A stretch of 64,000 nucleotides of DNA from Citreicoccus inhibens. Lineage in GTDB: Bacteria > Myxococcota > Myxococcia > Myxococcales > Myxococcaceae. The DNA lies in NCBI RefSeq assembly GCF_019039035.1, contig NZ_JAHNZT010000021.1, positions 62,001 to 126,000 on the forward strand. The letters are read 5' to 3'. Under the pieces are notes generated by a model. It did not search any database and was not told the origin of the DNA. It saw only the letters and a list, made by a program, of their open reading frames with translations. The position numbers and the translations under genes were made by a program. How positions within the stretch are numbered: position 1 is the first letter of the stretch; each line of letters opens with the position of its first letter. This document shows positions 1 to 64,000 of this stretch, piece by piece.

Positions 1-3000
1 CAGGGCCCACGCCGCGGCCTGCTCGGGCGCGAGCTTCGCCAGCGTGTCTGCCGCCGCCGCGCGCACTCGCGCGTCCGGGTCGGAGAGGGCGGCGCGCACG
101 GACTCCAGCTCCTTCACGGCGCCCAGCCGACCCAGCGCGCGCGCGGCTTCCTGCCGCACGTTCGCCGGGGCCACGGACTCGCCCGAGCGCAGCAGCGCGC
201 TGGCGGGGCCGACCAGCTCTCTCCCCCCCAGCCGAGCCGCCGCCCACAGCACGCGCTCCCACGCGGAGGCCACCGGGGCGCGCTTGGGCGCGGGCGTGGA
301 CGCCCACTCGGCGGCGGTGCGGCGCTCGGTGGTGAGCAGGGCCTGTGACAGCGCGGAGGTGTCCACGGAGCCCGCGGGACGCGCCTCGCCGGTCCAGGTG
401 CCCACCAGCCACGCGGCCTCCTCGCGGGCCTGCGCCTTGTCGTGGCCCAGGAGCGCGGTCAGCTCAGGGATGGGCAGGGCACCACGGCGCGCGAGTCCGC
501 GACGCAGCCGCAGCCGCAGGGCCGCGTTGTCCAGGGTGGCCAGACGGGGCACCAGCAGCGCGGGGTCTCCCTCGCCGGAGAGGTAGGCCGCGGCGGGCTC
601 GGAGATGTCCGTGTACTTGCTGGCCACCGCGAGGAACTCCACGCGCGTGCGCTCCTGCGGGAAGAGCTTGTCCAGCGCCTTGCGGGCCGCCTCGCGCAGC
701 TCGTCCTCGTCGTCGTCGAGCGCGGCGGCCAGGGCGGCCTCTGCGGCCAGGTCTCCCAGCTTCCCGAGCTGCTCGGCCACCGTGACGCGCACGTCCACGT
801 CCGTGCCGTCGTCCGCCAGCAGGGCCTCCAGCTTCACGCGGGCGCGCTCGCCGCCGATGGCGCGCAGGCCGCACACGCCCGCGCGCTGCATCTCCTCGGT
901 CTGGCCTTCCATCGCGGCGGCCTCGACCTTCTCCTCGACCCGACGGCGCTCCTCGCCCTCGGGCAGTCGGCCCGCGAGGCGTCCCAGGCCCTCGATGGCG
1001 GCGACCACCATGGACGGCTCGGCCGGGGCCTCCGGCGTGCCACCCGCGGCCACGAGCTCCAGCTCCGCGAGGGCGCGCGCATCCCCCAGCGTGCCCAGGG
1101 CGAGCAGCGCCCGCTCCCGGTCACCCGGCTCTCCGGCGCGCGCGTACAGCAGCAGGGGACGCAGCGCGCTGGCGCGGCCCTTGTGCGCCACGCCCTCGGC
1201 GGCGGGCAGCATCACCAACCGGTCGCCGGCGCGCAGGACCTCTTCCAGCGGCTCCACCGGCGAGCCCTGGTAGATGACCCGCTTCGAGTAGCGCGCCACG
1301 GCCTCCGCGCGCACGGCGGCGTCGCGGTCGTTGAACAAGCCCACCAGCAGCGCGTCCTGGCCCGCCTCCTTGCCGGTCTGCAACTCGACGGCGGCGGCCT
1401 TGCGCACCTCCGCGTCCGCGCTCTTCACCGCCACGCGCAGGAAGCGCACCGCCAGCTCGGGGTCGCGCTTCGTCGCCTCGCGGTCCTTCGTCTTCTCGCG
1501 GTCGGTGCCCGCGATCTTCATGGCGGCCGCCACGCAGGCGAGGCGCACGGCGGGGGCCTCGTCGTCCACGCTGCGGCGCGCGAGCAGGTCCAGCGCCTCG
1601 ACCCGCTCGGTACGTCCCAGGGCCTTCACCAGATTCGTGCGCTCGTTGACGTCCGTGGAGACGGACAGGCGCGCGCCCAGGGCGGCCACGGCGGCCGGAG
1701 TCGCCAGGCGGGCCAGTCCCTCCACCGCGCGCTTCACCAGCGGCGCGGCCTCGGCGCGCAGGAAGGCGCCCAGCACCTCCACGGCGCGGTCGTCGCCGCG
1801 CCACGCGAGCAGCTCGGCGGCGCGCAGCCGGAGGTCCTCGTGCTCGCTGGCCATCGCGCGGCCGAGCGCCTCGGTGACGCGCGCGTCGTTGGCGCCCGCC
1901 AGCCGCTCGATGACGCCCACGCGCAGGTCGGCGTGCTCGCTGCTCAGCGCCGCGAGCAGCGGCTCCAGGCTTCCCGCCGGGCTGAGCTTCTCCAGCAGCT
2001 CGAAGGCGTACTTGCGCACGTCCGCCAGCGGCGAGTTGAGCGCGGCGGCCACGCGGGGCCGGGCCGGGTCTCCACGCTCGGCCAGCTCGTCCAGCGCGGC
2101 GCGGGCCACGTCCGGCGAGAGCGAGGCCAGGGCCAGCGCCAGCGGCTCATCACTGCCCGCGGGGAACAGTTCCTTGATGCCCGCGAGCGCGGCCTTGCGC
2201 ACGAGCTGGTGCGGATCCTCCAGCGCGCGCAGCAGCGCGGCCACCGCGGCCTGCGTGCCCGCGTAGCCTTCCTGCGTGAGCTTCACCACGCGGTCCACCG
2301 CGTCGCGGCGCACGCGGTGTCCCTCGTCATCCCCCGCGACCACCTGCCGCAAGAGCCCCACGTACGCGCCGAACGCGAGCCGGCGCAGGTGCTGCCGCTC
2401 GGCGGCGACGGTGGCCTCGGCCGAGGGCTCCGCCGAACCGGGCTTCACCGCGGAGAAGAGTCGCCGCAGCCAGCTCTTGCCGCCGCCCGTCTGCACGGGG
2501 CCCGTGCCGGGCGCCGTCTCCGGCTTCCACGGGGCGTCCAACGTGCGGGGCCGCGCGACCTTCTGCGCCTCGCGGAAGTAGTCGAGCGGCTTGTTGCGCA
2601 GCAGCAGCACCTGGGCCGCCGCGTAGCGCTGCTCGGGTTGGTCGCTGGAGAGGGCCTCGGCGAGGCCCACCACGCGCTTGGCGCGGTCCTCTTCCGACGG
2701 CCAGTCCTTCATGTCGCCGGCCTTCTCCGGGCGCGGCGGCAACAGCACGTCCACCAGGTGCGCGCGATACGCGTCCGCTTCCGTGCGCAGCTCCAGGGCG
2801 CGGGCCGCGGCGTAGCGTACGTCGGGACGGCCGCCGGACAGCGCGCTGGTCAGCAGGTCGGGCGGCTCGCCCCGACGGGTGGCGCGCAGGTCGCGGGCGA
2901 GGACGATGGCGAACACCATCTCCTGCACCTCGCGCGCGGAGTCTTCCAGGCCGTGCAGGAGTCCGCCGTCGCCCTCGGAGCCCAGCGCCGCGAAGGAGAG

Positions 3001-6000
3001 GATGGCGCCCAGGCGGATGGGCAGGTGGTCATGGCGCAGGTTGCCGGTGAGCACCGGCAGCGCGCGCGCATCACCCAGGCGCGACAGGCCGTCCGCGCCC
3101 CACGAGCGCACCGCCACGTTGGCGTGGCCGAGCGCGTCCAGCAGGAACCCCTCGTCACCGCGACGGCTCGCGGTGGCGAGGCCTCGCGCGCCCTGCTCCT
3201 GGAGGTCGCCCAGCTCATGCGGGATGAGCGTGGTGGCGAAGAAGCCCAGGAGGCGCCGCGAGCCCAACGAGGCCAGCGCTCGCGCCGCGCGCACGCGCAG
3301 CGGGTGGAGGAGCCCAGGCGGATAGATGCGCTCCAGGTCCTTGTCGGTGATGAGCCCGCGCATCGGCTCGATGATGTCCTCGGCGCCGCGCGGGGCGAGC
3401 AGCTCCGCGGCCCGCACGCGCACCGGCAGCTCTCCCGCCACGAGCCCGGCCAGCAGCGGCCCGTTCTCGCTCGGAATCAGCTTGTCGAGCGACTCCAGCG
3501 CGGCGATGGCCACGTCCACGCGCTCGTCCTGCACCAGCTTCAGCAGCGGCGAGCGCAGGGGCTCGGCGGGGGCCTGCGCGGCGTTCTTCGCCGCCAGCGC
3601 TCGCAGCGCGGGGTGGGTGCTCGTCAGCGCGGCCAGGTGCGGCTCGGGCTTCTCCTTGCCCGCGAGCTTCACCCACGACTCGTAGGCGGCGGTGGCCACG
3701 GTGACGTCGCGATCCTCCACGGACTTGCGCAGCCGCTCCAGGGCCCAGCTCTCGGCGCCGCGCTCGGTGAGCACCTCCACGGCGCGCTGGCGCAGGTCCG
3801 GGAAGCGGCCCGTCAACGCGCGGTCCAGGGCCTTCTGCGGCTCCTTCTCGTTCCACGCCCACAGGGTGCGGAAGGCCTCGCTGCGCACCTTGCCAGACTC
3901 GTCCTCCAGCGCGTTGCCGAGCAGCGGCTCCGCGCCCTGGGCCTGCGCGCCCAGCTTCACCAGCCGGTCCAGGCCGCGCACGCGCACGTCCTCGTGGCCC
4001 GAGCGCAGCGCGGCCTCGGCGGCGGACAGCGGCGCCTCCACGTCGAGCGTCACCACCGCGTCCAGCGCCGCCGCGCGCACGTCCGCGTCGGTGTCGTCCA
4101 GCATCCACACCAGCCGCTCGCGGGCACGCGGATCCTGCAGCGCCTGAAGCGACGTGGCCGCCTGCCGACGGATGAACGCGTCCCCTTCGCGCGACAGCTG
4201 GAGCAGCGCACCCAGCGCGCGGGCATCGCCCACCTGCGCCAGACCGCGCGCGCCCCGCAACGCGGTGTCCGGCGTGCGGCAGGCCATGGCGGCCAGCAGC
4301 GGCTCCAGGTCCGGCTCCGCGAGCGTGCCCTGCGCCGAGGCGCCCGCGAGCAGCGCGTCGCGCGAGGCGGTGACCTCGGTCTCGGTGGTGAACTTCGCGT
4401 CCGCGTCTCCGGCGTTGCGCTTGGCGCGCAGGGCCAGCATCCGCGCCACGTCACGCACCGCGCGCGCGAAGTCCTCGTCACGCGACTCCAGCGCGGCGGC
4501 CAGCGGCCGGCGCTCCAGCGCGCGCACCGTGAAGGCCACGCGCCGCACATCCGCGTCCGAGTCATCCAGCGCGCGCGCCACCAGCGGTTGGAGCTGCGGG
4601 TGGCTCAGGAGCCCACCGCCCGCCGCGCGGATGAGCACCTCGACCTTGAGGGGCGAGGGGCCACGCTCGAAGGCGGTCTTCAGCGGCTCCAGGCTCTCCG
4701 CGGGCGAGACGGCGACGAGCGCGTCCAGCGCCGCCAGCCCCACCGAGGGCTCCGCGTCCGCGAGCCGGCCCGCGACGAGCCCCGGCACCAACGGGGACGT
4801 GCCGCCGAGCTTCGCCAGCCGGCGCAGGCCCAGGGTGCGGATCTCCGAGAAGCGCGAGTCCAGGGCCGCGCGCGGCGCGCCCAGCGCGGACTCCGTCTCC
4901 AGCTTCTCCAGGGCCTCCAGCGCGGCGAGGCGCACGGCGGGCTGATTGTCGTTGAGGCGCTCGCGCAGCTTGGGGCGAGCCCCGACGCGGCCTCGCGCGG
5001 CCAGCTCCAGCGCGGCCAGCTTGCGCACCTCGGGCTCGTTGTCCGAGGTCAGCAGCCCCAGGACGAACTCCAGCGCCTCGGGCTCCTCCAGCGCGGTGGC
5101 CTCGCGCACCGCGGCCTCGCGCTTGGAGCGGCCTCCCTTGGGGGCCTCGGCCAGCAGGTCGAAGCCGTGCGCGTACGTCACGGTCTCGTCGGTGGGCTTG
5201 CCATCCAGGCCCACCGTGTAGCGAGACACCTTGCGGTCATCGCCACCCGCGAAGACGTGCCCCTGCGCCAGCTTGGCCAGCCGCGGGTTGGCGGGCGGCG
5301 CGAAGGCGAGCGCCGTCACCGGCCTGGTGCTCACGTCGAAGGTGCGCGGCTTGCGGCGCTCATCCAGACGCCAGACCTTGAGCTTGCCGTCGGTGCCCGC
5401 GGACCACACCCGGTCCGAGGCCTCCTCGCCCGCCTCGGCGGCGGGCGTGGGCGGGAACAGCAGCGCGAGCACCGAGCCCGCGTGGCCGCTGTCCTTGTCG
5501 CCGCGGACCTCGAACTCCACCGCGCCCACCAGGTACCAGAGGCGCAGCTTGCCGTCGTCGCCGCCGGACACCAGGCGCCCGTCGCGCGGCGTGAACGCCA
5601 GCGCCCGCACGCCACCCTCATGGCCCGGCATGTCGCGCCGCGCGTCCGTGGAGAGGGTGAAGGCGCGCACCACGCCGTCATCACCGGCGCAGGCCACGTA
5701 CGTGTTCGAGGGGTCCACCGCCACCGCGCGCAGCGGCTGCGACGAGGCCCGCCACTCCTTCAGCTTGCGGGTGGACTCCACCTCCCACACGCGCACGACG
5801 CCGTCGATGCCGGCCGTGGCGAGGTGCTTTCCGTCCGGGCTCGGGGCCACCGCGGTGCATCCGCCCGCGTGCACGCCGTGGAGCTGGAACTGCACCTTGC
5901 CGTCAGACAACGCCCCGAAGTACACGGTCCCGTCCGCGCCGCCCGCGAACCAGCGCTCGCCGAAGAGCGCCACCGCGAGCACCGCCGAGGGCAGCTCCGT

Positions 6001-6144
6001 GGTCCACACCACCTTGTTGGTGCCGGGCTCGTAGGCGATGAGCCGGCTGTCGGTGGACGCGCGGGCGCCGCCCACGAGCAGCAAGCGGGCGTTGGCCGCC
6101 AGTGCACGAACCTTCTCGATGTTGCCGATGGCGAGGTTGGCCAT
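1..6144 (-). CDS. Giant WD40 beta-propeller plus HEAT-repeat protein (C-terminus beyond window)
   Basis: The frame opens at the ATG read leftward from 6144 and stays open for 2048 codons to the left edge, so the stop is not seen. Residues 1 to about 330 hold repeated blades with G-x-D-G-x-V/L-x-V/L-W signatures (for example AGIDGVVRVW, SGGDDGKLRLW, AGTDGKLKVW), typical of a WD40 propeller. From about residue 345 onward the protein is a continuous run of roughly 30-residue helical hairpins rich in VR-x-A-A-L-E-A-L, typical of HEAT repeats. There is no signal peptide, so it is probably a cytoplasmic scaffold. No catalytic motif was seen in the part visible. It stands alone at the edge, and what lies downstream is unknown. 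The repeat classes are clear but the cellular role is not. Confidence 0.85.
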   Translation of the reverse strand, partial: MANLAIGNIEKVRALAANARLLLVGGARASTDSRLIAYEPGTNKVVWTTELPSAVLAVALFGERWFAGGADGTVYFGALSDGKVQFQLHGVHAGGCTAVAPSPDGKHLATAGIDGVVRVWEVESTRKLKEWRASSQPLRAVAVDPSNTYVACAGDDGVVRAFTLSTDARRDMPGHEGGVRALAFTPRDGRLVSGGDDGKLRLWYLVGAVEFEVRGDKDSGHAGSVLALLFPPTPAAEAGEEASDRVWSAGTDGKLKVWRLDERRKPRTFDVSTRPVTALAFAPPANPRLAKLAQGHVFAGGDDRKVSRYTVGLDGKPTDETVTYAHGFDLLAEAPKGGRSKREAAVREATALEEPEALEFVLGLLTSDNEPEVRKLAALELAARGRVGARPKLRERLNDNQPAVRLAALEALEKLETESALGAPRAALDSRFSEIRTLGLRRLAKLGGTSPLVPGLVAGRLADAEPSVGLAALDALVAVSPAESLEPLKTAFERGPSPLKVEVLIRAAGGGLLSHPQLQPLVARALDDSDADVRRVAFTVRALERRPLAAALESRDEDFARAVRDVARMLALRAKRNAGDADAKFTTETEVTASRDALLAGASAQGTLAEPDLEPLLAAMACRTPDTALRGARGLAQVGDARALGALLQLSREGDAFIRRQAATSLQALQDPRARERLVWMLDDTDADVRAAALDAVVTLDVEAPLSAAEAALRSGHEDVRVRGLDRLVKLGAQAQGAEPLLGNALEDESGKVRSEAFRTLWAWNEKEPQKALDRALTGRFPDLRQRAVEVLTERGAESWALERLRKSVEDRDVTVATAAYESWVKLAGKEKPEPHLAALTSTHPALRALAAKNAAQAPAEPLRSPLLKLVQDERVDVAIAALESLDKLIPSENGPLLAGLVAGELPVRVRAAELLAPRGAEDIIEPMRGLITDKDLERIYPPGLLHPLRVRAARALASLGSRRLLGFFATTLIPHELGDLQEQGARGLATASRRGDEGFLLDALGHANVAVRSWGADGLSRLGDARALPVLTGNLRHDHLPIRLGAILSFAALGSEGDGGLLHGLEDSAREVQEMVFAIVLARDLRATRRGEPPDLLTSALSGGRPDVRYAAARALELRTEADAYRAHLVDVLLPPRPEKAGDMKDWPSEEDRAKRVVGLAEALSSDQPEQRYAAAQVLLLRNKPLDYFREAQKVARPRTLDAPWKPETAPGTGPVQTGGGKSWLRRLFSAVKPGSAEPSAEATVAAERQHLRRLAFGAYVGLLRQVVAGDDEGHRVRRDAVDRVVKLTQEGYAGTQAAVAALLRALEDPHQLVRKAALAGIKELFPAGSDEPLALALASLSPDVARAALDELAERGDPARPRVAAALNSPLADVRKYAFELLEKLSPAGSLEPLLAALSSEHADLRVGVIERLAGANDARVTEALGRAMASEHEDLRLRAAELLAWRGDDRAVEVLGAFLRAEAAPLVKRAVEGLARLATPAAVAALGARLSVSTDVNERTNLVKALGRTERVEALDLLARRSVDDEAPAVRLACVAAAMKIAGTDREKTKDREATKRDPELAVRFLRVAVKSADAEVRKAAAVELQTGKEAGQDALLVGLFNDRDAAVRAEAVARYSKRVIYQGSPVEPLEEVLRAGDRLVMLPAAEGVAHKGRASALRPLLLYARAGEPGDRERALLALGTLGDARALAELELVAAGGTPEAPAEPSMVVAAIEGLGRLAGRLPEGEERRRVEEKVEAAAMEGQTEEMQRAGVCGLRAIGGERARVKLEALLADDGTDVDVRVTVAEQLGKLGDLAAEAALAAALDDDEDELREAARKALDKLFPQERTRVEFLAVASKYTDISEPAAAYLSGEGDPALLVPRLATLDNAALRLRLRRGLARRGALPIPELTALLGHDKAQAREEAAWLVGTWTGEARPAGSVDTSALSQALLTTERRTAAEWASTPAPKRAPVASAWERVLWAAARLGGRELVGPASALLRSGESVAPANVRQEAARALGRLGAVKELESVRAALSDPDARVRAAAADTLAKLAPEQAAAWAL

Positions 6145-6322
6145 GGTGTCTTTCCGGAGCGACCGCGCCGGGTGCATCCGCGGTCGAGCGCGGCAGGAGC
6201 GTAGGCGAGCCCTACGGGGAGCGGAAGGTGGAAAGGACGCGCGGCGCGAGGGCTCGGGAAGATTCCCGGCTTCTCTCGTTGGACTGAGGACTCACATCCA
6301 CCAACAACGGAAGGCTTTCGCC

Positions 6323-6721
6323 ATGCAGAGCTCGAAGAAGACGCTGTTCCAGAAGTACGTCCTGGGTGCCGCGCTCGCCGTCTCGGCCATCCTGCCGGGC
6401 ATCGGTCACGCCACCCCGACCAGCAATGGCTACACCTGGCAGGTCTGGGGCTTCGTGGACCAGTACCGCGTGTCGAACACCGGTGATGTTGTCGTGTGGT
6501 TCGAGAACAGCGCGGGCACGCGCATCACGAACTATCCGGACGCCAATGGCGTGAACCAGTGTGCCGGCAATGATGGACTGGTCATCTCGCAGTCGCATCC
6601 GTTGTTCGACCAGCTCTCGAAGACCATCCTCACGGGCGGGCTGGCGCGCCGCAATATGAAGATCGCCTACGAGGGCGTGAGCGGCACCTGCTACATCAAG
6701 ATGATCCTGGTCGAGATGTGA
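6323..6721 (+). CDS. Small secreted protein, unknown function
   Basis: This encodes 132 residues. The ATG at 6323 has a GGAAGG stretch about 10 bases upstream and opens a clear Sec signal peptide (basic start, hydrophobic core LGAALAVSAILPGIG, likely cleavage after GHA). The mature part is about 100 residues, with two cysteines (QCAGND and GTCYIK) placed for one disulfide, and reads as a small all-beta domain. The ending, 'MKIAYEGVSGTCYIKMILVEM', resembles what I remember of small SubB/PltB-like or DUF5992-like secreted beta domains, but this is weak recall, not a search. The metalloprotease gene starts 19 bases after its stop, so the two are probably co-transcribed. Confidence 0.7.
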   Translation: MQSSKKTLFQKYVLGAALAVSAILPGIGHATPTSNGYTWQVWGFVDQYRVSNTGDVVVWFENSAGTRITNYPDANGVNQCAGNDGLVISQSHPLFDQLSKTILTGGLARRNMKIAYEGVSGTCYIKMILVEM

Positions 6722-6740
6722 TGTCCCAGGTGACGCCATC

Positions 6741-7646
6741 ATGATGACACGACAATTCAGACCGCCCTGGCGCGGGCTGGCGTCCCTGGCGTTGCTGGGA
6801 GCGCTCGCCGGGTGTGGCGGCGCGGACCCCGCCGAGCCCACTGCTCCCACGCTGTCCACGTCGCATGCGCCGAGCTGGGAGGACTTCCTCGCGCGCAGCA
6901 CCAAGCACGTGGAGGGCCGGGACATCTACGTCGTCGAGTGGGACCGGCCGCTCGCCTCCATCGAGGCGCTGCGCGCGTACTACGACCAGCAGGTCGCGGG
7001 AGCGGACACCGGCACGGCGGGGCAGCCGCTGATGGTCAATCAGGTGAACGGCGCGGATGACCTGTGGCGAGACCCGACGGTGACGCACTTGAGCTACTGC
7101 GTGAGCACCGCGTTCGGCTCGCGGCAGGCGCGGGTGCGGCAGGAGATGCAGGCCGCGGCCTCGTCGTGGGCGCGACTGTCCAACGTCGCGTTCATCGATG
7201 ACCCGACGCAGGATGGCTCCTGCACCGGCAGCAACACCAACGTGACGTTCGCGGTGGTGCCGTGGACCTCCGGCGGGGCCTGCTCCTTCTTCCCGAGCGG
7301 CGGCGCCTGCGTGGCTCGCACGCTGGTCATCAACTACGACGACTTCGACACCAGTCCGAACTGGAAGACGATCGCCCCGAACATGACCACCGAGGGCGTG
7401 CTGCGCCACGAGCTGGGGCACATCCTCGGCTTCCGGCACGAGCACACCAACCCCGCGTCGGGCACGTGCTTCGAGGACTCGAACTGGCGGTCGCTGACGC
7501 CGTATGACCCGTCCAGCGTGATGCATTACCAGTGGTGCAACGGCGTCCTGTCCGCGGACATGACGCTGACCAACCTGGATGAGCGCGGCTCGGTGTCGGT
7601 GTACGGCCTCGCCGTGCCGGCCATGAGCGCCGCCCTGCTCCTCTGA
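6741..7646 (+). CDS. Secreted metzincin-type zinc metalloprotease, lipoprotein
   Basis: This encodes 301 residues. An N-terminal signal peptide ends in the lipobox LAGC, so the protein is probably lipid-anchored at the cell surface. The zinc site HELGHILGFRHEH (around residue 220) has the H-E-x-x-H-x-x-G-x-x-H layout of metzincins, and SVMHY about 40 residues later is the expected Met-turn. Both fit an active endopeptidase. The FRHEH part is reminiscent of astacins and of the bacterial HEIGH (M57-like) family; I cannot settle the subfamily. Several cysteines in the catalytic half suggest disulfides. It follows the small secreted gene by 19 bases, and AGGTGA precedes the start. A strong hairpin lies just after the stop. 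Confidence 0.85.
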   Translation: MMTRQFRPPWRGLASLALLGALAGCGGADPAEPTAPTLSTSHAPSWEDFLARSTKHVEGRDIYVVEWDRPLASIEALRAYYDQQVAGADTGTAGQPLMVNQVNGADDLWRDPTVTHLSYCVSTAFGSRQARVRQEMQAAASSWARLSNVAFIDDPTQDGSCTGSNTNVTFAVVPWTSGGACSFFPSGGACVARTLVINYDDFDTSPNWKTIAPNMTTEGVLRHELGHILGFRHEHTNPASGTCFEDSNWRSLTPYDPSSVMHYQWCNGVLSADMTLTNLDERGSVSVYGLAVPAMSAALLL

Positions 7647-7662
7647 GCCGTGACACCGAAGG

Positions 7663-7701
7663 CCGCCCGTCTCGCGTGAGCACGCCGCGCGAGACGGGCG
7701 G
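7663..7701 (+). terminator. Strong hairpin after the metalloprotease gene
   Basis: A perfect 14-base-pair stem (CCGCCCGTCTCGCG at 7663-7676 with its complement at 7688-7701) and an 11-base loop begin 17 bases after the metalloprotease stop. Only two T bases follow, so termination may depend on the stem alone. Confidence 0.6.
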
Positions 7702-7801
7702 TTCGCGTCCTCGGGGCAAGGCGCCTGGCTGGTGCGCCCCTCAGGGCTGCTCCCCGTGCGCGCGTCGCGTGGGCAGCATGTCCCCTCGGAGGATGGCGAC
7801 G

Positions 7802-8194
7802 ATGATTCAACTCCAGCGCGTCTATGGCGAGCAGGGCCCGGCGGCTCGGGTGGGGACTCGCTTCCTGGTGGACCGGCTGTGGCCGCGAGGGGTCAGGAAG
7901 ACGGACCTCCGGCTGGACGGCTGGCCTCGCGACGTGGGCCCCAGCACGGAGCTGCGGCGGTGGTTCGCGCACGACGTGGAGCGCTGGGGCGAGTTCCGGC
8001 GCCGCTACACCCGAGAGCTGGACGCGCACCACGACGCGTGGGCGCCGTTGTTGGAGGCCGCGCGCCACGGCCGCGTCACCTTGCTGTATGGCGCGCGCGA
8101 CACCGAGCACAACAACGCCGTGGTGCTGAAGGACTACCTGGAGGCGCGGCTGAAGCGCGCGGCGAAGACGAGGTCCCGGCGCACCGCGCACTGA
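7802..8194 (+). CDS. DUF488 family protein
   Basis: This encodes 130 residues. The start at 7802 is chosen because GGAGG at 7788-7792 is nine bases upstream; an in-frame ATG at 7793 directly abuts that site. The sequence has the hallmark DUF488 pattern: an early RVYG, then RFLVDRLWPRGV near the N-terminus, a WFAHDVERWGEFRRRY stretch in the middle and LLYGARDTEHNNAVVL near the end. The family (E. coli YeaO and relatives) is small, soluble and of unknown biochemical role. It converges with the MATE gene, leaving 10 bases between the stops. Confidence 0.85.
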   Translation: MIQLQRVYGEQGPAARVGTRFLVDRLWPRGVRKTDLRLDGWPRDVGPSTELRRWFAHDVERWGEFRRRYTRELDAHHDAWAPLLEAARHGRVTLLYGARDTEHNNAVVLKDYLEARLKRAAKTRSRRTAH

Positions 8195-8204
8195 GCCGCG
8201 TGGC

Positions 8205-9644
8205 TCAGCCCGCCGCGAGCGTGGGCGGGGGTTCGGCCGCGCTCACCAGGGACTTGCTCTGCCAGGCGCGGCTCCTCCAGCGGAACCAGAAGGTGATGCC
8301 GCGCGTCCACTCGTCCACGGCCACGGCGAGCCACACGCCCGCCAGTCCCAGGTTCAGCTTGAAGACGAAGACGTAGCCCAGCGAGAGGCTCAAGCAGACC
8401 ATGGACGTGAAGCCCATGTAGACGGTGAAGGGCGCGTCTCCGGCGGCGCGCAGCGCGTTCACCAGGACGAGGTTGAACGAGCGCCCCGTCTCCAGCAATA
8501 GCCCCAGCACGATGACGCGTGAGGTGAGCTCGATGACGTCCGCGTGGGGCGTGAAGAGGCCCACCAGCGGCTTGCGGAAGAGGATGGCGAGCACGTCCAC
8601 CGCCACGGTGATGGCCACGCTCCACTTCAGGCTCTCCAGCACGCGGCGGTACGCGTCCTCCGTGCGGCGCGCGCCCACCAGCCGCCCCACGATGATGGAC
8701 GTGCCCACGCCCACCGCGATGCTGAAGAGGAACACGTACTGGGAAATGGACATCGCGTACTGGCGCGACGCCAGCGCGGTGGGCCCCAGGAACGTGACGT
8801 AGAAGAGGAACACCGTCTGGCACGAGTGGTACGTGAGCTGCTCCACCGCCGAGGGGATTCCAATCTTCAGTATCTTGAGGATGTATTCCTTGGAGAAGGC
8901 CACGTCGTCGCGCGCGACCATCTTCACGCCCATCACCCGGTACAGCATCCAGACGAAGACGAGCAGCGCGGTGGAGCGGCTCACCACCGTGGAGACCGCC
9001 GCGCCGGCCACGCCCAGCTTCGGCGCGCCGAGCAGCCCGAAGATGAGCAGCGCGTTGCCGAGGATGTGCACCGCGTTCATCCCCAGCGAGACGAACATGG
9101 ACTCCTTCGTGAAACCGTAGGTGCGCAGCAGGCTCGCGAAGACGTTGATGAGCGCCTGGAGGAAGATGCAGCCGCCCGCGATGCTCAGGTACGTCCGGGC
9201 GTACTCCATCACCTGTCCCGTCAGGTTCATCCGCGCGAGCAAGGCATTGCCGAACAGCAGGAACGCGGCGCTGACCGTCACGCCGAGCAGCAGGTTCAAG
9301 GTGATGGCGAGCGCGGAGATGCGCGCGGCCTCGGCGTTGCGGCGAGCGCCCAGGTACTGCGCGACGACGACGGAGGCCCCGTTGCTCACCATCTCCATGA
9401 TGAGGATGCAGAGCGAGAGGTATTGGTTGACGACGCCGACGGCGGACACCGCCTCGTCGGAGATGCCGCTGAGCATCAGCGTGTCCGCCGTGCCCATCAG
9501 CATGAAGAGGAGAATCTCGAGGAACAGGGGCCACGTGAGCTGAAACAGACGAAGCTCCCGTGGCTCGGGAGCAGCGCCGGGCACGGCGACCGCGGATTCC
9601 ATGGCGCGGTGCGTACCGTCCCGCTCCTTTTTCAGCAACCGCAT
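8205..9644 (-). CDS. MATE family multidrug/toxin exporter
   Basis: This encodes up to 479 residues with about 12 hydrophobic segments. The opening region, TWPLFLEILLFMLMGTADTLML followed by GISDEAVSAVGVVNQ, is the typical first half-repeat of MATE cation-coupled antiporters, and a second copy of the fold starts near the middle (PSAVEQLTYHSCQTVF). It would act in the inner membrane, exporting drugs or metabolites in exchange for Na+ or H+. The start is uncertain: an ATG at 9644 has no clear ribosome site, and a second ATG at 9602 would shorten the protein by 14 residues without losing any membrane segment. It is divergent from the acetyltransferase gene. Confidence 0.9.
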   Translation of the reverse strand: MRLLKKERDGTHRAMESAVAVPGAAPEPRELRLFQLTWPLFLEILLFMLMGTADTLMLSGISDEAVSAVGVVNQYLSLCILIMEMVSNGASVVVAQYLGARRNAEAARISALAITLNLLLGVTVSAAFLLFGNALLARMNLTGQVMEYARTYLSIAGGCIFLQALINVFASLLRTYGFTKESMFVSLGMNAVHILGNALLIFGLLGAPKLGVAGAAVSTVVSRSTALLVFVWMLYRVMGVKMVARDDVAFSKEYILKILKIGIPSAVEQLTYHSCQTVFLFYVTFLGPTALASRQYAMSISQYVFLFSIAVGVGTSIIVGRLVGARRTEDAYRRVLESLKWSVAITVAVDVLAILFRKPLVGLFTPHADVIELTSRVIVLGLLLETGRSFNLVLVNALRAAGDAPFTVYMGFTSMVCLSLSLGYVFVFKLNLGLAGVWLAVAVDEWTRGITFWFRWRSRAWQSKSLVSAAEPPPTLAAG

Positions 9645-9781
9645 CGCAGGGCGAGGGGCGCGACCCGGGCCCGAGTGTCTCCCCGTCGCCTCTCCAGGCG
9701 GGCGGCCTGTTTGCCGTCCTCCGCGAGGGTGTTCATCGTGGCGACGAGGGCACCCCTGCCCCTCGGCGCGAAAGGCACGTC

Positions 9782-10342
9782 ATGGCGCGGAGCGAGCGCG
9801 AGAAGATGCTGGCGGGCGAGCTGTACCTGGGCAACGACCCGGAGCTGACCGCCGCGAGGGTGCGAGCCCGGCGCCTCTTGCGCGCCTACAACGAGACGGA
9901 CATGGAGGCGGCCGAGCTGCGGCGCTCCCTGCTGGAGCAGCTGCTCGGCACCGCGGGGCCCGGCGTCTATATCGAGCCGCCGTTCTTCTGCGACTACGGC
10001 ACGTACCTGCACCTGGGCGCGCGCGTGTACATGAACTTCCAGTGCGTCGTCCTCGACTGCAACCACGTGGAGATTGGCGACGACGTCTTCTTCGGCCCGG
10101 GCGTGCATGTCTACGCGGCCACGCACCCGTTGGATCCAGACGTGCGCATCCTGGGCCCCGAGTCCACCCGGCCCGTGCGCATCGGCGCGAAGGTGTGGGT
10201 GGGCGGGGGCACCGTCATCGTCCCAGGCGTCACCGTGGGCGAGGGCACCACGGTGGGCGCGGGCAGCGTGGTGACCAAGGACCTGCCCCCTTACGTGCTC
10301 GCGGCGGGCAACCCCGCTCGCGTCCTCCGCGCGCTGCGCTGA
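9782..10342 (+). CDS. Sugar O-acetyltransferase, maltose/galactoside acetyltransferase type
   Basis: This encodes 186 residues, the usual length for Maa/LacA/NodL enzymes. AAAGG lies about six bases before the ATG. The N-terminal helical part (EREKMLAGELYLGNDPEL) is the family's Mac domain, followed by left-handed beta-helix hexapeptide turns. CNHVEIGDDVFFGPGVHVY then ATHPLD supplies the catalytic His region, and the C-terminal coils (VWVGGGTVIVPGVTVGEG) bind acetyl-CoA. The enzyme acetylates a sugar hydroxyl in the cytoplasm. The natural acceptor cannot be told from sequence. It converges on the HEAT-like gene with 16 bases between stops. Confidence 0.88.
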   Translation: MARSEREKMLAGELYLGNDPELTAARVRARRLLRAYNETDMEAAELRRSLLEQLLGTAGPGVYIEPPFFCDYGTYLHLGARVYMNFQCVVLDCNHVEIGDDVFFGPGVHVYAATHPLDPDVRILGPESTRPVRIGAKVWVGGGTVIVPGVTVGEGTTVGAGSVVTKDLPPYVLAAGNPARVLRALR

Positions 10343-10358
10343 CGCGGAACGGCCGGCC

Positions 10359-13088
10359 TCAGACGCCTCCGAGCTGCGCGGCCGGGTGCGCGGCGCGCAG
10401 CTGCACCAGCGAGGCGAGGCAGCTCTGCCACTCGCCCTTCGCAATCGAGCCGGTGAACTCGCTCAGCACGGGCGCCACCACGCGCGCGAAGGCCTCGTCC
10501 TCCAGGCCCAGGTCGCGCACCAGCTCGATGACGCGGCGCTTGGCCACGCTCGCGGAGAGGCGGCGCTGCACCTCGCCCTCGCGGGCCTCCTTGGCGCGTC
10601 CCGGAGGCAGGCCGAAGAGCATCCGCCGCAGGAAGGTGCGCAGCGCCTCCACGTTGGCGAAGCGCTCCGAGCCCGTCCGGTCCGGCAGCGCGTTCTTCGG
10701 CCCCGAGGGCTTCCAACCCTCCGGCAGGTGCATGGGCCGGTGCTTCTCCCAGAGCAGCCGCACGGCGAAGAGGCCCACCTCGCGGTCCGCGCTCTGCATC
10801 AGCCACGCGAGCCGCTCGGCGCCGCCCAGGCGCGCGTAGTGCCGACGGATGATCTCCACCGCGACCTCGCGCGTGCTGCGCTTGGTGGACTCGGTGAGCG
10901 TGAACACCTTCACCGCGTCCAGCTCCTCGGGCTGGAGGGTGCAGCGCGCGTCCGCGCCCGCCTCGCCCGCGCGCAGGAGGGCGTCATAGGCGAGGTTGCG
11001 CACTTCCTTGGCGTCCGACTCGGCCAACTCGTACACGCGCGTGTGCCAGCCCCAGGCGCGCAGCTCCGCGCGGGTGATGGCCAGGGCGAAGCGCCGCACG
11101 TCGTCACGCGCGTCGAACAGCGCTGGCCACAGCTTCTCCGGTGTGTAGGCCTTGCGCGGCGCCTTGGGCTTGATGTCGTACGACTTCGCCTCGGGCTGCT
11201 CCGGGCCGATGATGGGGTGGTGGCAGCGCAGGTACGTCTGCGCGAAGGCGCGCGCCGGCACGGGCTGCTTGGCGCCCAGGGCCAGCTCGAAGAGGCGCTC
11301 CAGGCCCGCCGCCGCGTCGCCCGAGTCGCTGAAGTCCGCCGGCGCCACGTTCTCCAACAGGTAGCGGTGGGCGAAGTCATGCAGCGTGGGGTCCGCGCGC
11401 CGAGCCAGCGCCAGGAGCCAGGGCACCGTGAGCTGGCGCGGCGTGAAGAACTTGCGGTTGCCCAAGAGCGCCAGCGCGGTGGCGCGATGGCGGGCGCTGA
11501 AGACGAGCGCCTTCACCCGCTCCACGTCCAGCCCGGGCAGGCTGTCCGCGCGCGTGAGCCACTGCGCGGCCTGACGTCCCAGCCGTGGGTGGGCCACCTT
11601 GTCCAGCAGCCACTCGGGACCGATGTCCGCCGGCTTGTAGGTCGCGAGCGTCTTCATCGCCAGGTCCTCCACCTGGGCGGGCTGCGCGGAGCGCTTCGCG
11701 TCGGCGATGAGGTCCTTCCAGAACGCGGCCGGCATCTCTCCCGCGGCGTACTTGGAGGCCACGTAGCCCTTGGCCCACGCGAGCTGCTCGCTGGTGCCGT
11801 AGAGCAGGCTCTGGAGGAAGGGGTGCGTCAGCTCGGCGCGGTCGAAGGACTGCTCCAGCGCCTTGGCGGCGAAGCCCGCCGTGGGCTTGGTGATGAGCAG
11901 CCGCCCCAGCAGCTCCAGCCCCAGCTCGCGCGGGTTGTGCTTCTCCAGCGCGGCGGCGGCGTAGGCCTTCACGTCGTTGGCGCCCTTGGCCACCAGCTCC
12001 GCGAGCCGCTCGGGCGACAGGTCCTGCGCGTGCGCGCGGGCGTACTCGATGGCGTAGGCGCGGGCCTGCGCGCTGGGCGACAGCAGGAGCGCGAGCACCG
12101 CCTCATGCAGCCCGAGCGCGCGCAGCTTGCCCTGGTGGAACTCGGGCGAGCCCTGGAGGGTCTCCACGAGGAAGTCGTGCGCGCTGCCCAGCGGCCGGCG
12201 CGCGAGCCGGTCCAACCACGCGGGCGTCACCTTGCGGAGCGCCTCGGGGAAGTCCTTGCGCAGGCCCTGGATGGCGAAGCTCGCGGCGGGGTCCGCCTGA
12301 CACGTGTCGAGCAGGCGCATCAGCGCGTCCGGCGAGCGCTTCCACGCGTCCGGGAACGCGCGCTGCTTCACCATGTCCTTGGGCGGCTCGATGGGGAAGG
12401 TGGAGGCCGCGTAGTTCTTGCTGCCGTGGGCCCAGACGTGGTTCGCCACCCAGCTGGAGCGCCAGCGCGTCTCGGGGGTGTAGTGGCGGAGGACCTCGAC
12501 GGCGAACTGCGGGTACAGCTCCGGGACGCCCGCGCCCAAGAGGCGCAGGTAGCGCCACGCGCGACGCTGGAGGTAGGTGAGGGTGCCGCCGCTCACCTCG
12601 CGGCGCCGGCTGCCCGTGCCGCGCTCGGTGTCGAAGCGCCACGCGAGGATGCCGAACATCTCCGCGTCATGGCGGGCCTCCGCCAGCTTGTAGATGCGCT
12701 TGAGTCCGCCCCACAGGCCGAAGCGCAGGTCCGCGCGCCGGACGAGCTCGAACAGGGCGGCGCGCGAGGCGTCGGTGTTCTTCTCGTAGAGGGACACGAG
12801 CAGGTCCGCCAGGGCGAAGCGCGCCGGCAGGGGCACGTCCTTCTGGGCCAGGTAGCGCTGCCAGGCCTCGTGGGCGGCGGTGTGGCGGTCCTTCGCGTCG
12901 GCCCGGTCCTGGGCCTGGGAGAGCAGGCGGAGCAGCTTGTCGAAGTCGAGGGCGCCCTTGGGCAGGGGCTTGTCGGAGGTCGGCTCGGGCTGACCGAGGA
13001 ACGCGAGCACCGCGTCCGCCAGATCCGGCGCCTCGGCTCGGGCCAGTCGTTCGAGGTCGGCCGCGCTCAGCACATCGCTCGTGGACAT
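10359..13088 (-). CDS. Large helical-repeat (HEAT-like) protein, unknown function
   Basis: This encodes 909 residues from the ATG at 13088; an in-frame GTG at 13106 would add six residues and has no better ribosome site. No signal peptide or membrane segment is present. The protein is almost wholly alpha-helical, with helical-hairpin repeats (for example AYAIEYARAHAQDLSPERLAELV and VRRFALAITRAELRAWGW) that look like HEAT or ARM repeats. The block YLQRRAWRYLRLLG near residue 180 looks conserved-domain-like but I cannot name it. There is no visible enzyme motif. It follows the hybrid kinase gene by 60 bases on the same strand, so the two may be co-transcribed and this could be its partner. Confidence 0.8.
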   Translation of the reverse strand: MSTSDVLSAADLERLARAEAPDLADAVLAFLGQPEPTSDKPLPKGALDFDKLLRLLSQAQDRADAKDRHTAAHEAWQRYLAQKDVPLPARFALADLLVSLYEKNTDASRAALFELVRRADLRFGLWGGLKRIYKLAEARHDAEMFGILAWRFDTERGTGSRRREVSGGTLTYLQRRAWRYLRLLGAGVPELYPQFAVEVLRHYTPETRWRSSWVANHVWAHGSKNYAASTFPIEPPKDMVKQRAFPDAWKRSPDALMRLLDTCQADPAASFAIQGLRKDFPEALRKVTPAWLDRLARRPLGSAHDFLVETLQGSPEFHQGKLRALGLHEAVLALLLSPSAQARAYAIEYARAHAQDLSPERLAELVAKGANDVKAYAAAALEKHNPRELGLELLGRLLITKPTAGFAAKALEQSFDRAELTHPFLQSLLYGTSEQLAWAKGYVASKYAAGEMPAAFWKDLIADAKRSAQPAQVEDLAMKTLATYKPADIGPEWLLDKVAHPRLGRQAAQWLTRADSLPGLDVERVKALVFSARHRATALALLGNRKFFTPRQLTVPWLLALARRADPTLHDFAHRYLLENVAPADFSDSGDAAAGLERLFELALGAKQPVPARAFAQTYLRCHHPIIGPEQPEAKSYDIKPKAPRKAYTPEKLWPALFDARDDVRRFALAITRAELRAWGWHTRVYELAESDAKEVRNLAYDALLRAGEAGADARCTLQPEELDAVKVFTLTESTKRSTREVAVEIIRRHYARLGGAERLAWLMQSADREVGLFAVRLLWEKHRPMHLPEGWKPSGPKNALPDRTGSERFANVEALRTFLRRMLFGLPPGRAKEAREGEVQRRLSASVAKRRVIELVRDLGLEDEAFARVVAPVLSEFTGSIAKGEWQSCLASLVQLRAAHPAAQLGGV

Positions 13089-13148
13089 GGGTCGCGGATT
13101 TAACACAGGCGCGGCGGTGGGTGCGCGCCCGTCGGTTCCCAGGCGGGT

Positions 13149-16100
13149 TCAGGTCCCGTCCGCCCGGGCCCGCTGGGTGGCCCGAGGTAGCTCCACGGTG
13201 AAGGTGGCCCCCGCCCCAGGCTGGCTGTGGACGTGGATGCTGCCGCCGTGCGCCTCCACCACCTTGCGGCTCAGGTACAGGCCCAGCCCCAGGCCGCCAT
13301 AGTGGGAGGCGGACACCCCGCGCCCGTAGCGCTCGAAGAGCCGGGGCTGGCGCTCCCGGTCGATGCCGATGCCATGGTCTCGCACCGTCAGCCGCGCGAG
13401 CCCCGGCTCGGCCTCGACGGTGACCTCGATGGGCCGGCCCGCGCCGAACTTGAGCGCGTTGGTGAGGAGGTTGGTGAGGACCTGCTCCAGCCGGGGGCCG
13501 TCCCACTGGCCCGGACAGGGGACCGTGTGCAGGACGAGCCGACTGCCCACGCGCGCGAACGCCTCCGCGAAGCGGCGGGTCACCTCCCGCGCCAGCTCCG
13601 CGAGGTCCACCGGCCCGGGCTCCACGGTGACCGGGCCGCCGCTGGCCTGCGACACATCGAGCAGCGTCTTCACCAGCTCCACCAGGTGGTTTGTCTGGGA
13701 CAGCGCGCGGGAGAGCTTGCGGGCCTCCGGGTCCGGCAGGTGCACCCGTTCGTGCTCCACCGCGCGCTGGAGGCTCTGGAGCTGGAGTCGCAGCGACGTG
13801 AAGGGCGTGCGCAGCTCATGGGCCGCCATGGAGAGGAACTCGTCGCGCATGCGGACCGCCCGCTGGGTTTCTTGGTGGAGCCGCGCGTTGTCGATGGCGA
13901 CCGCGGCCCGCCGCGCCACCTCTTGGATGAGCGTCTGGTCGGCGCGCGACCAGCGCCCCGGTGTCCCCGAGGCCAGGGTGAGCACGCCGATGTCCTGCCC
14001 GCGCGCCATCAACGGCACCACCATCACGCTGCGGGTGCCCAGCTCGCGCAGGAGTCTCGCCTGGGTGTCGTCCTCGGAGGTGCCGCGCAGGAACTCTTCC
14101 GAGAGGTCCGGGAGCAGGAGCGGCTCGTCGTGCCGCAGGTCGCTGGAGGACACGTGCATCGCGTCGCGGCGGGGCGGGTAGCGCCGTCGGAGCTCCTGCA
14201 GCAGCGGCTCCTTGGCGGGGTCCGCGTGCGCGCCCGCGAGCCGGCGGATGCCACCTCCCTCCATGACGAGGTCGATGACGCACCAGTCCGCCAGCGACCG
14301 CACGCTCAGCCGTCCCAGGCGCGCGAGCGTCTCATCGGCATCGAGCGACTCGGACAGCAGCGCGCCCGCCTCGGCGAGGAACGTCGAGCGGTGTCGCTCC
14401 GCCTCGGCGGCCTCGCGCGAGGTCCGCTCTCGCGCGAGCAGCTGCGCGTTCTCCAGGGAGATGGCAGCCTGGGACGCGAGCAGCTCCAGCGCGGCGAGGC
14501 GCTCGGGCGTGAAGGCCCCGGTCAGCAGGTTGTTCTCCAGGTAGAGCAGCCCCACCACGCGGGCCTGCCGGCGCACCGGCAACGCGAGCACCGCGCGAGG
14601 CCGACGCTGCGCGATGTACGGGTCCTGGGAGAACCGCTCGCTGAGCGATGCGTCGTCCAGCAGCACCCGCGCTCCGGTCAGGGCCGCGTATCGCAGGAGC
14701 GACGGCGGCACGAGCGTGGGCGTGGTCACCACCGGGAGCGACGGGTGCAGCGCGGTCTCCACGCGGTGGCCCTCCAGCGTGGCCTCCGCCTCGATGAGCA
14801 GGTCGTCCCCTTGCGCGAGGACGAGCACCCCCCGCTGCGCCCCGCCCTGCTCCAACACCACGCGCAGCAGCGTGCGGATGAGCTCGTCCCGCTCGATGAC
14901 GCCCGAGATGATCTGCGACGCCTTCACCACCGCGAGCAGGTCGAGCTGCTCGTTGGACACGGCGACGGTGGCGCTGGAGGGCGGGGCGCGGACCTCCGCG
15001 AGACTCGGGTGCCGTTGGTCGAGTCGCCGCACCTTCCCCTCGGCGCCCCAGCGGACAAAGGCGGCTCGTGCGTCGCGCAAGGACTCGGCCGCGAGGGCAT
15101 CGGCGCCGCGTGCTCGGTGGAAGGCGGCGGCGCGCTCATGGGCCAGGGCCTCGTGGTGCAGGAGGCCGCTGGTGCGCGCGGCGAGCGCGGCCTGGGGGTA
15201 CAGGCGCTCGGCCTCGGCCTCGCGGCCCTCGACGCGCGCGACCTCGGCGGACAGCAGCAGGTAGGGCGCGCGGTAGTTCCGCGGGCTGTGCTCGGCCCAG
15301 TGTTCGAGCCGGTCGAGCAGGGACTGGAGCGAGGGGAGTGTCTGGAGGCGGGTGGCGTCCGCGGCGCGCGCCACGGGCGAGGTGAGCGTGAGCCCGAGCG
15401 CGAAGGCGTGGGTGGCCTCGATGGGCAGGCCCATCAGCGCGCGGGTCCATGGCGCCGCGCGCAGGGCCGCCTCCAGCGCTTCCTCGGGCTCATCTTGGAT
15501 GAGCGCGGTGAGCTCTTGGATGACGTGGAAGAACGCGAGCGCGGTGTGAGCGCTCACCCGGGTGAGTTCTTCGAGGCACGCCTCGGCGTCGAAGGAGGCG
15601 TCATCGAGCCGCGTGGGGCCGCGCGTCCGTCCGCGCAGCGCGGCCACGAATTGTTGCTGCGCGCGGATGGACTGGTACATGGGCTCGTTGTGGCTGTCTC
15701 GCGCGAACGCGGCATACGGACGCGACGCCTCCAACACCGCGTCGAGCGGTTCGCCCAGCTCCCAGTGCAGCCACACGGTGAGGGCGGACAGGTAGCCCGC
15801 GAAGACGAGGTCACCTACTTCCAGGCAGGCGCGGAACGCCTCCTCGACGATGGGCAGCGTGGTGGAGAAGGGCCGGCCCCACGAGTGGATGAAGTTGCCG
15901 TGCAGGTGCAGGAGCATTCCGCGGCGGCGCACGTCGTGGAATCGCGCGTTGAGCCGCAGCGACATCTCCGAGTACGCGAACGCTGAGGGGATGTCCTGGA
16001 ACACCGACACCCGCATCGAACCGTAGGCGCTGTACGCGAAGCAGGATGCCTCGGTGTTCCCCTCGCGCAGCGAGACGTGCAGGGCCTCCAGGGCCAGCAC

Positions 16101-18821
16101 GGGGAACAGCTCGGGCCGGCTGATGGAGGCGCAGGGGATGGCCTCCGCCAGCAAGTCGAGGATGGCTCGGACGCGCGGGTCGGTGACCACGGGCGCCTCT
16201 TCGAGCTCCGCGATGGGACGACCGCGCAATGCCTCGGGCACGGCCCGCGCCTTGGCCTGGGTCGCGGCGCGCAGCTCGGGGACCGTCTCGGGGAACGTCA
16301 CCCCCAGCCGCGCCAGGGCCTCCAGCGCGGCGTCCACTCCGTCGCTGTATCGCCCGGACACCTGATACAGGCGCATGCGCAGGATGGCGATGCGCGCGTG
16401 CTCCACGTCCGAGCGTGTGGAGTCGACCAGCTGGTGGAACAGCGCGTCCGCGCACGCGAAGTCTCCGGCCAGGTACTCGCACTCGGAGCGTTCGAGGTAG
16501 AGCGCGAAGGTCTCCGCGGGATGCGTGGCCCAGGCGTCCTCGGGGAGCAGCTCCGTCGCCAGTCGCAGGTGGTCGCGCGCGGAGGCATACGCGACGGCGG
16601 CCTTCGCCCGCGCAGCCACGAGCATGTCGAGTCGCCGCAGGTCCTCGCGCTCCTCTGGGGCGGTGATGAGGTGCCGGCCGAGGTTGAGCTGATGCGCGGC
16701 GGCGAAGCGCTCCTCGGTGGGGGACTCAGGCGTGAGGCGGGCGCGCAGCATGCGGCCGAGCCGCAGGTGCAAGGCGGCGCGTGCTTCGTCGGGGACGCGT
16801 GACGCGGCCGCCTCGCGCACGCGGTCGTGGACGAACGCGTAGCGCTCCTCCTCGGGGCGGAGGAGCCCCGCGCGAACCGCCTCTTCGAGCGCGGCGCGGG
16901 TCTGGGTCTCGTCACGGTCGAGGAACCGCGCGAGCAAGTCGAGTCCCGCGCGCGGTCCCAGGTTCGCGAGCGGGCCGAGCGCTTCCTGGGTCTCCCGAGG
17001 AAGTCGCCGCAGCTTTTCCGCCATGAACTCGGCGACGTTGTCAGTGAAGCCCTTGGCGCGAATGCGCTCCAGGTCCCATCGCCAGGCCAGGCGCTGCCCG
17101 TCGAACTCGAGCAGGTGCTCCGCGTAGAGCGCGGCGAGGAACTGGAGCGTGAAGAAGGGGTTGCCCGCCGTCTTCTCGTGCACCAGCGCCGCGAGCGGCG
17201 CCACGTCCGCGCGCGAGCCGCGCAGCGTGTCGGCCAGCAGCGCGGTCACATCCTCTTCCGAGAGCGGACCGAGCTCCAGGTTCGTGATGCGCGCGCCCCC
17301 TCTCCGCGCCTCGTCGCGCATCCACGCGAGCGGGTGTCGAGGCGTCACCTCGTTGTCCCGGTACGTGCCCACGATGAAGAGGGGATGCGCGTGCGGAGCG
17401 GTGAGCAGGTCCTGGAGCAGCGCGAGGCTGGCGGAGTCCGCCCACTGGAGGTCATCCAGCAGCAACACGAGCGGCTGTCCGTCCTGGGTGAGCACGCCGA
17501 TGAACCGGCGCAGCACGGCGCGGAACCGGTTGCGCGCCTCGGCGGGCGGCACCTCGGGGACAGGGGGTTGCGGCCCGATGAGCAGCTCCACTTGAGGAAT
17601 CACGTCGATGACGAGCTGCCCGTTGATGCCCAGGGCTTCGCGCAGGCGCTCACCCCACGCGGCGATGCGCTCCTCGCCCTGCGCGAGCAGCTCCAGCACG
17701 CGCTCGCGGAAGGCCTGCACGAACGTGGCGTAGGGGAGGTCACGTTGGTACTGCTCGAACTTGCCGGAGACGAAGGCGCCGCGTGACCGAGCCTCGGGCG
17801 CGAGCAGCTCTCGCACCAGCGTGGACTTGCCGATGCCGGAGTAGCCGGACACGAGGAGCAGCTCGGGCGTCCCGGTGTCGATGACGTGCTGAAGATGGCG
17901 GTGCAGGGTGGCTGCGTCCGCGTCGCGGCCATAGAGCCTGCGCGGCGGCTGGAGCCGGCCGGACACCTGGCGCGCGTCGAGGGCGAAGGGCTCGATGCGC
18001 CCGTGCGCGCGCCACTGCTCCAGGCACCGCGCCAGGTCATCCTCCAGCCCGCGCGCGCTCTGGTAGCGGTCCTCCGGCATCTTCGCCAGGAGCTTGAGGA
18101 GGAGTTCCCCCACGGGCCGAGGCAGGTCCGGTACGCGCTCGAAGGGTGAGCGTGGCGGGCGCGCCACGTGACAGTGGATCCACTCCAGCGCGTCCCCCGC
18201 TTCAAAGGGGAGCCGGCCGGTGAGGAGCTGATAGAGCGTGACCCCGAGCGCGTACAGGTCGGCGCGGAGGTCCGGGGCCCGATGCGTGCGCCCCGTCTGC
18301 TCCGGCGCGAGGTACGGCAGGGAGCCCTCCACCCGCCTGGGTCCGGGCGCGGGCGTGGGGTGGCGCGGCAGCCGCGACGCGAGCCCCAATCCCGTCAGCT
18401 TCACCTCGGAGGTGGTCGGGTGGACGAGGAGGTGGAGGGGCTTGAGGTCCTTGTGGAGCACGTCCCGCGCGTGGAGCGCCGCCACCACCGCGGCGATGCG
18501 CACCGCCAGCTCCAGGAAGCGCTCCAGCGGCATGGGGCCGCCCATCAGCCGCTCCAGGGGCTGCCCGCCCGAGTCCTCCAGGACCAGCGCCGGCATGCCA
18601 CGCCAGGTGTCCCAGGCCAGCGGACGTACGAGCGCTGGAAGGCCCAGCGCCCCGGCCAGGGCTTGTTCGTGACGCAGCTGCTCCACGTCCTCGGGCTGGC
18701 CCCGCTGAGGGTCCAGCACCTTCAGCAGCACCGAGCGCCCGTCCGTGAGCCGGGTCGCGCGGTACCAGCGGAGCCTTCCGCCTTCATGCAGGGTCTCGGT
18801 GATGGCGTACGCCTGACTCAT
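13149..18821 (-). CDS. Ser/Thr-kinase-like / AAA ATPase / GAF / hybrid sensor histidine kinase
   Basis: This encodes 1890 residues; the ATG at 18821 has GGGGA nine bases upstream. Domains in order: a Hanks-type kinase fold (about 10-265), an AAA/NACHT-like ATPase with Walker A GYSGIGKST at about 326-334 and Walker B VLLLDDLQWAD, a long TPR-like helical region, two GAF domains (about 1270-1420 and 1475-1640), then HisKA with HELRTP and a HATPase with NLLTNALKFG, DHGIGID and GLGLGLYL. This is the known trifunctional kinase family of cyanobacteria and myxobacteria. Oddity: the kinase loop reads HKDLKPLHLL, with His130 where the metal-binding Asn belongs, and the DFG triplet is GLG (144-146). The Ser/Thr kinase is therefore probably inactive while the histidine kinase looks intact. 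There is no membrane segment and no receiver domain. Confidence 0.92.
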   Translation of the reverse strand: MSQAYAITETLHEGGRLRWYRATRLTDGRSVLLKVLDPQRGQPEDVEQLRHEQALAGALGLPALVRPLAWDTWRGMPALVLEDSGGQPLERLMGGPMPLERFLELAVRIAAVVAALHARDVLHKDLKPLHLLVHPTTSEVKLTGLGLASRLPRHPTPAPGPRRVEGSLPYLAPEQTGRTHRAPDLRADLYALGVTLYQLLTGRLPFEAGDALEWIHCHVARPPRSPFERVPDLPRPVGELLLKLLAKMPEDRYQSARGLEDDLARCLEQWRAHGRIEPFALDARQVSGRLQPPRRLYGRDADAATLHRHLQHVIDTGTPELLLVSGYSGIGKSTLVRELLAPEARSRGAFVSGKFEQYQRDLPYATFVQAFRERVLELLAQGEERIAAWGERLREALGINGQLVIDVIPQVELLIGPQPPVPEVPPAEARNRFRAVLRRFIGVLTQDGQPLVLLLDDLQWADSASLALLQDLLTAPHAHPLFIVGTYRDNEVTPRHPLAWMRDEARRGGARITNLELGPLSEEDVTALLADTLRGSRADVAPLAALVHEKTAGNPFFTLQFLAALYAEHLLEFDGQRLAWRWDLERIRAKGFTDNVAEFMAEKLRRLPRETQEALGPLANLGPRAGLDLLARFLDRDETQTRAALEEAVRAGLLRPEEERYAFVHDRVREAAASRVPDEARAALHLRLGRMLRARLTPESPTEERFAAAHQLNLGRHLITAPEEREDLRRLDMLVAARAKAAVAYASARDHLRLATELLPEDAWATHPAETFALYLERSECEYLAGDFACADALFHQLVDSTRSDVEHARIAILRMRLYQVSGRYSDGVDAALEALARLGVTFPETVPELRAATQAKARAVPEALRGRPIAELEEAPVVTDPRVRAILDLLAEAIPCASISRPELFPVLALEALHVSLREGNTEASCFAYSAYGSMRVSVFQDIPSAFAYSEMSLRLNARFHDVRRRGMLLHLHGNFIHSWGRPFSTTLPIVEEAFRACLEVGDLVFAGYLSALTVWLHWELGEPLDAVLEASRPYAAFARDSHNEPMYQSIRAQQQFVAALRGRTRGPTRLDDASFDAEACLEELTRVSAHTALAFFHVIQELTALIQDEPEEALEAALRAAPWTRALMGLPIEATHAFALGLTLTSPVARAADATRLQTLPSLQSLLDRLEHWAEHSPRNYRAPYLLLSAEVARVEGREAEAERLYPQAALAARTSGLLHHEALAHERAAAFHRARGADALAAESLRDARAAFVRWGAEGKVRRLDQRHPSLAEVRAPPSSATVAVSNEQLDLLAVVKASQIISGVIERDELIRTLLRVVLEQGGAQRGVLVLAQGDDLLIEAEATLEGHRVETALHPSLPVVTTPTLVPPSLLRYAALTGARVLLDDASLSERFSQDPYIAQRRPRAVLALPVRRQARVVGLLYLENNLLTGAFTPERLAALELLASQAAISLENAQLLARERTSREAAEAERHRSTFLAEAGALLSESLDADETLARLGRLSVRSLADWCVIDLVMEGGGIRRLAGAHADPAKEPLLQELRRRYPPRRDAMHVSSSDLRHDEPLLLPDLSEEFLRGTSEDDTQARLLRELGTRSVMVVPLMARGQDIGVLTLASGTPGRWSRADQTLIQEVARRAAVAIDNARLHQETQRAVRMRDEFLSMAAHELRTPFTSLRLQLQSLQRAVEHERVHLPDPEARKLSRALSQTNHLVELVKTLLDVSQASGGPVTVEPGPVDLAELAREVTRRFAEAFARVGSRLVLHTVPCPGQWDGPRLEQVLTNLLTNALKFGAGRPIEVTVEAEPGLARLTVRDHGIGIDRERQPRLFERYGRGVSASHYGGLGLGLYLSRKVVEAHGGSIHVHSQPGAGATFTVELPRATQRARADGT

Positions 18822-19024
18822 GGGGCGGGTCCCCGTGCGCGGCGCTGCGCCGGACCGCACCCGCTGAATCTGTGCCCGGCCCCCCTCGGGCGCCCGGCCG
18901 GGACCGGAGGCCCCCTTCTCCTGGGGCCTGGGAGGGCCGGGCGAAAAAATAAAGATGTCCAAAATCAAGGAATCGGAGGGGTGGCGTCTTCAAGACAAAG
19001 GTCGGGGCGCTGGGGGCAGAGCCG

Positions 19025-19184
19025 CCGGTGCCCGAGGAAGCGGATGCGGAGCATCCGTGGGGCGGGGGGAGTGCCGGGGAGGTTCCGGTGCTCAAGGTTT
19101 CAGACGCTCAGCGTCTGTGCAGTCAGAGGGGGAGCGCTGGGGTGGTTGTTCCCGCGCTCAAGGATTCAGGCGCACCGCGTCTGA
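19025..19184 (+). repeat. Three imperfect 60-66-base repeats, each with a short hairpin
   Basis: Three copies can be aligned by eye. Each has a 'ccggtg/cccgcg-ctcaagga-ttc'-like lead and a 7-base-pair hairpin with a three-base loop: CGGATGC/GCATCCG at 19041-19057, CAGACGC/GCGTCTG at 19101-19117 and CAGGCGC/GCGTCTG (one G-T pair) at 19167-19183. The differing but self-complementary stems suggest selection for structure rather than sequence. A motif like the third copy recurs at 58579-58598. Confidence 0.55.
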
Positions 19185-19229
19185 TGGGGCGATGGAGGCG
19201 TGCCGGGGGGCACGCTTCCTAGAGGGGGA

Positions 19230-19252
19230 GCGTTTCTCTGGGGGAGAAACGC
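19230..19252 (+). repeat. 9-base-pair hairpin
   Basis: GCGTTTCTC at 19230-19238 pairs perfectly with GAGAAACGC at 19244-19252 across a five-base loop. It sits four bases before the terminator stem and continues the series of small hairpins in this gap. Confidence 0.6.
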
Positions 19253-19256
19253 ATGT

Positions 19257-19299
19257 CACTGGGAGCGCGTCGAGGGGGCGCGCTCCCAGTGTTTTTTTT
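19257..19299 (+). terminator. Rho-independent terminator, plus-strand orientation
   Basis: A perfect 13-base-pair stem (CACTGGGAGCGCG at 19257-19269 with CGCGCTCCCAGTG at 19279-19291), a nine-base loop and eight consecutive T (19292-19299) form the best intrinsic terminator in the window. The T run is on the plus strand, overlapping the stop codon of the minus-strand YhaN-like gene. Read the other way it gives a stem with a leading A run and no trailing T run. It therefore best terminates plus-strand transcription, for which no upstream protein gene is visible. Confidence 0.8.
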
Positions 19300-22200
19300 A
19301 GGGTTCGGTGCCGGTCCCGGGCAGGCGCGCGGTCGAGGAGGACAGCTCCCGTACGCAGGCCCCTTCCGCTTCGAACTGTGCCCGCAGCCAGGGGTGGCAG
19401 GTGAAGGCGATGACCTGGTGGCGCTCGGCCAGTCGCGCGAACAGGCGGACGGCGGCCCGGGCGCGCTCGGGGTCGAAGTTCACCAGCACGTCATCCGCGA
19501 TGAGGGGCAGGGCCCCGTTCTTCTCGCCGAAGTCGCGGATGGCGGCCAGGCGGAAGGCCAGGAAGAGCTGCTCCCGCGTGCCACGGGAGAGCTGCTCGGC
19601 GGTCCAGTCCCGCTGTCCGTCGCCCACGCGCAGCTCCCGCTCTCCGCCCGCGGGCATGAAGACGCGGCGGTAGCGCCCTTGGGTCAGCTCGGAGAACAGC
19701 TCGCTGGCGAGCTGGATGACGCGCGGCTGCTGCTCCTCCTCGAAGCGCCGGCGGGCTCGGCCGAGCAGGGCCAGCGCCAGTCGGTCCGCCGCGTAGCGCG
19801 TGGCCAGCTCCGAGGCGCGGGCGCGCAGGGACTCCTCCTGGATGCGCAGCGTGGCGAGCTGCTCGTCGTTCTCCCACTGTTGGAGCTGGTTGTTCAGCGC
19901 GCCCTGCTCGGTGAGGACGGCCTTGAGTCGCTCGCTGCCCACGCGGTGGCGCTCGCGCAGGAAGTCCAGGGCCTCCTTCAGGCCGGACTCGCCGCCCGCC
20001 TCGCGCGTGGCCTCACGGGCGGCTCCATCGTCCAGGCCGGTGAGCGCCTCGATGCGCTGGGACAGCTCGCGCGCGCGGGTGGTCAGCTCCGCGTAGCGCA
20101 GGGCCTGTCCGGCGCGGCGGCGGAAGGACTCCTCGTCCGCGCAGCCGCCCTTCGCGAGGAGCAGCTCCAGCGCGCCGTCTTCGTCTCGGACGTGCTGGTC
20201 CAACAGCGCCTTGTCCGCCAGGAGGTCGTGGTACGAGGACTCGCGCTGCCGCTGCTCGGCGGTCTGGGTGCGCACCTCCTCGAGCGCGGCGGCGATTCGC
20301 GCGGCCACGGCCTCCACGGCGCCCGGTGGGAGGCCCGTGCGCGCGGCTTCGCCCTGGAGGCGCGCGGCGGCCTCGTGACAGGTGGCTTCGTCCTCGACGA
20401 GCGCGGCCTCGTCCGCCATCACGTCCTGGAGGCGCTGACGGAGCGCGGCGGTGTCGCTCCACAGGGCTCGGGCCGTGGAGGCGGTGGCGGAGGCGGGGAA
20501 GCGACGGGCTTCGAGGAACGCGCCCAGCTCCGCGCGCAAGGACTGGCTCCGTGCCCCGGCGAGTTGGAAGGACTCTTCCGCGCGCTGCTCGTCACGCAGG
20601 GCCGCGTCGCGCTGGGTGCGCAGGGCGTCGCGTTCTCGCTGGAGCGCTTCTCGCCGCTCGGCCTGGTGCAGCTCCTCCAGCAGCGAGGTCTCCCGCGCCG
20701 CCAGGTCCGCCAGCGATGCGCCCGGCGCCAGCCCCAGGTCCGAGGACGCGCCGAGCAGGTCGCGGAGGATGAGCTCCTCCCGCGTCGCCAGGGAGGCCAG
20801 CGTCGCGCGCAGGCGCTCCTCTTCTTGTTGTCTCCAGCGCTGGCGTGCCGCGTGGGCCTCTCGGTGGGCGTGCTGGGCCGCCTCCACCCGTTGGCGCGCG
20901 TGGGCCAGCAGCCCCACCAGCGCGAGCGCGATGCCCCCGCACAGGGCCGCCATGAGCCATCCCGCCTGGAGTCCGGCGACGCCCGCGAGCAGCAGGGCCA
21001 GCGCGACGCCCACGCCCACCAGCCACGCGGGCAGCGGTGACTGCGCTGGCGCGGGCTCGCCCTGCACGCGCACGCTGTCGAGCTGGCGCCGCAGCTCCAG
21101 CCGCTGTTCTCCCAGCCGCTCCAAGTCACCTCGGGCCGCGCGGAAGCGGGCCGCCGCGGCCTGGCGCTGACGCACCTGCGCGGGGCGCGCGTCGGGGAGC
21201 ACGGCGTGCTCGGTCTCCGCTCGGGCGGCGGTGTCCTCCAGGCGCTCGCGACTCTCTCTCGCTCCGGCTCGGGCGGACTCGGCTTCGCGGCAGCGCGTGT
21301 CCGCGGCTTCCAGTCGGCCGGCCACGCGCTCCAACTCGCCGCGCGCGGTGGCGCTCAGGTCCAGCGCGAGCAGCCCGCTGGCGTCCACGGCGAGACCCAG
21401 CTCGCCCAGGCCCTGCTCCACCTGCCGGCGCTTGGCCGCGAGCGCGGCGCGGCGCGCGGGCAGGCCGCGCATCAGCTCGGCGCGCTCCGAGAACGCGGCG
21501 AGCGCGGCGCGCAGCAGGTCCGCGCGCTCGCGCACGGGCCAGGGGGCGGCCAGTCGCGCCAGTTCGCCGCTGACGAAGGCGAGTCGCTCGGCGAGCTGGG
21601 CTTGCTGGGCTCGGTAGGCTTTGCGGCGCTGGAGGATGTCGTCCAGGCGGGCCGCGCCGGCGGTGGGGAAGCCCTCCAGCGGCGGGAGCGCTTCGCGTTC
21701 GGTGTGGTGCCGGGCCAGCTCCGTCAAATCGCCCAGCGCCGAGTCGAGCCGAGACAGTCGATCCACTTCGCGCGCGGTGGCGCGCAGCTCCGCCTCCAAG
21801 GCTTGTTGCTCGGCGCTTCGGGCGCCCAGGGCCTCGCGTTGTTCGAAGTAGCGCGCGGGTCGGTCGCCCACCTCACGGAGCTGGCGCTGCACTTCCTCCA
21901 GCTCGCGCATCACGCGGTTGAGCTCGGGCTTCTGGCCACGGGGGGCGTAGAGCGCGTCCACGTCCTTGCGCAGCCGCTCCACGGCCTCGGGCAAGCGGCG
22001 CGCGCCGCGCATGCCCGCGGCGAAGAGGGCCTCGGAGACGCCGCGCTGCTCGGCGAGGTTCTGGAAGGACGACAGCTCGTCCAGACGGAAGGCGAACACT
22101 TCGAAGAACAGCTCGCGCGGCACGTGGGTGAGCGCGTCGCGCAGGAAGGACTCGGGCAGCGCGTCGCCGTCGGGCCCGTGCACGGTCAGCTCGCCCTCGG

Positions 22201-22477
22201 AGCGGCGGCCCGCGAGCCGGCGCACCACGAGCGGGCCCGCGCCTGTCACGAGGCGCAGCTCTCCCCCGAAAGCGCCGGACTCGGGCTCGTAGCGCTCGGC
22301 CTGTCCGCGCTTCTCGAAGCCGAACAGCACGCCGCGCAGGAAGGCCAACAGGGTGCTCTTGCCCGCCTCGTTCGGGCCGTAGAGGAGGTTGAGGCCCGGC
22401 CCCAGCGCGCTGGAGAAGCCCGCGAAGTGACCGAAGCCCTGCACCTGGAAGCCGTCGATGTGCAGCCCGGGCTTCAC
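19298..22477 (-). CDS. YhaN-like AAA ATPase, SMC/Rad50-like partner of the adjacent nuclease
   Basis: This encodes 1059 residues. The GTG start at 22477 overlaps the upstream gene's stop as GTGA and is preceded by GAGGAG. Walker A GPNEAGKST lies near residue 35, and the C-terminus has LIADDVLVNFD (Walker B) and a switch-His region AFTCHPW. Between them are long Arg/Glu/Ala-rich coiled coils. Two hydrophobic segments sit in the middle (WLVGVGVALALLLAGVAG and WLMAALCGGIALALVGLL), a feature I remember from the YhaN branch and not of SbcC or Rad50. With the metallophosphoesterase encoded just upstream it would form an SbcCD/Mre11-Rad50-like DNA-end-processing complex, possibly membrane-associated. 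Confidence 0.88.
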   Translation of the reverse strand: MKPGLHIDGFQVQGFGHFAGFSSALGPGLNLLYGPNEAGKSTLLAFLRGVLFGFEKRGQAERYEPESGAFGGELRLVTGAGPLVVRRLAGRRSEGELTVHGPDGDALPESFLRDALTHVPRELFFEVFAFRLDELSSFQNLAEQRGVSEALFAAGMRGARRLPEAVERLRKDVDALYAPRGQKPELNRVMRELEEVQRQLREVGDRPARYFEQREALGARSAEQQALEAELRATAREVDRLSRLDSALGDLTELARHHTEREALPPLEGFPTAGAARLDDILQRRKAYRAQQAQLAERLAFVSGELARLAAPWPVRERADLLRAALAAFSERAELMRGLPARRAALAAKRRQVEQGLGELGLAVDASGLLALDLSATARGELERVAGRLEAADTRCREAESARAGARESRERLEDTAARAETEHAVLPDARPAQVRQRQAAAARFRAARGDLERLGEQRLELRRQLDSVRVQGEPAPAQSPLPAWLVGVGVALALLLAGVAGLQAGWLMAALCGGIALALVGLLAHARQRVEAAQHAHREAHAARQRWRQQEEERLRATLASLATREELILRDLLGASSDLGLAPGASLADLAARETSLLEELHQAERREALQRERDALRTQRDAALRDEQRAEESFQLAGARSQSLRAELGAFLEARRFPASATASTARALWSDTAALRQRLQDVMADEAALVEDEATCHEAAARLQGEAARTGLPPGAVEAVAARIAAALEEVRTQTAEQRQRESSYHDLLADKALLDQHVRDEDGALELLLAKGGCADEESFRRRAGQALRYAELTTRARELSQRIEALTGLDDGAAREATREAGGESGLKEALDFLRERHRVGSERLKAVLTEQGALNNQLQQWENDEQLATLRIQEESLRARASELATRYAADRLALALLGRARRRFEEEQQPRVIQLASELFSELTQGRYRRVFMPAGGERELRVGDGQRDWTAEQLSRGTREQLFLAFRLAAIRDFGEKNGALPLIADDVLVNFDPERARAAVRLFARLAERHQVIAFTCHPWLRAQFEAEGACVRELSSSTARLPGTGTEP

Positions 22478-23724
22478 GGCGTCTCCTCGTGGAGGTGCTC
22501 CACCACGTGCTGCCCCGCGCGCGCGAGCAGCTCCGGGCGCGGCGCCTCGAGCGCGTCCACGCCCAACCGCTTGAGCCGCTGCCCCAGGCTGGCCAGCTCT
22601 TCGTCGTGCCACAGCGCGGTCAGCGCGGCGTCGTCGTGCGCGAGGGCCTCGGCCTCGGTGAGCAGCGTGCCCATGAAGCCGCCCGCGGCGCGCACCGCGT
22701 CCAGGTCCAGCTCCGGGCGGGTGCCATCGCGCAGCGACTCCAGCAACACGGGCGGATGGCCGTGGGCGAACTGTTCGCGCAGGTCCGCTTCGAGCTGCGC
22801 GAGCGCACCCGGGCGAGCCAGCTCGCGGTGCAGCGGGCCGCGTCCCGCGAGCGTGAGGCGCACCGCATGGCCGTCCAGTTCGCTGGCGCAGCGTGAGTCC
22901 ACCAGCTCGCGCGCCAGGACCTGGAGCGAGTCCAGGGACCGCACGCCGGTGAGCGGGAGCTCCAGGCGGTGCCACCGCACGCGATCCACGGGCACGAAGC
23001 TGCGGCGGGTGGCGCCATCCTCGACCTCCACGAGCACGCAGCCGCGCTCGCCTGTCTCATGGACGTGGCGGCCCTGCGGGTTGCCGGGATAGACAGCCAC
23101 GCCACCGCCCGCGAGCAGGTGTTCCGCGCGCGTGTGCACGTGGCCCAGGGCCCAGTAGTCGAGGCCGCGAGCGGCCAGCTCCGCGCTCGTGCACGGCGCG
23201 TAGTTGGCGTGGCCTTCCGCGCCGCCCAGGTTGGTGTGCAGCAGGCCCACGGAGAAGTCCGGGCCGGTGCGCCGGAAGCGCGCGGAGAGGTTCTCGCGCA
23301 CTTCGACGTCCGGATAGGACACGCCCTGCACGCGACACAGGCGGCGACCCTCGCGGCGGACCTCCACGTCCTCCCACTCGGGGCCGAAGACCTTCACGGA
23401 GGAGGGGAGTCCCAGCGTGCCGGTGTCCCCGCTGAGCGGATCATGATTGCCGTGGACGATGAAGGTCTGGATGCCCGCGGAGTCCAGGCGCGTCAGCTCG
23501 CGGCGCAGCGCGAGGCGAGCGCGCACGGAGCGGTCGCGCACGTCGAAGAGGTCGCCCGCGAGGAGCAGGAAGGCGACGCGCTCGCGCAGGCACAGGTCAA
23601 CGATGCGGGTGAGGGCTTGGAAGGTGGCGGACTGGAAGCGGTTGAGCAGGGGCGCCTGCGACGCCACTCCGCGAAACGGCGTATCCAGGTGCAGGTCGGC
23701 GGCGTGGACGAAGGAGAAACGCAT
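22474..23724 (-). CDS. YhaO-like DNA repair exonuclease, Mre11/SbcD metallophosphoesterase
   Basis: This encodes 416 residues. The calcineurin-like phosphoesterase motifs are all present: FVHAADLHLD near the start (D-x-H), LLAGDLFD (GD), VHGNHDP (GNHD), LLHTN and LGHVHTR (GHVH). These residues bind two metal ions for nucleolytic cleavage. The C-terminal half is the capping and partner-binding region of the SbcD/YhaO type. It is encoded immediately upstream of the YhaN-like ATPase with a 4-base overlap, so both are surely made together. The expected role is processing of DNA ends or hairpins during repair. Confidence 0.9.
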   Translation of the reverse strand: MRFSFVHAADLHLDTPFRGVASQAPLLNRFQSATFQALTRIVDLCLRERVAFLLLAGDLFDVRDRSVRARLALRRELTRLDSAGIQTFIVHGNHDPLSGDTGTLGLPSSVKVFGPEWEDVEVRREGRRLCRVQGVSYPDVEVRENLSARFRRTGPDFSVGLLHTNLGGAEGHANYAPCTSAELAARGLDYWALGHVHTRAEHLLAGGGVAVYPGNPQGRHVHETGERGCVLVEVEDGATRRSFVPVDRVRWHRLELPLTGVRSLDSLQVLARELVDSRCASELDGHAVRLTLAGRGPLHRELARPGALAQLEADLREQFAHGHPPVLLESLRDGTRPELDLDAVRAAGGFMGTLLTEAEALAHDDAALTALWHDEELASLGQRLKRLGVDALEAPRPELLARAGQHVVEHLHEETP

Positions 23725-23875
23725 CGGCGCTCACCGTAACCGAGACTCGACGCGGCCCCGACTTTCCGCCGCGTCGTGCGATGGCTGGTGGACAACCCGT
23801 GGAAGCGTGCGGGCCGCAGGCGTCGAGGACCCGCCAGATGACGCGAACCTGGTGAGTCGGACCGCGCCTTGGGTC

Positions 23876-26800
23876 CTAGGGATTCTGCACTTCCGTCCAC
23901 TTGAGGCGCGCCTCGCGCAAGACCGTGCCCTCCGCGGGGAGGTCGACCTCCTCCTTGGCGTACATGGAGGAATCTCCCCAATCGCGCTCGAAGAAGAGGG
24001 TCGAGGGGCCGGCCGGGAGGTGCTGGAACACGGCGATGTCCATGGGCTCCCAGGTGTCGGGCCGCATCCCCATTCCGAAGGCTTGGGTGAGGACCGCCTC
24101 CGTCGGCGGAAACGCCAGGGGACCGGGGAGCCACAACACTTGCCCCACGTTGCGGTCCGTCACGTGGACCTTCAACGTGGCGCCACCCACGTTCTCCTGT
24201 TCGATCAGGGTGACGGTGACCTTGCCAGTGGCGGGAACCGTCACCGTTTGGCTGGGGATGTGCGCGTGAGACTCCGAGTCCGCGCGCACCAGGTAGGTTC
24301 CGGCGGGAAGCCCCGTGACCACTCTTGGGTCCTCGGGCCTGAGACGCCGAGAGCCCTGGCCGATGCCACTGAACTCGACCGTGGCCGGCAGGGGCCGCCC
24401 ATGTGCATCTCGCACATCGACCTCGATGCGAGCCCCCCGCTCCATCCTCACCGTGAGGTCCTCGACGTCGGGCGTGATGACCCGTTGGGTGGGCAGATGC
24501 CCCTGGTTCGATTCGCTGATCTCCAGGGAGAAGGGGCTGGTGGAGAGGTGTTCGAGCCGGAAGGTCCCATCCGCGGCGGAGCGGTGGAACCTGTGCTGTT
24601 GCGGGTAGTCGGCGTTGTTGGCGAGCGCCGCGATCATCAAGTCGACCGCTAGCGGTTGACCTGTCTCCGCATCCACCACGTGTCCGCTCAGCGTGCGGCC
24701 GTGCTCCATGCGCAAAGTGCCCAGGTCCATGTCCTCGCCTCGGCGCACCTCCGCCGTGCGGTACAGGGGCGCGAGCTTGGGGACTGTGATGGTGATGGGC
24801 ACGGTCCCGGTGTCGTCGATGGCGATAGAGAATGTGCCCGTCTTGTTCTCGAAGTCCTCCGCGTTCACCCAGAACCTGGTGATGGGCGCGCCGTCGGGGC
24901 CCACGACGTGTCCTCGTACCTGGGCTACGCGCTCCATGACGAGGCGGGCCTCGGTCTGGCCATTCTCCACGCGCAAGCAGGGCTCGGGATTGGGACAGAT
25001 GTAGTTGTCTTTCAAGACCTCCAGGTCGTAGGCGTTGGCCACGAGTTGGCGCAGGACGAAGCGACCATCCGGCCCTGTGCGCACGCCCGGCGGTATGGCG
25101 ACCCGCTGGTAGCCCGTGGGCAGGGTTCCTCGCCTCCATTGCGGGAGGCCGTCCTGCGTCACGGTGGCGCGAAGTCTGGCATCCGGTATGGGGCGGCCCT
25201 CACCATCCACCACGATTCCGGCGAGCGACCAGCCCGCCTCGAAGCGCACGGTCACCTGCGCTTGCGCGTCCTCGCTCAGTTCGAGGGTTTGCGATGCGGT
25301 GCGCTCCACGCCCCCCTCGGATTGCGTTGCTTCCACGACGTAACGGCCCGCATGCAAGCCCTGGAGTGTGAAGTGTCCCTGGGGGTCCGCGGTCACCGTC
25401 TGCAATGAGCCGGGGACGGGATCGCGAGAGGGGGTGTTCTCCCAGAGGGAGACAGAGACATCGCCCATTGGCCGGTTCTTCGAGTCGAGGACTTCACCCA
25501 CGAGCCGAGCCCCGCGACGCACGTCGAGGCGCACGCCTTGAGCCGGACCGCGCACCGTCACGGCATCGCTCAGGTACTCGTGACTCTGGACCGCGACGCT
25601 GTATTCGCCGGGCTTGTCGATGGTGACTTCGAAGTTCCCGTCGTCGTCGGCATCGCCCTGGTTGCACATCAAGGTGTCCATCGCTGAGAGCGTTCGAGGT
25701 CCCGTCGGACACGCAGTGATGGTGACGGATGCGACGGGCTGCTTCTCGCTATCCCTCACCCGCCCTGCGATGAGGGTCGAACGCTGGAGGACGATCTCCA
25801 GTGGCTTCGTGTCCGCGGTGAGCTGCAACTCCTCTTCTTGAGATGCACGATATCCAGGGGCGGAGCCCCAGACGCTGTACGTTCCAGGCTCCAAGGGCCC
25901 GATGCGGAAGTGTCCATCCTCAGCAACACGATGCTGGGCCTGTTCGTAGCCGCTGTTTTGCTTGCGCAGGACCACGCTCGCGCTCGCCACGGGCTGACCG
26001 GCGGCGTCGCGCACCGTACCCTCCGCGAAGCGGGCGTCGACGAGAGAGAGCACCACCTCGGCGGGTTGCGGAGCCTCGAGGTCGCCAAGAGAGAAGCCGA
26101 CAAGCCCCGCATGTTTTGCGGTGACTCGGTATGAACGGGGTGGGAGCGACTCAAACACGAAGCGGCCTTGTTCATCCGAAGTGGTGTTCCACGTTTCGGA
26201 GTTCGGCCCATATCCACTGATTTCCACGTGGACCTGCGCTCCGGCCACGGGTGCTCCGCGCTCTTCCACGCGCCCGTGAATCTCTCGCGGTCGATGAAGG
26301 CGTACGGCATGACCCGGATATTTGAGGACAGAGAGAGGGAGGCGCGCTGGGAGCCATCCGTCTGCCGTGATGATCACTCGGATGTACACCTCGTCGGGCA
26401 GGGGGCCCAGCCGGAGTCGGCCTTCCTCGTCCGTGACCGAATCGAAGAATCGCGTGTCTCGGGCGGAGAACGCGGTCACCCGGGCATGGGGAATGGGGGT
26501 GAAGGAGTCCTCTTCCAGCACGACCCCGGTCAGGCTGCCTGCTCCACCGAGCTGAAGTTCCAACCCTTCCGTGCCGGTGAAGACGCCGAAGCGGACCGTG
26601 GCGCCGCGCGCGTTCTCGGCCCAGAGCGTGAAGATGCCATCGGGGAGGCCCTCGAGCGCGAACGTGCCTCCCGGGCCCGAGAGTGTGTCCGCGTACGTGA
26701 GGGTCTCGCCTTCGCGAAGGCTCACCAGCTCCAGCAGTTCGTGGTTCGAGCTCTCACTGCACGGCCCCGGCTTCGTCGCGTAGAACTCCTCCGCGCGCCG

Positions 26801-27112
26801 CTCTGGATCGGGAGGTGGCTCGCACGCGCGTTCGGACAGTGTCTCGCCCGGCTCGGCGCGGGTGGCGAGGACGCGCGCGCCGGTCACGGGGCCTCGCTCG
26901 TCGAACACGATGCCGCGGATGTGCGCGGTGCCCTGGTTCGCGCGCAGGCCCACGGGGGCGAGGACCCTGGGTGGGGTGTTTGAAATGGATGTCTGGGATT
27001 GCGCCGCGAAGTCATGGGGCTGGGTGGCGCGCGGTGCTCGATGAACGAGCAGCCCCAACGCGAACACCAGCCCCACGACTGCCACCACCACCGCCACCGC
27101 CCACCTGCGCAT
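23876..27112 (-). CDS. Multi-domain carboxypeptidase-regulatory-like repeat protein, membrane-anchored
   Basis: This encodes 1078 residues. The ATG at 27112 has GGAGG six bases upstream, which favours it over an ATG ten codons earlier. One N-terminal hydrophobic segment (VAVVVAVVGLVFALGLLV) anchors it, and the rest is exported. About ten successive beta-sandwich units follow, most opening with a G-x-V-x-D-x-x-G-x-P-V-x-x-A-x-V pattern (GRVRDSEKQPVASVTI, GEVLDSKNRPMGDVSV, GIVVDGEGRPIPDARL and others). These are CarboxypepD_reg-like domains common in myxobacterial envelope proteins. No catalytic domain is attached. A structural or carbohydrate/protein-binding envelope role is an inference. Confidence 0.85.
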   Translation of the reverse strand: MRRWAVAVVVAVVGLVFALGLLVHRAPRATQPHDFAAQSQTSISNTPPRVLAPVGLRANQGTAHIRGIVFDERGPVTGARVLATRAEPGETLSERACEPPPDPERRAEEFYATKPGPCSESSNHELLELVSLREGETLTYADTLSGPGGTFALEGLPDGIFTLWAENARGATVRFGVFTGTEGLELQLGGAGSLTGVVLEEDSFTPIPHARVTAFSARDTRFFDSVTDEEGRLRLGPLPDEVYIRVIITADGWLPARLPLSVLKYPGHAVRLHRPREIHGRVEERGAPVAGAQVHVEISGYGPNSETWNTTSDEQGRFVFESLPPRSYRVTAKHAGLVGFSLGDLEAPQPAEVVLSLVDARFAEGTVRDAAGQPVASASVVLRKQNSGYEQAQHRVAEDGHFRIGPLEPGTYSVWGSAPGYRASQEEELQLTADTKPLEIVLQRSTLIAGRVRDSEKQPVASVTITACPTGPRTLSAMDTLMCNQGDADDDGNFEVTIDKPGEYSVAVQSHEYLSDAVTVRGPAQGVRLDVRRGARLVGEVLDSKNRPMGDVSVSLWENTPSRDPVPGSLQTVTADPQGHFTLQGLHAGRYVVEATQSEGGVERTASQTLELSEDAQAQVTVRFEAGWSLAGIVVDGEGRPIPDARLRATVTQDGLPQWRRGTLPTGYQRVAIPPGVRTGPDGRFVLRQLVANAYDLEVLKDNYICPNPEPCLRVENGQTEARLVMERVAQVRGHVVGPDGAPITRFWVNAEDFENKTGTFSIAIDDTGTVPITITVPKLAPLYRTAEVRRGEDMDLGTLRMEHGRTLSGHVVDAETGQPLAVDLMIAALANNADYPQQHRFHRSAADGTFRLEHLSTSPFSLEISESNQGHLPTQRVITPDVEDLTVRMERGARIEVDVRDAHGRPLPATVEFSGIGQGSRRLRPEDPRVVTGLPAGTYLVRADSESHAHIPSQTVTVPATGKVTVTLIEQENVGGATLKVHVTDRNVGQVLWLPGPLAFPPTEAVLTQAFGMGMRPDTWEPMDIAVFQHLPAGPSTLFFERDWGDSSMYAKEEVDLPAEGTVLREARLKWTEVQNP

Positions 27113-27172
27113 GCCGTCCTCCGGTGCTGTCCGGAGGACCATAGCAGCCGCGCCAGGTGTGACGAGGAGGCG

Positions 27173-27634
27173 CTACCCGCCCTTCATCATCTTGGCCATG
27201 CGCGTCTTCATCTCCTCGGGCGCCACGTCCTCGACGTGCTGGGAGAGCGTCCAGCGGTAGCCCTCGGGGTCCTCGAACGTGCCGGACCGGTCGCCGTAGA
27301 ACATGTTCTCCAGCGGGCGCACCACCTTGCCGCCTGCCTTGACGAAGCGGTCCGCGAGCGCGTCCACGTTCTCCGTGTAGAGGCACAGCATGACGGGCGT
27401 GCCGCCCAGGGCCTTCGCGCTCTTGTTGCCCCAGGTGGGGTTCTCCTCCGAGAGCATGACCCGCGAGTCGCCCACCTGAAGCTCCGCGTGCGCCACCTTC
27501 CCGTCAGGCGTGGGCAGTCGGTACAGCTCCTTCGCGCCCAGCGCGTTCTTGTAGAACTCAATGCCCTTCGAGGCGTCGCGCAGCGACAGGTACGGCGTGA
27601 TGGAGTGGAATCCCTCGGGAATCGCCTTGGCCAT
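27173..27634 (-). CDS. VOC superfamily protein, PhnB-like
   Basis: This encodes 153 residues, of normal length for PhnB-like glyoxalase-fold proteins. It opens with FHSITPYLSLRDASKGIEFY and has the paired beta-alpha-beta-beta-beta modules. FEDPEGYRWTL near the C-terminus is the typical PhnB ending and supplies a likely metal-ligand Glu. Members act in the cytoplasm as dioxygenase-, lyase- or resistance-like proteins, and the substrate cannot be inferred. A GGGGGG stretch precedes the ATG. It sits between the repeat protein and a lipoprotein on the same strand. Confidence 0.85.
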   Translation of the reverse strand: MAKAIPEGFHSITPYLSLRDASKGIEFYKNALGAKELYRLPTPDGKVAHAELQVGDSRVMLSEENPTWGNKSAKALGGTPVMLCLYTENVDALADRFVKAGGKVVRPLENMFYGDRSGTFEDPEGYRWTLSQHVEDVAPEEMKTRMAKMMKGG

Positions 27635-27676
27635 GTGCCCCCCAACCGGAAACTTCGAGTGGATGCCGCGCGCCCA

Positions 27677-27706
27677 CTCTTCCAGGGGGAGAGCCCCCTG
27701 GAAGAG
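27677..27706 (-). terminator. Hairpin following the Gly/Ser-rich lipoprotein gene
   Basis: A perfect 13-base-pair stem (CTCTTCCAGGGGG at 27677-27689, complement at 27694-27706) with a four-base loop lies eight bases after the lipoprotein stop. No T run follows on the minus strand, so it may terminate weakly or protect the 3' end. Confidence 0.5.
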
Positions 27707-27714
27707 CGAGGCCG

Positions 27715-28089
27715 CTAGTGCGTGCTGTCGGAGCCGCCCGAGCCGCTGCCCGTCGAGCCGCCCATGGAGCCCGAGGAGTCATTGCCCATCGAGCCGCTGC
27801 CCGAGGAGCCGCTGCCCGAGGAGCCGCTGCCCGACTCGTCCATCATGCCGGAGCCGCCCGAGCCCGCGTCCATGCCCATGGTGCCCGCGTCTGCGGCCAT
27901 GGAGCCCTTCTTGCCGTGGGTGCCGCTCTTGCCGCTGCCGCCCGTGCCCTCATCGGTGGTGCCGACGCCGCCACCGCTGTGCTCCTTCGAGGAGATGGAG
28001 CCGTTGTTGTTCCGGTCGTTCTTGCAGCCGGTGAGGGTCATCGTCGCCGCCACCGCGCCCAGCATCATCCATTTGGACCAACCCGCCAT
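27715..28089 (-). CDS. Gly/Ser-rich lipoprotein, unknown function
   Basis: This encodes 124 residues. The ATG at 28089 has GGAGG seven bases upstream, which rules out an earlier in-frame start. A short signal peptide ends in the lipobox LTGC, and the residue after the cysteine is Lys. The mature chain is low-complexity: Asn/Lys-rich at first, then Gly, Ser, Met and Asp runs such as GSGSSGSGSSGSGSMGNDS, with no folded domain evident. It is probably a flexible envelope lipoprotein. Confidence 0.75.
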   Translation of the reverse strand: MAGWSKWMMLGAVAATMTLTGCKNDRNNNGSISSKEHSGGGVGTTDEGTGGSGKSGTHGKKGSMAADAGTMGMDAGSGGSGMMDESGSGSSGSGSSGSGSMGNDSSGSMGGSTGSGSGGSDSTH

Positions 28090-28232
28090 CGCGACACCTC
28101 CATGGGTGAGTGACTGGCCCATAGGCTGGTGCTGGCGCTGTCGCTTGGCATCCTGCCCTCGGAATGGGCGTGCGCCGGCTGGCGTCTGTCCGAGTGGACA
28201 GGCAGGCCCTCGCTCACCTCAAGGGTGCCGGC

Positions 28233-29006
28233 TCAGTCGCGCCGTCGCAGGACGAGCAGCGCGTACTCGAGGCGCCCGTCGAGCAAGCCCTGCTGCAAGG
28301 ACAGGTGTTCGCGCTGCGCCTCGCGCGGTCCCTGCCGCGCCGAGGCGGACTCGCGGGCGAGCAGCTCCGAGGTGAGTGTCCAGAAGCCCACCACGCGCGA
28401 GGACAGGTCCCGCCGCGCTTCCACCTCGAGCCCCGCCGCGCGTGCCTCGCCCAGCTCCGCGTCCACGCCGCCTGTCCTTGGCCCTTGGAAGCAATCCGCC
28501 ACGGCCAGGACACCCCCTGGATGCAGCAGCGCACGGGCCTGACGGAACCAGTCGGCGCGCGGCTGCGCGCGACCTCCCTCCACGGCCACCACCGCGTCGA
28601 AGCGCGCGCGGCCGAGCACCTCGCGTGGCTCGCCCAACAGCGTGCGCACCCGCGTCCCCAGGCCCGCGGCCTGCGCGCGCCGGCGCACGACGTCCACGTG
28701 CGAGGGCACGCTCGTCACCGCCGTCACCTGGGCGTCGTGGCGCGCCGCCCAGTACACCGGGCTCCCGCCGCGCACGCAGCCCAGGTCCAGCAGCTCGATG
28801 GGGTGGGGCAGTGGCCCCATGGCGCGCGCCAGCTCCGTGAGCAGGGCCTCCTGCGCGGCGTGGATGTGCCCACGCAGCGTGGCCGCGTCCAGGCCCGGAG
28901 GTGGCAGCCCATCCACCAGCCCCGTGTGGTCGTGCACCCGAGGGCCGCGTCCGGGCCTGGGCGCGAGGGGCAGCCCACCCCCGAGCGATGGACTCGACTC
29001 CCTCAT
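28233..29006 (-). CDS. SAM-dependent methyltransferase resembling geranyl-diphosphate C-methyltransferase
   Basis: This encodes 257 residues. The ATG at 29006 overlaps the preceding stop as ATGA. Motif I reads LLDLGCVRGGSPVYWA, close to the G-C-G-R-G-G-S of GPP 2-C-methyltransferases. HDHTGLVD near the N-terminus and the ending GLLDGRLEYALLVLRR also match that family as I remember it (DGSFQYVLIA in SCO7701). The enzyme would transfer a methyl group from SAM to a small, perhaps prenyl, substrate. Pairing with an isoprenoid-synthase-like gene supports this, but no terpene cyclase is nearby, so the substrate is open. Confidence 0.7.
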   Translation of the reverse strand: MRESSPSLGGGLPLAPRPGRGPRVHDHTGLVDGLPPPGLDAATLRGHIHAAQEALLTELARAMGPLPHPIELLDLGCVRGGSPVYWAARHDAQVTAVTSVPSHVDVVRRRAQAAGLGTRVRTLLGEPREVLGRARFDAVVAVEGGRAQPRADWFRQARALLHPGGVLAVADCFQGPRTGGVDAELGEARAAGLEVEARRDLSSRVVGFWTLTSELLARESASARQGPREAQREHLSLQQGLLDGRLEYALLVLRRRD

Positions 29007-29731
29007 GGGGTGCCCTCCTCCGGCAGGCTGGGTTCGAGCCTTCGCAGCGCGGCGTCCAGGCAGCGCAGGCCGTGCCGGCGCAGGTCCTCGGCGGCCTCGC
29101 GTCCCCAGGCGGCCACCTGGCGCTGGTCCTCTTCGGGCATGGCGTAGAAGCGCGGCGCACGCGCGCGGATGTCCTCCGCCACGTGCGCGGCGATGCCCAG
29201 GTTCTGGCCCGCCGCCTCGGCCGCGTCCTCCATCGCCGTGCCGGCCCACAGCAGGCGCAGGTACGCGGCCCACTGCACGCCCGCGAGCCCTTGCGCCACG
29301 CGGCGGAACACCGGCGCCGTCCAGGCCTCCACGGGCGTGGACAGCGCGGGCGAGACCACCGCCGAGGCGAGCAGCCGCGTGGCCTCTTCCAGCACGTGCT
29401 GCGGCACCCGCGCGTGCTCATGGGTGAGCGTGGAGAAGGCCAGGTTCTGCAGCAGGTACTGCACGCGCGGTCCCTCACCGAACAGCGGCGCGCCGAAGCG
29501 AACGGCCGGCGCGGCGAGTCGGGCCGCGCAGAATCCGAAGTAGATGCCCGCGCCGCGCGTCTGGAGGACCGGCGGGGCCAGGCCCGCCTCGGCGCCCGCC
29601 TCGTACAGCAGGGGCAGGGGGCCGGGGCGGCCGGACTCCAGGGCCTCCAGCACCTGGTGGGCGAAGGGCGGTGGCAGCGACAGGAGCCGCAGCCTGCGCA
29701 GCGCCTCTTGGTACACGGTTCCCTCGCTCAT
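29003..29731 (-). CDS. Class 1 isoprenoid-synthase-like protein lacking the Asp-rich motif
   Basis: This encodes 242 all-helical residues. The ATG at 29731 has GGAG five bases upstream. The stretch GQNLGIAAHVAEDIRARAPRF matches the last conserved helix region of polyprenyl synthases and of myxobacterial 'class 1 isoprenoid biosynthesis' proteins. The first half follows the same helix order, but where D-D-x-x-D is expected there is CAARLAAPAVRFG, without any Asp. Prenyl-diphosphate chemistry is therefore doubtful. It overlaps the methyltransferase gene by four bases, so the products likely work together. Confidence is moderate for the family and low for activity. Confidence 0.5.
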   Translation of the reverse strand: MSEGTVYQEALRRLRLLSLPPPFAHQVLEALESGRPGPLPLLYEAGAEAGLAPPVLQTRGAGIYFGFCAARLAAPAVRFGAPLFGEGPRVQYLLQNLAFSTLTHEHARVPQHVLEEATRLLASAVVSPALSTPVEAWTAPVFRRVAQGLAGVQWAAYLRLLWAGTAMEDAAEAAGQNLGIAAHVAEDIRARAPRFYAMPEEDQRQVAAWGREAAEDLRRHGLRCLDAALRRLEPSLPEEGTP

Positions 29732-29898
29732 GGTCACTCCCGGGGATGGCGCGGGGGCGGCGGCTCATGGCCGGACGCCGGAGCCTGGGGCGCGACTCCA
29801 CCGCGCGGGGACCCCAGGACCGCAGGGATGTGCACGCGTCCGGCATCCCGCACCGGGCCACCCGCGCGAACGTCGTGGACTGGACGCTTCCTCGGGCG

Positions 29899-30774
29899 TC
29901 ATGGCGCCACCTGCCGCTGGGGCTGGTGCGTCACCTCGGAGAACCAGGGGCGGGGCGGTGCCAGGTACAGGCCTCCGCCCACCGCCGAGGCCTGGTACGG
30001 CGGCGCGCCCGGCGGAGGAAGTCCGGGGCCGAGCATGGCGTCCAGCGCGCGGCGGAACCGGGCCGGGTCCGACGACGCGGCCACGAAGGCCAGCCCCTCG
30101 TCGGGGCCCTCGTGGAAGGGGAAGCTGCGACGGATGAGCGGCCACGACTCGGGCGCGTGCGCGCGGCGGTGGCGAGCCGGGGGCGCGTCGCCTCGCAAGG
30201 GCGCGGGCCGGAGCGCGGCGGCGTGGGGACGCGCGCGAGACAAGTCACCGCGCAGCCGCAGCGCGCGGGCCCGAGCGCGGATGGAGTCGCGCTGGAAGCG
30301 CAGGTAGAGCACCCACGCGGCGCCGGCCAGGGGGCCCGCGGGGACGATGGCCGCGCGGCGAATCTCCTCGACGGTGGGGGCCTGACAGGTCTCGTCGAGA
30401 CAGCCGCCCAGCACTTCCTCCTCGGGGACGAGCACGCCAGCGAAGAGCGCGGCCGCGCGGCGCAGCGCCCACTGGAGGCGGGACTGGGTGTCGGCGCCCA
30501 GTTGGAGCAGCACCTGCGCCTGGGTGGAGGGGATGCGCAGGTGGGCGCCCCGGCGGGGCAGGAGCGGCGCGCCTTGTTCTCCCTCGGCGAGCGGAGACAC
30601 CAGGGCCGCGTCGAACGCGAGCACGGCGTGGACGCCTTCGGCGGCGCGCAGCTCGGCGTGCACGCGCGAGGCCGCCTGCCGCACCTGGGCTCCCTCGCTG
30701 GCGCGGCTCAACCGCCACACGGCCAAGGCACTGAAGGCCCCGGGCGGATGAAACAGCCCTTCCTGTGGCCTCAT
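29899..30774 (-). CDS. DyP-type heme peroxidase-like protein, divergent
   Basis: This encodes 291 residues from the ATG at 30774, which follows a G-rich ribosome site. Signs of the dye-decolorizing peroxidase fold are GCLDETCQAP (the G-x-x-D-G region, with catalytic Asp kept but the last Gly changed to Glu), GPLAGAAWVLYLRFQRDS (the family's GGSYLVVRRIR-D strand), ARHRRAHAPES (candidate proximal heme His), RRSFPFHEGPDEGLAFVA (conserved Arg and the D-E-G-L-x-F strand) and GGGLYLAPP. Function would be peroxide-driven oxidation with heme. No Tat signal and no encapsulin-targeting tail are visible. It is first of a three-gene minus-strand group, 167 bases before the next start. Confidence 0.65.
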   Translation of the reverse strand: MRPQEGLFHPPGAFSALAVWRLSRASEGAQVRQAASRVHAELRAAEGVHAVLAFDAALVSPLAEGEQGAPLLPRRGAHLRIPSTQAQVLLQLGADTQSRLQWALRRAAALFAGVLVPEEEVLGGCLDETCQAPTVEEIRRAAIVPAGPLAGAAWVLYLRFQRDSIRARARALRLRGDLSRARPHAAALRPAPLRGDAPPARHRRAHAPESWPLIRRSFPFHEGPDEGLAFVAASSDPARFRRALDAMLGPGLPPPGAPPYQASAVGGGLYLAPPRPWFSEVTHQPQRQVAP

Positions 30775-30939
30775 GCTGGTCACCCCCCTGCACCAGGCAC
30801 AGCCGCTCCATGGAATGCGGCGCCGCGAAGCGCCGCGCTTTCTCTGTCGGTGAGAGCAAAGCGGCCCGGTGTCCGCGCCGTCAAACCTGGGGGGCGGCAC
30901 TGTGTTGGCCAGTGCCCTTCCCGTCGCTTCGCCCCAGGG

Positions 30940-32463
30940 CTACGGCGTCGGGGGCGCGCCGAACCAGCGCGACAGGGACTCCCGCAGCCCCGTCAGCTCG
31001 CGGTCGTCTGTCGCCCAGGCGATGCAGCCGTCCGGGCGCAGCAGCCGGGACGTCTCGCCCTGGACACGCACGGTGCGCACGCGCGGCGCCCAGGCGCTCG
31101 CGAGCCGGGACGCGGCGCCGTCGCCCGCGTCGAGCAGCACGCCCTCGCCCTCACCCATCAGCGCATGGAGGTGCACCTCGCCGCTGTCCACCGTCGCGAC
31201 GCGGTTGGTCGTCTGTCGCCCCACCAGGGGATGGTCGCTGCCCAGCGCGTAGCGCCCCGTGACGCCGCTCATCATCTCGCCGAAGAAGCGGTTGCCCTCG
31301 TCGGTCTCCATGACGCCGCTGATGATGGCGCGCAGCGCGGTCGTCTGCGGGTCGGGGCGCATCAGCGCGGCCTGCGCGCGCGTGTTCTCCAGCACCCGCT
31401 CCGCCACGGGGTGACGCTCGGCGGTGTACGAGTCCAGCAGCCCTTCCGGTGCATTTCCGCGCACCGCGGCGGCCAGCTTCCAGCCCAGGTTCATCGCGTC
31501 CATCACTCCCAGGTTCAGGCCCTGTCCGCCGAAGGGCGAGTGCACGTGCGCCGCGTCGCCCGCGAGCAGCACGCGCCCGCGCCGGTACTCGGTGACCAGG
31601 CGCGTGTTGTCGGTGAAGCGCGTGGCCGTCTTCACGGCCGTCACGCACACGTCGGTGCCGCTCACGCGCCGCAGGCTCCGCTCAATCTCCTCGCGGGTGA
31701 CGGGCGCGTTGCGGTCCGCGGGCGGCCCGTCGAACTCGAGCAGGAAGACGCGCCCCGGCGTCGGGCCATACGCCATCATCCCCACCGGCGTGCGCCGCCA
31801 GCCGAGCGGCAGGAGCTTCTCCGGATGATCCACCTCCACCACGGCCTGGTGGCCCGTGAGCGTGGGCTCGGTGCCGGGGAAGTCGAACCCGGCCTGCTTG
31901 CGCACCGCGCTCCGTCCGCCGTCGCAGCCCACCAGCCACGCGCAGCGCAGCGTCTGAGTGCCCTCCGCCGAGCGCACCTCCACGCTCACGCCCGCCTCGT
32001 CCTGCGTGAAGCCGAGCACTTCCTGGCCTCGCCGCACCGGCACGCCCCGCGCCTGGGCGAGCGCCCCCAGCATCATCTCCAAGCCCAGCTGGTTCACGCC
32101 GCGGAAGCGCCGCTCTGGCTCGCGCTGCCGGGTCGGGTCGATGAGGAACAGCCCCCCGAAGTGGCCGCCAATCTTCTTCCAGCCCTGGGCCAGCGGGCTC
32201 GCCTGGGCGCCCGACTGCTGGACCATCTTCGCCACGGCCTCGCCCATCTGGCGCTCGGCCTCGTCCAGCGCCGGCCCCAGCCCGCGCCGCTCCAGCGCCT
32301 CCGCCGCCAGCACCCCCACGGAGCCCGCCTTGATGGTGGGGTCCATGGACTCCAGCCGCTCCAGCACCCCCACGGAGGCCCCACCCAGGGCCAGCTCGCT
32401 CGCGAGCAACAACCCCGTGGGACCCGCCCCGACGACCACCACGTCGAATGTCTCGTTCGCCAT
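30940..32463 (-). CDS. Class A FAD-dependent monooxygenase, aromatic hydroxylase type
   Basis: This encodes 507 residues. The FAD-binding VVVGAGPTGLLLASELA lies at the N-terminus, CDGGRSAVRK (the D-G motif) in the middle, and GDAAHVHSPFGGQGLN binds the FAD pyrophosphate and ribityl chain. The C-terminal 110 residues form the thioredoxin-like tail typical of phenol, pentachlorophenol and rifampicin hydroxylases. It would hydroxylate an aromatic or polyketide using NAD(P)H and O2. It is divergent from a TetR gene across a 63-base A/T-rich interval, the classic layout for repression relieved by the substrate. Confidence 0.92.
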   Translation of the reverse strand: MANETFDVVVVGAGPTGLLLASELALGGASVGVLERLESMDPTIKAGSVGVLAAEALERRGLGPALDEAERQMGEAVAKMVQQSGAQASPLAQGWKKIGGHFGGLFLIDPTRQREPERRFRGVNQLGLEMMLGALAQARGVPVRRGQEVLGFTQDEAGVSVEVRSAEGTQTLRCAWLVGCDGGRSAVRKQAGFDFPGTEPTLTGHQAVVEVDHPEKLLPLGWRRTPVGMMAYGPTPGRVFLLEFDGPPADRNAPVTREEIERSLRRVSGTDVCVTAVKTATRFTDNTRLVTEYRRGRVLLAGDAAHVHSPFGGQGLNLGVMDAMNLGWKLAAAVRGNAPEGLLDSYTAERHPVAERVLENTRAQAALMRPDPQTTALRAIISGVMETDEGNRFFGEMMSGVTGRYALGSDHPLVGRQTTNRVATVDSGEVHLHALMGEGEGVLLDAGDGAASRLASAWAPRVRTVRVQGETSRLLRPDGCIAWATDDRELTGLRESLSRWFGAPPTP

Positions 32464-32526
32464 GATGGATTACCTAGTCTAAATATTTACCGAGTACAAG
32501 TTTTGATTCGGAGCTAGGGTGCGCCC
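32464..32526. promoter_or_regulatory. Divergent promoter region with palindrome TAAATATTTA
   Basis: The 63-base interval between the monooxygenase and TetR genes is strikingly A/T-rich for this genome. It contains the 10-base perfect palindrome TAAATATTTA at 32480-32489. Reading leftward, TTGTAC and TAGGTA with 17 bases between could be the -35 and -10 of the monooxygenase promoter, with the palindrome inside the spacer. That position would suit a TetR operator. The assignment is by pattern only. Confidence 0.45.
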
Positions 32527-33165
32527 ATGGCGGAAGACGAGGGACTGCGGGCGCGCAAGCGGCGCGAGACGCGGAAGATGATTTCGGATGTGGCGACGGG
32601 GTTGTTCGTGGCGCGCGGCTTCGACGCGGTGACGGTGGCCGAGGTGGCGGCGGCGGCGAACGTCTCCAAGATGACCGTGTTCAACTACTTCCCGCGCAAG
32701 GAGGACCTCTTCTTCGACCGGCAGGAGGAGGGCATCGCGCTGTTGCGGCAGGCGTTCCGGGAGCGCCGCAAGGGAGCGTCGCCGGTGGCGGTGCTGCGCG
32801 CGCTGGCGCGGTCGCTGGTGGAGAGCGACCACGCCTTCGCGAGGATGAACGCGGGCGTGGCGGGGTTCTGGCACATGGTGGAGGTGAGCCCGGCGCTGCG
32901 GGCGCGGCTGCGCGAGATGGGCGAGGAGGCGGAGGCCGTGCTGGTGGAGGAGCTGACCGGGCAGGTGGGCGCGCCGCGCGAGGACCCCATCGCCCGGCTG
33001 CTGGCCGCCCAGGTGGTCGCGGCCATCCGCGTCGCCTACAGCGAGGGGCTCCGGCAGATCGCAACGGGAGAGGCGCCCGAGGTGGCCCGCGCCGCCGTCG
33101 TGGAGCTGTTCGAGCGCGGACTGACCATGATGAGCGCGAGCGCCCGGGGCACGCCCTACGCCTGA
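32527..33165 (+). CDS. TetR family transcriptional regulator
   Basis: This encodes 212 residues. The N-terminal helix-turn-helix reads GFDAVTVAEVAAAANVSKMTVFNYFPRKEDL, cut here only by the usual helix borders, which is a canonical TetR DNA-binding domain. The C-terminal helices form the ligand-binding and dimer domain. It is transcribed away from the flavin monooxygenase, so it most likely represses that gene and itself. The inducer is unknown, plausibly an aromatic compound handled by the monooxygenase. Confidence 0.92.
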   Translation: MAEDEGLRARKRRETRKMISDVATGLFVARGFDAVTVAEVAAAANVSKMTVFNYFPRKEDLFFDRQEEGIALLRQAFRERRKGASPVAVLRALARSLVESDHAFARMNAGVAGFWHMVEVSPALRARLREMGEEAEAVLVEELTGQVGAPREDPIARLLAAQVVAAIRVAYSEGLRQIATGEAPEVARAAVVELFERGLTMMSASARGTPYA

Positions 33166-33276
33166 CATGGCCCCACACGGTCCGCGCGGGGCTACAGGGG
33201 CGCAGAAGCAGGAGCCGCGGGGGGCGGCGCGCTCCGGGCTCGCGCCCAGGCCGGGGTCGGGCTAGAGGGGCGCCCC

Positions 33277-33891
33277 ATGCGTGACCGAATCCAGGCGGTG
33301 CTCCGCCAGCTGGCCCAGACGCCCGAGGTCGAGGCGCGGTGGCTCAACACCTTGTCCCTGATGGAGTTCATCGGGGCGCGGAAGATTTCGCGCACCGTGG
33401 CGGACCGTCACCCGACGCTGGAGGTGCTCGGGCACCTGGCGGACGAGACGCGCCACGCCTTCACCTTCAAGAACCTCGCGTGCACGGTGGCGGGCGGCGA
33501 GGTGACGGACCTGCTGTGCGCGACCGAGGCCGCCACGTGGTTCCAGTCGCTGGACCGCGGGCTGGCCGAGTGGGCCACGTCCCTCACCGGGACGTCGGAC
33601 GTCTACCTGCAGTACCTGCTCACCACCGCGGTGGTGGAGCGGCGCGCGATGGTGCTCTACCCGCTCTACAAGGCGGCCAGCCGCAACGCCGTGGTCCGCG
33701 AGGAGCTGGGGCGCGTGGTGGTGGAGGAGCAGAGCCACCGCCGCACCCTGGAGGACGCGTGCCTCGCGCGCCTCGCCGCCGTGGGCGCGACGCTGGAGCC
33801 GGCGCTGGCCATGGAGGAGCGCCTGTTCGAGCCGTTCCTCGGGGCCTTGGAGGCGCACGTCGCCTCGCTGAGCGCGGCCTCCGCGGCCTGA
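33277..33891 (+). CDS. Ferritin-like diiron-type protein, unknown function
   Basis: This encodes 204 all-helical residues. GAGGGG is seven bases before the ATG. Carboxylate and histidine residues fall in a four-helix diiron pattern: LMEFIG (Glu), DETRHAF (E-x-x-H), VVERRAM (Glu) and EEQSHRR (E-x-x-H). This order, E...ExxH...E...ExxH, is that of ferritin-like oxidases and iron carriers. I cannot place it in a named subfamily. It has no export signal and converges with the methylase-like gene with four bases between stops. Confidence 0.6.
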   Translation: MRDRIQAVLRQLAQTPEVEARWLNTLSLMEFIGARKISRTVADRHPTLEVLGHLADETRHAFTFKNLACTVAGGEVTDLLCATEAATWFQSLDRGLAEWATSLTGTSDVYLQYLLTTAVVERRAMVLYPLYKAASRNAVVREELGRVVVEEQSHRRTLEDACLARLAAVGATLEPALAMEERLFEPFLGALEAHVASLSAASAA

Positions 33892-33895
33892 GGCG

Positions 33896-34636
33896 TCAGT
33901 CGGCGTCCTCGGGCTCCGGGCCCGATGCGCCGACCCCGGAGAGCACCAGCCCCTCGGGAGTCCACGTGGCGCGCAGGGCCTTGGCCTTGCGCGCGCGCTT
34001 GCGGCTGAGCTCCACCCCCACCGCGTCCAGACCCATCGCGTTGGCCACGGCCAGCGCGGTGCCGTGTCCGCAGAAGGGGTCCACCACCGTGCGCGTGGTC
34101 GTCTGCTCTTGGATGAAGCGGCACGCCAGCTGGCACGCGCGCACGCCCATCCCGCGCGTCCACGTCACGTCGCCCGCCTCCGGCAGCACGTCCGGCGAGG
34201 ACTTCGCCAGGTCCACGCGCACGTCCCGCGAGAAGCACAGCAGGTGGGAGAACGCCGGCCGCCCGAACGTCACCGTCCCTGGCGTCCGCCGGCACACCAC
34301 CTTGTGCCAGAGCGTCTCGAAGCCCGCCGCCTCCGCCGCGCGTGACACCAGGTAGCCCTTGTCCACCCAGGCGCCGTCCTTCTTCACGTCGGATTGGTAG
34401 AACACCGCCACGCCGTCCGGCGGCACGCGCGAGAGCACGAGCCCCGCCGCGCGCACGAACCACTCCTTCCACTCCGCCACCGAGAGCGCGGGGAACTCGG
34501 ACACGTCCGGCATGGAGGTGACCACCGAGCACCCCTCCAGCACGGGGCTGGCCTCCAGCCACTTCAGCGCGTCCTCGCAGTGCACCGTGCGTCGCGCACC
34601 CGTCGCGCCGCCCATCCCATCCCGTTCATCCGTCAT
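33896..34636 (-). CDS. DNA-methylase-like SAM-dependent methyltransferase with altered catalytic motif
   Basis: This encodes 246 residues from the ATG at 34636; a GTG one codon earlier is possible. The C-terminal half has DPFCGHGTALAVANAMGLDAVGVEL, the SAM-binding motif of beta-class N4/N6 DNA methylases, in which the catalytic motif comes first. Where T-S-P-P-Y/W is expected after the first strand, the sequence reads TSMPDVSEFP. Catalysis on an exocyclic amine may be lost or changed. A short N-terminal HCEDALKWL stretch matches the family's opening. No endonuclease or specificity gene is near, so it is not an obvious restriction system. Confidence 0.65.
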   Translation of the reverse strand: MTDERDGMGGATGARRTVHCEDALKWLEASPVLEGCSVVTSMPDVSEFPALSVAEWKEWFVRAAGLVLSRVPPDGVAVFYQSDVKKDGAWVDKGYLVSRAAEAAGFETLWHKVVCRRTPGTVTFGRPAFSHLLCFSRDVRVDLAKSSPDVLPEAGDVTWTRGMGVRACQLACRFIQEQTTTRTVVDPFCGHGTALAVANAMGLDAVGVELSRKRARKAKALRATWTPEGLVLSGVGASGPEPEDAD

Positions 34637-34813
34637 CACCCGCCGGAGTCTGCCAGACGCCTCCCGCCGCGCCGCGCCCCTTGGAGGAATCGACCGGGTG
34701 CCGTGCGACGACGCTCGTTCGTAACCTCGCGAAATTGCAGTAAAAATTCATCTTTCCTGCGGGGTTGAATCAACTCGGGGCGCCAAGGCAGTTGCAAAAG
34801 TCAGCAACTTCAG

Positions 34814-34853
34814 GCCTTTAAGACGAGAAAAACTTGTTTTTCTTGCGAAAGGC
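34814..34853 (+). promoter_or_regulatory. A/U-rich two-tier hairpin covering the ribosome site of the TPR gene
   Basis: An inner stem AGAAAAAC (34826-34833)/GTTTTTCT (34836-34843) is enclosed by an outer stem GCCTTT (34814-34819)/AAAGGC (34848-34853). The ribosome site AAAGG at 34848-34852 is in the outer stem, seven bases before the ATG at 34860. Another small hairpin, AGTTGC/GCAACT, lies at 34790-34809. The layout would allow control of translation by melting of the hairpin. Confidence 0.5.
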
Positions 34854-34859
34854 GCGGAC

Positions 34860-35357
34860 ATGGCGAAGGCGAACCGAGATGGGGAGCTGCGAGAGGGCGG
34901 CCAGCCGCTGCCAGCCTGCGCGCAGGGCCTGGCGCTGCTGACGGTGGGCCGGGTGGAGGAGGCCCGAGAGGTGCTGGAGGAGGCGCTGGCGCGCTCGCCC
35001 TTGTCCATCGAGGTGCGCCGCACGCTGGCCCGGCTCCGGGCGGCCATGGGCGATGGCGCGGGCGCCCAGCGGCTGTTGGAGGGCGCGGTGCAGCTCGCCC
35101 CGCGCGACATGGCCACCGTGTGCGACCTGGTCCTGCTCTACGCGAGGCAACGCGATGGGATGGCGCGCGCGCGGCGGCTGCTGGATGCCGCACTCGAAGT
35201 GAATGAAACGGAGGCGCTGACGCACCTCACGTATGCGCGCGTGGTGGCGCAGGACGCGCCAACGCAGGCGCTGTTTCACGCGCGCCAGGCGCTGGCTCAC
35301 GGCGACGGCGAAGTCCGCGAGGCCGCTGCGTGGTGGGTGCGCCGCCTGGCGAGTTAG
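34860..35357 (+). CDS. Small TPR-repeat protein
   Basis: This encodes 165 residues without a signal peptide. Four to five 34-residue helical pairs can be read, for example ALLTVGRVEEAREVLEEALARSP and GDGAGAQRLLEGAVQLAP, which are TPR-like. Such proteins bind other proteins as adaptors, and no partner is evident. The gene sits alone between the methylase-like gene and the hydrolase. Its leader is an unusual A/T-rich, structured stretch, which suggests regulated expression. Confidence 0.75.
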   Translation: MAKANRDGELREGGQPLPACAQGLALLTVGRVEEAREVLEEALARSPLSIEVRRTLARLRAAMGDGAGAQRLLEGAVQLAPRDMATVCDLVLLYARQRDGMARARRLLDAALEVNETEALTHLTYARVVAQDAPTQALFHARQALAHGDGEVREAAAWWVRRLAS

Positions 35358-35416
35358 CGTGAGACGTGTCGGGTTGGAGCCGCGCAGCCGGTGGACGCAC
35401 GGACAGGATTCATGGC

Positions 35417-35444
35417 TTGCTACAGCTCCCGCTAAACTTATAAT
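35417..35444 (+). promoter_or_regulatory. Sigma-70-type promoter for the alpha/beta hydrolase
   Basis: TTGCTA (35417-35422), a 16-base spacer and a perfect TATAAT (35439-35444) make a consensus housekeeping promoter. The start codon of the hydrolase is 34 bases downstream, giving a short leader with AAGGA before the ATG. Confidence 0.7.
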
Positions 35445-35477
35445 TCCAAGCCTGTCCGCTTAAATAAGGATTCGTTC

Positions 35478-36263
35478 ATGCCCACGATTTCCGCGACTGA
35501 CGGAACGTCCATTCACTATCGCGTCATCGGCGAGGGGCCTCGCGTGGTGGTGCTGGTGCACGGGTGGATGGTGTCGGGCGCGGTCTGGGACGCGCTGGTG
35601 GAGCGCCTGGATGCGACGGGGCTGCGGCTGGTGATTCCGGACCTGCGCGGCGCGGGTGGCTCGGGGCGGCCCGCTGCGGGGTACACGCTGGAGCAGCACG
35701 CGCGGGACGTGCTCGCGGTGGTGGACCACGTGGGCGCGAAGCGCTTCACGGTGGTGGGCCACAGCATGGGCGGGCAGGTGGCGCAGTGGATCGCCGCCAC
35801 GGTGGCGGAGCGCGTGGACGGGCTGGTGTGCCTGAACTCGGTGCCGGCGGCGGGGCTGCCGCTGCCCGCGGACGCGGCGGGCCTGTTCCGCACCTCGGCG
35901 GGCGATCGCGGCAAGCAGCAGACCATCCTGGGCCTGGCGTGCCGTCAGCTGTCGCCCGAGGCGTTGGAGACGATGCTCAAGGACTCGGCGGCGGTGTCCG
36001 AGGCCGCCATCCAGCAGGGCTTCGACGCATGGACGGCGGGTGGCTTCGCCGAGAAGCTCGCGAACATCACCGCGCCCACGCTGGTGGTGGCCACGGATGA
36101 CGCCTTCCTACCGCCGGCCTTCCTCAAGCAGGCGGTGGTGGCGCCCATCCGCCGTGCGCGCCTCACGTACCTGCCGGGCCCGGGGCACTACCCGCAGGTG
36201 GAGCGTCCGGCGGAAATCGCGGCCCTGTTGGGGGCGTATCTGGCAGGGAGCGCGCAGGCGTAG
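35478..36263 (+). CDS. Alpha/beta hydrolase
   Basis: This encodes 261 residues. The nucleophile elbow is GHSMGG, the oxyanion region VHGWMVSG follows strand 3, the acid is in ATDDAFLPP and the catalytic His in GPGHYPQVERP near the end. The fold is complete and of normal length for esterase, lactonase or non-heme peroxidase-type members. It is soluble and cytoplasmic. A strong sigma-70-type promoter lies directly upstream, and the next gene follows after 40 bases and may be co-transcribed. The substrate is unknown. Confidence 0.9.
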   Translation: MPTISATDGTSIHYRVIGEGPRVVVLVHGWMVSGAVWDALVERLDATGLRLVIPDLRGAGGSGRPAAGYTLEQHARDVLAVVDHVGAKRFTVVGHSMGGQVAQWIAATVAERVDGLVCLNSVPAAGLPLPADAAGLFRTSAGDRGKQQTILGLACRQLSPEALETMLKDSAAVSEAAIQQGFDAWTAGGFAEKLANITAPTLVVATDDAFLPPAFLKQAVVAPIRRARLTYLPGPGHYPQVERPAEIAALLGAYLAGSAQA

Positions 36264-36303
36264 CGGCGCGGCATGCGGCCGAGCGGTTCGTGGGAGAGCG
36301 CAG

Positions 36304-36747
36304 ATGTCCTGGAGCATGAGCTTCGAGTACGACGCCCAGCACGACGTGGTCACGGCGGGCTTCACCGACTGCATCCTCGTCAGCGATGCGGACGTCGTGC
36401 GGTGGCGGCGCGAGGTGGAGGAGCAGTTCCAGCGCTTCACCCGGAACGGGAAGGTGGACCTGCTCATCAACCTGGATGGGCTGGTCGTGAAGTTCACCGC
36501 GGGCCGCACGTTCGGCCGCGAGCGCCGCGAGGTGCTGGAGAAGTACACGCACCGCTCCTACCGCTTCGGCGGGGACGAGATGACGCGCATGTTCATCCTC
36601 ACCAGCGGCGCCATCAACGGCGCGGCGGTGAACCACTTCGTCACGCGTGAGGAAGCGCTGGGCGCGCTGATGGCGGAGCGCGAGGCGCTGCGCAAGAACG
36701 GCTTCACGCCGTTTGGCGGCAGCGTGATGAGCGGCAGCAAGGCGTGA
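36304..36747 (+). CDS. Small conserved-looking protein, unknown function (STAS-like?)
   Basis: This encodes 147 residues. GGAG lies seven bases before the ATG. The sequence is a compact alpha/beta domain: MSFEYDAQHDVVTAGFTDCI at the start, VDLLINLDGLVVKFTAG in the middle, then MTRMFILTSGAINGAAVNHF. The order of strands and helices is similar to SpoIIAA/STAS-like domains of bacterial signalling, but no conserved phosphorylation Ser can be assigned. It follows the hydrolase by 40 bases. Confidence 0.65.
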   Translation: MSWSMSFEYDAQHDVVTAGFTDCILVSDADVVRWRREVEEQFQRFTRNGKVDLLINLDGLVVKFTAGRTFGRERREVLEKYTHRSYRFGGDEMTRMFILTSGAINGAAVNHFVTREEALGALMAEREALRKNGFTPFGGSVMSGSKA

Positions 36748-36757
36748 GCGGCGCGGC

Positions 36758-37453
36758 TCAGACGCCCGCGAACCACTCGTAGCCCTGGTCCTCCCAGTAG
36801 CCCCCGGTGGGCTCGGGCAGGAAGTTCACCTCGGTGAGGTACTTCACCATCTTGTAGCCCAGCTTCACCGCCGAATAGAGGCGCAGGGGCGCGCCGTGCG
36901 CGGCGGGCAAGGGCTCACCGTTCATGCCGTAGGCGAGCAGCGTCTGGGCGTGCATGGCGCTGGGGCGGTCCCACGACGACGCGTAGCCCAGGTCGAACGA
37001 GCGGAACTCCACGTAGCCCGCACGAGGGTCCGCGCCCACGGCCTCGGCCACGTCGCGCACGCGCACGCCGTGCCATGCCGCCACCGCGCTCCACCCCTCC
37101 ACGCAGTGATGGCGCACGCGCAGGTCGGCGCGCGGCAGCCGGCGCAAATCCTCCACGGTCAGCACGCTCGGCCGCGCGACGAGCCCGCCCACCTTCAGCG
37201 CCCAGCTCGCGGGCGCGCGCGGGACCTCGGGCGAGATGAAGTACGCGGGGAAGTGCTCGGGCGGCGTGAGCGCGGAGAGGGGCTCCTCGGGTGCCAGCCG
37301 CTCCGGGTCGAACAGGGCCCGTTGCGCGCGCAGGTTGAAGCGCTCCATGGCGCCCAGGAAGCCCGCCTGCGGACGCGTCGAGTCGCACGCCGCGAGCCCG
37401 AGCGCGGACGCGCCCACGAGCAACCGTCGCCGCGTCAGGAGCGCGTCACGCAC
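36758..37453 (-). CDS. YedY/MsrP-like molybdopterin oxidoreductase, short form
   Basis: This encodes 231 residues from the GTG at 37453, which overlaps the upstream stop by eight bases. A twin-arginine signal (TRRRLLVGASALGLAAC) directs export of the folded cofactor protein, and the Cys at its end could also be lipidated. HHCVEGWSAVAAWHGV is the sulfite-oxidase-fold signature, with the Cys that ligates molybdenum. Members reduce or oxidise small sulfur compounds such as methionine sulfoxide in the periplasm. It is about 100 residues shorter than E. coli MsrP. The coupled b-type cytochrome gene would supply electrons. Confidence 0.85.
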   Translation of the reverse strand: MRDALLTRRRLLVGASALGLAACDSTRPQAGFLGAMERFNLRAQRALFDPERLAPEEPLSALTPPEHFPAYFISPEVPRAPASWALKVGGLVARPSVLTVEDLRRLPRADLRVRHHCVEGWSAVAAWHGVRVRDVAEAVGADPRAGYVEFRSFDLGYASSWDRPSAMHAQTLLAYGMNGEPLPAAHGAPLRLYSAVKLGYKMVKYLTEVNFLPEPTGGYWEDQGYEWFAGV

Positions 37454-38177
37454 GGGGCTTCTCCCCGCCCGTCACCATCTCGACGAGCGCGCGAGGATGC
37501 AGCGCCACGAGCAGGACATGGCCGAGCGTGAAGAGGACGAACAGCGAGAGCACGCCCAGGTGCACGGCGCGCGCGGTGTCATAGCCGCCGAACAGCGCGG
37601 TGAGTCCCCGCAGCTGCACGGGCTTGTAGAGCACGAGCCCGGAGAGCACCGCGAGCAGCCCGAGCAGGAGCGCGCCTGAGTACGCCAGTCGCTGGAGCCC
37701 GTTGTAGAGCCCTTGGGCGGGCGGCTCGTGGCGGAGGCGCAGATAGAACGCGAGCGTCTGGAGCGCGTTGCGCGCATCGCGGCGGGGCAGGAAGACGCGG
37801 CGGCGCCACTCGCCGCTGAGCAACAGATAGAACCCATACACCGCGCCGTTGAGGACGAGGAGCCACGCGAAGGCGAAGTGCCAGTGACGCGCGCCCGCGA
37901 GCCACCCCCCCAGCCGCGCCCACGCCGGAGGTGTCACATCTTGAAAGGGATACCAGGCAAACGGCTGACCGCGCGGGCCGAGCTTGGGATAGGCCGCGAG
38001 GATTTGCAGCCCGCTGCCCGCCATGATGACGAGCAGCGGCACATGGGCCCAATGGGCGAGTCGGATGAGCCAGGGCTGGGGACGGCGTTCTTCGGGCGCG
38101 CGCACGCGCGGGACCACAGCATGCAGTCGGCTCGGAAAAGTGCCGCGAGACAGGCCATCGCCGGGTAGGTGACGCAC
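37446..38177 (-). CDS. Membrane b-type cytochrome (cytochrome b561 / hydrogenase cytochrome b type)
   Basis: This encodes up to 243 residues; the start is uncertain among GTG codons from 38177 to about 38100. Four hydrophobic segments carry the heme-binding histidines: RLAHWAHVPLLVIMAGSG, RHWHFAFAWLLVLNGAVYG and AVHLGVLSLFVLFTLGHVLL. This is the PF01292-type di-heme cytochrome that passes quinol electrons to a periplasmic partner. Its 8-base overlap with the YedY-like gene indicates one redox unit, analogous in role to MsrPQ though the cytochrome family differs. Confidence 0.85.
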   Translation of the reverse strand: MRHLPGDGLSRGTFPSRLHAVVPRVRAPEERRPQPWLIRLAHWAHVPLLVIMAGSGLQILAAYPKLGPRGQPFAWYPFQDVTPPAWARLGGWLAGARHWHFAFAWLLVLNGAVYGFYLLLSGEWRRRVFLPRRDARNALQTLAFYLRLRHEPPAQGLYNGLQRLAYSGALLLGLLAVLSGLVLYKPVQLRGLTALFGGYDTARAVHLGVLSLFVLFTLGHVLLVALHPRALVEMVTGGEKPRA

Positions 38178-38302
38178 GCGCGTCGGGACGTCGTCCAGCG
38201 GACGCGTGGGTCGGTCGTGAAGACGAGCCGGCGTGACACATGTCCGTCTTCCTTTGCATCGTGGGACCTGCTCCTATCGACGTGACAGGGAGGGGCTTGC
38301 CG

Positions 38303-40984
38303 ATGAATCAGGCGAACACGCGGCGGTTGTCTTTGTTTGCCGGAGCGCTGTGGGTGCTCTTGGGGGGCTGCACGCTCCTGGAGGAGCCCTCCTTCGACCT
38401 GGAGCCTTCGGGCTCGGTGCGGGTGATGGTGGTGTTGCCTCGCTCGCTGCGCTCCGACGCGGTGGCGCGCGTGAGGGCCACCGCGACGCCCGCGGATGGC
38501 GCGGCGGTGGAGGGAGACCTGTCGGGCTCGGGGAGCTTGTGGGCCGGGTCGGTGGCGCGGGTTCGGTCCGGCCCGGCGCGAGTGCGCGCGGAGGCGCTGG
38601 ACGCGTCGGGCGCGGCGCTGGCCTCGTTGGATGCGGACGCGGTGGACCTTCCGCCGCACCACGCCGCGCTGCTGTTGCTGCTGCCGCAGGCGGCCTCGAC
38701 GAAGCCGCCGGTGGGGAACGTGGCGCCCGTCATCGACGCGGTGGTGGCCGCGGAGGCGGTGGTAAAGCCGGGCGCCACGGTGGCGCTGCGCGCGCGCGCG
38801 CATGACCCGAATCCGGATGACGCGGACACGCTGAAGTACGCGTGGAAGGCGTCCGCGGGCGTGTTCTCGGACGCGGCGAGCGCGGCGCCCACGTGGACGG
38901 CGCCAGCGGACGCGGGCAACGTGACGGTGACGCTCTCGGTGTCGGACGCGCACGGCGCGGTGGCGACGCTGGGCTTCGCGGTGAGCGTGGGGCTGGCTGG
39001 GTTGGGCGAGCCCTCCCCCCAGGCGGTGTTCAACCGCTGGCCGGCGGTGACGGAGCTGGGCGCGCGGCCGTCGGCGGAGCTGCCGGTGAATGAGGCCGCG
39101 GCGCTGGAGGCCTCGGCCACGGATGATGACGGCGACGCGCTCACGTACGGCTGGGCGGCCACGTGCGAGGGCACCTTCGACGACGCGACGGCGGCGACCC
39201 CGCACTTCACGCCCACCGCGATGCCGGCCTCGGATACGTGCGGCAACTGTCGGCTCACGGTGACGATGCGCGACGCCTACGGCGGCGAGGCGACGCGCGG
39301 GCTGGACGTGTGCGTGGTGCAGCGGCAGCCGCCGCGCATCACGAGCACGGCGCAGTCCTCGACGGATGCGGTGGCGGGGCAGGTGCTCCAGTTCGACGTC
39401 GCGGCGATGGATCCGCAGGGGCGTCCGCTGACGTTCGCGTGGACTGCGACGACCGGCGCGATGGGGCCGGCGACGAGCACGGCGACCACGAGCACGGCGA
39501 CCTGGACGGAGCTGTCGTGCGTGCCCTCGGACACGCTGCCGGTCATCGCGGTGACGGTGACGAACGCGGCGGGGCTCCGGGTGAGCCGCACGTTCCCGGT
39601 GACGTGGGGAGGCCGTTTGTGTGGCGCCCAGCGGCCCTGCGCGGTGACGCTGGGGGCGGGCACGGTGACGCTGGGCGCGGACTGCACGACGGAGGGCACG
39701 GTGTATGTCCCGGATGGCCATCTGTTCGACGGCGCGGGCTTCACGCTGACGGCGGTGGAGCAGGACGGGACGCCGGCCTCGCACTGGAAGGGCGCGGTGC
39801 TGCGCAACCGAGGGGCCTCGGCGAGCATTCGGCAGGTGGTGGTGACGGCCCGCGGGCTCGCGGACCTCTGCGACACGGGCGCGGATCGCCTCGTGGGCAT
39901 CCAGTTGCAGGAGGCGAGCGGCGCCATCACGGACACCCAGGTGCGGGACCTCCACCAGAAGGAAGGCCGGAGCGGGTGCCAGGAGGGCCTGGGCATCGAC
40001 GTGCGCGGCGCCACGAGCGGGACGCAGGTGGCGCGCGTGGACGTGCTGCGCAACCAGGTGGCCGGGTATCAGAAGGCGGGCATCGTGGTGTCGGGCCTGG
40101 TGGATGCGACGCTGACGGACAACACGGTGACCGGCGTGGGCCCGCAAGGCTTCCTCGCGCCCAACGGCATCCAGCTCGGGTATGGCGTGACGGGGCGGGT
40201 GAATCGCAACACGGTGACGGGGAATGGATACACGGGCGGGGATGTCGCGGCGGGCATCCTCGTGGTGGGCGGCGCGTACTCCGGGCCGGGGACACCGCTC
40301 TGCAAGGACGTGACGCTCCAGGGGAACACGCTCGATGAGAACGACGTGGGCATCAATCTGGCGCAGGCCGATGGGACGGATGCGCACGGCAACGTGATTC
40401 CCCCGGCGGAGCTGACCCGCATCCAGGTGACAGAGAACCGCATCCACAAGACAGACGTGACGAATGGGCTCGTGTATCAGGCGGGCATCGCGGACCTGGG
40501 GAGCGCGAACGTCATCAGCCTGAACGACGTCACGGGGCCGGGTTACTCGCGCGCGACACGTCCGGACTCGACCTTCGACGTGGATGTGTTGTCGGTGGGG
40601 ACGGACCGCAAGTTGGTGTTCCTCAACCCCGAGCGCTCGGTGGTGGCGAAGGCGTGCTCACCGAGGCTGGTGGTGCAGGCGCAGGACGCGGTGGGCAACC
40701 TGGCGCCGCTGGTCTCGGACACGGTGTCGGTGTCCGCGACGGGGACCGCGGCGGCGGGGGTGACGTTCCACCTGAAGCCTGACTGCAGTGACGCGGCGGT
40801 GACCGCGTTGCCGCTGGAGGGCGCGCAGCGCGAGGCGGTGTTCTACTTCCAGGCGGCGCAGGCGGGCGACCTGGCGGTCACCGTGGCGGGAGGAGCGGTG
40901 ACCGCGACGCAACCCCAGACGGGCGCGGTGGCTCCCACGCTCTCACGGTGGGTGGGGATACCGAACGACGCGCCCCTCTGGTGA
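38303..40984 (+). CDS. Surface lipoprotein with PKD-like and right-handed beta-helix regions
   Basis: This encodes 893 residues. The ATG at 38303 follows a GGGAGGGG site; a longer frame from 38240 lacks one and would bury the signal peptide. The signal ends in the lipobox LLGGC. Residues about 140-430 hold three PKD/Ig-like beta-sandwich units (for example NVTVTLSVSDAHGAVATLGF and NCRLTVTMRDAYGGEATRG). The C-terminal 400 residues show asparagine-rich turns (GIVVSGLVDATLTDNTVTGV, TGRVNRNTVTGN) of a parallel beta-helix, a fold used to bind or cut polysaccharides. No catalytic residues can be assigned. The location is the outer surface. Confidence 0.8.
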   Translation: MNQANTRRLSLFAGALWVLLGGCTLLEEPSFDLEPSGSVRVMVVLPRSLRSDAVARVRATATPADGAAVEGDLSGSGSLWAGSVARVRSGPARVRAEALDASGAALASLDADAVDLPPHHAALLLLLPQAASTKPPVGNVAPVIDAVVAAEAVVKPGATVALRARAHDPNPDDADTLKYAWKASAGVFSDAASAAPTWTAPADAGNVTVTLSVSDAHGAVATLGFAVSVGLAGLGEPSPQAVFNRWPAVTELGARPSAELPVNEAAALEASATDDDGDALTYGWAATCEGTFDDATAATPHFTPTAMPASDTCGNCRLTVTMRDAYGGEATRGLDVCVVQRQPPRITSTAQSSTDAVAGQVLQFDVAAMDPQGRPLTFAWTATTGAMGPATSTATTSTATWTELSCVPSDTLPVIAVTVTNAAGLRVSRTFPVTWGGRLCGAQRPCAVTLGAGTVTLGADCTTEGTVYVPDGHLFDGAGFTLTAVEQDGTPASHWKGAVLRNRGASASIRQVVVTARGLADLCDTGADRLVGIQLQEASGAITDTQVRDLHQKEGRSGCQEGLGIDVRGATSGTQVARVDVLRNQVAGYQKAGIVVSGLVDATLTDNTVTGVGPQGFLAPNGIQLGYGVTGRVNRNTVTGNGYTGGDVAAGILVVGGAYSGPGTPLCKDVTLQGNTLDENDVGINLAQADGTDAHGNVIPPAELTRIQVTENRIHKTDVTNGLVYQAGIADLGSANVISLNDVTGPGYSRATRPDSTFDVDVLSVGTDRKLVFLNPERSVVAKACSPRLVVQAQDAVGNLAPLVSDTVSVSATGTAAAGVTFHLKPDCSDAAVTALPLEGAQREAVFYFQAAQAGDLAVTVAGGAVTATQPQTGAVAPTLSRWVGIPNDAPLW

Positions 40985-41002
40985 CACGGCGCCAGGGCGC
41001 AT

Positions 41003-42684
<1,682 letters not shown>

Positions 42685-42688
<4 letters not shown>

Positions 42689-45600
42689 GCCGCCTCCTTC
42701 CGCTCCAGCGCCCCGCGCAGCGCGTCCGCGCTCTGGAATCGCTCCTCGACCTCTCGCGACAGGCAGCGGCCGATGAGCGCGCGCAGGTCCTCCGGCACGC
42801 TGGAGGGCAGGGGCGCGGCGGGGGTGTTGTGGATGCGGTAGACGAGCTCCAACTCGTGGGTGCCGAGGAAGGGCCGGTGCCCGGACAGCAACTCGTAAAT
42901 CACCACGCCGAGGCTCCAGACGTCGCTGCGCCCATCCACGGGGCGGCCCACGCACTGCTCGGGGCTCATGTACGCGAGCGTGCCCACCGCGGCCCCCTGG
43001 CGGGTGACGGTCTTGAAGACGATGCTGCGCACGAGCCCCAGGTCGGTGAGCACCGCGCCCTGGGAGCCCAGGAGGATGTTCTCGGGCTTCACGTCGCGGT
43101 GCACGACGCCCGCGCCATGCAGGGCGGCGAGCGCGGAGGCCACGTCGTGCGCGAGCGTGCGCACCTCGTCCGCCGCGAGCGTGCCGCGCGCCGCGAGGTG
43201 CGCGCGCAGGGACGGGCCATCCACCAGTTGCATGGCGAGAAACCCCCTGCCGTCATCGAGAGTGCCGGCCTCCAGGATGCGCACCAGGTTCGGGTGGGCC
43301 ATCTGCATGCCGGCGCGGGCCTCGCGGAAGAAGCGATCGCGCACCTCGGGATGGCTCATCGCCTCGGCGTCGAACAGCTTGAGGGCCACCTCGCCGTGAG
43401 GCCCCCGGGCTCGCCAGACGGTGGCCGCCGCGCCCGCGCCCAGTTGCGACAGGAGGACGTAGGGCCCCGCCTGCCGGCGCGCGCGGCGCCGCTGTCTCCA
43501 GGTCCGGAGCAGCCCCGTGCCCAGGGCTGGTAGCAGCGCGCCGGGGCCCAGCAGCAGGACGCCTGGGACGCCCCAGCGCACCAGCGGCCCGAGCAGCCCG
43601 AGCACGCCCAGCGCGAACACGGGCAGCATCACCCGCTGTTGTCCCGGCAGGAGCCGCCGGCCCATCCACCCCAGCGCGAGCAGCCCGAGGAGCAGGGTGA
43701 GTCCCTCGCGAGGCCCGTTGGCGAGGCGCACCGAGGTGGACGCCCACCGCAGGGCGAGCCGCCCCACGCGCGCGGGGCCGTCCACGTCTTGCACGCGCAC
43801 CGTGCTGCCCGCTTGGACTCCCGTGAGGACGCGCCGCTCTCCCGTGGGGAAGCGCACCTCCAGGGTGTAGCGCGCCAACGGGTCGGGAAGCCCCACCCGC
43901 GCCCTCCCGCCGCGCGCTCGGGCCGTGGCCACCGGAGGGCCGCCCGCCTCGGGGCGGAGCAGCACCCAGGCGCCCTCGGCTCGGCTGTCGCCGTGGCTGG
44001 CGCTCACGTCCACCCGCACGGCGCGGCTCGCGGTCGCGGTGGCCAGCAGCAGGCCCCGCTCCGGTGTGTACACGTCGGGGGCCCCGTCCCCGTTGGCGTC
44101 GAAGACGGCGGGCTGGGACAGCGGGCCCGTGACGTCGGTGATGCGCTCGAAGCCCTGCTCCCCGCCCAGGTACACCTCTCCGCCCTGGGTCATCCGCGCG
44201 CCCACGCGCAGCTCGGCTTGGATGACGTCGGGGCGGCCATCGAGGTTGAGGTCCACCACCAACCCGGCGGGGGCCTCGGGGCGCGTCCAGGGCTCACAGC
44301 CGCCGCGGGCCGTGGGCGGGCAGGTGACGAAGGGGAAGGCCCGCTCGGGGTTGTGCAGGCGCTGGGCGGACACCTCCGGCCTTCCGTCCCGGTCGAGGTC
44401 CGTCCACGCTCCGCCCTCGGCGACGAGGGGCAGGGGCAGCACCTGGAAGTGCCCCGGCGTGTCCTGGCGCAGCAGCAGGGGCGGGTCTCTCCAGCGCAGG
44501 GCGAAGCCATCCGCGTCGCCGTCTGCGTCGGCGTCATCCCACAGCACGTGGTCCGTCCCGGGCGGCGTGGGCGCCTCGGGCCCGAGGGTGAACTGGCCCG
44601 CCCCGTCGTTGAGATAGAAGGCGTGCCGCTCCAGGGTGACGACGTGCAGGTCCAGGTCCCCGTCCCCTTCCATGTCCACGAGCGCCACGCTGGCGTTGTT
44701 CGCGGAAATCACCCGGGTGCGCTCGAAGCGCCCGGCGGAGAAGCGCCACACCTCCACCGTGCTCGCGCGGGTGGCCGCCACCAGGTCCAGGTCCCCATCT
44801 CCGTCGAGGTCCCCCAGGGCGAAGCGCCCGTTCCACAGTTGAATGTCCCGGGGCAGCGCGCTGTCGAGCGGCACGAAGTGGCCTGCGCCGTCGTTGCGGA
44901 AGGCCACCATCGCGGCGCTGCCCGTGCCCTCGCCCCCCTCGGGGGAGAGCGCGACCACGTCTTCGTCTCCATCCCCGTCGAAGTCCGCGGCCACGACGTG
45001 CAGCAGGCCCTTGGGGAGCGTTCCAGGAGGTGTCTCCGCGAAGGTGGGGACGCGCCGCTCGGTGGAGCGGTAGATGCCGTCGTGCGCCAGCACCCAGACC
45101 TCGCCGCCGGACTCGGCCATGGCGCGAGGCTCGAAGCGCAGTCCGCTGGCCACCGGCACCCACCGCTCCCGCTCCACGCGGAAGACGGTGCCCGCGCTCG
45201 CGCCCCACCGGCCGTCCGCGTCCAGCACGATGTTGCCCAGGGCGAACGGGCCCTGGAGGGCCCGCCAGCGGCCCTCCTCGAAGCGATAGAGGAGGCCGCC
45301 GCGGGTGCCCATTCCGCAGGCGTGGAGGGATTGCGTGGGCGCGCCGTCCAGCGGCGGGACGGGCTCCCAGCCCCCGGGCGTCGAGCGCCAGAGCCGGCCC
45401 CCGCCGTACTCCAGCAGCCAGCCCTGGCCCCGCGCATCGAAGCGGACCTGACCGCAGTAGTAGGTGTTGGCCCCAATCTCCGGCGTCCACGCGGCGAAGG
45501 ACGGCTGGGATACCCAGGTGCCGTCCTTCCAGCGCCACATCCGGGCGCGCTGTCCACAGGCCCAACCGTCTCCGTTCGGCAGCAGGGCATAGCTGCCCAC

Positions 45601-46074
45601 CTGGAGGAACTCGCTGTCGTCCAGCCGCTCCCTCGGGGTGGGCACGGGCTCGCTGCCCGTGGCCGTCACCCGCAGCAGGTTGGGCTGGAAGCCATTCAGT
45701 GTGTGATTGAAGCCGAAGTAGACCTCGCCCGCGCGCCAGGAGGACAGGGACAGCTCGGTGGCGAAGGGGCCCTCGTAGGCCACGCGCCAGGGGCCACCCG
45801 GCGGGCGGTGGTAGAGGCGCGAGCGTCCGGCGGTGGTCGCCTCTCCGGACACCGCCACCCAGAGCCCGCCTCCCGGGTCCGCGAGCATGGCGGGCACATT
45901 CCCTCCCACCTCGTCGAGCGGGAGCTCCCGGTAGAAGCGCCAGGTGTCGGCGGCCTCGGACAGGGGCGGTGGCGCGTGTCTCGCGTCGTCGCAGGCGGCG
46001 GCCAGCACGAGCAGCGGCAACATCCACGGGAGCAGGCCCCCTGCCGGTGCGCGCGAAGGTCTGGAATTGAACAT
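42685..46074 (-). CDS. Membrane Ser/Thr protein kinase with external FG-GAP propeller
   Basis: This encodes 1129 residues. A signal peptide ending in LAAAC starts it. Residues to about 640 hold beta-propeller repeats with FG-GAP/calcium-type signatures ([39 protein letters not shown]), and an ASPIC/UnbV-like domain follows (about 665-765). Three hydrophobic segments (about 785-860) lead into a basic stretch and a C-terminal Hanks kinase (about 865-1129): VALKLF lysine, [11 protein letters not shown] complete, DFG present as DLG, then [10 protein letters not shown]. So sensing is outside and phosphorylation inside, with the kinase C-terminal, the reverse of the common PknB order. The sigma-54 activator gene overlaps its end by four bases. 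Confidence 0.9.
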
Positions 46075-46123
46075 TGGCTGGGGAATCTACGCGTCGCGCG
46101 AGGCTCCTGGGAGGTGCCGCGAC

Positions 46124-46159
46124 GTGACGAGGAACGTCACCCGGTCAGAAAAAGCTGAC
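46124..46159. promoter_or_regulatory. Two adjacent inverted repeats, candidate activator-binding sites
   Basis: GTGACG (46124-46129) pairs with CGTCAC (46135-46140) across five bases, and GTCAG (46144-46148) with CTGAC (46155-46159) across six bases. They lie 62-97 bases upstream of the sigma-54 promoter, a usual distance for enhancer sites of NtrC-like activators. They also lie in the leader of the divergent kinase gene, so autoregulation is possible. Confidence 0.4.
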
Positions 46160-46220
46160 TCCATTCCCTCTCACGTTCGCAACCGCGCGTTTTTACAGCT
46201 GCGGTCGGAGGCGTGGGGTT

Positions 46221-46236
46221 TGGAATGTCGTTTGCT
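46221..46236 (+). promoter_or_regulatory. Predicted sigma-54 (-24/-12) promoter
   Basis: TGGAATGTCGTTTGCT matches the TGGCACG-N4-TTGCW consensus at the invariant GG and GC, which are separated by exactly ten bases, and at most flanking positions. Transcription would begin near 46247, about 76 bases before the RCC1 lipoprotein start. Its position beside a sigma-54 activator gene supports it. Confidence 0.6.
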
Positions 46237-46322
46237 CTACGCCCGCCGCAACAACCCCATCCATCGCCGCACCCGCCGGCTGGCGCACCGCTTCATGCGG
46301 CGCGCCGCGACAGGAGACGTGT

Positions 46323-48689
46323 ATGCATCGAGAGACTTTTTCATCCCGAGAGAGGCGCCTCGGGGTCCTGCTGCCCTGGCTGCTGCTGAGCGCGCTGACG
46401 GGCCTCGCGGGCTGCAAGCCTTCCGAGTCCAGCCAGGCCGAGCCGCTCAGCACCGCGGTGTTCTCCATCACCGTCGACGAGCCGGTGGCTGGCGGTGACA
46501 CCGGTGGCGCGGGGCGCGTGTCTTCGTTCGCCAACTTCTCCTTCACGAGCGTGGCGCGCATCCGCATCGACGTGTTGGAGACGGCGACCGGCACCCCGCT
46601 CTACAAGGGGATGGACCTCACGGTGGCGGGAGGGACGTGGTCGGGCACCGTGCCCTTCCTGCCTCGGAACAAGGGCCTCACCTTCCAGGCGCGCGCCACG
46701 GGGCTCAAGGGCGAGCTGTACTTCTCGGGCAGCACGGACAAGACGCTCACGGGCGACAACGAGAGCGTGGTCATCGTGTTGGCGCCGGTGAGTGACGGGG
46801 AGACCGTCTCCCTACCGCGCATCAAGAAGATCACCATCCCGGCCGAGTTCCCTCCGGGCAAGCGCGGCAACATCGACTTCCTGGTGGAGGCCAACACGGG
46901 GGAGCCGCTGCGCTACGTCATCACCGCCGGGAGCGGGGGCGGCTCGTTCTCGCCGGTGCAGGGAACCCTGCAACTGCTGGGCACCACCGGCACCTTCGTC
47001 AGCCAGTACGCGCCGCCCTCGGTGACGACCGAGACCGAGTTCACCCATGAGGTGCTCGTCACGAACTCGGCGGGCCACTCCGTCAAGACGACCTTCAAGA
47101 CGAAGGTGCTGCCGGTCGACCCGTCGTCCGACGCCATCGACACGCACGTGTCCGTGCTCTTCAACCCGGTCATCCAATCCCTCAAGGCCACGCGGCGGAT
47201 GGGAACTGGGGACGTCATCTGGGAGGCGACCGTCGCGGATGACAGCGCGGCCTCGACGCTGACCTATGCGTGGAGCTTCAACCCGCAGGGCGCGGTCGAC
47301 CCCGTGCCTGTCTTCGCGGGTCAGTCCAACCCCACCACGATGCACGGCTACTCCTCGGCGCTCCAGGGCGAGCTGGTGCTCCAGGTGACGGACGTGGACG
47401 GCGGGCAGACGACGCTGAAGTACGTGCTCACGCCCGGCCAGTTCCCGGATGCCCCCTATGCGGTGGGCAACCTCAACGGGCTCATCTCCATTCAGGCCGG
47501 GGAGAGCCACACCTGCGTGCTGTTCGACAACGCGAACGTGCGGTGCTGGGGCCTCAATGCCTCGGGGCAGCTGGGCTACGAGCACACCCTGGATATCGGC
47601 GACAACGAGCACCCGTACACCGCCGGCAACGTCAACCTCGTCGGCAACGCGACGCAGGTGGTGACGGGCGCCAGCCACACCTGCGCCCTGCTCGAAGGGG
47701 GCTTCGTGCGGTGCTGGGGCGGCAACGCGCATGGCCAACTGGGCTATGGCCACACCGCCAACATTGGCGACGGCGAGCCGGTCGCCAGCGAGGGCTATGT
47801 GGGCCTGGGAGGCCGCGCGGTGAAGCTCGCCGCTGGCGCGGAGCACACCTGCGCGGTCCTCAGCACGGGCAAGGTGCGCTGCTGGGGCGCCAACAGCCAG
47901 GGGCAGCTCGGCTACGGCCACACCCGCGACGTGGGGGACAACGAGTGGGTTTGGAGCGCGGGGGACGTGGACGTGGGCGGCCCGGTGCAAGACATCACCG
48001 CCGGGGCGTTCCACACCTGCGCGTTGCTCAGCACGGGCAAGGTGCGCTGCTGGGGACAGGCCGCGCTCGGCCAGCTCGGTTACGGGAACACGACTGCGAT
48101 TGGCGACAACGAGACGCCGGCCACGGCGGGCGACGTGGACGTGGGCGGGCCGGTCCTTCAGCTCAGCGCGGGCAAGGCGCATACGTGTGCCCTGTTGAGC
48201 ACCGGCCGGGTGGTCTGCTGGGGCTACAACGTCAACGGGCAGCTGGGCTACCCGGGCTATTACACGTGGCCCTATTACCCCTACTTCGACAACGTGGGCG
48301 ACACCGAGACGCCCGCGTCGGTCGGCTCCGTCGAGCTGTATGGCACGGCCATCCAGGTCGCCGCGGGCGCGGACCACACCTGCGCGTTGATGAGCTTTGG
48401 CGCAGTGAAGTGCTGGGGGTATGGCGCGTATGGCCAGCTTGGCTATGGAAAGAGCAGCACGCTCTCCACGCCGAACGCCGAAATCGTGAACCTGGGGGGC
48501 GCGTCGGCGTATGCCCTGACGGCGGGTGGCGCTCACACCTGCGCGTTGTTGAGCACGGGCAAGGCGCGGTGCTGGGGCCGCAACGACCATGGCCAGCTCG
48601 GCTACGCCAACACCCTCAACCTGGGGGATGACGAGCTGCCTTCCGCCGCGGGAGACATCCAGGTGCTCGCGCCTCCCGTGGGGCCCTGA
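46323..48689 (+). CDS. RCC1-repeat beta-propeller lipoprotein
   Basis: This encodes 788 residues. GGAG is seven bases before the ATG. The signal peptide ends in LAGC followed by Lys. Residues 50-380 are Ig-like beta domains (TEFTHEVLVTNSAGHSVKTT). From about 390 there are seven RCC1 repeats, each built on AGxxHTCALLSTGKVRCWG then NxxGQLGYG. Each repeat carries the paired Cys of the myxobacterial secreted RCC1 type, which likely form disulfides outside the cell. It is probably a surface binding or sensing propeller. The gene is divergent from the membrane-kinase operon and has a predicted sigma-54 promoter. Confidence 0.9.
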   Translation: MHRETFSSRERRLGVLLPWLLLSALTGLAGCKPSESSQAEPLSTAVFSITVDEPVAGGDTGGAGRVSSFANFSFTSVARIRIDVLETATGTPLYKGMDLTVAGGTWSGTVPFLPRNKGLTFQARATGLKGELYFSGSTDKTLTGDNESVVIVLAPVSDGETVSLPRIKKITIPAEFPPGKRGNIDFLVEANTGEPLRYVITAGSGGGSFSPVQGTLQLLGTTGTFVSQYAPPSVTTETEFTHEVLVTNSAGHSVKTTFKTKVLPVDPSSDAIDTHVSVLFNPVIQSLKATRRMGTGDVIWEATVADDSAASTLTYAWSFNPQGAVDPVPVFAGQSNPTTMHGYSSALQGELVLQVTDVDGGQTTLKYVLTPGQFPDAPYAVGNLNGLISIQAGESHTCVLFDNANVRCWGLNASGQLGYEHTLDIGDNEHPYTAGNVNLVGNATQVVTGASHTCALLEGGFVRCWGGNAHGQLGYGHTANIGDGEPVASEGYVGLGGRAVKLAAGAEHTCAVLSTGKVRCWGANSQGQLGYGHTRDVGDNEWVWSAGDVDVGGPVQDITAGAFHTCALLSTGKVRCWGQAALGQLGYGNTTAIGDNETPATAGDVDVGGPVLQLSAGKAHTCALLSTGRVVCWGYNVNGQLGYPGYYTWPYYPYFDNVGDTETPASVGSVELYGTAIQVAAGADHTCALMSFGAVKCWGYGAYGQLGYGKSSTLSTPNAEIVNLGGASAYALTAGGAHTCALLSTGKARCWGRNDHGQLGYANTLNLGDDELPSAAGDIQVLAPPVGP

Positions 48690-48779
48690 GCCATGGCGTC
48701 GGCCCGCTGGGACAGCGAATGGGTTTGCAAGACGTGGGAAGTCATTGCCGTGAAACGCAGCAATCCAAAGGGAGGGCGC

Positions 48780-49358
48780 ATGACAGGCATTCTTCGTGGG
48801 AAGTCGCTCGTGGGGTTGGGCTTGGGCCTCACGCTGGCGGGGTGTGGCGCCGGGGCGGACTCGGACATGGTGTCGGGGCCGGCGACGGGCACGGTCGCGC
48901 AGCCGCTGACCGAGCTGGTCACCAATGGCAGCTTCGAGTCCTCGCCCTTGGGTTTCAGCAACTGGGTATCTGTCTTCGCGGGGAGCACTCAGCTCACCGG
49001 GTGGACCATCCTGGGCTCGGGCATTGATGTGATGGCCAGCAGCTACAGGTCCGCCAATGCTGGCAGCGCGTCCATCGACCTCAACGCATATGACGCGGGC
49101 GGTGTCTCCCAGGTGCTGACCACGTCGTCGGGGACCGGGTACACGGTGCGCTTCGCGCTGGCCGGTTGCGTGGGCACCTACGTCAAGGTCACCGCGGGCA
49201 GCGTCTCGTACAACTTCCGGGTGAACTACGCGGGGTGGGTGTCCAACAACTTCGTGTTCAACGCCACCGGCACCAGCACCGAGCTGAAGTTCGAGAGCCT
49301 GTCGACGGGGGTGTCCTGCGGTCCGCAGCTCGACAGCGTCTCCGTGATGGGGCCCTGA
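48780..49358 (+). CDS. Secreted choice-of-anchor C / DUF642-like lipoprotein
   Basis: This encodes 192 residues. GGGAGGG immediately precedes the ATG at 48780. A lipobox LAGC ends the signal peptide. The mature domain follows the pattern of the choice-of-anchor C family: LVTNGSFESSPLGFSNW, LTGWTILGSGIDVMASSY, SASIDLNAYDAGGVSQVLTT, YTVRFALAG and a final CGPQLDSVSVMGP. This is a jelly-roll galactose-binding-like fold, probably carbohydrate-binding. It lies 90 bases after the RCC1 gene and may share its transcript. Confidence 0.82.
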   Translation: MTGILRGKSLVGLGLGLTLAGCGAGADSDMVSGPATGTVAQPLTELVTNGSFESSPLGFSNWVSVFAGSTQLTGWTILGSGIDVMASSYRSANAGSASIDLNAYDAGGVSQVLTTSSGTGYTVRFALAGCVGTYVKVTAGSVSYNFRVNYAGWVSNNFVFNATGTSTELKFESLSTGVSCGPQLDSVSVMGP

Positions 49359-49378
49359 GCCCGAGCCACGCCAGCCCT

Positions 49379-49864
49379 TCACGGCTGGTGGGGATATCTG
49401 CTCACGCGCCCCTCGGGTGACACGGCGTACAGCTCGAACCCATCAAACTCGAGGACGGTGCCCGCGCCGAAGCCCGGGCACTGGTCGACGCGGCGATTGA
49501 CGCGCACGAAGTACCAACCGCCCTGCTGACCCACCACGACCTCCAGGGATTTGGGCGAGGACGTGCAGGGGGTGGTCGTGCCGGTGCGCTGGGGGAGTCG
49601 CTTCAAGGCTTCCTCCAGCGCGGCATGCGCGGCGAGCACCGCGGGCCCATCCAGTGTAGCCAGGGGCCTCAGCTCGGTCTCCGGCCACGGAACCTGCGCC
49701 GCGCCGGGGGAGAGGGGAGTCACCTTGCCTGTCTCGGGCACGAGCGACTTCGAGGGCGCCGCGACCGTGCCTGCATCGGCGACGGTCCCCCCGTCAGGCG
49801 GTGTGGCAAGTCCAGCAGTCGCCATGAAGGAGGCCAGCAGGAGGACGTGAGGTCGCGTCAGCAT
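49379..49864 (-). CDS. Small secreted protein, unknown function
   Basis: This encodes 161 residues from the ATG at 49864; a GTG two codons earlier is possible. A signal peptide (HVLLLASFMATAGLA) is followed by a low-complexity Gly/Ala/Pro/Val linker and a small folded part with two cysteines (TPCTSSP and DQCPGF) and the strand WYFVRVNRRVD. I do not recognise a family. It converges on the choice-of-anchor gene with 20 bases between stops, and follows the JAMM-like lipoprotein gene on the same strand by nine bases. Confidence 0.65.
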   Translation of the reverse strand: MLTRPHVLLLASFMATAGLATPPDGGTVADAGTVAAPSKSLVPETGKVTPLSPGAAQVPWPETELRPLATLDGPAVLAAHAALEEALKRLPQRTGTTTPCTSSPKSLEVVVGQQGGWYFVRVNRRVDQCPGFGAGTVLEFDGFELYAVSPEGRVSRYPHQP

Positions 49865-49873
49865 GGGCACCGT

Positions 49874-50674
49874 CTAGAGGGAAGGCGAGAGCGGGGTGCA
49901 CTCTGGCATGGACCCCTGAGGTCTAAAGCTACGGGTTGGACGATTCTTGCACGTTGCCGTGAGTTTCCAACGATGCTGGGCGTCGTCCCAGAGCGACATT
50001 TCCCCAGCGGGGGTCCATCGGTAGAACCGAGGTGCCTCTCGGGTTCCTGTCGCAAGCCATCCATTGGCGGGGACGGGATTGCCGCGCGAGTCCTTGAGGA
50101 GGCGCCCTTGAGGGGTGGTGGCATAGGTCACTGCAACCCATGCTCCTTCGCTGGACTTCACCAGCGGCCAGACAAGCAGGTCCTGCCCGCTGACCTGAGT
50201 GGCGCACGGATGATTATGCGCGAAGCCAATGATTGGCAGGTCGCGGCCATGATCTGCATCGTCGACCCCGCCAAAGGGAGGGGCACAGGCGCTCGCGAAA
50301 TTGATGGCATTTCGGATTGGCCAGGATACGCGCCAATCGTCAGGTGTCCGGTAGATTGCGACGCAATATTCGGCAGCGTCACTGCGGGGGCGTTGGGTAT
50401 TCTGGTCACACGAATCCGATGCGCCGGGCAGCTCCATCAATGCTCGGAGCGAGGGCAGTACCAAATCATCCGGGACGTTGGGGCCGTCCGTCGTGACGGT
50501 GGGCACCTCAGGCCAAGGACCCGGAACGATGGTCAGGGCCTCCTGGTCTTCCTGCCATTGCAGCTCAGCGTTGAGGTAGTAGCGCCGGGCTCCCGTGCAG
50601 GCCACGGAGACCAGCACGAAGACAGAGAGCACCAGCGCCCCTGTCTTCGCGGGGGGAAGCGCCCTGCGGGCCAC
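49874..50674 (-). CDS. Lipoprotein with a JAMM-like metalloprotease motif
   Basis: This encodes 266 residues from the GTG at 50674, chosen because it puts a signal peptide (GALVLSVFVLVSVAC) at the N-terminus; in-frame GTG codons up to 50761 are alternatives. In the middle GFAHNHPCATQVSGQD gives H-x-H-P then S-x-x-D, the core of JAMM/MPN isopeptidases and RadC/DUF4329-like proteins. Spacing from the second His to Asp is nine residues rather than the usual ten. A catalytic Glu could not be pinned down. By eye the gene is less GC-rich than its neighbours. A periplasmic peptidase role is possible but unproven. Confidence 0.55.
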   Translation of the reverse strand: MARRALPPAKTGALVLSVFVLVSVACTGARRYYLNAELQWQEDQEALTIVPGPWPEVPTVTTDGPNVPDDLVLPSLRALMELPGASDSCDQNTQRPRSDAAEYCVAIYRTPDDWRVSWPIRNAINFASACAPPFGGVDDADHGRDLPIIGFAHNHPCATQVSGQDLLVWPLVKSSEGAWVAVTYATTPQGRLLKDSRGNPVPANGWLATGTREAPRFYRWTPAGEMSLWDDAQHRWKLTATCKNRPTRSFRPQGSMPECTPLSPSL

Positions 50675-50788
50675 GCTGATTGCCTGGAGCGGGAATTCTG
50701 AACTTCCTGAATTCACGGCAATGACAGTAGCAGGCGAAGCCCTTGCGCGACAATTCCCCACGGAGTGGGGAGGTGGGGGCGCCCTGCC

Positions 50789-51982
50789 TCAGGGCGCCAC
50801 GGTGGTGACGAAGGTCGTCTTGCCTTCGCCCACCTTGAGGACGACCGCGGGCTTCACCGGGTTGCGATGGGCGTCCATGCTGAGCGTGCCCGTCACGCCG
50901 GGGAAGTCGTGCGTCGTGGCGATGGTGTCGCGCAGCGTGGCGCCCGAGGGCGGGGTCGCCTTCTTCAGGGACTCGATCGCCACGCGCGCGGCGTCGTAGC
51001 CCAGCGCCGCGATGGCGTCCGGCACGCTCCCATACGCCGCCTTGTAGTCCGCGATGAACTTCTGCGTGCGCGCGTCGGGATTGTCCGGCGAGTAGTGGCT
51101 GGAGAAGTAGCTGCCATCCACCGCGCTGCCGCCCAGCTCGAACAGCTTGTCCGAACCCCAGCCGTCTCCTCCCATCATCGGCACCGTGAGGCCCAGCTCT
51201 CGCACCTGCCGCGCGATGATGCCCGCGTCGCTGTAGTAGCCCGGAATGTAGAGGCCCTCGGGCTTCATCTTCTTGATGGCGGTGAGCTGCGCGCGGAAGT
51301 CCGTGTCTCCCTTTGAATAGCTCTCATCCGCCACCACCTTGCCCCCCAGCTCCGTGAACGTGCGCACGAACGTGTCCGCCAATCCCAGACTGTAGGCATT
51401 CTTGTTGTCGCGCAGCACCGCCACCGTGTTCAGCTTCAGGTTCTCACGCGCGAACTTCGCCATCACCCAGCCCTGGAACGGGTCGATGAAGCAGACACGG
51501 AAGATGAAGTCTCCCTTCTGCGTCACCGATGGATTCGTCGCGCTCGGCGTGATGACGGGCACGCCCGCCGCCTGCGCCTTCTCCGCCACCGCCAGCGTCG
51601 CGGACGAGCCCACGTCCCCGAGGATGAGCACCACCTGGTCCTGTGTGAGCAGCCGCGTCGCGGACTGCGCGGCCTCCTCCGGCTTCCCCTGCGTGTCGTA
51701 GACGCGCGCGTCCAGCTTCTTGCCGTGGACCCCGCCCGCCGCGTTCGCCTCCTGGAGCGCCAGCATGATGCCGTTGCGCGCCGAGATGCCGTACGTGGCC
51801 TCGCCGCCCGTGAGGCTCGCCAGCACGCCGATGCGCAGCGTGTCCGCGGGCGCGGGCGTGGCCGCCTGGGTGCCCGGCGAGCCTGTCGGCGCGGGCGCGG
51901 CGTTGGTCGAGGAGGACTTCTTCTCGCAGGCGCTCATCCCGAGGGCGAGCGTGGCGAGAAGCAACGGAAGGACACGGCGCAT
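50789..51982 (-). CDS. ABC transporter solute-binding lipoprotein, branched-chain amino acid (LivJ) type
   Basis: This encodes 397 residues. The ATG at 51982 has GGAG nine bases upstream and opens a signal peptide with lipobox MSAC. After a Ser/Ala/Pro/Thr linker the type 1 periplasmic-binding fold begins: LRIGVLASLTGGEATYGISARNGIMLALQEANAAGG, cut here, then ARVYDTQGKPEEAAQSATRLL, VPVITPSATNP and FQGWVMAKFA. This is the LivJ/LivK/amide-binding class. No permease or ATPase genes are adjacent, so it either uses a remote transporter or works as a sensor. Confidence 0.9.
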   Translation of the reverse strand: MRRVLPLLLATLALGMSACEKKSSSTNAAPAPTGSPGTQAATPAPADTLRIGVLASLTGGEATYGISARNGIMLALQEANAAGGVHGKKLDARVYDTQGKPEEAAQSATRLLTQDQVVLILGDVGSSATLAVAEKAQAAGVPVITPSATNPSVTQKGDFIFRVCFIDPFQGWVMAKFARENLKLNTVAVLRDNKNAYSLGLADTFVRTFTELGGKVVADESYSKGDTDFRAQLTAIKKMKPEGLYIPGYYSDAGIIARQVRELGLTVPMMGGDGWGSDKLFELGGSAVDGSYFSSHYSPDNPDARTQKFIADYKAAYGSVPDAIAALGYDAARVAIESLKKATPPSGATLRDTIATTHDFPGVTGTLSMDAHRNPVKPAVVLKVGEGKTTFVTTVAP

Positions 51983-52108
51983 GGACTCTGTCTCCAGGAA
52001 CACGAGGCGGTAGTGCCCCATCCGTGATGCGCCGTTCGGAGTCAAGCGGAACGGCCGCCGCACGCCCCCGTTCCGTCTGGAAATGCGCGTGTGACGGACA
52101 TGCGCGGG

Positions 52109-53806
52109 TCACTGCCGCAGCTGCGTGTCGCCTCCGGATGGATGGCCGCGCTTTCGCTCTCCGGAGGAGCCCGGGGACCCCATGGTCAGGGACGGCGAGG
52201 AGGCGGGCACGAGCGCGCGCGGCGCGCGTCCTTCCTGGGCCAACGTGTGCATCAACTGGATGAAGAGGGCCTTGTAGAGCGCGCAGGACTCGGGGCCGAA
52301 TCCCTGCCGCAGCAGGGCCAACAGCCGGTCGCGGACGGTCGAATGGATGCCCTGGATGCCCACGTCGGAGAGGACTCTCGCGCTGCCTTCATGTTGTCCC
52401 GTGTTGTAGAGCGGGAAGAGTCCGCCTTGCCACGCGGTGCGATGGCCGAACACGTCGTCGAAGTCCATCAGCCCGTCTTCAATCAGCTCCAGCATGTCGA
52501 GCGACGAGCCGTAGAGGACCGTTGCATAGAAGGGCTCCACGACCAGGAGCAGCCCCACCAGACACGAGAGGAAGCTGTTGGCGGTGAAGGTCTCGACACC
52601 GCTGTTGCCATGCTGGCTGTAGAGCAGTGCCGAGATCCGCGGGTTCGGCTTGGGCGGGAAGTGGTTCGGCAGGAAGTGGGCGGGGTGATGCACGAGCTCG
52701 AGCATGCGACTGGCGATGCCCTGGGCCCCCCCGAGGTGATGCGCGAGCTGATTCATGACGCTCACGATGCATCCATATGACGGGTCGTAGTTGCGGCGGC
52801 ACACGAGGTGGATTCGCGTCGTGCCTTCTTGGATTTGAACAATCGTGTGGGTGCAACCCGCGACCTGAAGCTGGCCCTGGTGCTCCGCCTTTTTCTCTTT
52901 CCCAATCATCTTGTTGATGGTGTTGAGCGCCAGGCAGTTGAGCCAGTCTCCCTCCACGTTGATGACCAGGGTGTCTCGAAAACGCTGGTCCCGGGGCGGT
53001 TGTCTGAGGAACTCGGCGTGGATGAGCTTGTTGAGCAGGTTTTGGATTCCCGCGTCTCGACTGCACAGGAGATCCAAGAGGTGCTCCAGGAGCCCGTTCT
53101 GATTCTGGGCCGCGTGAAGGAAGTCCTGGAACAGCAAGTTCATGAGGCTCGGGTCGCGGCGCGCGCGCTTCGCACGGGACCACGCGCACAAGGTCGCGTA
53201 CGGCGAGGCGTGGGGTTGTCCCGTGTAATGATTCGTCAGGAAGTCCTGCGCGAACTGGGCACACGGCGCCAGCGGGACGACGACCAAGGCCGGCGGAGTA
53301 TTGGGCGCCGTCAGTGTCCGGGTCTTGGGCTTCTTGGGGGGGCGAGTCGGGAGCTGCTCCTCCTCCTGTTGCTCCGCCTGCTGCTGCACAGGGGAGCTCG
53401 GCGGGAGCACGGGAGGTGGTTGCGTGGACCTCTGGGTAGGCGCCTTGAACTTCGTGCTGACATAGCCCGTGACCGGGCGCCGGACCGACCCACGTCCCCG
53501 CGGCGTCGTTGGGGTCGTCGTCGTCGTCGTGATGGGCACGGGGAACGGAACGACGGGCACGATGGCGTTCGGCGTCGCGGGTCGGAGGCGCTCACTGCAC
53601 AGGGGGCAGAACTTCGGTCGGTCGTCGTCCGGAAGCGCGCAGCGAAAGGACTCCTGACAGCTCCCACAGGTTCGCTGAGTGGGCTCCTCCTCGTAGGGGA
53701 GGTCGTAGGCGTCAACCTCCGCTTCTCCTCCGCAGGCCGGACACCAGATGCATGAGTCCAGGGAGTAGAAGGTGACGAAGCATCGCCTGCACTGGTACTT
53801 CGTCAT
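52109..53806 (-). CDS. Double zinc-ribbon protein with Pro/Thr linker, unknown function
   Basis: This encodes 565 residues. GGAG is seven bases before the ATG at 53806. Two zinc ribbons come first: CRRC (C6, C9) with CPAC (C22, C25), and CGSC with CPLC around residues 47-70. A low-complexity linker follows (a run of six Thr, then Pro/Gln/Glu-rich to about 190). The remaining 370 residues form an alpha-helical domain with HHLGGAQGIASRMLELVHHP and a Phe/Leu-rich core. I recognise no family for it. There is no signal peptide. By eye its codons are less GC-rich than its neighbours', which hints at lateral origin. Zinc ribbons suggest nucleic-acid or protein binding. Confidence 0.75.
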   Translation of the reverse strand: MTKYQCRRCFVTFYSLDSCIWCPACGGEAEVDAYDLPYEEEPTQRTCGSCQESFRCALPDDDRPKFCPLCSERLRPATPNAIVPVVPFPVPITTTTTTPTTPRGRGSVRRPVTGYVSTKFKAPTQRSTQPPPVLPPSSPVQQQAEQQEEEQLPTRPPKKPKTRTLTAPNTPPALVVVPLAPCAQFAQDFLTNHYTGQPHASPYATLCAWSRAKRARRDPSLMNLLFQDFLHAAQNQNGLLEHLLDLLCSRDAGIQNLLNKLIHAEFLRQPPRDQRFRDTLVINVEGDWLNCLALNTINKMIGKEKKAEHQGQLQVAGCTHTIVQIQEGTTRIHLVCRRNYDPSYGCIVSVMNQLAHHLGGAQGIASRMLELVHHPAHFLPNHFPPKPNPRISALLYSQHGNSGVETFTANSFLSCLVGLLLVVEPFYATVLYGSSLDMLELIEDGLMDFDDVFGHRTAWQGGLFPLYNTGQHEGSARVLSDVGIQGIHSTVRDRLLALLRQGFGPESCALYKALFIQLMHTLAQEGRAPRALVPASSPSLTMGSPGSSGERKRGHPSGGDTQLRQ

Positions 53807-54025
53807 GAATGGCTCCCTGGATGTATCCAGAGCCCGCTCCGACGGACGCGTGACTCCCGGGCAGGAGCCGCCGCTGAATAGCAATCATTGTACCAGTAAG
53901 GCGTGAGAGGCCAGGGAACACGGGCTCACTCTCACCTGGGCCTCGCGCCGGGGGAGGCGAGACGCGTGCTGCGTTCAGATGGAACGCGCGTGCGTCGTCG
54001 CGCGGTGCGCACGTCATGAAAGGGT

Positions 54026-54051
54026 GGTTCGCCACTTGGGGGTGGCGAACC
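54026..54051 (-). terminator. Hairpin downstream of the VOC gene
   Basis: A perfect 10-base-pair stem (GGTTCGCCAC at 54026-54035 with GTGGCGAACC at 54042-54051) and six-base loop lie 21 bases past the VOC stop. Only TTT follows shortly after on the minus strand, so this is a probable but weak terminator. Confidence 0.5.
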
Positions 54052-54072
54052 GCTTCACGGCATGGGGCCGAG

Positions 54073-54438
54073 CTATGCCGCGCGGGGGCGACAGTTCACC
54101 TCGACGAGCAGGTCGCCGGGGGCCTTGAAGTACAGCATCGTGCCGCGGTTGTTGCGGATGATGTCGGAGACCTCGTGCCCATCGGCGCGGGCCTTGGCCT
54201 GGACTTCATGCACGAGCGCTTCGTCCTCGACGTAGAAGCCGATGTGGAAGCCCTCGGGGTACTTCTCCGCGGGGTTCTTGAGTCGCTGGAGGACGAGCAC
54301 CAGGCCGTGGCGATCCTCCATGACCGCGACGGCTGGGGAGGAGCGGTTCGAGCACATCTCGAAGTTGAAGTAGCGCTCGAAGAACTGAACGCTGCGCTGG
54401 ACGTCGGGGACCTGGAGGTCCAGGTGATTGAGCTTCAC
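54073..54438 (-). CDS. VOC superfamily (glyoxalase/bleomycin-resistance fold) protein
   Basis: This encodes 121 residues. The GTG at 54438 has GAGG six bases upstream and puts the usual opening VKLNHLDLQVPDVQRSVQFF at the N-terminus. The two beta-alpha-beta-beta-beta halves are present. Candidate metal ligands are the His of LNHLDL, the His of GFHIGFYV and the Glu of LLVEVNCRP, the 2-His-1-Glu set of this superfamily. A metal-dependent lyase, dioxygenase or resistance protein is likely, with no substrate clue from neighbours. Confidence 0.85.
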   Translation of the reverse strand: MKLNHLDLQVPDVQRSVQFFERYFNFEMCSNRSSPAVAVMEDRHGLVLVLQRLKNPAEKYPEGFHIGFYVEDEALVHEVQAKARADGHEVSDIIRNNRGTMLYFKAPGDLLVEVNCRPRAA

Positions 54439-54586
54439 GGCGAGCCTCACGAAGGCACACGTGTGCCTTGGCAAGGTCGAGGGTTCTCACCCCAAAAGAG
54501 GGGGGAACAAGTGCTTCCACCGTGGAAGTGACCGGGGCTCACCGAACCGGTCCGCCGTTTTCCGACCGGCGCTGAACCTAAGAAGG

Positions 54587-57500
54587 TCACTCGCGGAATG
54601 CAACAGGTCGTTCCGCGCGTGGGGCGTCGCTCGAGGGGCTCCACGACAGCCCACCGAAGGCGCGGAACGCGGGCGTCCCATATCCACGGCCGATGCCAGG
54701 GCCTGCGCCCAGGTGCACGGCGAGCCCGTTCTCGAAGCGGTATTTCAGCGCGCCGAGCAGCTCCAAGGGACGCTCCTCGGCGCGGTTCGCTTGCAAGCCC
54801 ATGCTCCCAGCGAGCGAGGCTTCCACGAGGAGCTGTCGCGCCTCACCGAGCGGAATCTCCGCGCCCAGTGCATACGTCAGCGCGTGGCCCACCTTCAGGT
54901 TGAGCAGGGACTCGGAGCGGCGGAGCACCACGCCCGCGTTGGCCATCAGGCGGATCCGTTCGTGTGCCCATTCGCCCACGAGTCGTGGCTGGAATGAGGG
55001 GCCGCTCTCTCCGAGGAAGTCCTTGCCGCCTGACGTGGGCAGCACGACGGGCGCGGACACGGCGAGGTGCAGTCCCTGTTGCGAGGACAGCAGCCTCAGC
55101 TTGGGAACAATGCGGATGTCTCCCAATCCCACACCAGACGTCCCCGAGGCCAGGCCGGGATCCGCGCTCCCGGCAGGCTGCGAGCCATGGCCCGTGATGG
55201 GAATGGCAATCCCCATCTCCACGCGCCCTCCCAGCGAGAGGGAGCCAAGGAAGTCCGCCGTGAGTTGATTCTTCACGAGCTGCGCGGAGTACTGCCCATC
55301 CATCAAGACGCTGAGCGGTTTGTCCGCGTAGTTGACGGAGACCCCGAACGAGGCGCTCAGGTGAGACGCGACCTGCGCGCTCTGGACGCCGAGCACGTCG
55401 AACGCGCCAGGGCCCGGCTTGTACTGCTGGGCATCAATGGCTTGCGATGCGCTGTCCTGGGCGCGAGAGGTCGAGCCCACGAGCACTGCGAGCACCGCGG
55501 CCATGCCCGTCAGCGAGCGGGCCTCGCCCCGCCGGCGAAGCATCCACGGGAGGAGGAGCAGCAGGAGTGCGAGTGGAGCGGCATCGCTCGGTCCCGTTGC
55601 GCCGCAGCCATGCCCCGCCACGGAGAAGAGATGTGTTCCCTCTTCGCCATCGCCGCTGCCGCCCGGATTGCCCGAGCCATCACCCCCGTTGCCCGAGCCG
55701 CCGTCGGTGTTGCCCCCGTTGCCGGAGCCGCCGTCGGTGTTGCCTCCGTTGCCGGAGCCGCCGTCGGTGTTGCCCCCGTTGCCGGAGCCGCCGTCGGTGT
55801 TGCCTCCGTTGCCGGAGCCGCCGTCGGTGTTGCCTCCGTTGCCGGAGCCGCCGTCGGTGTTGCCCCCGTTGCCGGAGCCGCCGTCAGCGTCTCCGCCGTT
55901 CCCCGTGCCGCCATCCGGGGTGCTGCCGTCGGTGTTGCCCCCGTTGCCGGAGCCGCCGTCAGCGTCTCCGCCGTTCCCCGTGCCGCCATCCGGGTTGCCG
56001 CCGTTGCCCGAACCCCCGTCCGTGTCGCCACCGTTCCCCGTGCCACCGTCGGCATCTCCGCCGTTGCCGGAGCCTCCACCGACGGTCCAGGCGTAGCGCG
56101 CAGGGGTCGGATCGACGTTCCCGGCGGCGTCGATGGCGCTCACCGCGAGCGTGTGCGCACCGTCCGCGAGGCCCGAGATGAATGACGGGTTCGAGCAAGG
56201 GACATACGCCTGTCCATCCACACTGCACACGTAGGTGACGCTGGGCTCCGAGGCGCTGAAGTCAAACACTGCCTGGGCCGTCGCCCCCGTGAGCGGCGGG
56301 CCCGCGTCGATGAACGTATCGGGCGCCACCGTGTCCACCTCGAAGGGCACCGTCACCGGCGTGCTCGTGTGGCCCACCGTGTCGGTGCTGGTCGCGGTCG
56401 CCGTGTGGCTGCCATCTGGAATCGGCTCGGGCGGGATGAACGTCCAGTGCCCCTGCTCATCCACGGGGATGGGCCCGTGCGCGATGCCGTCGATCTCCAG
56501 CGTCACGGTGCTGCCGGGGTCCGCCGTCCCCTCGAACGAGGTGTTCGCGGAGGGCGTGACGGTCAGCGTGACGGAGGGCGCGGTGGCGTCCGTGGCGAAC
56601 CCGAAGCCCGTCGCCGGGCTCACATTGCCCGCCGCGTCCTGCGCCGTCGCGCTCCCCGTGTGCGGTCCATCCATCAGCGGCGCCGAGGCCGTGCACGACC
56701 ACGCCCCGGAGGCGCTCGCCACGGCGGTGCACACGTGTGTGCCATCCACCACGACAGACACCGTGCTCCCCGGCTCGGCGGTGCCCGCGAACGTCGGCGT
56801 GTCACCGCCCAGGAGCGCGCCCTCCGTGGGCTGCGTCACCCCTGGCGCGGGCGGCAGCGTCAGCACCACGCGCGTGGGGTTCGCACCCTGGCCCTCACCC
56901 GGCGCGGAGCCCACGGTCTTCGCCACCGCGCCGAGCAGGCCCTGGCTGGTGACGAACGCCTGGTTGTCCACGGCCCCCGTCACGCCCGGCCGAACGACCA
57001 CGCGGAAGGACACGGTCGCGCCCTCCCCGGGCGCGAGCATCCCCCCCTGCGTCCCCGTCGCGCCGCTCCCGAGTCGGAAGACGAGCCGGTGCTGCCCCGC
57101 GTCGTACTCCGCTGAGTCATCCCCGGCGATGTCTGTCTTCACGCCCGCATTCGCGCCCGCGACGACCTGTAGCGAGCCCGGCACCAGCGCGACCTGCGGC
57201 GACAGCGGATCCACCAGCACCACCGAGACGCCCGTGTCCGTCCCCGTGTTGCGCGTCGTCAGGGTGTACTCGAGCACGTCGCCCGCGCGCGTACCGCCGT
57301 CCGGATGCGTGGCGAGCGTCCGCACCGACTTCACGGTGTGGTTGAAGTCCGGCTCCTGCGTGGAGATGGACGTGACGAACGCGCCCAACCAGTAGCCATC
57401 TCCCGTGGACGTCGCAGACACCGACGCGGACGTCTGCCCGCCCGACACGCGCGACGTCACGTCCACCACGCCCAGGTCCAACCCGGACATGCTCCCCGCC

Positions 57501-58456
57501 GTCCCCGTCAGCCGAGGCAGGTCCCCGGCGTTGCTCACCGGCTGCCCCAAGTGCGAGCGCGAGCCATTGAAGAAGTTTCCCTGGGGCCGCGCCGCGTCCG
57601 AGAGCGCCACGCCATTGAAGACGAGCTGGTCCCCGGTGATGGTGTTGTCACCCTCGTACGCAATGACACCCAGCTTCGCGCTGAAGCCCGACTGGGGAAC
57701 CAGGAAGCCCGACAGCGCCGTGTCCGTGCGCGACCCCGCGGCCACCTTGTCCAATCCGTCGAACAGGGTGAGGTTGCGCAGCGGCTCGCTGTCCAGCCGG
57801 TAGAAGACGATGAGCGACCAGCCCGTGAACGGATTCGCGTCATTGATGTTGCGCAGGTCGACCGCGTCCACCCCCGTCACGCCATAGATGCCCGGCCCCT
57901 GGGCCTGCAGGATGGCCGTCACGTCCGCCGAGGATTGATAGGCATACACGCCCTCCGCCGAGTGCACCTGCTCCGCATCCGACGACACCGCCTGCGTGAA
58001 GCCTCCCGGCCGTCGAAACGTGACCTGCGTGTCCGGAGACAAGGGCCCCGCCATGGCGGGGACGGAGCGGGTGGCGCCCCAGTACAGCCGCGCATAGGTG
58101 ACGAGCGCCCCCGCGGGCAGGGTGAGCATCGCCTGGCTGCTGCTCGCCGAGGGCGCCACTTGGAGGTCCGCGCGCGCGCTGCCCCCCTCCAGCGTCCAGA
58201 ACACGTCCGGCGCGGTGTCCGCGGTGGCCGTGCCGCAGGCGCCCACCGTCCCCACCACCGGCGCGGGGGTGCCCGCCGCGCACTCCTGCGCGAGCGTGTT
58301 TCCAATCAACACGAAGTCGCCATGCTGGTCCTCCTGATGGCGCAGCCCCGGCGCGGCACGTGACGCCACCGGGAGCAGGAAAACCAGCAAGGCCGCGAGC
58401 GAGAACGCCCGCGAGCGCGGAGCACGACACAAGGGGACGAGAGGGGGCGTTTGCAC
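54587..58456 (-). CDS. Secreted Ig/DUF11-like protein with MYXO-CTERM-like anchor fused to a beta-barrel module
   Basis: This encodes 1289 residues from the GTG at 58456. Parts in order: signal peptide ([17 protein letters not shown]); a 330-residue beta domain; a DUF11-like domain ([20 protein letters not shown]); Ig-like units ([18 protein letters not shown]); a Gly/Asn/Ser/Asp repeat linker; then [20 protein letters not shown] and [10 protein letters not shown], which have the Cys, membrane segment and Arg cluster of a MYXO-CTERM anchor. Unusually the frame continues for about 310 residues. A second signal-like segment ([19 protein letters not shown] at 55504) is followed by a barrel of the kind found in myxobacterial OmpA-family proteins, without the peptidoglycan-binding domain. 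It could be one fused protein, or the barrel could be started separately at 55504. Confidence 0.8.
55662..56079 (-). repeat. 30-base tandem repeat encoding [10 protein letters not shown] units
   Basis: About 14 tandem copies of a 30-base unit (gttgccggagccgccgtcgg plus ten bases on the plus strand) lie inside the large secreted gene. The block from about 55691 to 55890 is nearly perfect, differing only by C/T at one position, and copies toward 56079 vary more. Units are a whole number of codons, so copy-number changes keep the frame. It is a minisatellite, not a CRISPR array, as there are no spacers. Confidence 0.85.
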
Positions 58457-58812
58457 GCCGCTTCACAGAGCAACGGCAGGGCCACGACCGCGGCACTCCC
58501 GCGGGCTCAACAATTTCAAACACGTGGCGTCAGCCCTCCGCGCGACGATTCCGAGGGCTGGATCCAGCTTCTAGAATCCAGACACGTTGCGCCTGAATGT
58601 TTCACCCGAACTCCGCTGTGTTGCAGGCTATCCAGGAGGTCCGCCGCACCGCGTGGCGCGGAATTGCAAGTGATGTTTGTGTTTCAGGGCTATCCGAGTT
58701 CCGGTCCGGCGGCGGCACCGGGTGTCCGACATGGTCCTCGCATGTGCGCCTCCCCAGAACGTTCAAGACTTCAAGCTGTCCAGCAGTTAAGCCTGCTGCT
58801 CAGGAGGTTCAG
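58457..58812. other. 356-base divergent intergenic region
   Basis: It lies between the GTG of the large secreted gene and the OsmC start, so it holds both promoters, though I see no clear -35/-10 pair. A 6-base-pair inverted repeat CTGGAT/ATCCAG spans 58558-58581. Overlapping it, the minus strand of 58579-58598 reads ATTCAGGCGCAACGTGTCTG, matching 18 of 20 bases of the hairpin repeat at 19164-19183. AGGAGG sits five bases before the OsmC ATG. An open frame through the region has no ribosome site and is not called. Confidence 0.55.
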
Positions 58813-59277
58813 ATGGCACACACGCATCGTTACGAAGTCGAGTGTCGGTGGGAGGGCTCCACCGGTGTGGGTTACGAGTCGTATGACCGCTCACACGTGG
58901 CGCGGGCCATTCCAGCGGCGGCGTCCCTGGAGCTCAGCTCGGACCCGACGTTCCGAGGCAACCCCGCGCGCACCAACCCCGAGCAACTCCTGGTGCTGGC
59001 CGCGTCGTCCTGTCAGCTCCTGTCCTTCCTCGCCATCGCCGCCCGGGCGCGCTTCAACGTGGTCCGCTACGAAGACCGCGCGGAGGCGGTGATGCCCGAG
59101 GACGACAAGCCCATCCGAATCACCTCCATCGTCCTGCGCCCCCGCATCTACCTGGCCAAGGGCCCCAGCGAGGAGCGGGTGCGCGCGCTCATCGAGCAAG
59201 CCCACCGCGAGTGTTACATCGCCAACAGCGTGCGCACCGACATCCGCGTCGAGCCCGAGCTCCACTTCGTCGACTAG
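58813..59277 (+). CDS. OsmC/Ohr family peroxidase
   Basis: This encodes 154 residues. AGGAGG ends six bases before the ATG, which fixes the start. The two redox cysteines are in place: AASSCQLLSFLAIAARARF (the peroxidatic Cys at the start of the central helix) and AHRECYIANSV (the resolving Cys). The N-terminal strand stretch and NPEQLLVLA are typical of OsmC-like proteins. They form dimers that reduce organic hydroperoxides with thiol electrons in the cytoplasm. A branch assignment between OsmC, Ohr and YhfA types is not possible here. Confidence 0.88.
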   Translation: MAHTHRYEVECRWEGSTGVGYESYDRSHVARAIPAAASLELSSDPTFRGNPARTNPEQLLVLAASSCQLLSFLAIAARARFNVVRYEDRAEAVMPEDDKPIRITSIVLRPRIYLAKGPSEERVRALIEQAHRECYIANSVRTDIRVEPELHFVD

Positions 59278-59313
59278 CGGTCGATTGCGGCTCGGATTGA
59301 ACGAAACGTCCAT

Positions 59314-59336
59314 GTTGGTTTTTATGTCAAACCAAC
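59314..59336 (+). terminator. Hairpin after the OsmC gene
   Basis: GTTGGTTT (59314-59321) pairs perfectly with AAACCAAC (59329-59336) across seven bases, 36 bases after the OsmC stop. The stem is A/T-rich and no T run follows, so it may instead be a regulatory structure. Confidence 0.4.
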
Positions 59337-59515
59337 TCGTGCAATTCGAGCAATGTCTTTGTATTGGGAAGCCCGCAGTCGTGCACGGGAGTGCGCGGTT
59401 GTCTGTTGAGCACCTGATGAGGAAACGCGTTTCTCCGACCTGGCACGGCGGATGAACAGGGAGGGCACGGCCTTTCTCACTGAGGGAGGCTTTACTCTCT
59501 GGAGGAACGACGAAA

Positions 59516-61195
59516 ATGCAGCAGCCATGGAAGGCCGCGCTCACGGCGGCAGCGGTGGTGGTGGGGGGTGGAGCGGCACAGGCACATGACTTCGTTGTGT
59601 TGAAGCTGGTGAATGGACACCAGACCATCGATGTCACCTCCTATCCAACGACACTCGACTTCACGACGGTCGCCCTCAACGCTCACCCCACGCTCCCCTC
59701 GGAGCTGTTGACCGCCACGGATCCGCTGCTGGAGCCGTTTGGTTGGACCTTCACGCCGACCCTGCCTCAGTCCGTCCCGGTGGGCGGCAACCTCATCAGC
59801 TATTACAAGTACGTCATCAACAGCCCGGCGGACTGCGTCACCCTGGGCAACGCGGATGATGACCCGACGACGCCGGGCTCTCCGGACCCCTCGTTCACCA
59901 ACACCTTCGCGGTCACCTGGGACAGCGGTACCGCGCAGAGCTCGGTGAAGGTGACGTGCAAGGCGTCCAACGCGCTCCCCTGCGACAACACGCTGTACTT
60001 CTCCGCGAGCGGTCTGGGCCTGCCCAACACCACGCTCAACAAGATGGACACGACGACGGCCGCGCTGACTCCGTTCTCCACGGCGTCTGCCTTCTACGCC
60101 GCCACGGCGTTCAACCACCTGGATGGCTACGTCTATGCCATCGACAACACGCTGCCGCTGAAGAACCTCATCAAGATTGGCGCGGACGGCGTGGCCACCG
60201 CGGTGGCGCCGCTCCCCGAGCTGGGCCTCAACACGTTCCCCGCGGGCACCGTGCTCGCGGATGGCACGTACCTCGTCTACAGCGGCCCGGGCTTCGGCGT
60301 CCTGCCTGAGTACGCGCGCATCAACCTGACCACGAACTCCGTCACGTTCGCGGGCCCCACGCTGACGGTGGCCGAGGTGCTCGACTTCGCCACGAACCCG
60401 ACCGACAGCAAGGTGTATGGCTACAACCACGTGACGCACCGGCTCACCACGTTCGATCCGGCCACGGGTGCCACCACCGACTTCGGTCCCGTGGGCCCGA
60501 ACGACGCGCTCACCGGCCTGCCGGCGCTCTACTTCGTCGCGCCCGCCGCCGCCTTCGACTCCGCCGGCAACTTCTACATCTACGGCAGTGACCTGACGGG
60601 CCTCATCCACCCGGTGAACACGCTCTACAAGGTGGACATCGCCACGGGTGCCTTCACGGTGGTCGCCGTCGGTGACGTGAGCCTCAACGGCAACGAGAAC
60701 TTCGCCATGTGCGCGTTCCCGCCGACCGTGGGCGGTGGCCAGCCGTCCATCACCCGCAACGAGGGCTACTTCAAGACGCATGAGCAGGCGGTGGCCGCGT
60801 GCCTCGCGAAGGGTGGCGACATCGACCTGGGCAAGCTCGGCGTCATCGGGAGCAAGGAAGAGGCCCTGGGCGTGCTGTGGATGAACCCGGCCACCACGGC
60901 GGATCGCCGTCAGCGCTCCGACGAGGACGCCATGCGCGTGAAGCTGGGTCGTCAGACGCTCACCGCCATGTGCAACGCACGCCTCTTCGGCTCGCCTGCG
61001 CAGCAGAGCATCGACAGTGCCCGGTCCGCCATGGACTCCGGCTCGCCCTCGGACATGGAGACGCGCCTGAAGGAGCTGCGTGTGCTCAACGACCAGGGCT
61101 CCAAGCTGTCGCTGCCCGCGGCCTTCAACGGTGGCCCGGCGGGGGCGCGGCATGCCCTCTCCATCGCCAGTTCGCCTCGGGGCGGCAGCCGCTGA
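59516..61195 (+). CDS. Secreted beta-propeller-like protein with cysteine-rich C-terminal domain
   Basis: This encodes 559 residues. GGAGGA lies about ten bases before the ATG, and a Sec signal peptide ends after AAQA. Residues 20-165 form a beta domain with cysteines. About 165-410 reads as a propeller with repeated FNHLDGYVYAIDN and LYKVDIATGAF blades (DUF6923-like). The last 150 residues carry NEGYFKTHEQAVAACL, IDLGKLGVIGSKEEALGVLW and LTAMCNARLFGS, close to the 'GYWKNH...LG...' domain found at the C-terminus of many secreted bacterial proteins. The next gene, a lipoprotein, follows after 52 bases, so an operon is likely. The function is unknown. Confidence 0.78.
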   Translation: MQQPWKAALTAAAVVVGGGAAQAHDFVVLKLVNGHQTIDVTSYPTTLDFTTVALNAHPTLPSELLTATDPLLEPFGWTFTPTLPQSVPVGGNLISYYKYVINSPADCVTLGNADDDPTTPGSPDPSFTNTFAVTWDSGTAQSSVKVTCKASNALPCDNTLYFSASGLGLPNTTLNKMDTTTAALTPFSTASAFYAATAFNHLDGYVYAIDNTLPLKNLIKIGADGVATAVAPLPELGLNTFPAGTVLADGTYLVYSGPGFGVLPEYARINLTTNSVTFAGPTLTVAEVLDFATNPTDSKVYGYNHVTHRLTTFDPATGATTDFGPVGPNDALTGLPALYFVAPAAAFDSAGNFYIYGSDLTGLIHPVNTLYKVDIATGAFTVVAVGDVSLNGNENFAMCAFPPTVGGGQPSITRNEGYFKTHEQAVAACLAKGGDIDLGKLGVIGSKEEALGVLWMNPATTADRRQRSDEDAMRVKLGRQTLTAMCNARLFGSPAQQSIDSARSAMDSGSPSDMETRLKELRVLNDQGSKLSLPAAFNGGPAGARHALSIASSPRGGSR

Positions 61196-61247
61196 GTCCA
61201 GGACTCGGGCCTCAATCACAACCCAACGGATTCTGGAGAATACAGAC

Positions 61248-61847
61248 ATGAAGAACTGGAAGCAGTGGACGGTGGCGGTGCTGGGGAGCCTGGCCCTCGC
61301 GGGGTGCGGTGAGTCGAAGCCGCCGGTGGACACGCCGGACACCACCCCTCCTCCCACGAATGGCGGCAGCTCGCCCGTGGGCGATGACGACGCGGTGGTG
61401 CAGCTCGCCGACAACCAGTACGAGGTGCGCATCCTCGGCACCGGGGCGAAGAAGTTCCAGGGCGCGTTCGTCAACGTGGACAGCATGACGGTGACCGCGA
61501 ACGGCACGCCCCTGCCGGTGGAGATGAAGTCCACCGTGATGGACCTGGCTCGCACGGACCACGCGTTCCTCGTCGGCCTCTTCACCCTGCCGCCCGGCAC
61601 GGACTCCGCCCAGGTCGTCATCCGCCTGGATGAGTTCGGCGGCTTCGACAGCGCCAACGGCCCGTCCGGCGTCGCCGGCCCGTCCGGTGCGCTCGATGTC
61701 CGCACGGCGCCCATCCGCTTCGAGGTCACCCGCGCCCTGCTGACGCCTCGCCGTCACGCGGTGGTGCAGATGGACCTGAGCCGGTCCGTGGTCTCGCAGC
61801 GCGCGGGCGACACGCTCATGCTGCCGAGCACCGTGGTGGCCTACTGA
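61248..61847 (+). CDS. Lipoprotein, unknown function
   Basis: This encodes 199 residues. GGAG is nine bases before the ATG. The signal peptide ends in LALAGC. A Pro/Thr/Gly linker of about 25 residues leads to one beta-sandwich-like domain (YEVRILGTGAKKFQGAFVNV, FEVTRALLTPRRHAVVQMDL). I do not recognise the family. It is second in an operon with the secreted propeller-like gene and is followed by a strong hairpin. Confidence 0.75.
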   Translation: MKNWKQWTVAVLGSLALAGCGESKPPVDTPDTTPPPTNGGSSPVGDDDAVVQLADNQYEVRILGTGAKKFQGAFVNVDSMTVTANGTPLPVEMKSTVMDLARTDHAFLVGLFTLPPGTDSAQVVIRLDEFGGFDSANGPSGVAGPSGALDVRTAPIRFEVTRALLTPRRHAVVQMDLSRSVVSQRAGDTLMLPSTVVAY

Positions 61848-61877
61848 AGTCCCGCTGACCTCGCTTCGTCGAGGCAA

Positions 61878-61909
61878 GACGCCCGGCACCTGTCTTGGTG
61901 CCGGGCGTC
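61878..61909 (+). terminator. Strong hairpin terminator candidate after the lipoprotein operon
   Basis: GACGCCCGGCACC (61878-61890) and GGTGCCGGGCGTC (61897-61909) form a perfect 13-base-pair stem with a six-base loop, 30 bases after the stop. The T run is poor (GTCATCT). A smaller hairpin, CCTCG/CGAGG, precedes it. Confidence 0.6.
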
Positions 61910-62033
61910 GTCATCTGGGCGGTTCACTGTGGGGTGCCGGGCGCACCTATCCAGGTGGCTCGAATCTTCGCCTCCTCAGCGGAATTCCGGGTTCAAGCCT
62001 GACGGCCAATGCTGTCCTGGTGGAAACTGTCTG

Positions 62034-62047
62034 CTCAATCGATTGAG
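62034..62047. promoter_or_regulatory. 14-base perfect palindrome CTCAATCGATTGAG
   Basis: This perfect palindrome lies 74 bases upstream of the styrene-monooxygenase-like gene in an otherwise gene-free 274-base interval. Its length and position fit an operator for a dimeric regulator, though no regulator gene is adjacent. Confidence 0.45.
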
Positions 62048-62121
62048 TTCAAGACTCGGTCGTTCTTGGCGTCTGGGTTCGCGACGTAGAGTCCGCGAGA
62101 CCAGCCGGGAAATGAGGGGCC

Positions 62122-63387
62122 ATGCGGGACATTGGCATTGTGGGGGCGGGGCAGGCGGGCTTGTTGCTCGCGTTCGCCCTGAGGTCTGAAGGCTATCCAG
62201 TCACGCTCTATTCGGACCGGACGCCGGAGCAGATCTTCAACGCGCGCATCCAGGCCACGACGTACCTGTTCGGGCGGGCCTGTCAGTACGAGCGCGAACT
62301 GGGACTGAACTTCTGGGAGGGGCAGGGTGACCACTCCCAGGGCGGTGACCTGGACATCTGTGGGGCGCCGGGGACTCGGGCACTTCGGGTGTACGGGCGG
62401 GTCCGCGTGCCGGGCATGGCCGTGGACCTGCGGGTCAAGTATCCGCGCTGGCTCGGGGAGCTGGAGCGCCGCGGCGGCACGGTCGTTTATCACTCCATGG
62501 ACTCGCAGGGCCTGGAGGCGCTCGCGTCACGCCACGAGCTGGTGGTGGTGACCACGGGCCGCAATTCCTTTCCAGGGCTGTTCGAGCGAGACGCGGAGCG
62601 CAGCCCGCACACGCGGCCGGCGCGCAACCTGGCGGCGATGGTCATTCGGGGCATGCGGACCTGGAACGACACGCCCTTCCCGGCCCTCAAGTTCGTCCTG
62701 GCGCCCGGGCACGGGGAGTACTTCTCCATGCCCTACCATGATCGCATCCGCGGCCCCGAGACGTGCATTCTGGTCGAGGCCATCCCTGGACAGGGATTGG
62801 ACCGCTTCGGCGACGCCAGGGACGCGGCGGAGATGTTCGCGCGCATGCGCGGGGTGGTGCATGACTTCTCCCCCTGGCTGGAGTCTCGGCTGGAGGGGGC
62901 CTCCATCGTGGATGAGTCGTCGTGGTTGGTGGGGGGCTTCACCCCCATGGTGCGCAAGCCGGTGGGACGGCTCGCCTCGGGGAAGGTGGTGTTGGGCTTG
63001 GGGGACGCGGTCATCCTCAATGACCCCATCGCGGGGCAGGGGCTCAACTGCGCCTCGAAGGCCGCGCACGCCCTGTTCGAGGCCATCCGCGAGTGGGGAG
63101 ACCGGCCCTTCACGGAGGGCTGGATGCAGGAGACCTCCGAGCGCTTCTGGCAGCGCGAGGGCAAATACATCACCGCCTTCACCAACCTGCTGCTGTCGCC
63201 CGCGTCGCCGCACATGCAAGGCTTCCTGGGCGCCGCGTCCGAGGTGCGCTCGCTGGGCGACCTCTTCTTCGACAACTTCGGAGAGCCGCAGCGCTTCTGG
63301 CCGTGGATCGACAGCGCCGAGCAGACCCAGGCGCTCATCGCGGAGGCCGCGCGCGCCGAAGTGAAGCAAGGCGCAGGGGGCGCGTAG
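62122..63387 (+). CDS. Styrene/indole monooxygenase-like flavoprotein (StyA type)
   Basis: This encodes 421 residues, the length of StyA (415). GAGGGG precedes the ATG. It opens with the FAD-binding RDIGIVGAGQAGLLLAFAL, then VTLYSDRTPEQI. LVVVTTGRNSF, LAPGHGEYFSMP and GLGDAVILNDPIAGQGLN follow at the positions these blocks have in StyA. Such enzymes epoxidise styrene or indole using FADH2 supplied by a separate reductase (StyB). No reductase gene is in the window. Members also act in natural-product pathways, so the substrate stays open. Confidence 0.85.
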   Translation: MRDIGIVGAGQAGLLLAFALRSEGYPVTLYSDRTPEQIFNARIQATTYLFGRACQYERELGLNFWEGQGDHSQGGDLDICGAPGTRALRVYGRVRVPGMAVDLRVKYPRWLGELERRGGTVVYHSMDSQGLEALASRHELVVVTTGRNSFPGLFERDAERSPHTRPARNLAAMVIRGMRTWNDTPFPALKFVLAPGHGEYFSMPYHDRIRGPETCILVEAIPGQGLDRFGDARDAAEMFARMRGVVHDFSPWLESRLEGASIVDESSWLVGGFTPMVRKPVGRLASGKVVLGLGDAVILNDPIAGQGLNCASKAAHALFEAIREWGDRPFTEGWMQETSERFWQREGKYITAFTNLLLSPASPHMQGFLGAASEVRSLGDLFFDNFGEPQRFWPWIDSAEQTQALIAEAARAEVKQGAGGA

Positions 63388-63481
63388 CGTCGGCGCGGGC
63401 GCCTTCACCGAAGGTTCATGAAAGTTGACGGGCGCGGAGGCGCCGGTGCGCGTTCCATGCGGGCCTGGGAAGGAGCCACGC

Positions 63482-64000
63482 ATGGCATCGGGCAAGGCCC
63501 TCTTGGGCAGCGTCCTGGGACGGTTGCTCTTTCGCAGCGCGCGCATCACCGAGGCGGAGGAGCTGTCGCCCCGGTTTCGTCAGGTGACGTGGACCGGGCC
63601 GGAGCTGCGGGGCGTGGCCTGGACGCCCGATGGGGCCGCGAGGCGAAGGTGGGGGAGGTCTGCCAGTTCCTCGGGCCGCGCTCCTCCATTGATGGGGCGG
63701 CACTCCCGCCGCGCCCACGCGCTCCACTGCGTGTTCGAGGTGTCCGACCCCGTGGCGAGCGCGAGCGTCCTCCAACGGCTCGGCGTGGAGCACGCGGACT
63801 GTGTCCCGCGCGAGGCCGGATACGGGCACCTGGACCTGCTCTCGGCGCGGCTTGGCGACGCGCTGCGGGTCTTGCCGGAGGCGGACCTCGTCCTGACGGG
63901 GCGGGCCCAGGCCCTCCAGGCCCTGCGTGCCCGGCTGCGCGCGCACGGGCTCGCTCGGCCGGGGCGGAGCAAGGCCTACGGGTCCGCGGGCAAGGTCGGC
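63482..64000 (+). pseudogene. Decayed siderophore-interacting protein (ViuB-like) gene, runs off right edge
   Basis: The start looks normal (AAGGAG six bases before ATG) and ITEAEELSPRFRQVTWTGPELRGVAW matches the opening of the FAD-dependent ferric-siderophore reductase family. Then the frame breaks. Bases of about 63632-63700 encode the conserved KVGEVCQFLGPRSSIDG only in another frame. About 55 codons around the R-x-Y-T flavin-binding motif are missing before it, and the stretch expected before AHALHCVFEV is missing after it. The second break restores the frame, so an open frame persists but with nonsense in the middle. Near the end KAYGSAGK replaces the conserved KAYW. FAD binding should be lost. 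Confidence 0.7.

Follow-up and report, generated by a model that had tools for sequence, protein, structure and literature searches.

The gene at positions 54587 to 58456 on the minus strand of the window, the 64,000-nucleotide stretch of Citreicoccus inhibens DNA analyzed here, joins an adhesin-like ectodomain, an internal MYXO-CTERM sorting tag, a second signal-peptide-like segment and a TraB-like outer-membrane barrel in one open frame. Judged from its sequence, the product probably is a precursor that myxosortase and signal peptidase I would cut into a surface-anchored adhesin and a barrel, the two then being outer-membrane partners. The same order of parts is found in a paralogue of the same genome, here called C30, and in about 80 relatives. 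The initial annotation had read the middle of this protein as an internal MYXO-CTERM followed in frame by a second signal-like segment and a barrel, and both this order and its coordinates proved right.

A sorting tag and a barrel in one frame

The frame starts with GTG and encodes 1289 amino acids, and its third-position GC is as expected for coding over the full length. From the N-terminus to the C-terminus, the following features were assigned.

58352..58456, minus strand: predicted N-terminal signal peptide of the precursor, residues 1-35, read from the sequence as a hydrophobic core followed by A-S-R-A
56087..58351, minus strand: adhesin-like ectodomain, residues 36-790, with an unnamed N-terminal region, a DUF11-type repeat and three Big_13 Ig-like domains
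55649..56083, minus strand: low-complexity Gly/Asn/Asp-rich linker with SGNGGDTDG-type repeats, residues 792-936, from the sequence
55529..55609, minus strand: internal MYXO-CTERM, residues 950-976, consisting of Gly950-Cys951, a hydrophobic helix and an Arg cluster (TIGR03901 and TIGR03382)
55460..55504, minus strand: second signal-peptide-like segment of 15 residues (985-999), ending in SRA before Q1000, with a predicted signal peptidase I cut between A999 and Q1000
54602..55459, minus strand: TraB-like outer-membrane barrel of about 12 strands, without OmpA domain (NF033763 positions 4-298 of 522; AlphaFold2 model and Foldseek match to FapF)
54587..54589, minus strand: stop codon shortly past the barrel; the sister-species copy likewise ends right past the barrel

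In the ectodomain, Pfam recognized Big_13 in three stretches (E=1e-29), and the NCBIfam matches were Ca_tandemer and a DUF11-type repeat. Identity to the ectodomains of the relatives L029, L034, L041, L023, L123 and L122 ranges from 47 to 59%. No relative of solved structure was found for the N-terminal ectodomain by sequence search. Elsewhere in the window, positions 46323-48689 encode a 788-residue protein that consists mostly of RCC1-type repeats.

The MYXO-CTERM segment scored 22.4 bits against TIGR03901 and 21.9 bits against TIGR03382 (curated cut-offs 20 and 15.85, respectively), and a whole-genome scan returned the same internal tag with 21.8 bits. It lies above the cut-offs as a segment or in the genome scan, and is unlisted when the entire 1289-residue protein is scanned with NCBIfam. 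On score, the window protein belongs to the MYXO-CTERM class, and its cleavage by myxosortase is predicted; the genome has an mrtX gene, and the encoded MrtX reaches 445 bits (cut-off 180). Unlike in usual MYXO-CTERM proteins, the tag is not placed at the extreme C-terminus, and roughly 310 residues follow it. This genome contains about 21 MYXO-CTERM tags, all of which end 12-31 residues before the stop codon except those of the window gene and of C30, and both internal tags sit directly before a TraB-like barrel. From the tag positions across the genome, the joining of tag and barrel exceeds chance.

Fused members always have this stretch ahead of the barrel, and the initial annotation had pointed out that it might be a simple linker. 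It would then be a mere linker or plug of one continuous barrel family, without sorting function. We reject this very improbable reading because the stretch passes two curated MYXO-CTERM models and the Gly-Cys of the tag and the Ala-Gln of the predicted cut site are invariant in 17 fused proteins (see below). Furthermore, the barrel occurs without the stretch in barrel-only relatives, split relatives have the tag at the end of a separate upstream protein, and the modeled barrel appears to close without the stretch, for which the model has low confidence.

A barrel related to the N-terminal half of TraB

Residues 991-1276 match the NCBIfam profile exchanger_TraB (NF033763) at positions 4-298 of 522 with 89-94 bits, far below its cut-off of 700. 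The barrel corresponds to the N-terminal half of the TraB profile only and does not qualify as a full-length TraB. Pfam gave no match to an OmpA peptidoglycan-binding domain in the window protein at E up to 1, and none to an autotransporter or inverse autotransporter barrel family; a predicted inner-membrane hairpin of two hydrophobic helices is present. According to the AlphaFold2 model (mean pLDDT 76, with much of the barrel above 90), the barrel would have about 12 strands, and Foldseek found its best solved-structure matches in FapF and a COG4313 channel. The earlier assignment to an OmpA-family barrel is hence not borne out, as the model is FapF-like and not of the 8-stranded OmpA type. 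Structure prediction had been proposed as a check; the model of the N-terminal ectodomain was too poor for use (pLDDT 58). FapF and COG4313 12-strand channels are the best fold match, but share only 12-16% identity with the window barrel, and no amyloid operon was noted for the window gene; a common function is not implied.

The frame ends directly past the barrel in L072, L106 and L107 as well, and at least 150 further residues are present in 75 of the 80 relatives. L106, L107 and L072 are further fused members without OmpA, and they lie in two separate branches of the tree. No relatives of the barrel were found on plasmids.

Conservation of the junction

When 17 diverse fused proteins were aligned, few columns proved invariant. 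These include the Gly-Cys pair of the tag and the Ala-Gln pair at the predicted signal peptidase cut, whereas the loop and the second helix between these sites differ in both sequence and length. All 80 scored fused relatives carry the pattern [AVSTG]-x-[AGS]-Q after the second segment, a count in which the relatives share ancestry and so are not independent, from which L060 was left out because its Arg pattern was not recognized, and for which the pattern is permissive, with a background of 9% in random barrel windows and 34% in shuffled segments. The loop before the second segment is strongly positive in all scored relatives, with a net charge of +3 to +6. The second segment is homologous to the N-terminal signals of barrel-only relatives. 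As these relatives keep their own N-terminal signal, the barrel should be exportable with that segment as signal. Both predicted processing signals are intact in the window protein.

These features also bear on the question whether the chain is cut at all. As in autotransporters or inverse autotransporters, a single uncut protein might place its barrel in the outer membrane and its ectodomain on the surface. An adhesin joined to a barrel does resemble intimin and autotransporters, and the closest fold, FapF, is a secretion channel. However, in such a chain the positive loop between two hydrophobic helices would be expected to hold the middle part at the inner membrane. The two cut sites are also conserved, and the existence of split relatives argues that a covalent link is not needed. 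We hence regard an uncut protein as unlikely and favor the cleaved precursor.

The sister-species copy of the window gene has the same reading frame, and a comparison of the two shows 17 synonymous codon changes and 1 nonsynonymous change at the junction versus 119 synonymous and 62 nonsynonymous changes in the ectodomain (Fisher p about 0.014-0.015). The junction is the best conserved part between the sister species. Two genes might also have been joined by a fault in sequencing or assembly or by gene decay, and one sister-species search indeed gave a TGA inside the match, but this proved to be the normal stop codon after the barrel. The sister genome and about 80 relatives all have the frame unbroken, and synonymous changes predominate. 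A sequencing error, which the initial annotation had named among the ways its reading could fail, or gene decay has practically no probability left and is refuted by the relatives.

The initial annotation had further offered two overlapping translation units as an explanation. Translation would restart at the ATG at 55504, in frame after the MYXO-CTERM, and yield, in addition to the long chain, a separate barrel that brings its own signal peptide. This ATG is exactly the start of the second hydrophobic segment, and split relatives begin a separate gene at that place. At -2.0 kcal/mol, however, its Shine-Dalgarno pairing falls short of the random median (-3.0), and no Shine-Dalgarno-like site was found; this test is weak, since the annotated GTG start performs no better. 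Of more weight is that an ATG precedes the second hydrophobic core in only 10 of 80 relatives. In C30, no ATG lies between Arg cluster and second segment, and inside the core only TTG and GTG occur. An internal start thus has little in its favor.

Fused, split and barrel-only relatives

The C30 gene (L009, G000:C30) encodes 2993 amino acids with the same order of parts, namely ectodomain, internal MYXO-CTERM, second signal and TraB-like barrel, to which TSP3 repeats and an OmpA domain are added. Within the order, 126 of 145 searched genomes had a match. When 195 genomes of the phylum were searched, at least 75 Myxococcales genomes among the listed matches had one long frame in which the match covers tag and barrel, and the joining of tag and barrel was also found in other classes of the phylum.

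Homologues that carry the two halves as separate genes, whose existence the initial annotation had suggested to look for, were indeed found. In three Myxococcus relatives (L041, L023 and L123), the halves are adjacent genes: the upstream gene encodes a protein that is 47-50% identical to the window ectodomain and has a terminal MYXO-CTERM, and a barrel gene with its own signal peptide lies directly downstream. In the distant relatives L199, L203 and L215, the tag is followed by a stop codon and then by the barrel gene. The L041 contig is recorded as Comamonas sp. KCTC 72670; it carries typical Myxococcus genes, among them the split pair and an NtrC regulator, groups with Myxococcus in the tree and looks mislabeled or contaminated.

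Barrel-only relatives point to losses. In L041, the adhesin and barrel pair is found downstream of a gene for an NtrC-type regulator, whereas in L010 (G000:C38, in the genome of the window itself) and in L025 from M. xanthus the barrel gene directly follows such a regulator. From this gene order, the ectodomain gene probably was lost at the L010 and L025 loci. The barrel-only relative L010 carries OmpA. Several Corallococcus barrel-only genes have apparent leftover pieces of the ectodomain or tag ahead of the signal, which points to their origin by deletion from a fused ancestor. A quick tree suggested about six switches between fused and separate states, a rough number as many forks are open. 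In L120 (G047:C1:3478500-3482500), an ectodomain fragment and a barrel are found in different open reading frames, as if a fused gene had been broken.

A possible route of processing

We infer topology, both cuts, lipidation, complex formation and function of the window protein from its sequence and from known systems. The Sec machinery would export the adhesin half through the N-terminal signal peptide, until the MYXO-CTERM helix halts transfer and the Arg-rich loop stays cytoplasmic. The second hydrophobic segment could then take the role of an internal signal peptide, by which the barrel half reaches the periplasm. As a result, the chain would form a hairpin in the inner membrane, with the tag helix running down, the Arg loop in the cytoplasm and the second helix running up. 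Signal peptidase I would cut after SRA, between A999 and Q1000, and the myxosortase MrtX beside the presumably lipidated Cys951. MrtX cleaves the MYXO-CTERM of TraA, and such proteins depend on type II secretion for transport to the surface (PMC11980579). As with TraA, the type II system might display the adhesin on the cell surface, and the barrel would be placed in the outer membrane by the BAM machinery. Genes for GspD, the type II secretin, and for signal peptidase I are present in the genome.

Made in a 1:1 ratio from one chain, adhesin and barrel could associate in a complex like that of TraA and TraB, which form 1:1 complexes (PMC12045341). Where PMC12045341 cites other work on this point, TraB without OmpA is described as supporting adhesion and not membrane exchange. 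A member without OmpA would be expected to adhere and not to grip the cell wall, and the window protein, by analogy, would be an adhesion-only version of TraAB.

Relation to known systems

The initial annotation had compared the gene with a fused TraA and TraB pair. The comparison holds for the layout, a MYXO-CTERM surface protein plus a barrel with a TraB-like N-terminal half, and separate adjacent homologues exist, but the ectodomain does not resemble TraA. In the window protein, Pfam and NCBIfam found Ig-like and DUF11 domains only, and the PA14-like domain and Cys-rich repeats of TraA are absent. TraA and TraB are moreover two proteins, and TraB has an OmpA domain that the window protein is without. 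The traA and traB genes of M. xanthus overlap by four bases (PMC3325183). In the genome of the window, the true traA-traB pair consists of separate genes on another contig.

A precursor of related logic is the cytochrome b/c1 polyprotein (fbcH) of Bradyrhizobium, in which one gene with an internal signal sequence cut by signal peptidase gives rise to two partner proteins. Unlike the products proposed here, these are inner-membrane respiratory proteins, and a sorting tag is absent. No relevant work on internal signal peptides of bacterial polyproteins turned up in a literature search.

Closest to the window gene is MXAN_5598 of Myxococcus xanthus, for which an atypical internal MYXO-CTERM was described; the authors suggested gene fusion and processing and compared it with TraAB (PMC11980579, mBio, 2025). 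Fusions of this kind are hence not wholly new. Like the window gene, MXAN_5598 combines a large adhesin region, an internal MYXO-CTERM and an outer-membrane barrel in one frame. In contrast, it has an OmpA domain and adjoins ftsA and ftsZ, whereas the window gene is a different paralogue, located elsewhere and without OmpA. Among the proteins of outer-membrane vesicles, MXAN_5598 was listed as a single "OmpA domain protein" (PMC4158809), which fits a cut and an uncut protein alike. What the present analysis adds is that such fusions recur across the phylum, that the second signal is conserved, and that fused, split and barrel-only states exist side by side. Recurrence, conserved second signal and split relatives were not found in the text of PMC11980579 or in the literature searched, which covered the main texts of mostly open-access papers.

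We lean, though only slightly, toward a more general view, in which Myxococcota would have phylum-wide outer-membrane polyproteins in which an internal tag and signal peptide allow one chain to be cut into a lipid-anchored adhesin and its own barrel at a fixed 1:1 ratio. Evolution would switch freely between this and the two-gene form, and the branch without OmpA would be an adhesion-only TraAB machine. If so, cleavable adhesin-barrel precursors fix the ratio of two outer-membrane partners that use different export routes, and MXAN_5598, remarked on as a single oddity, belongs to a large family that comes naturally in fused, split and barrel-only forms. Such forms could then serve to test the assembly of TraAB-like complexes and the contribution of an OmpA anchor. 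Within C. inhibens, the C30 gene sits between ftsA and ftsZ and is thus the likely counterpart of MXAN_5598; an adhesin gene is here kept inside the division cluster, as reported for MXAN_5598.
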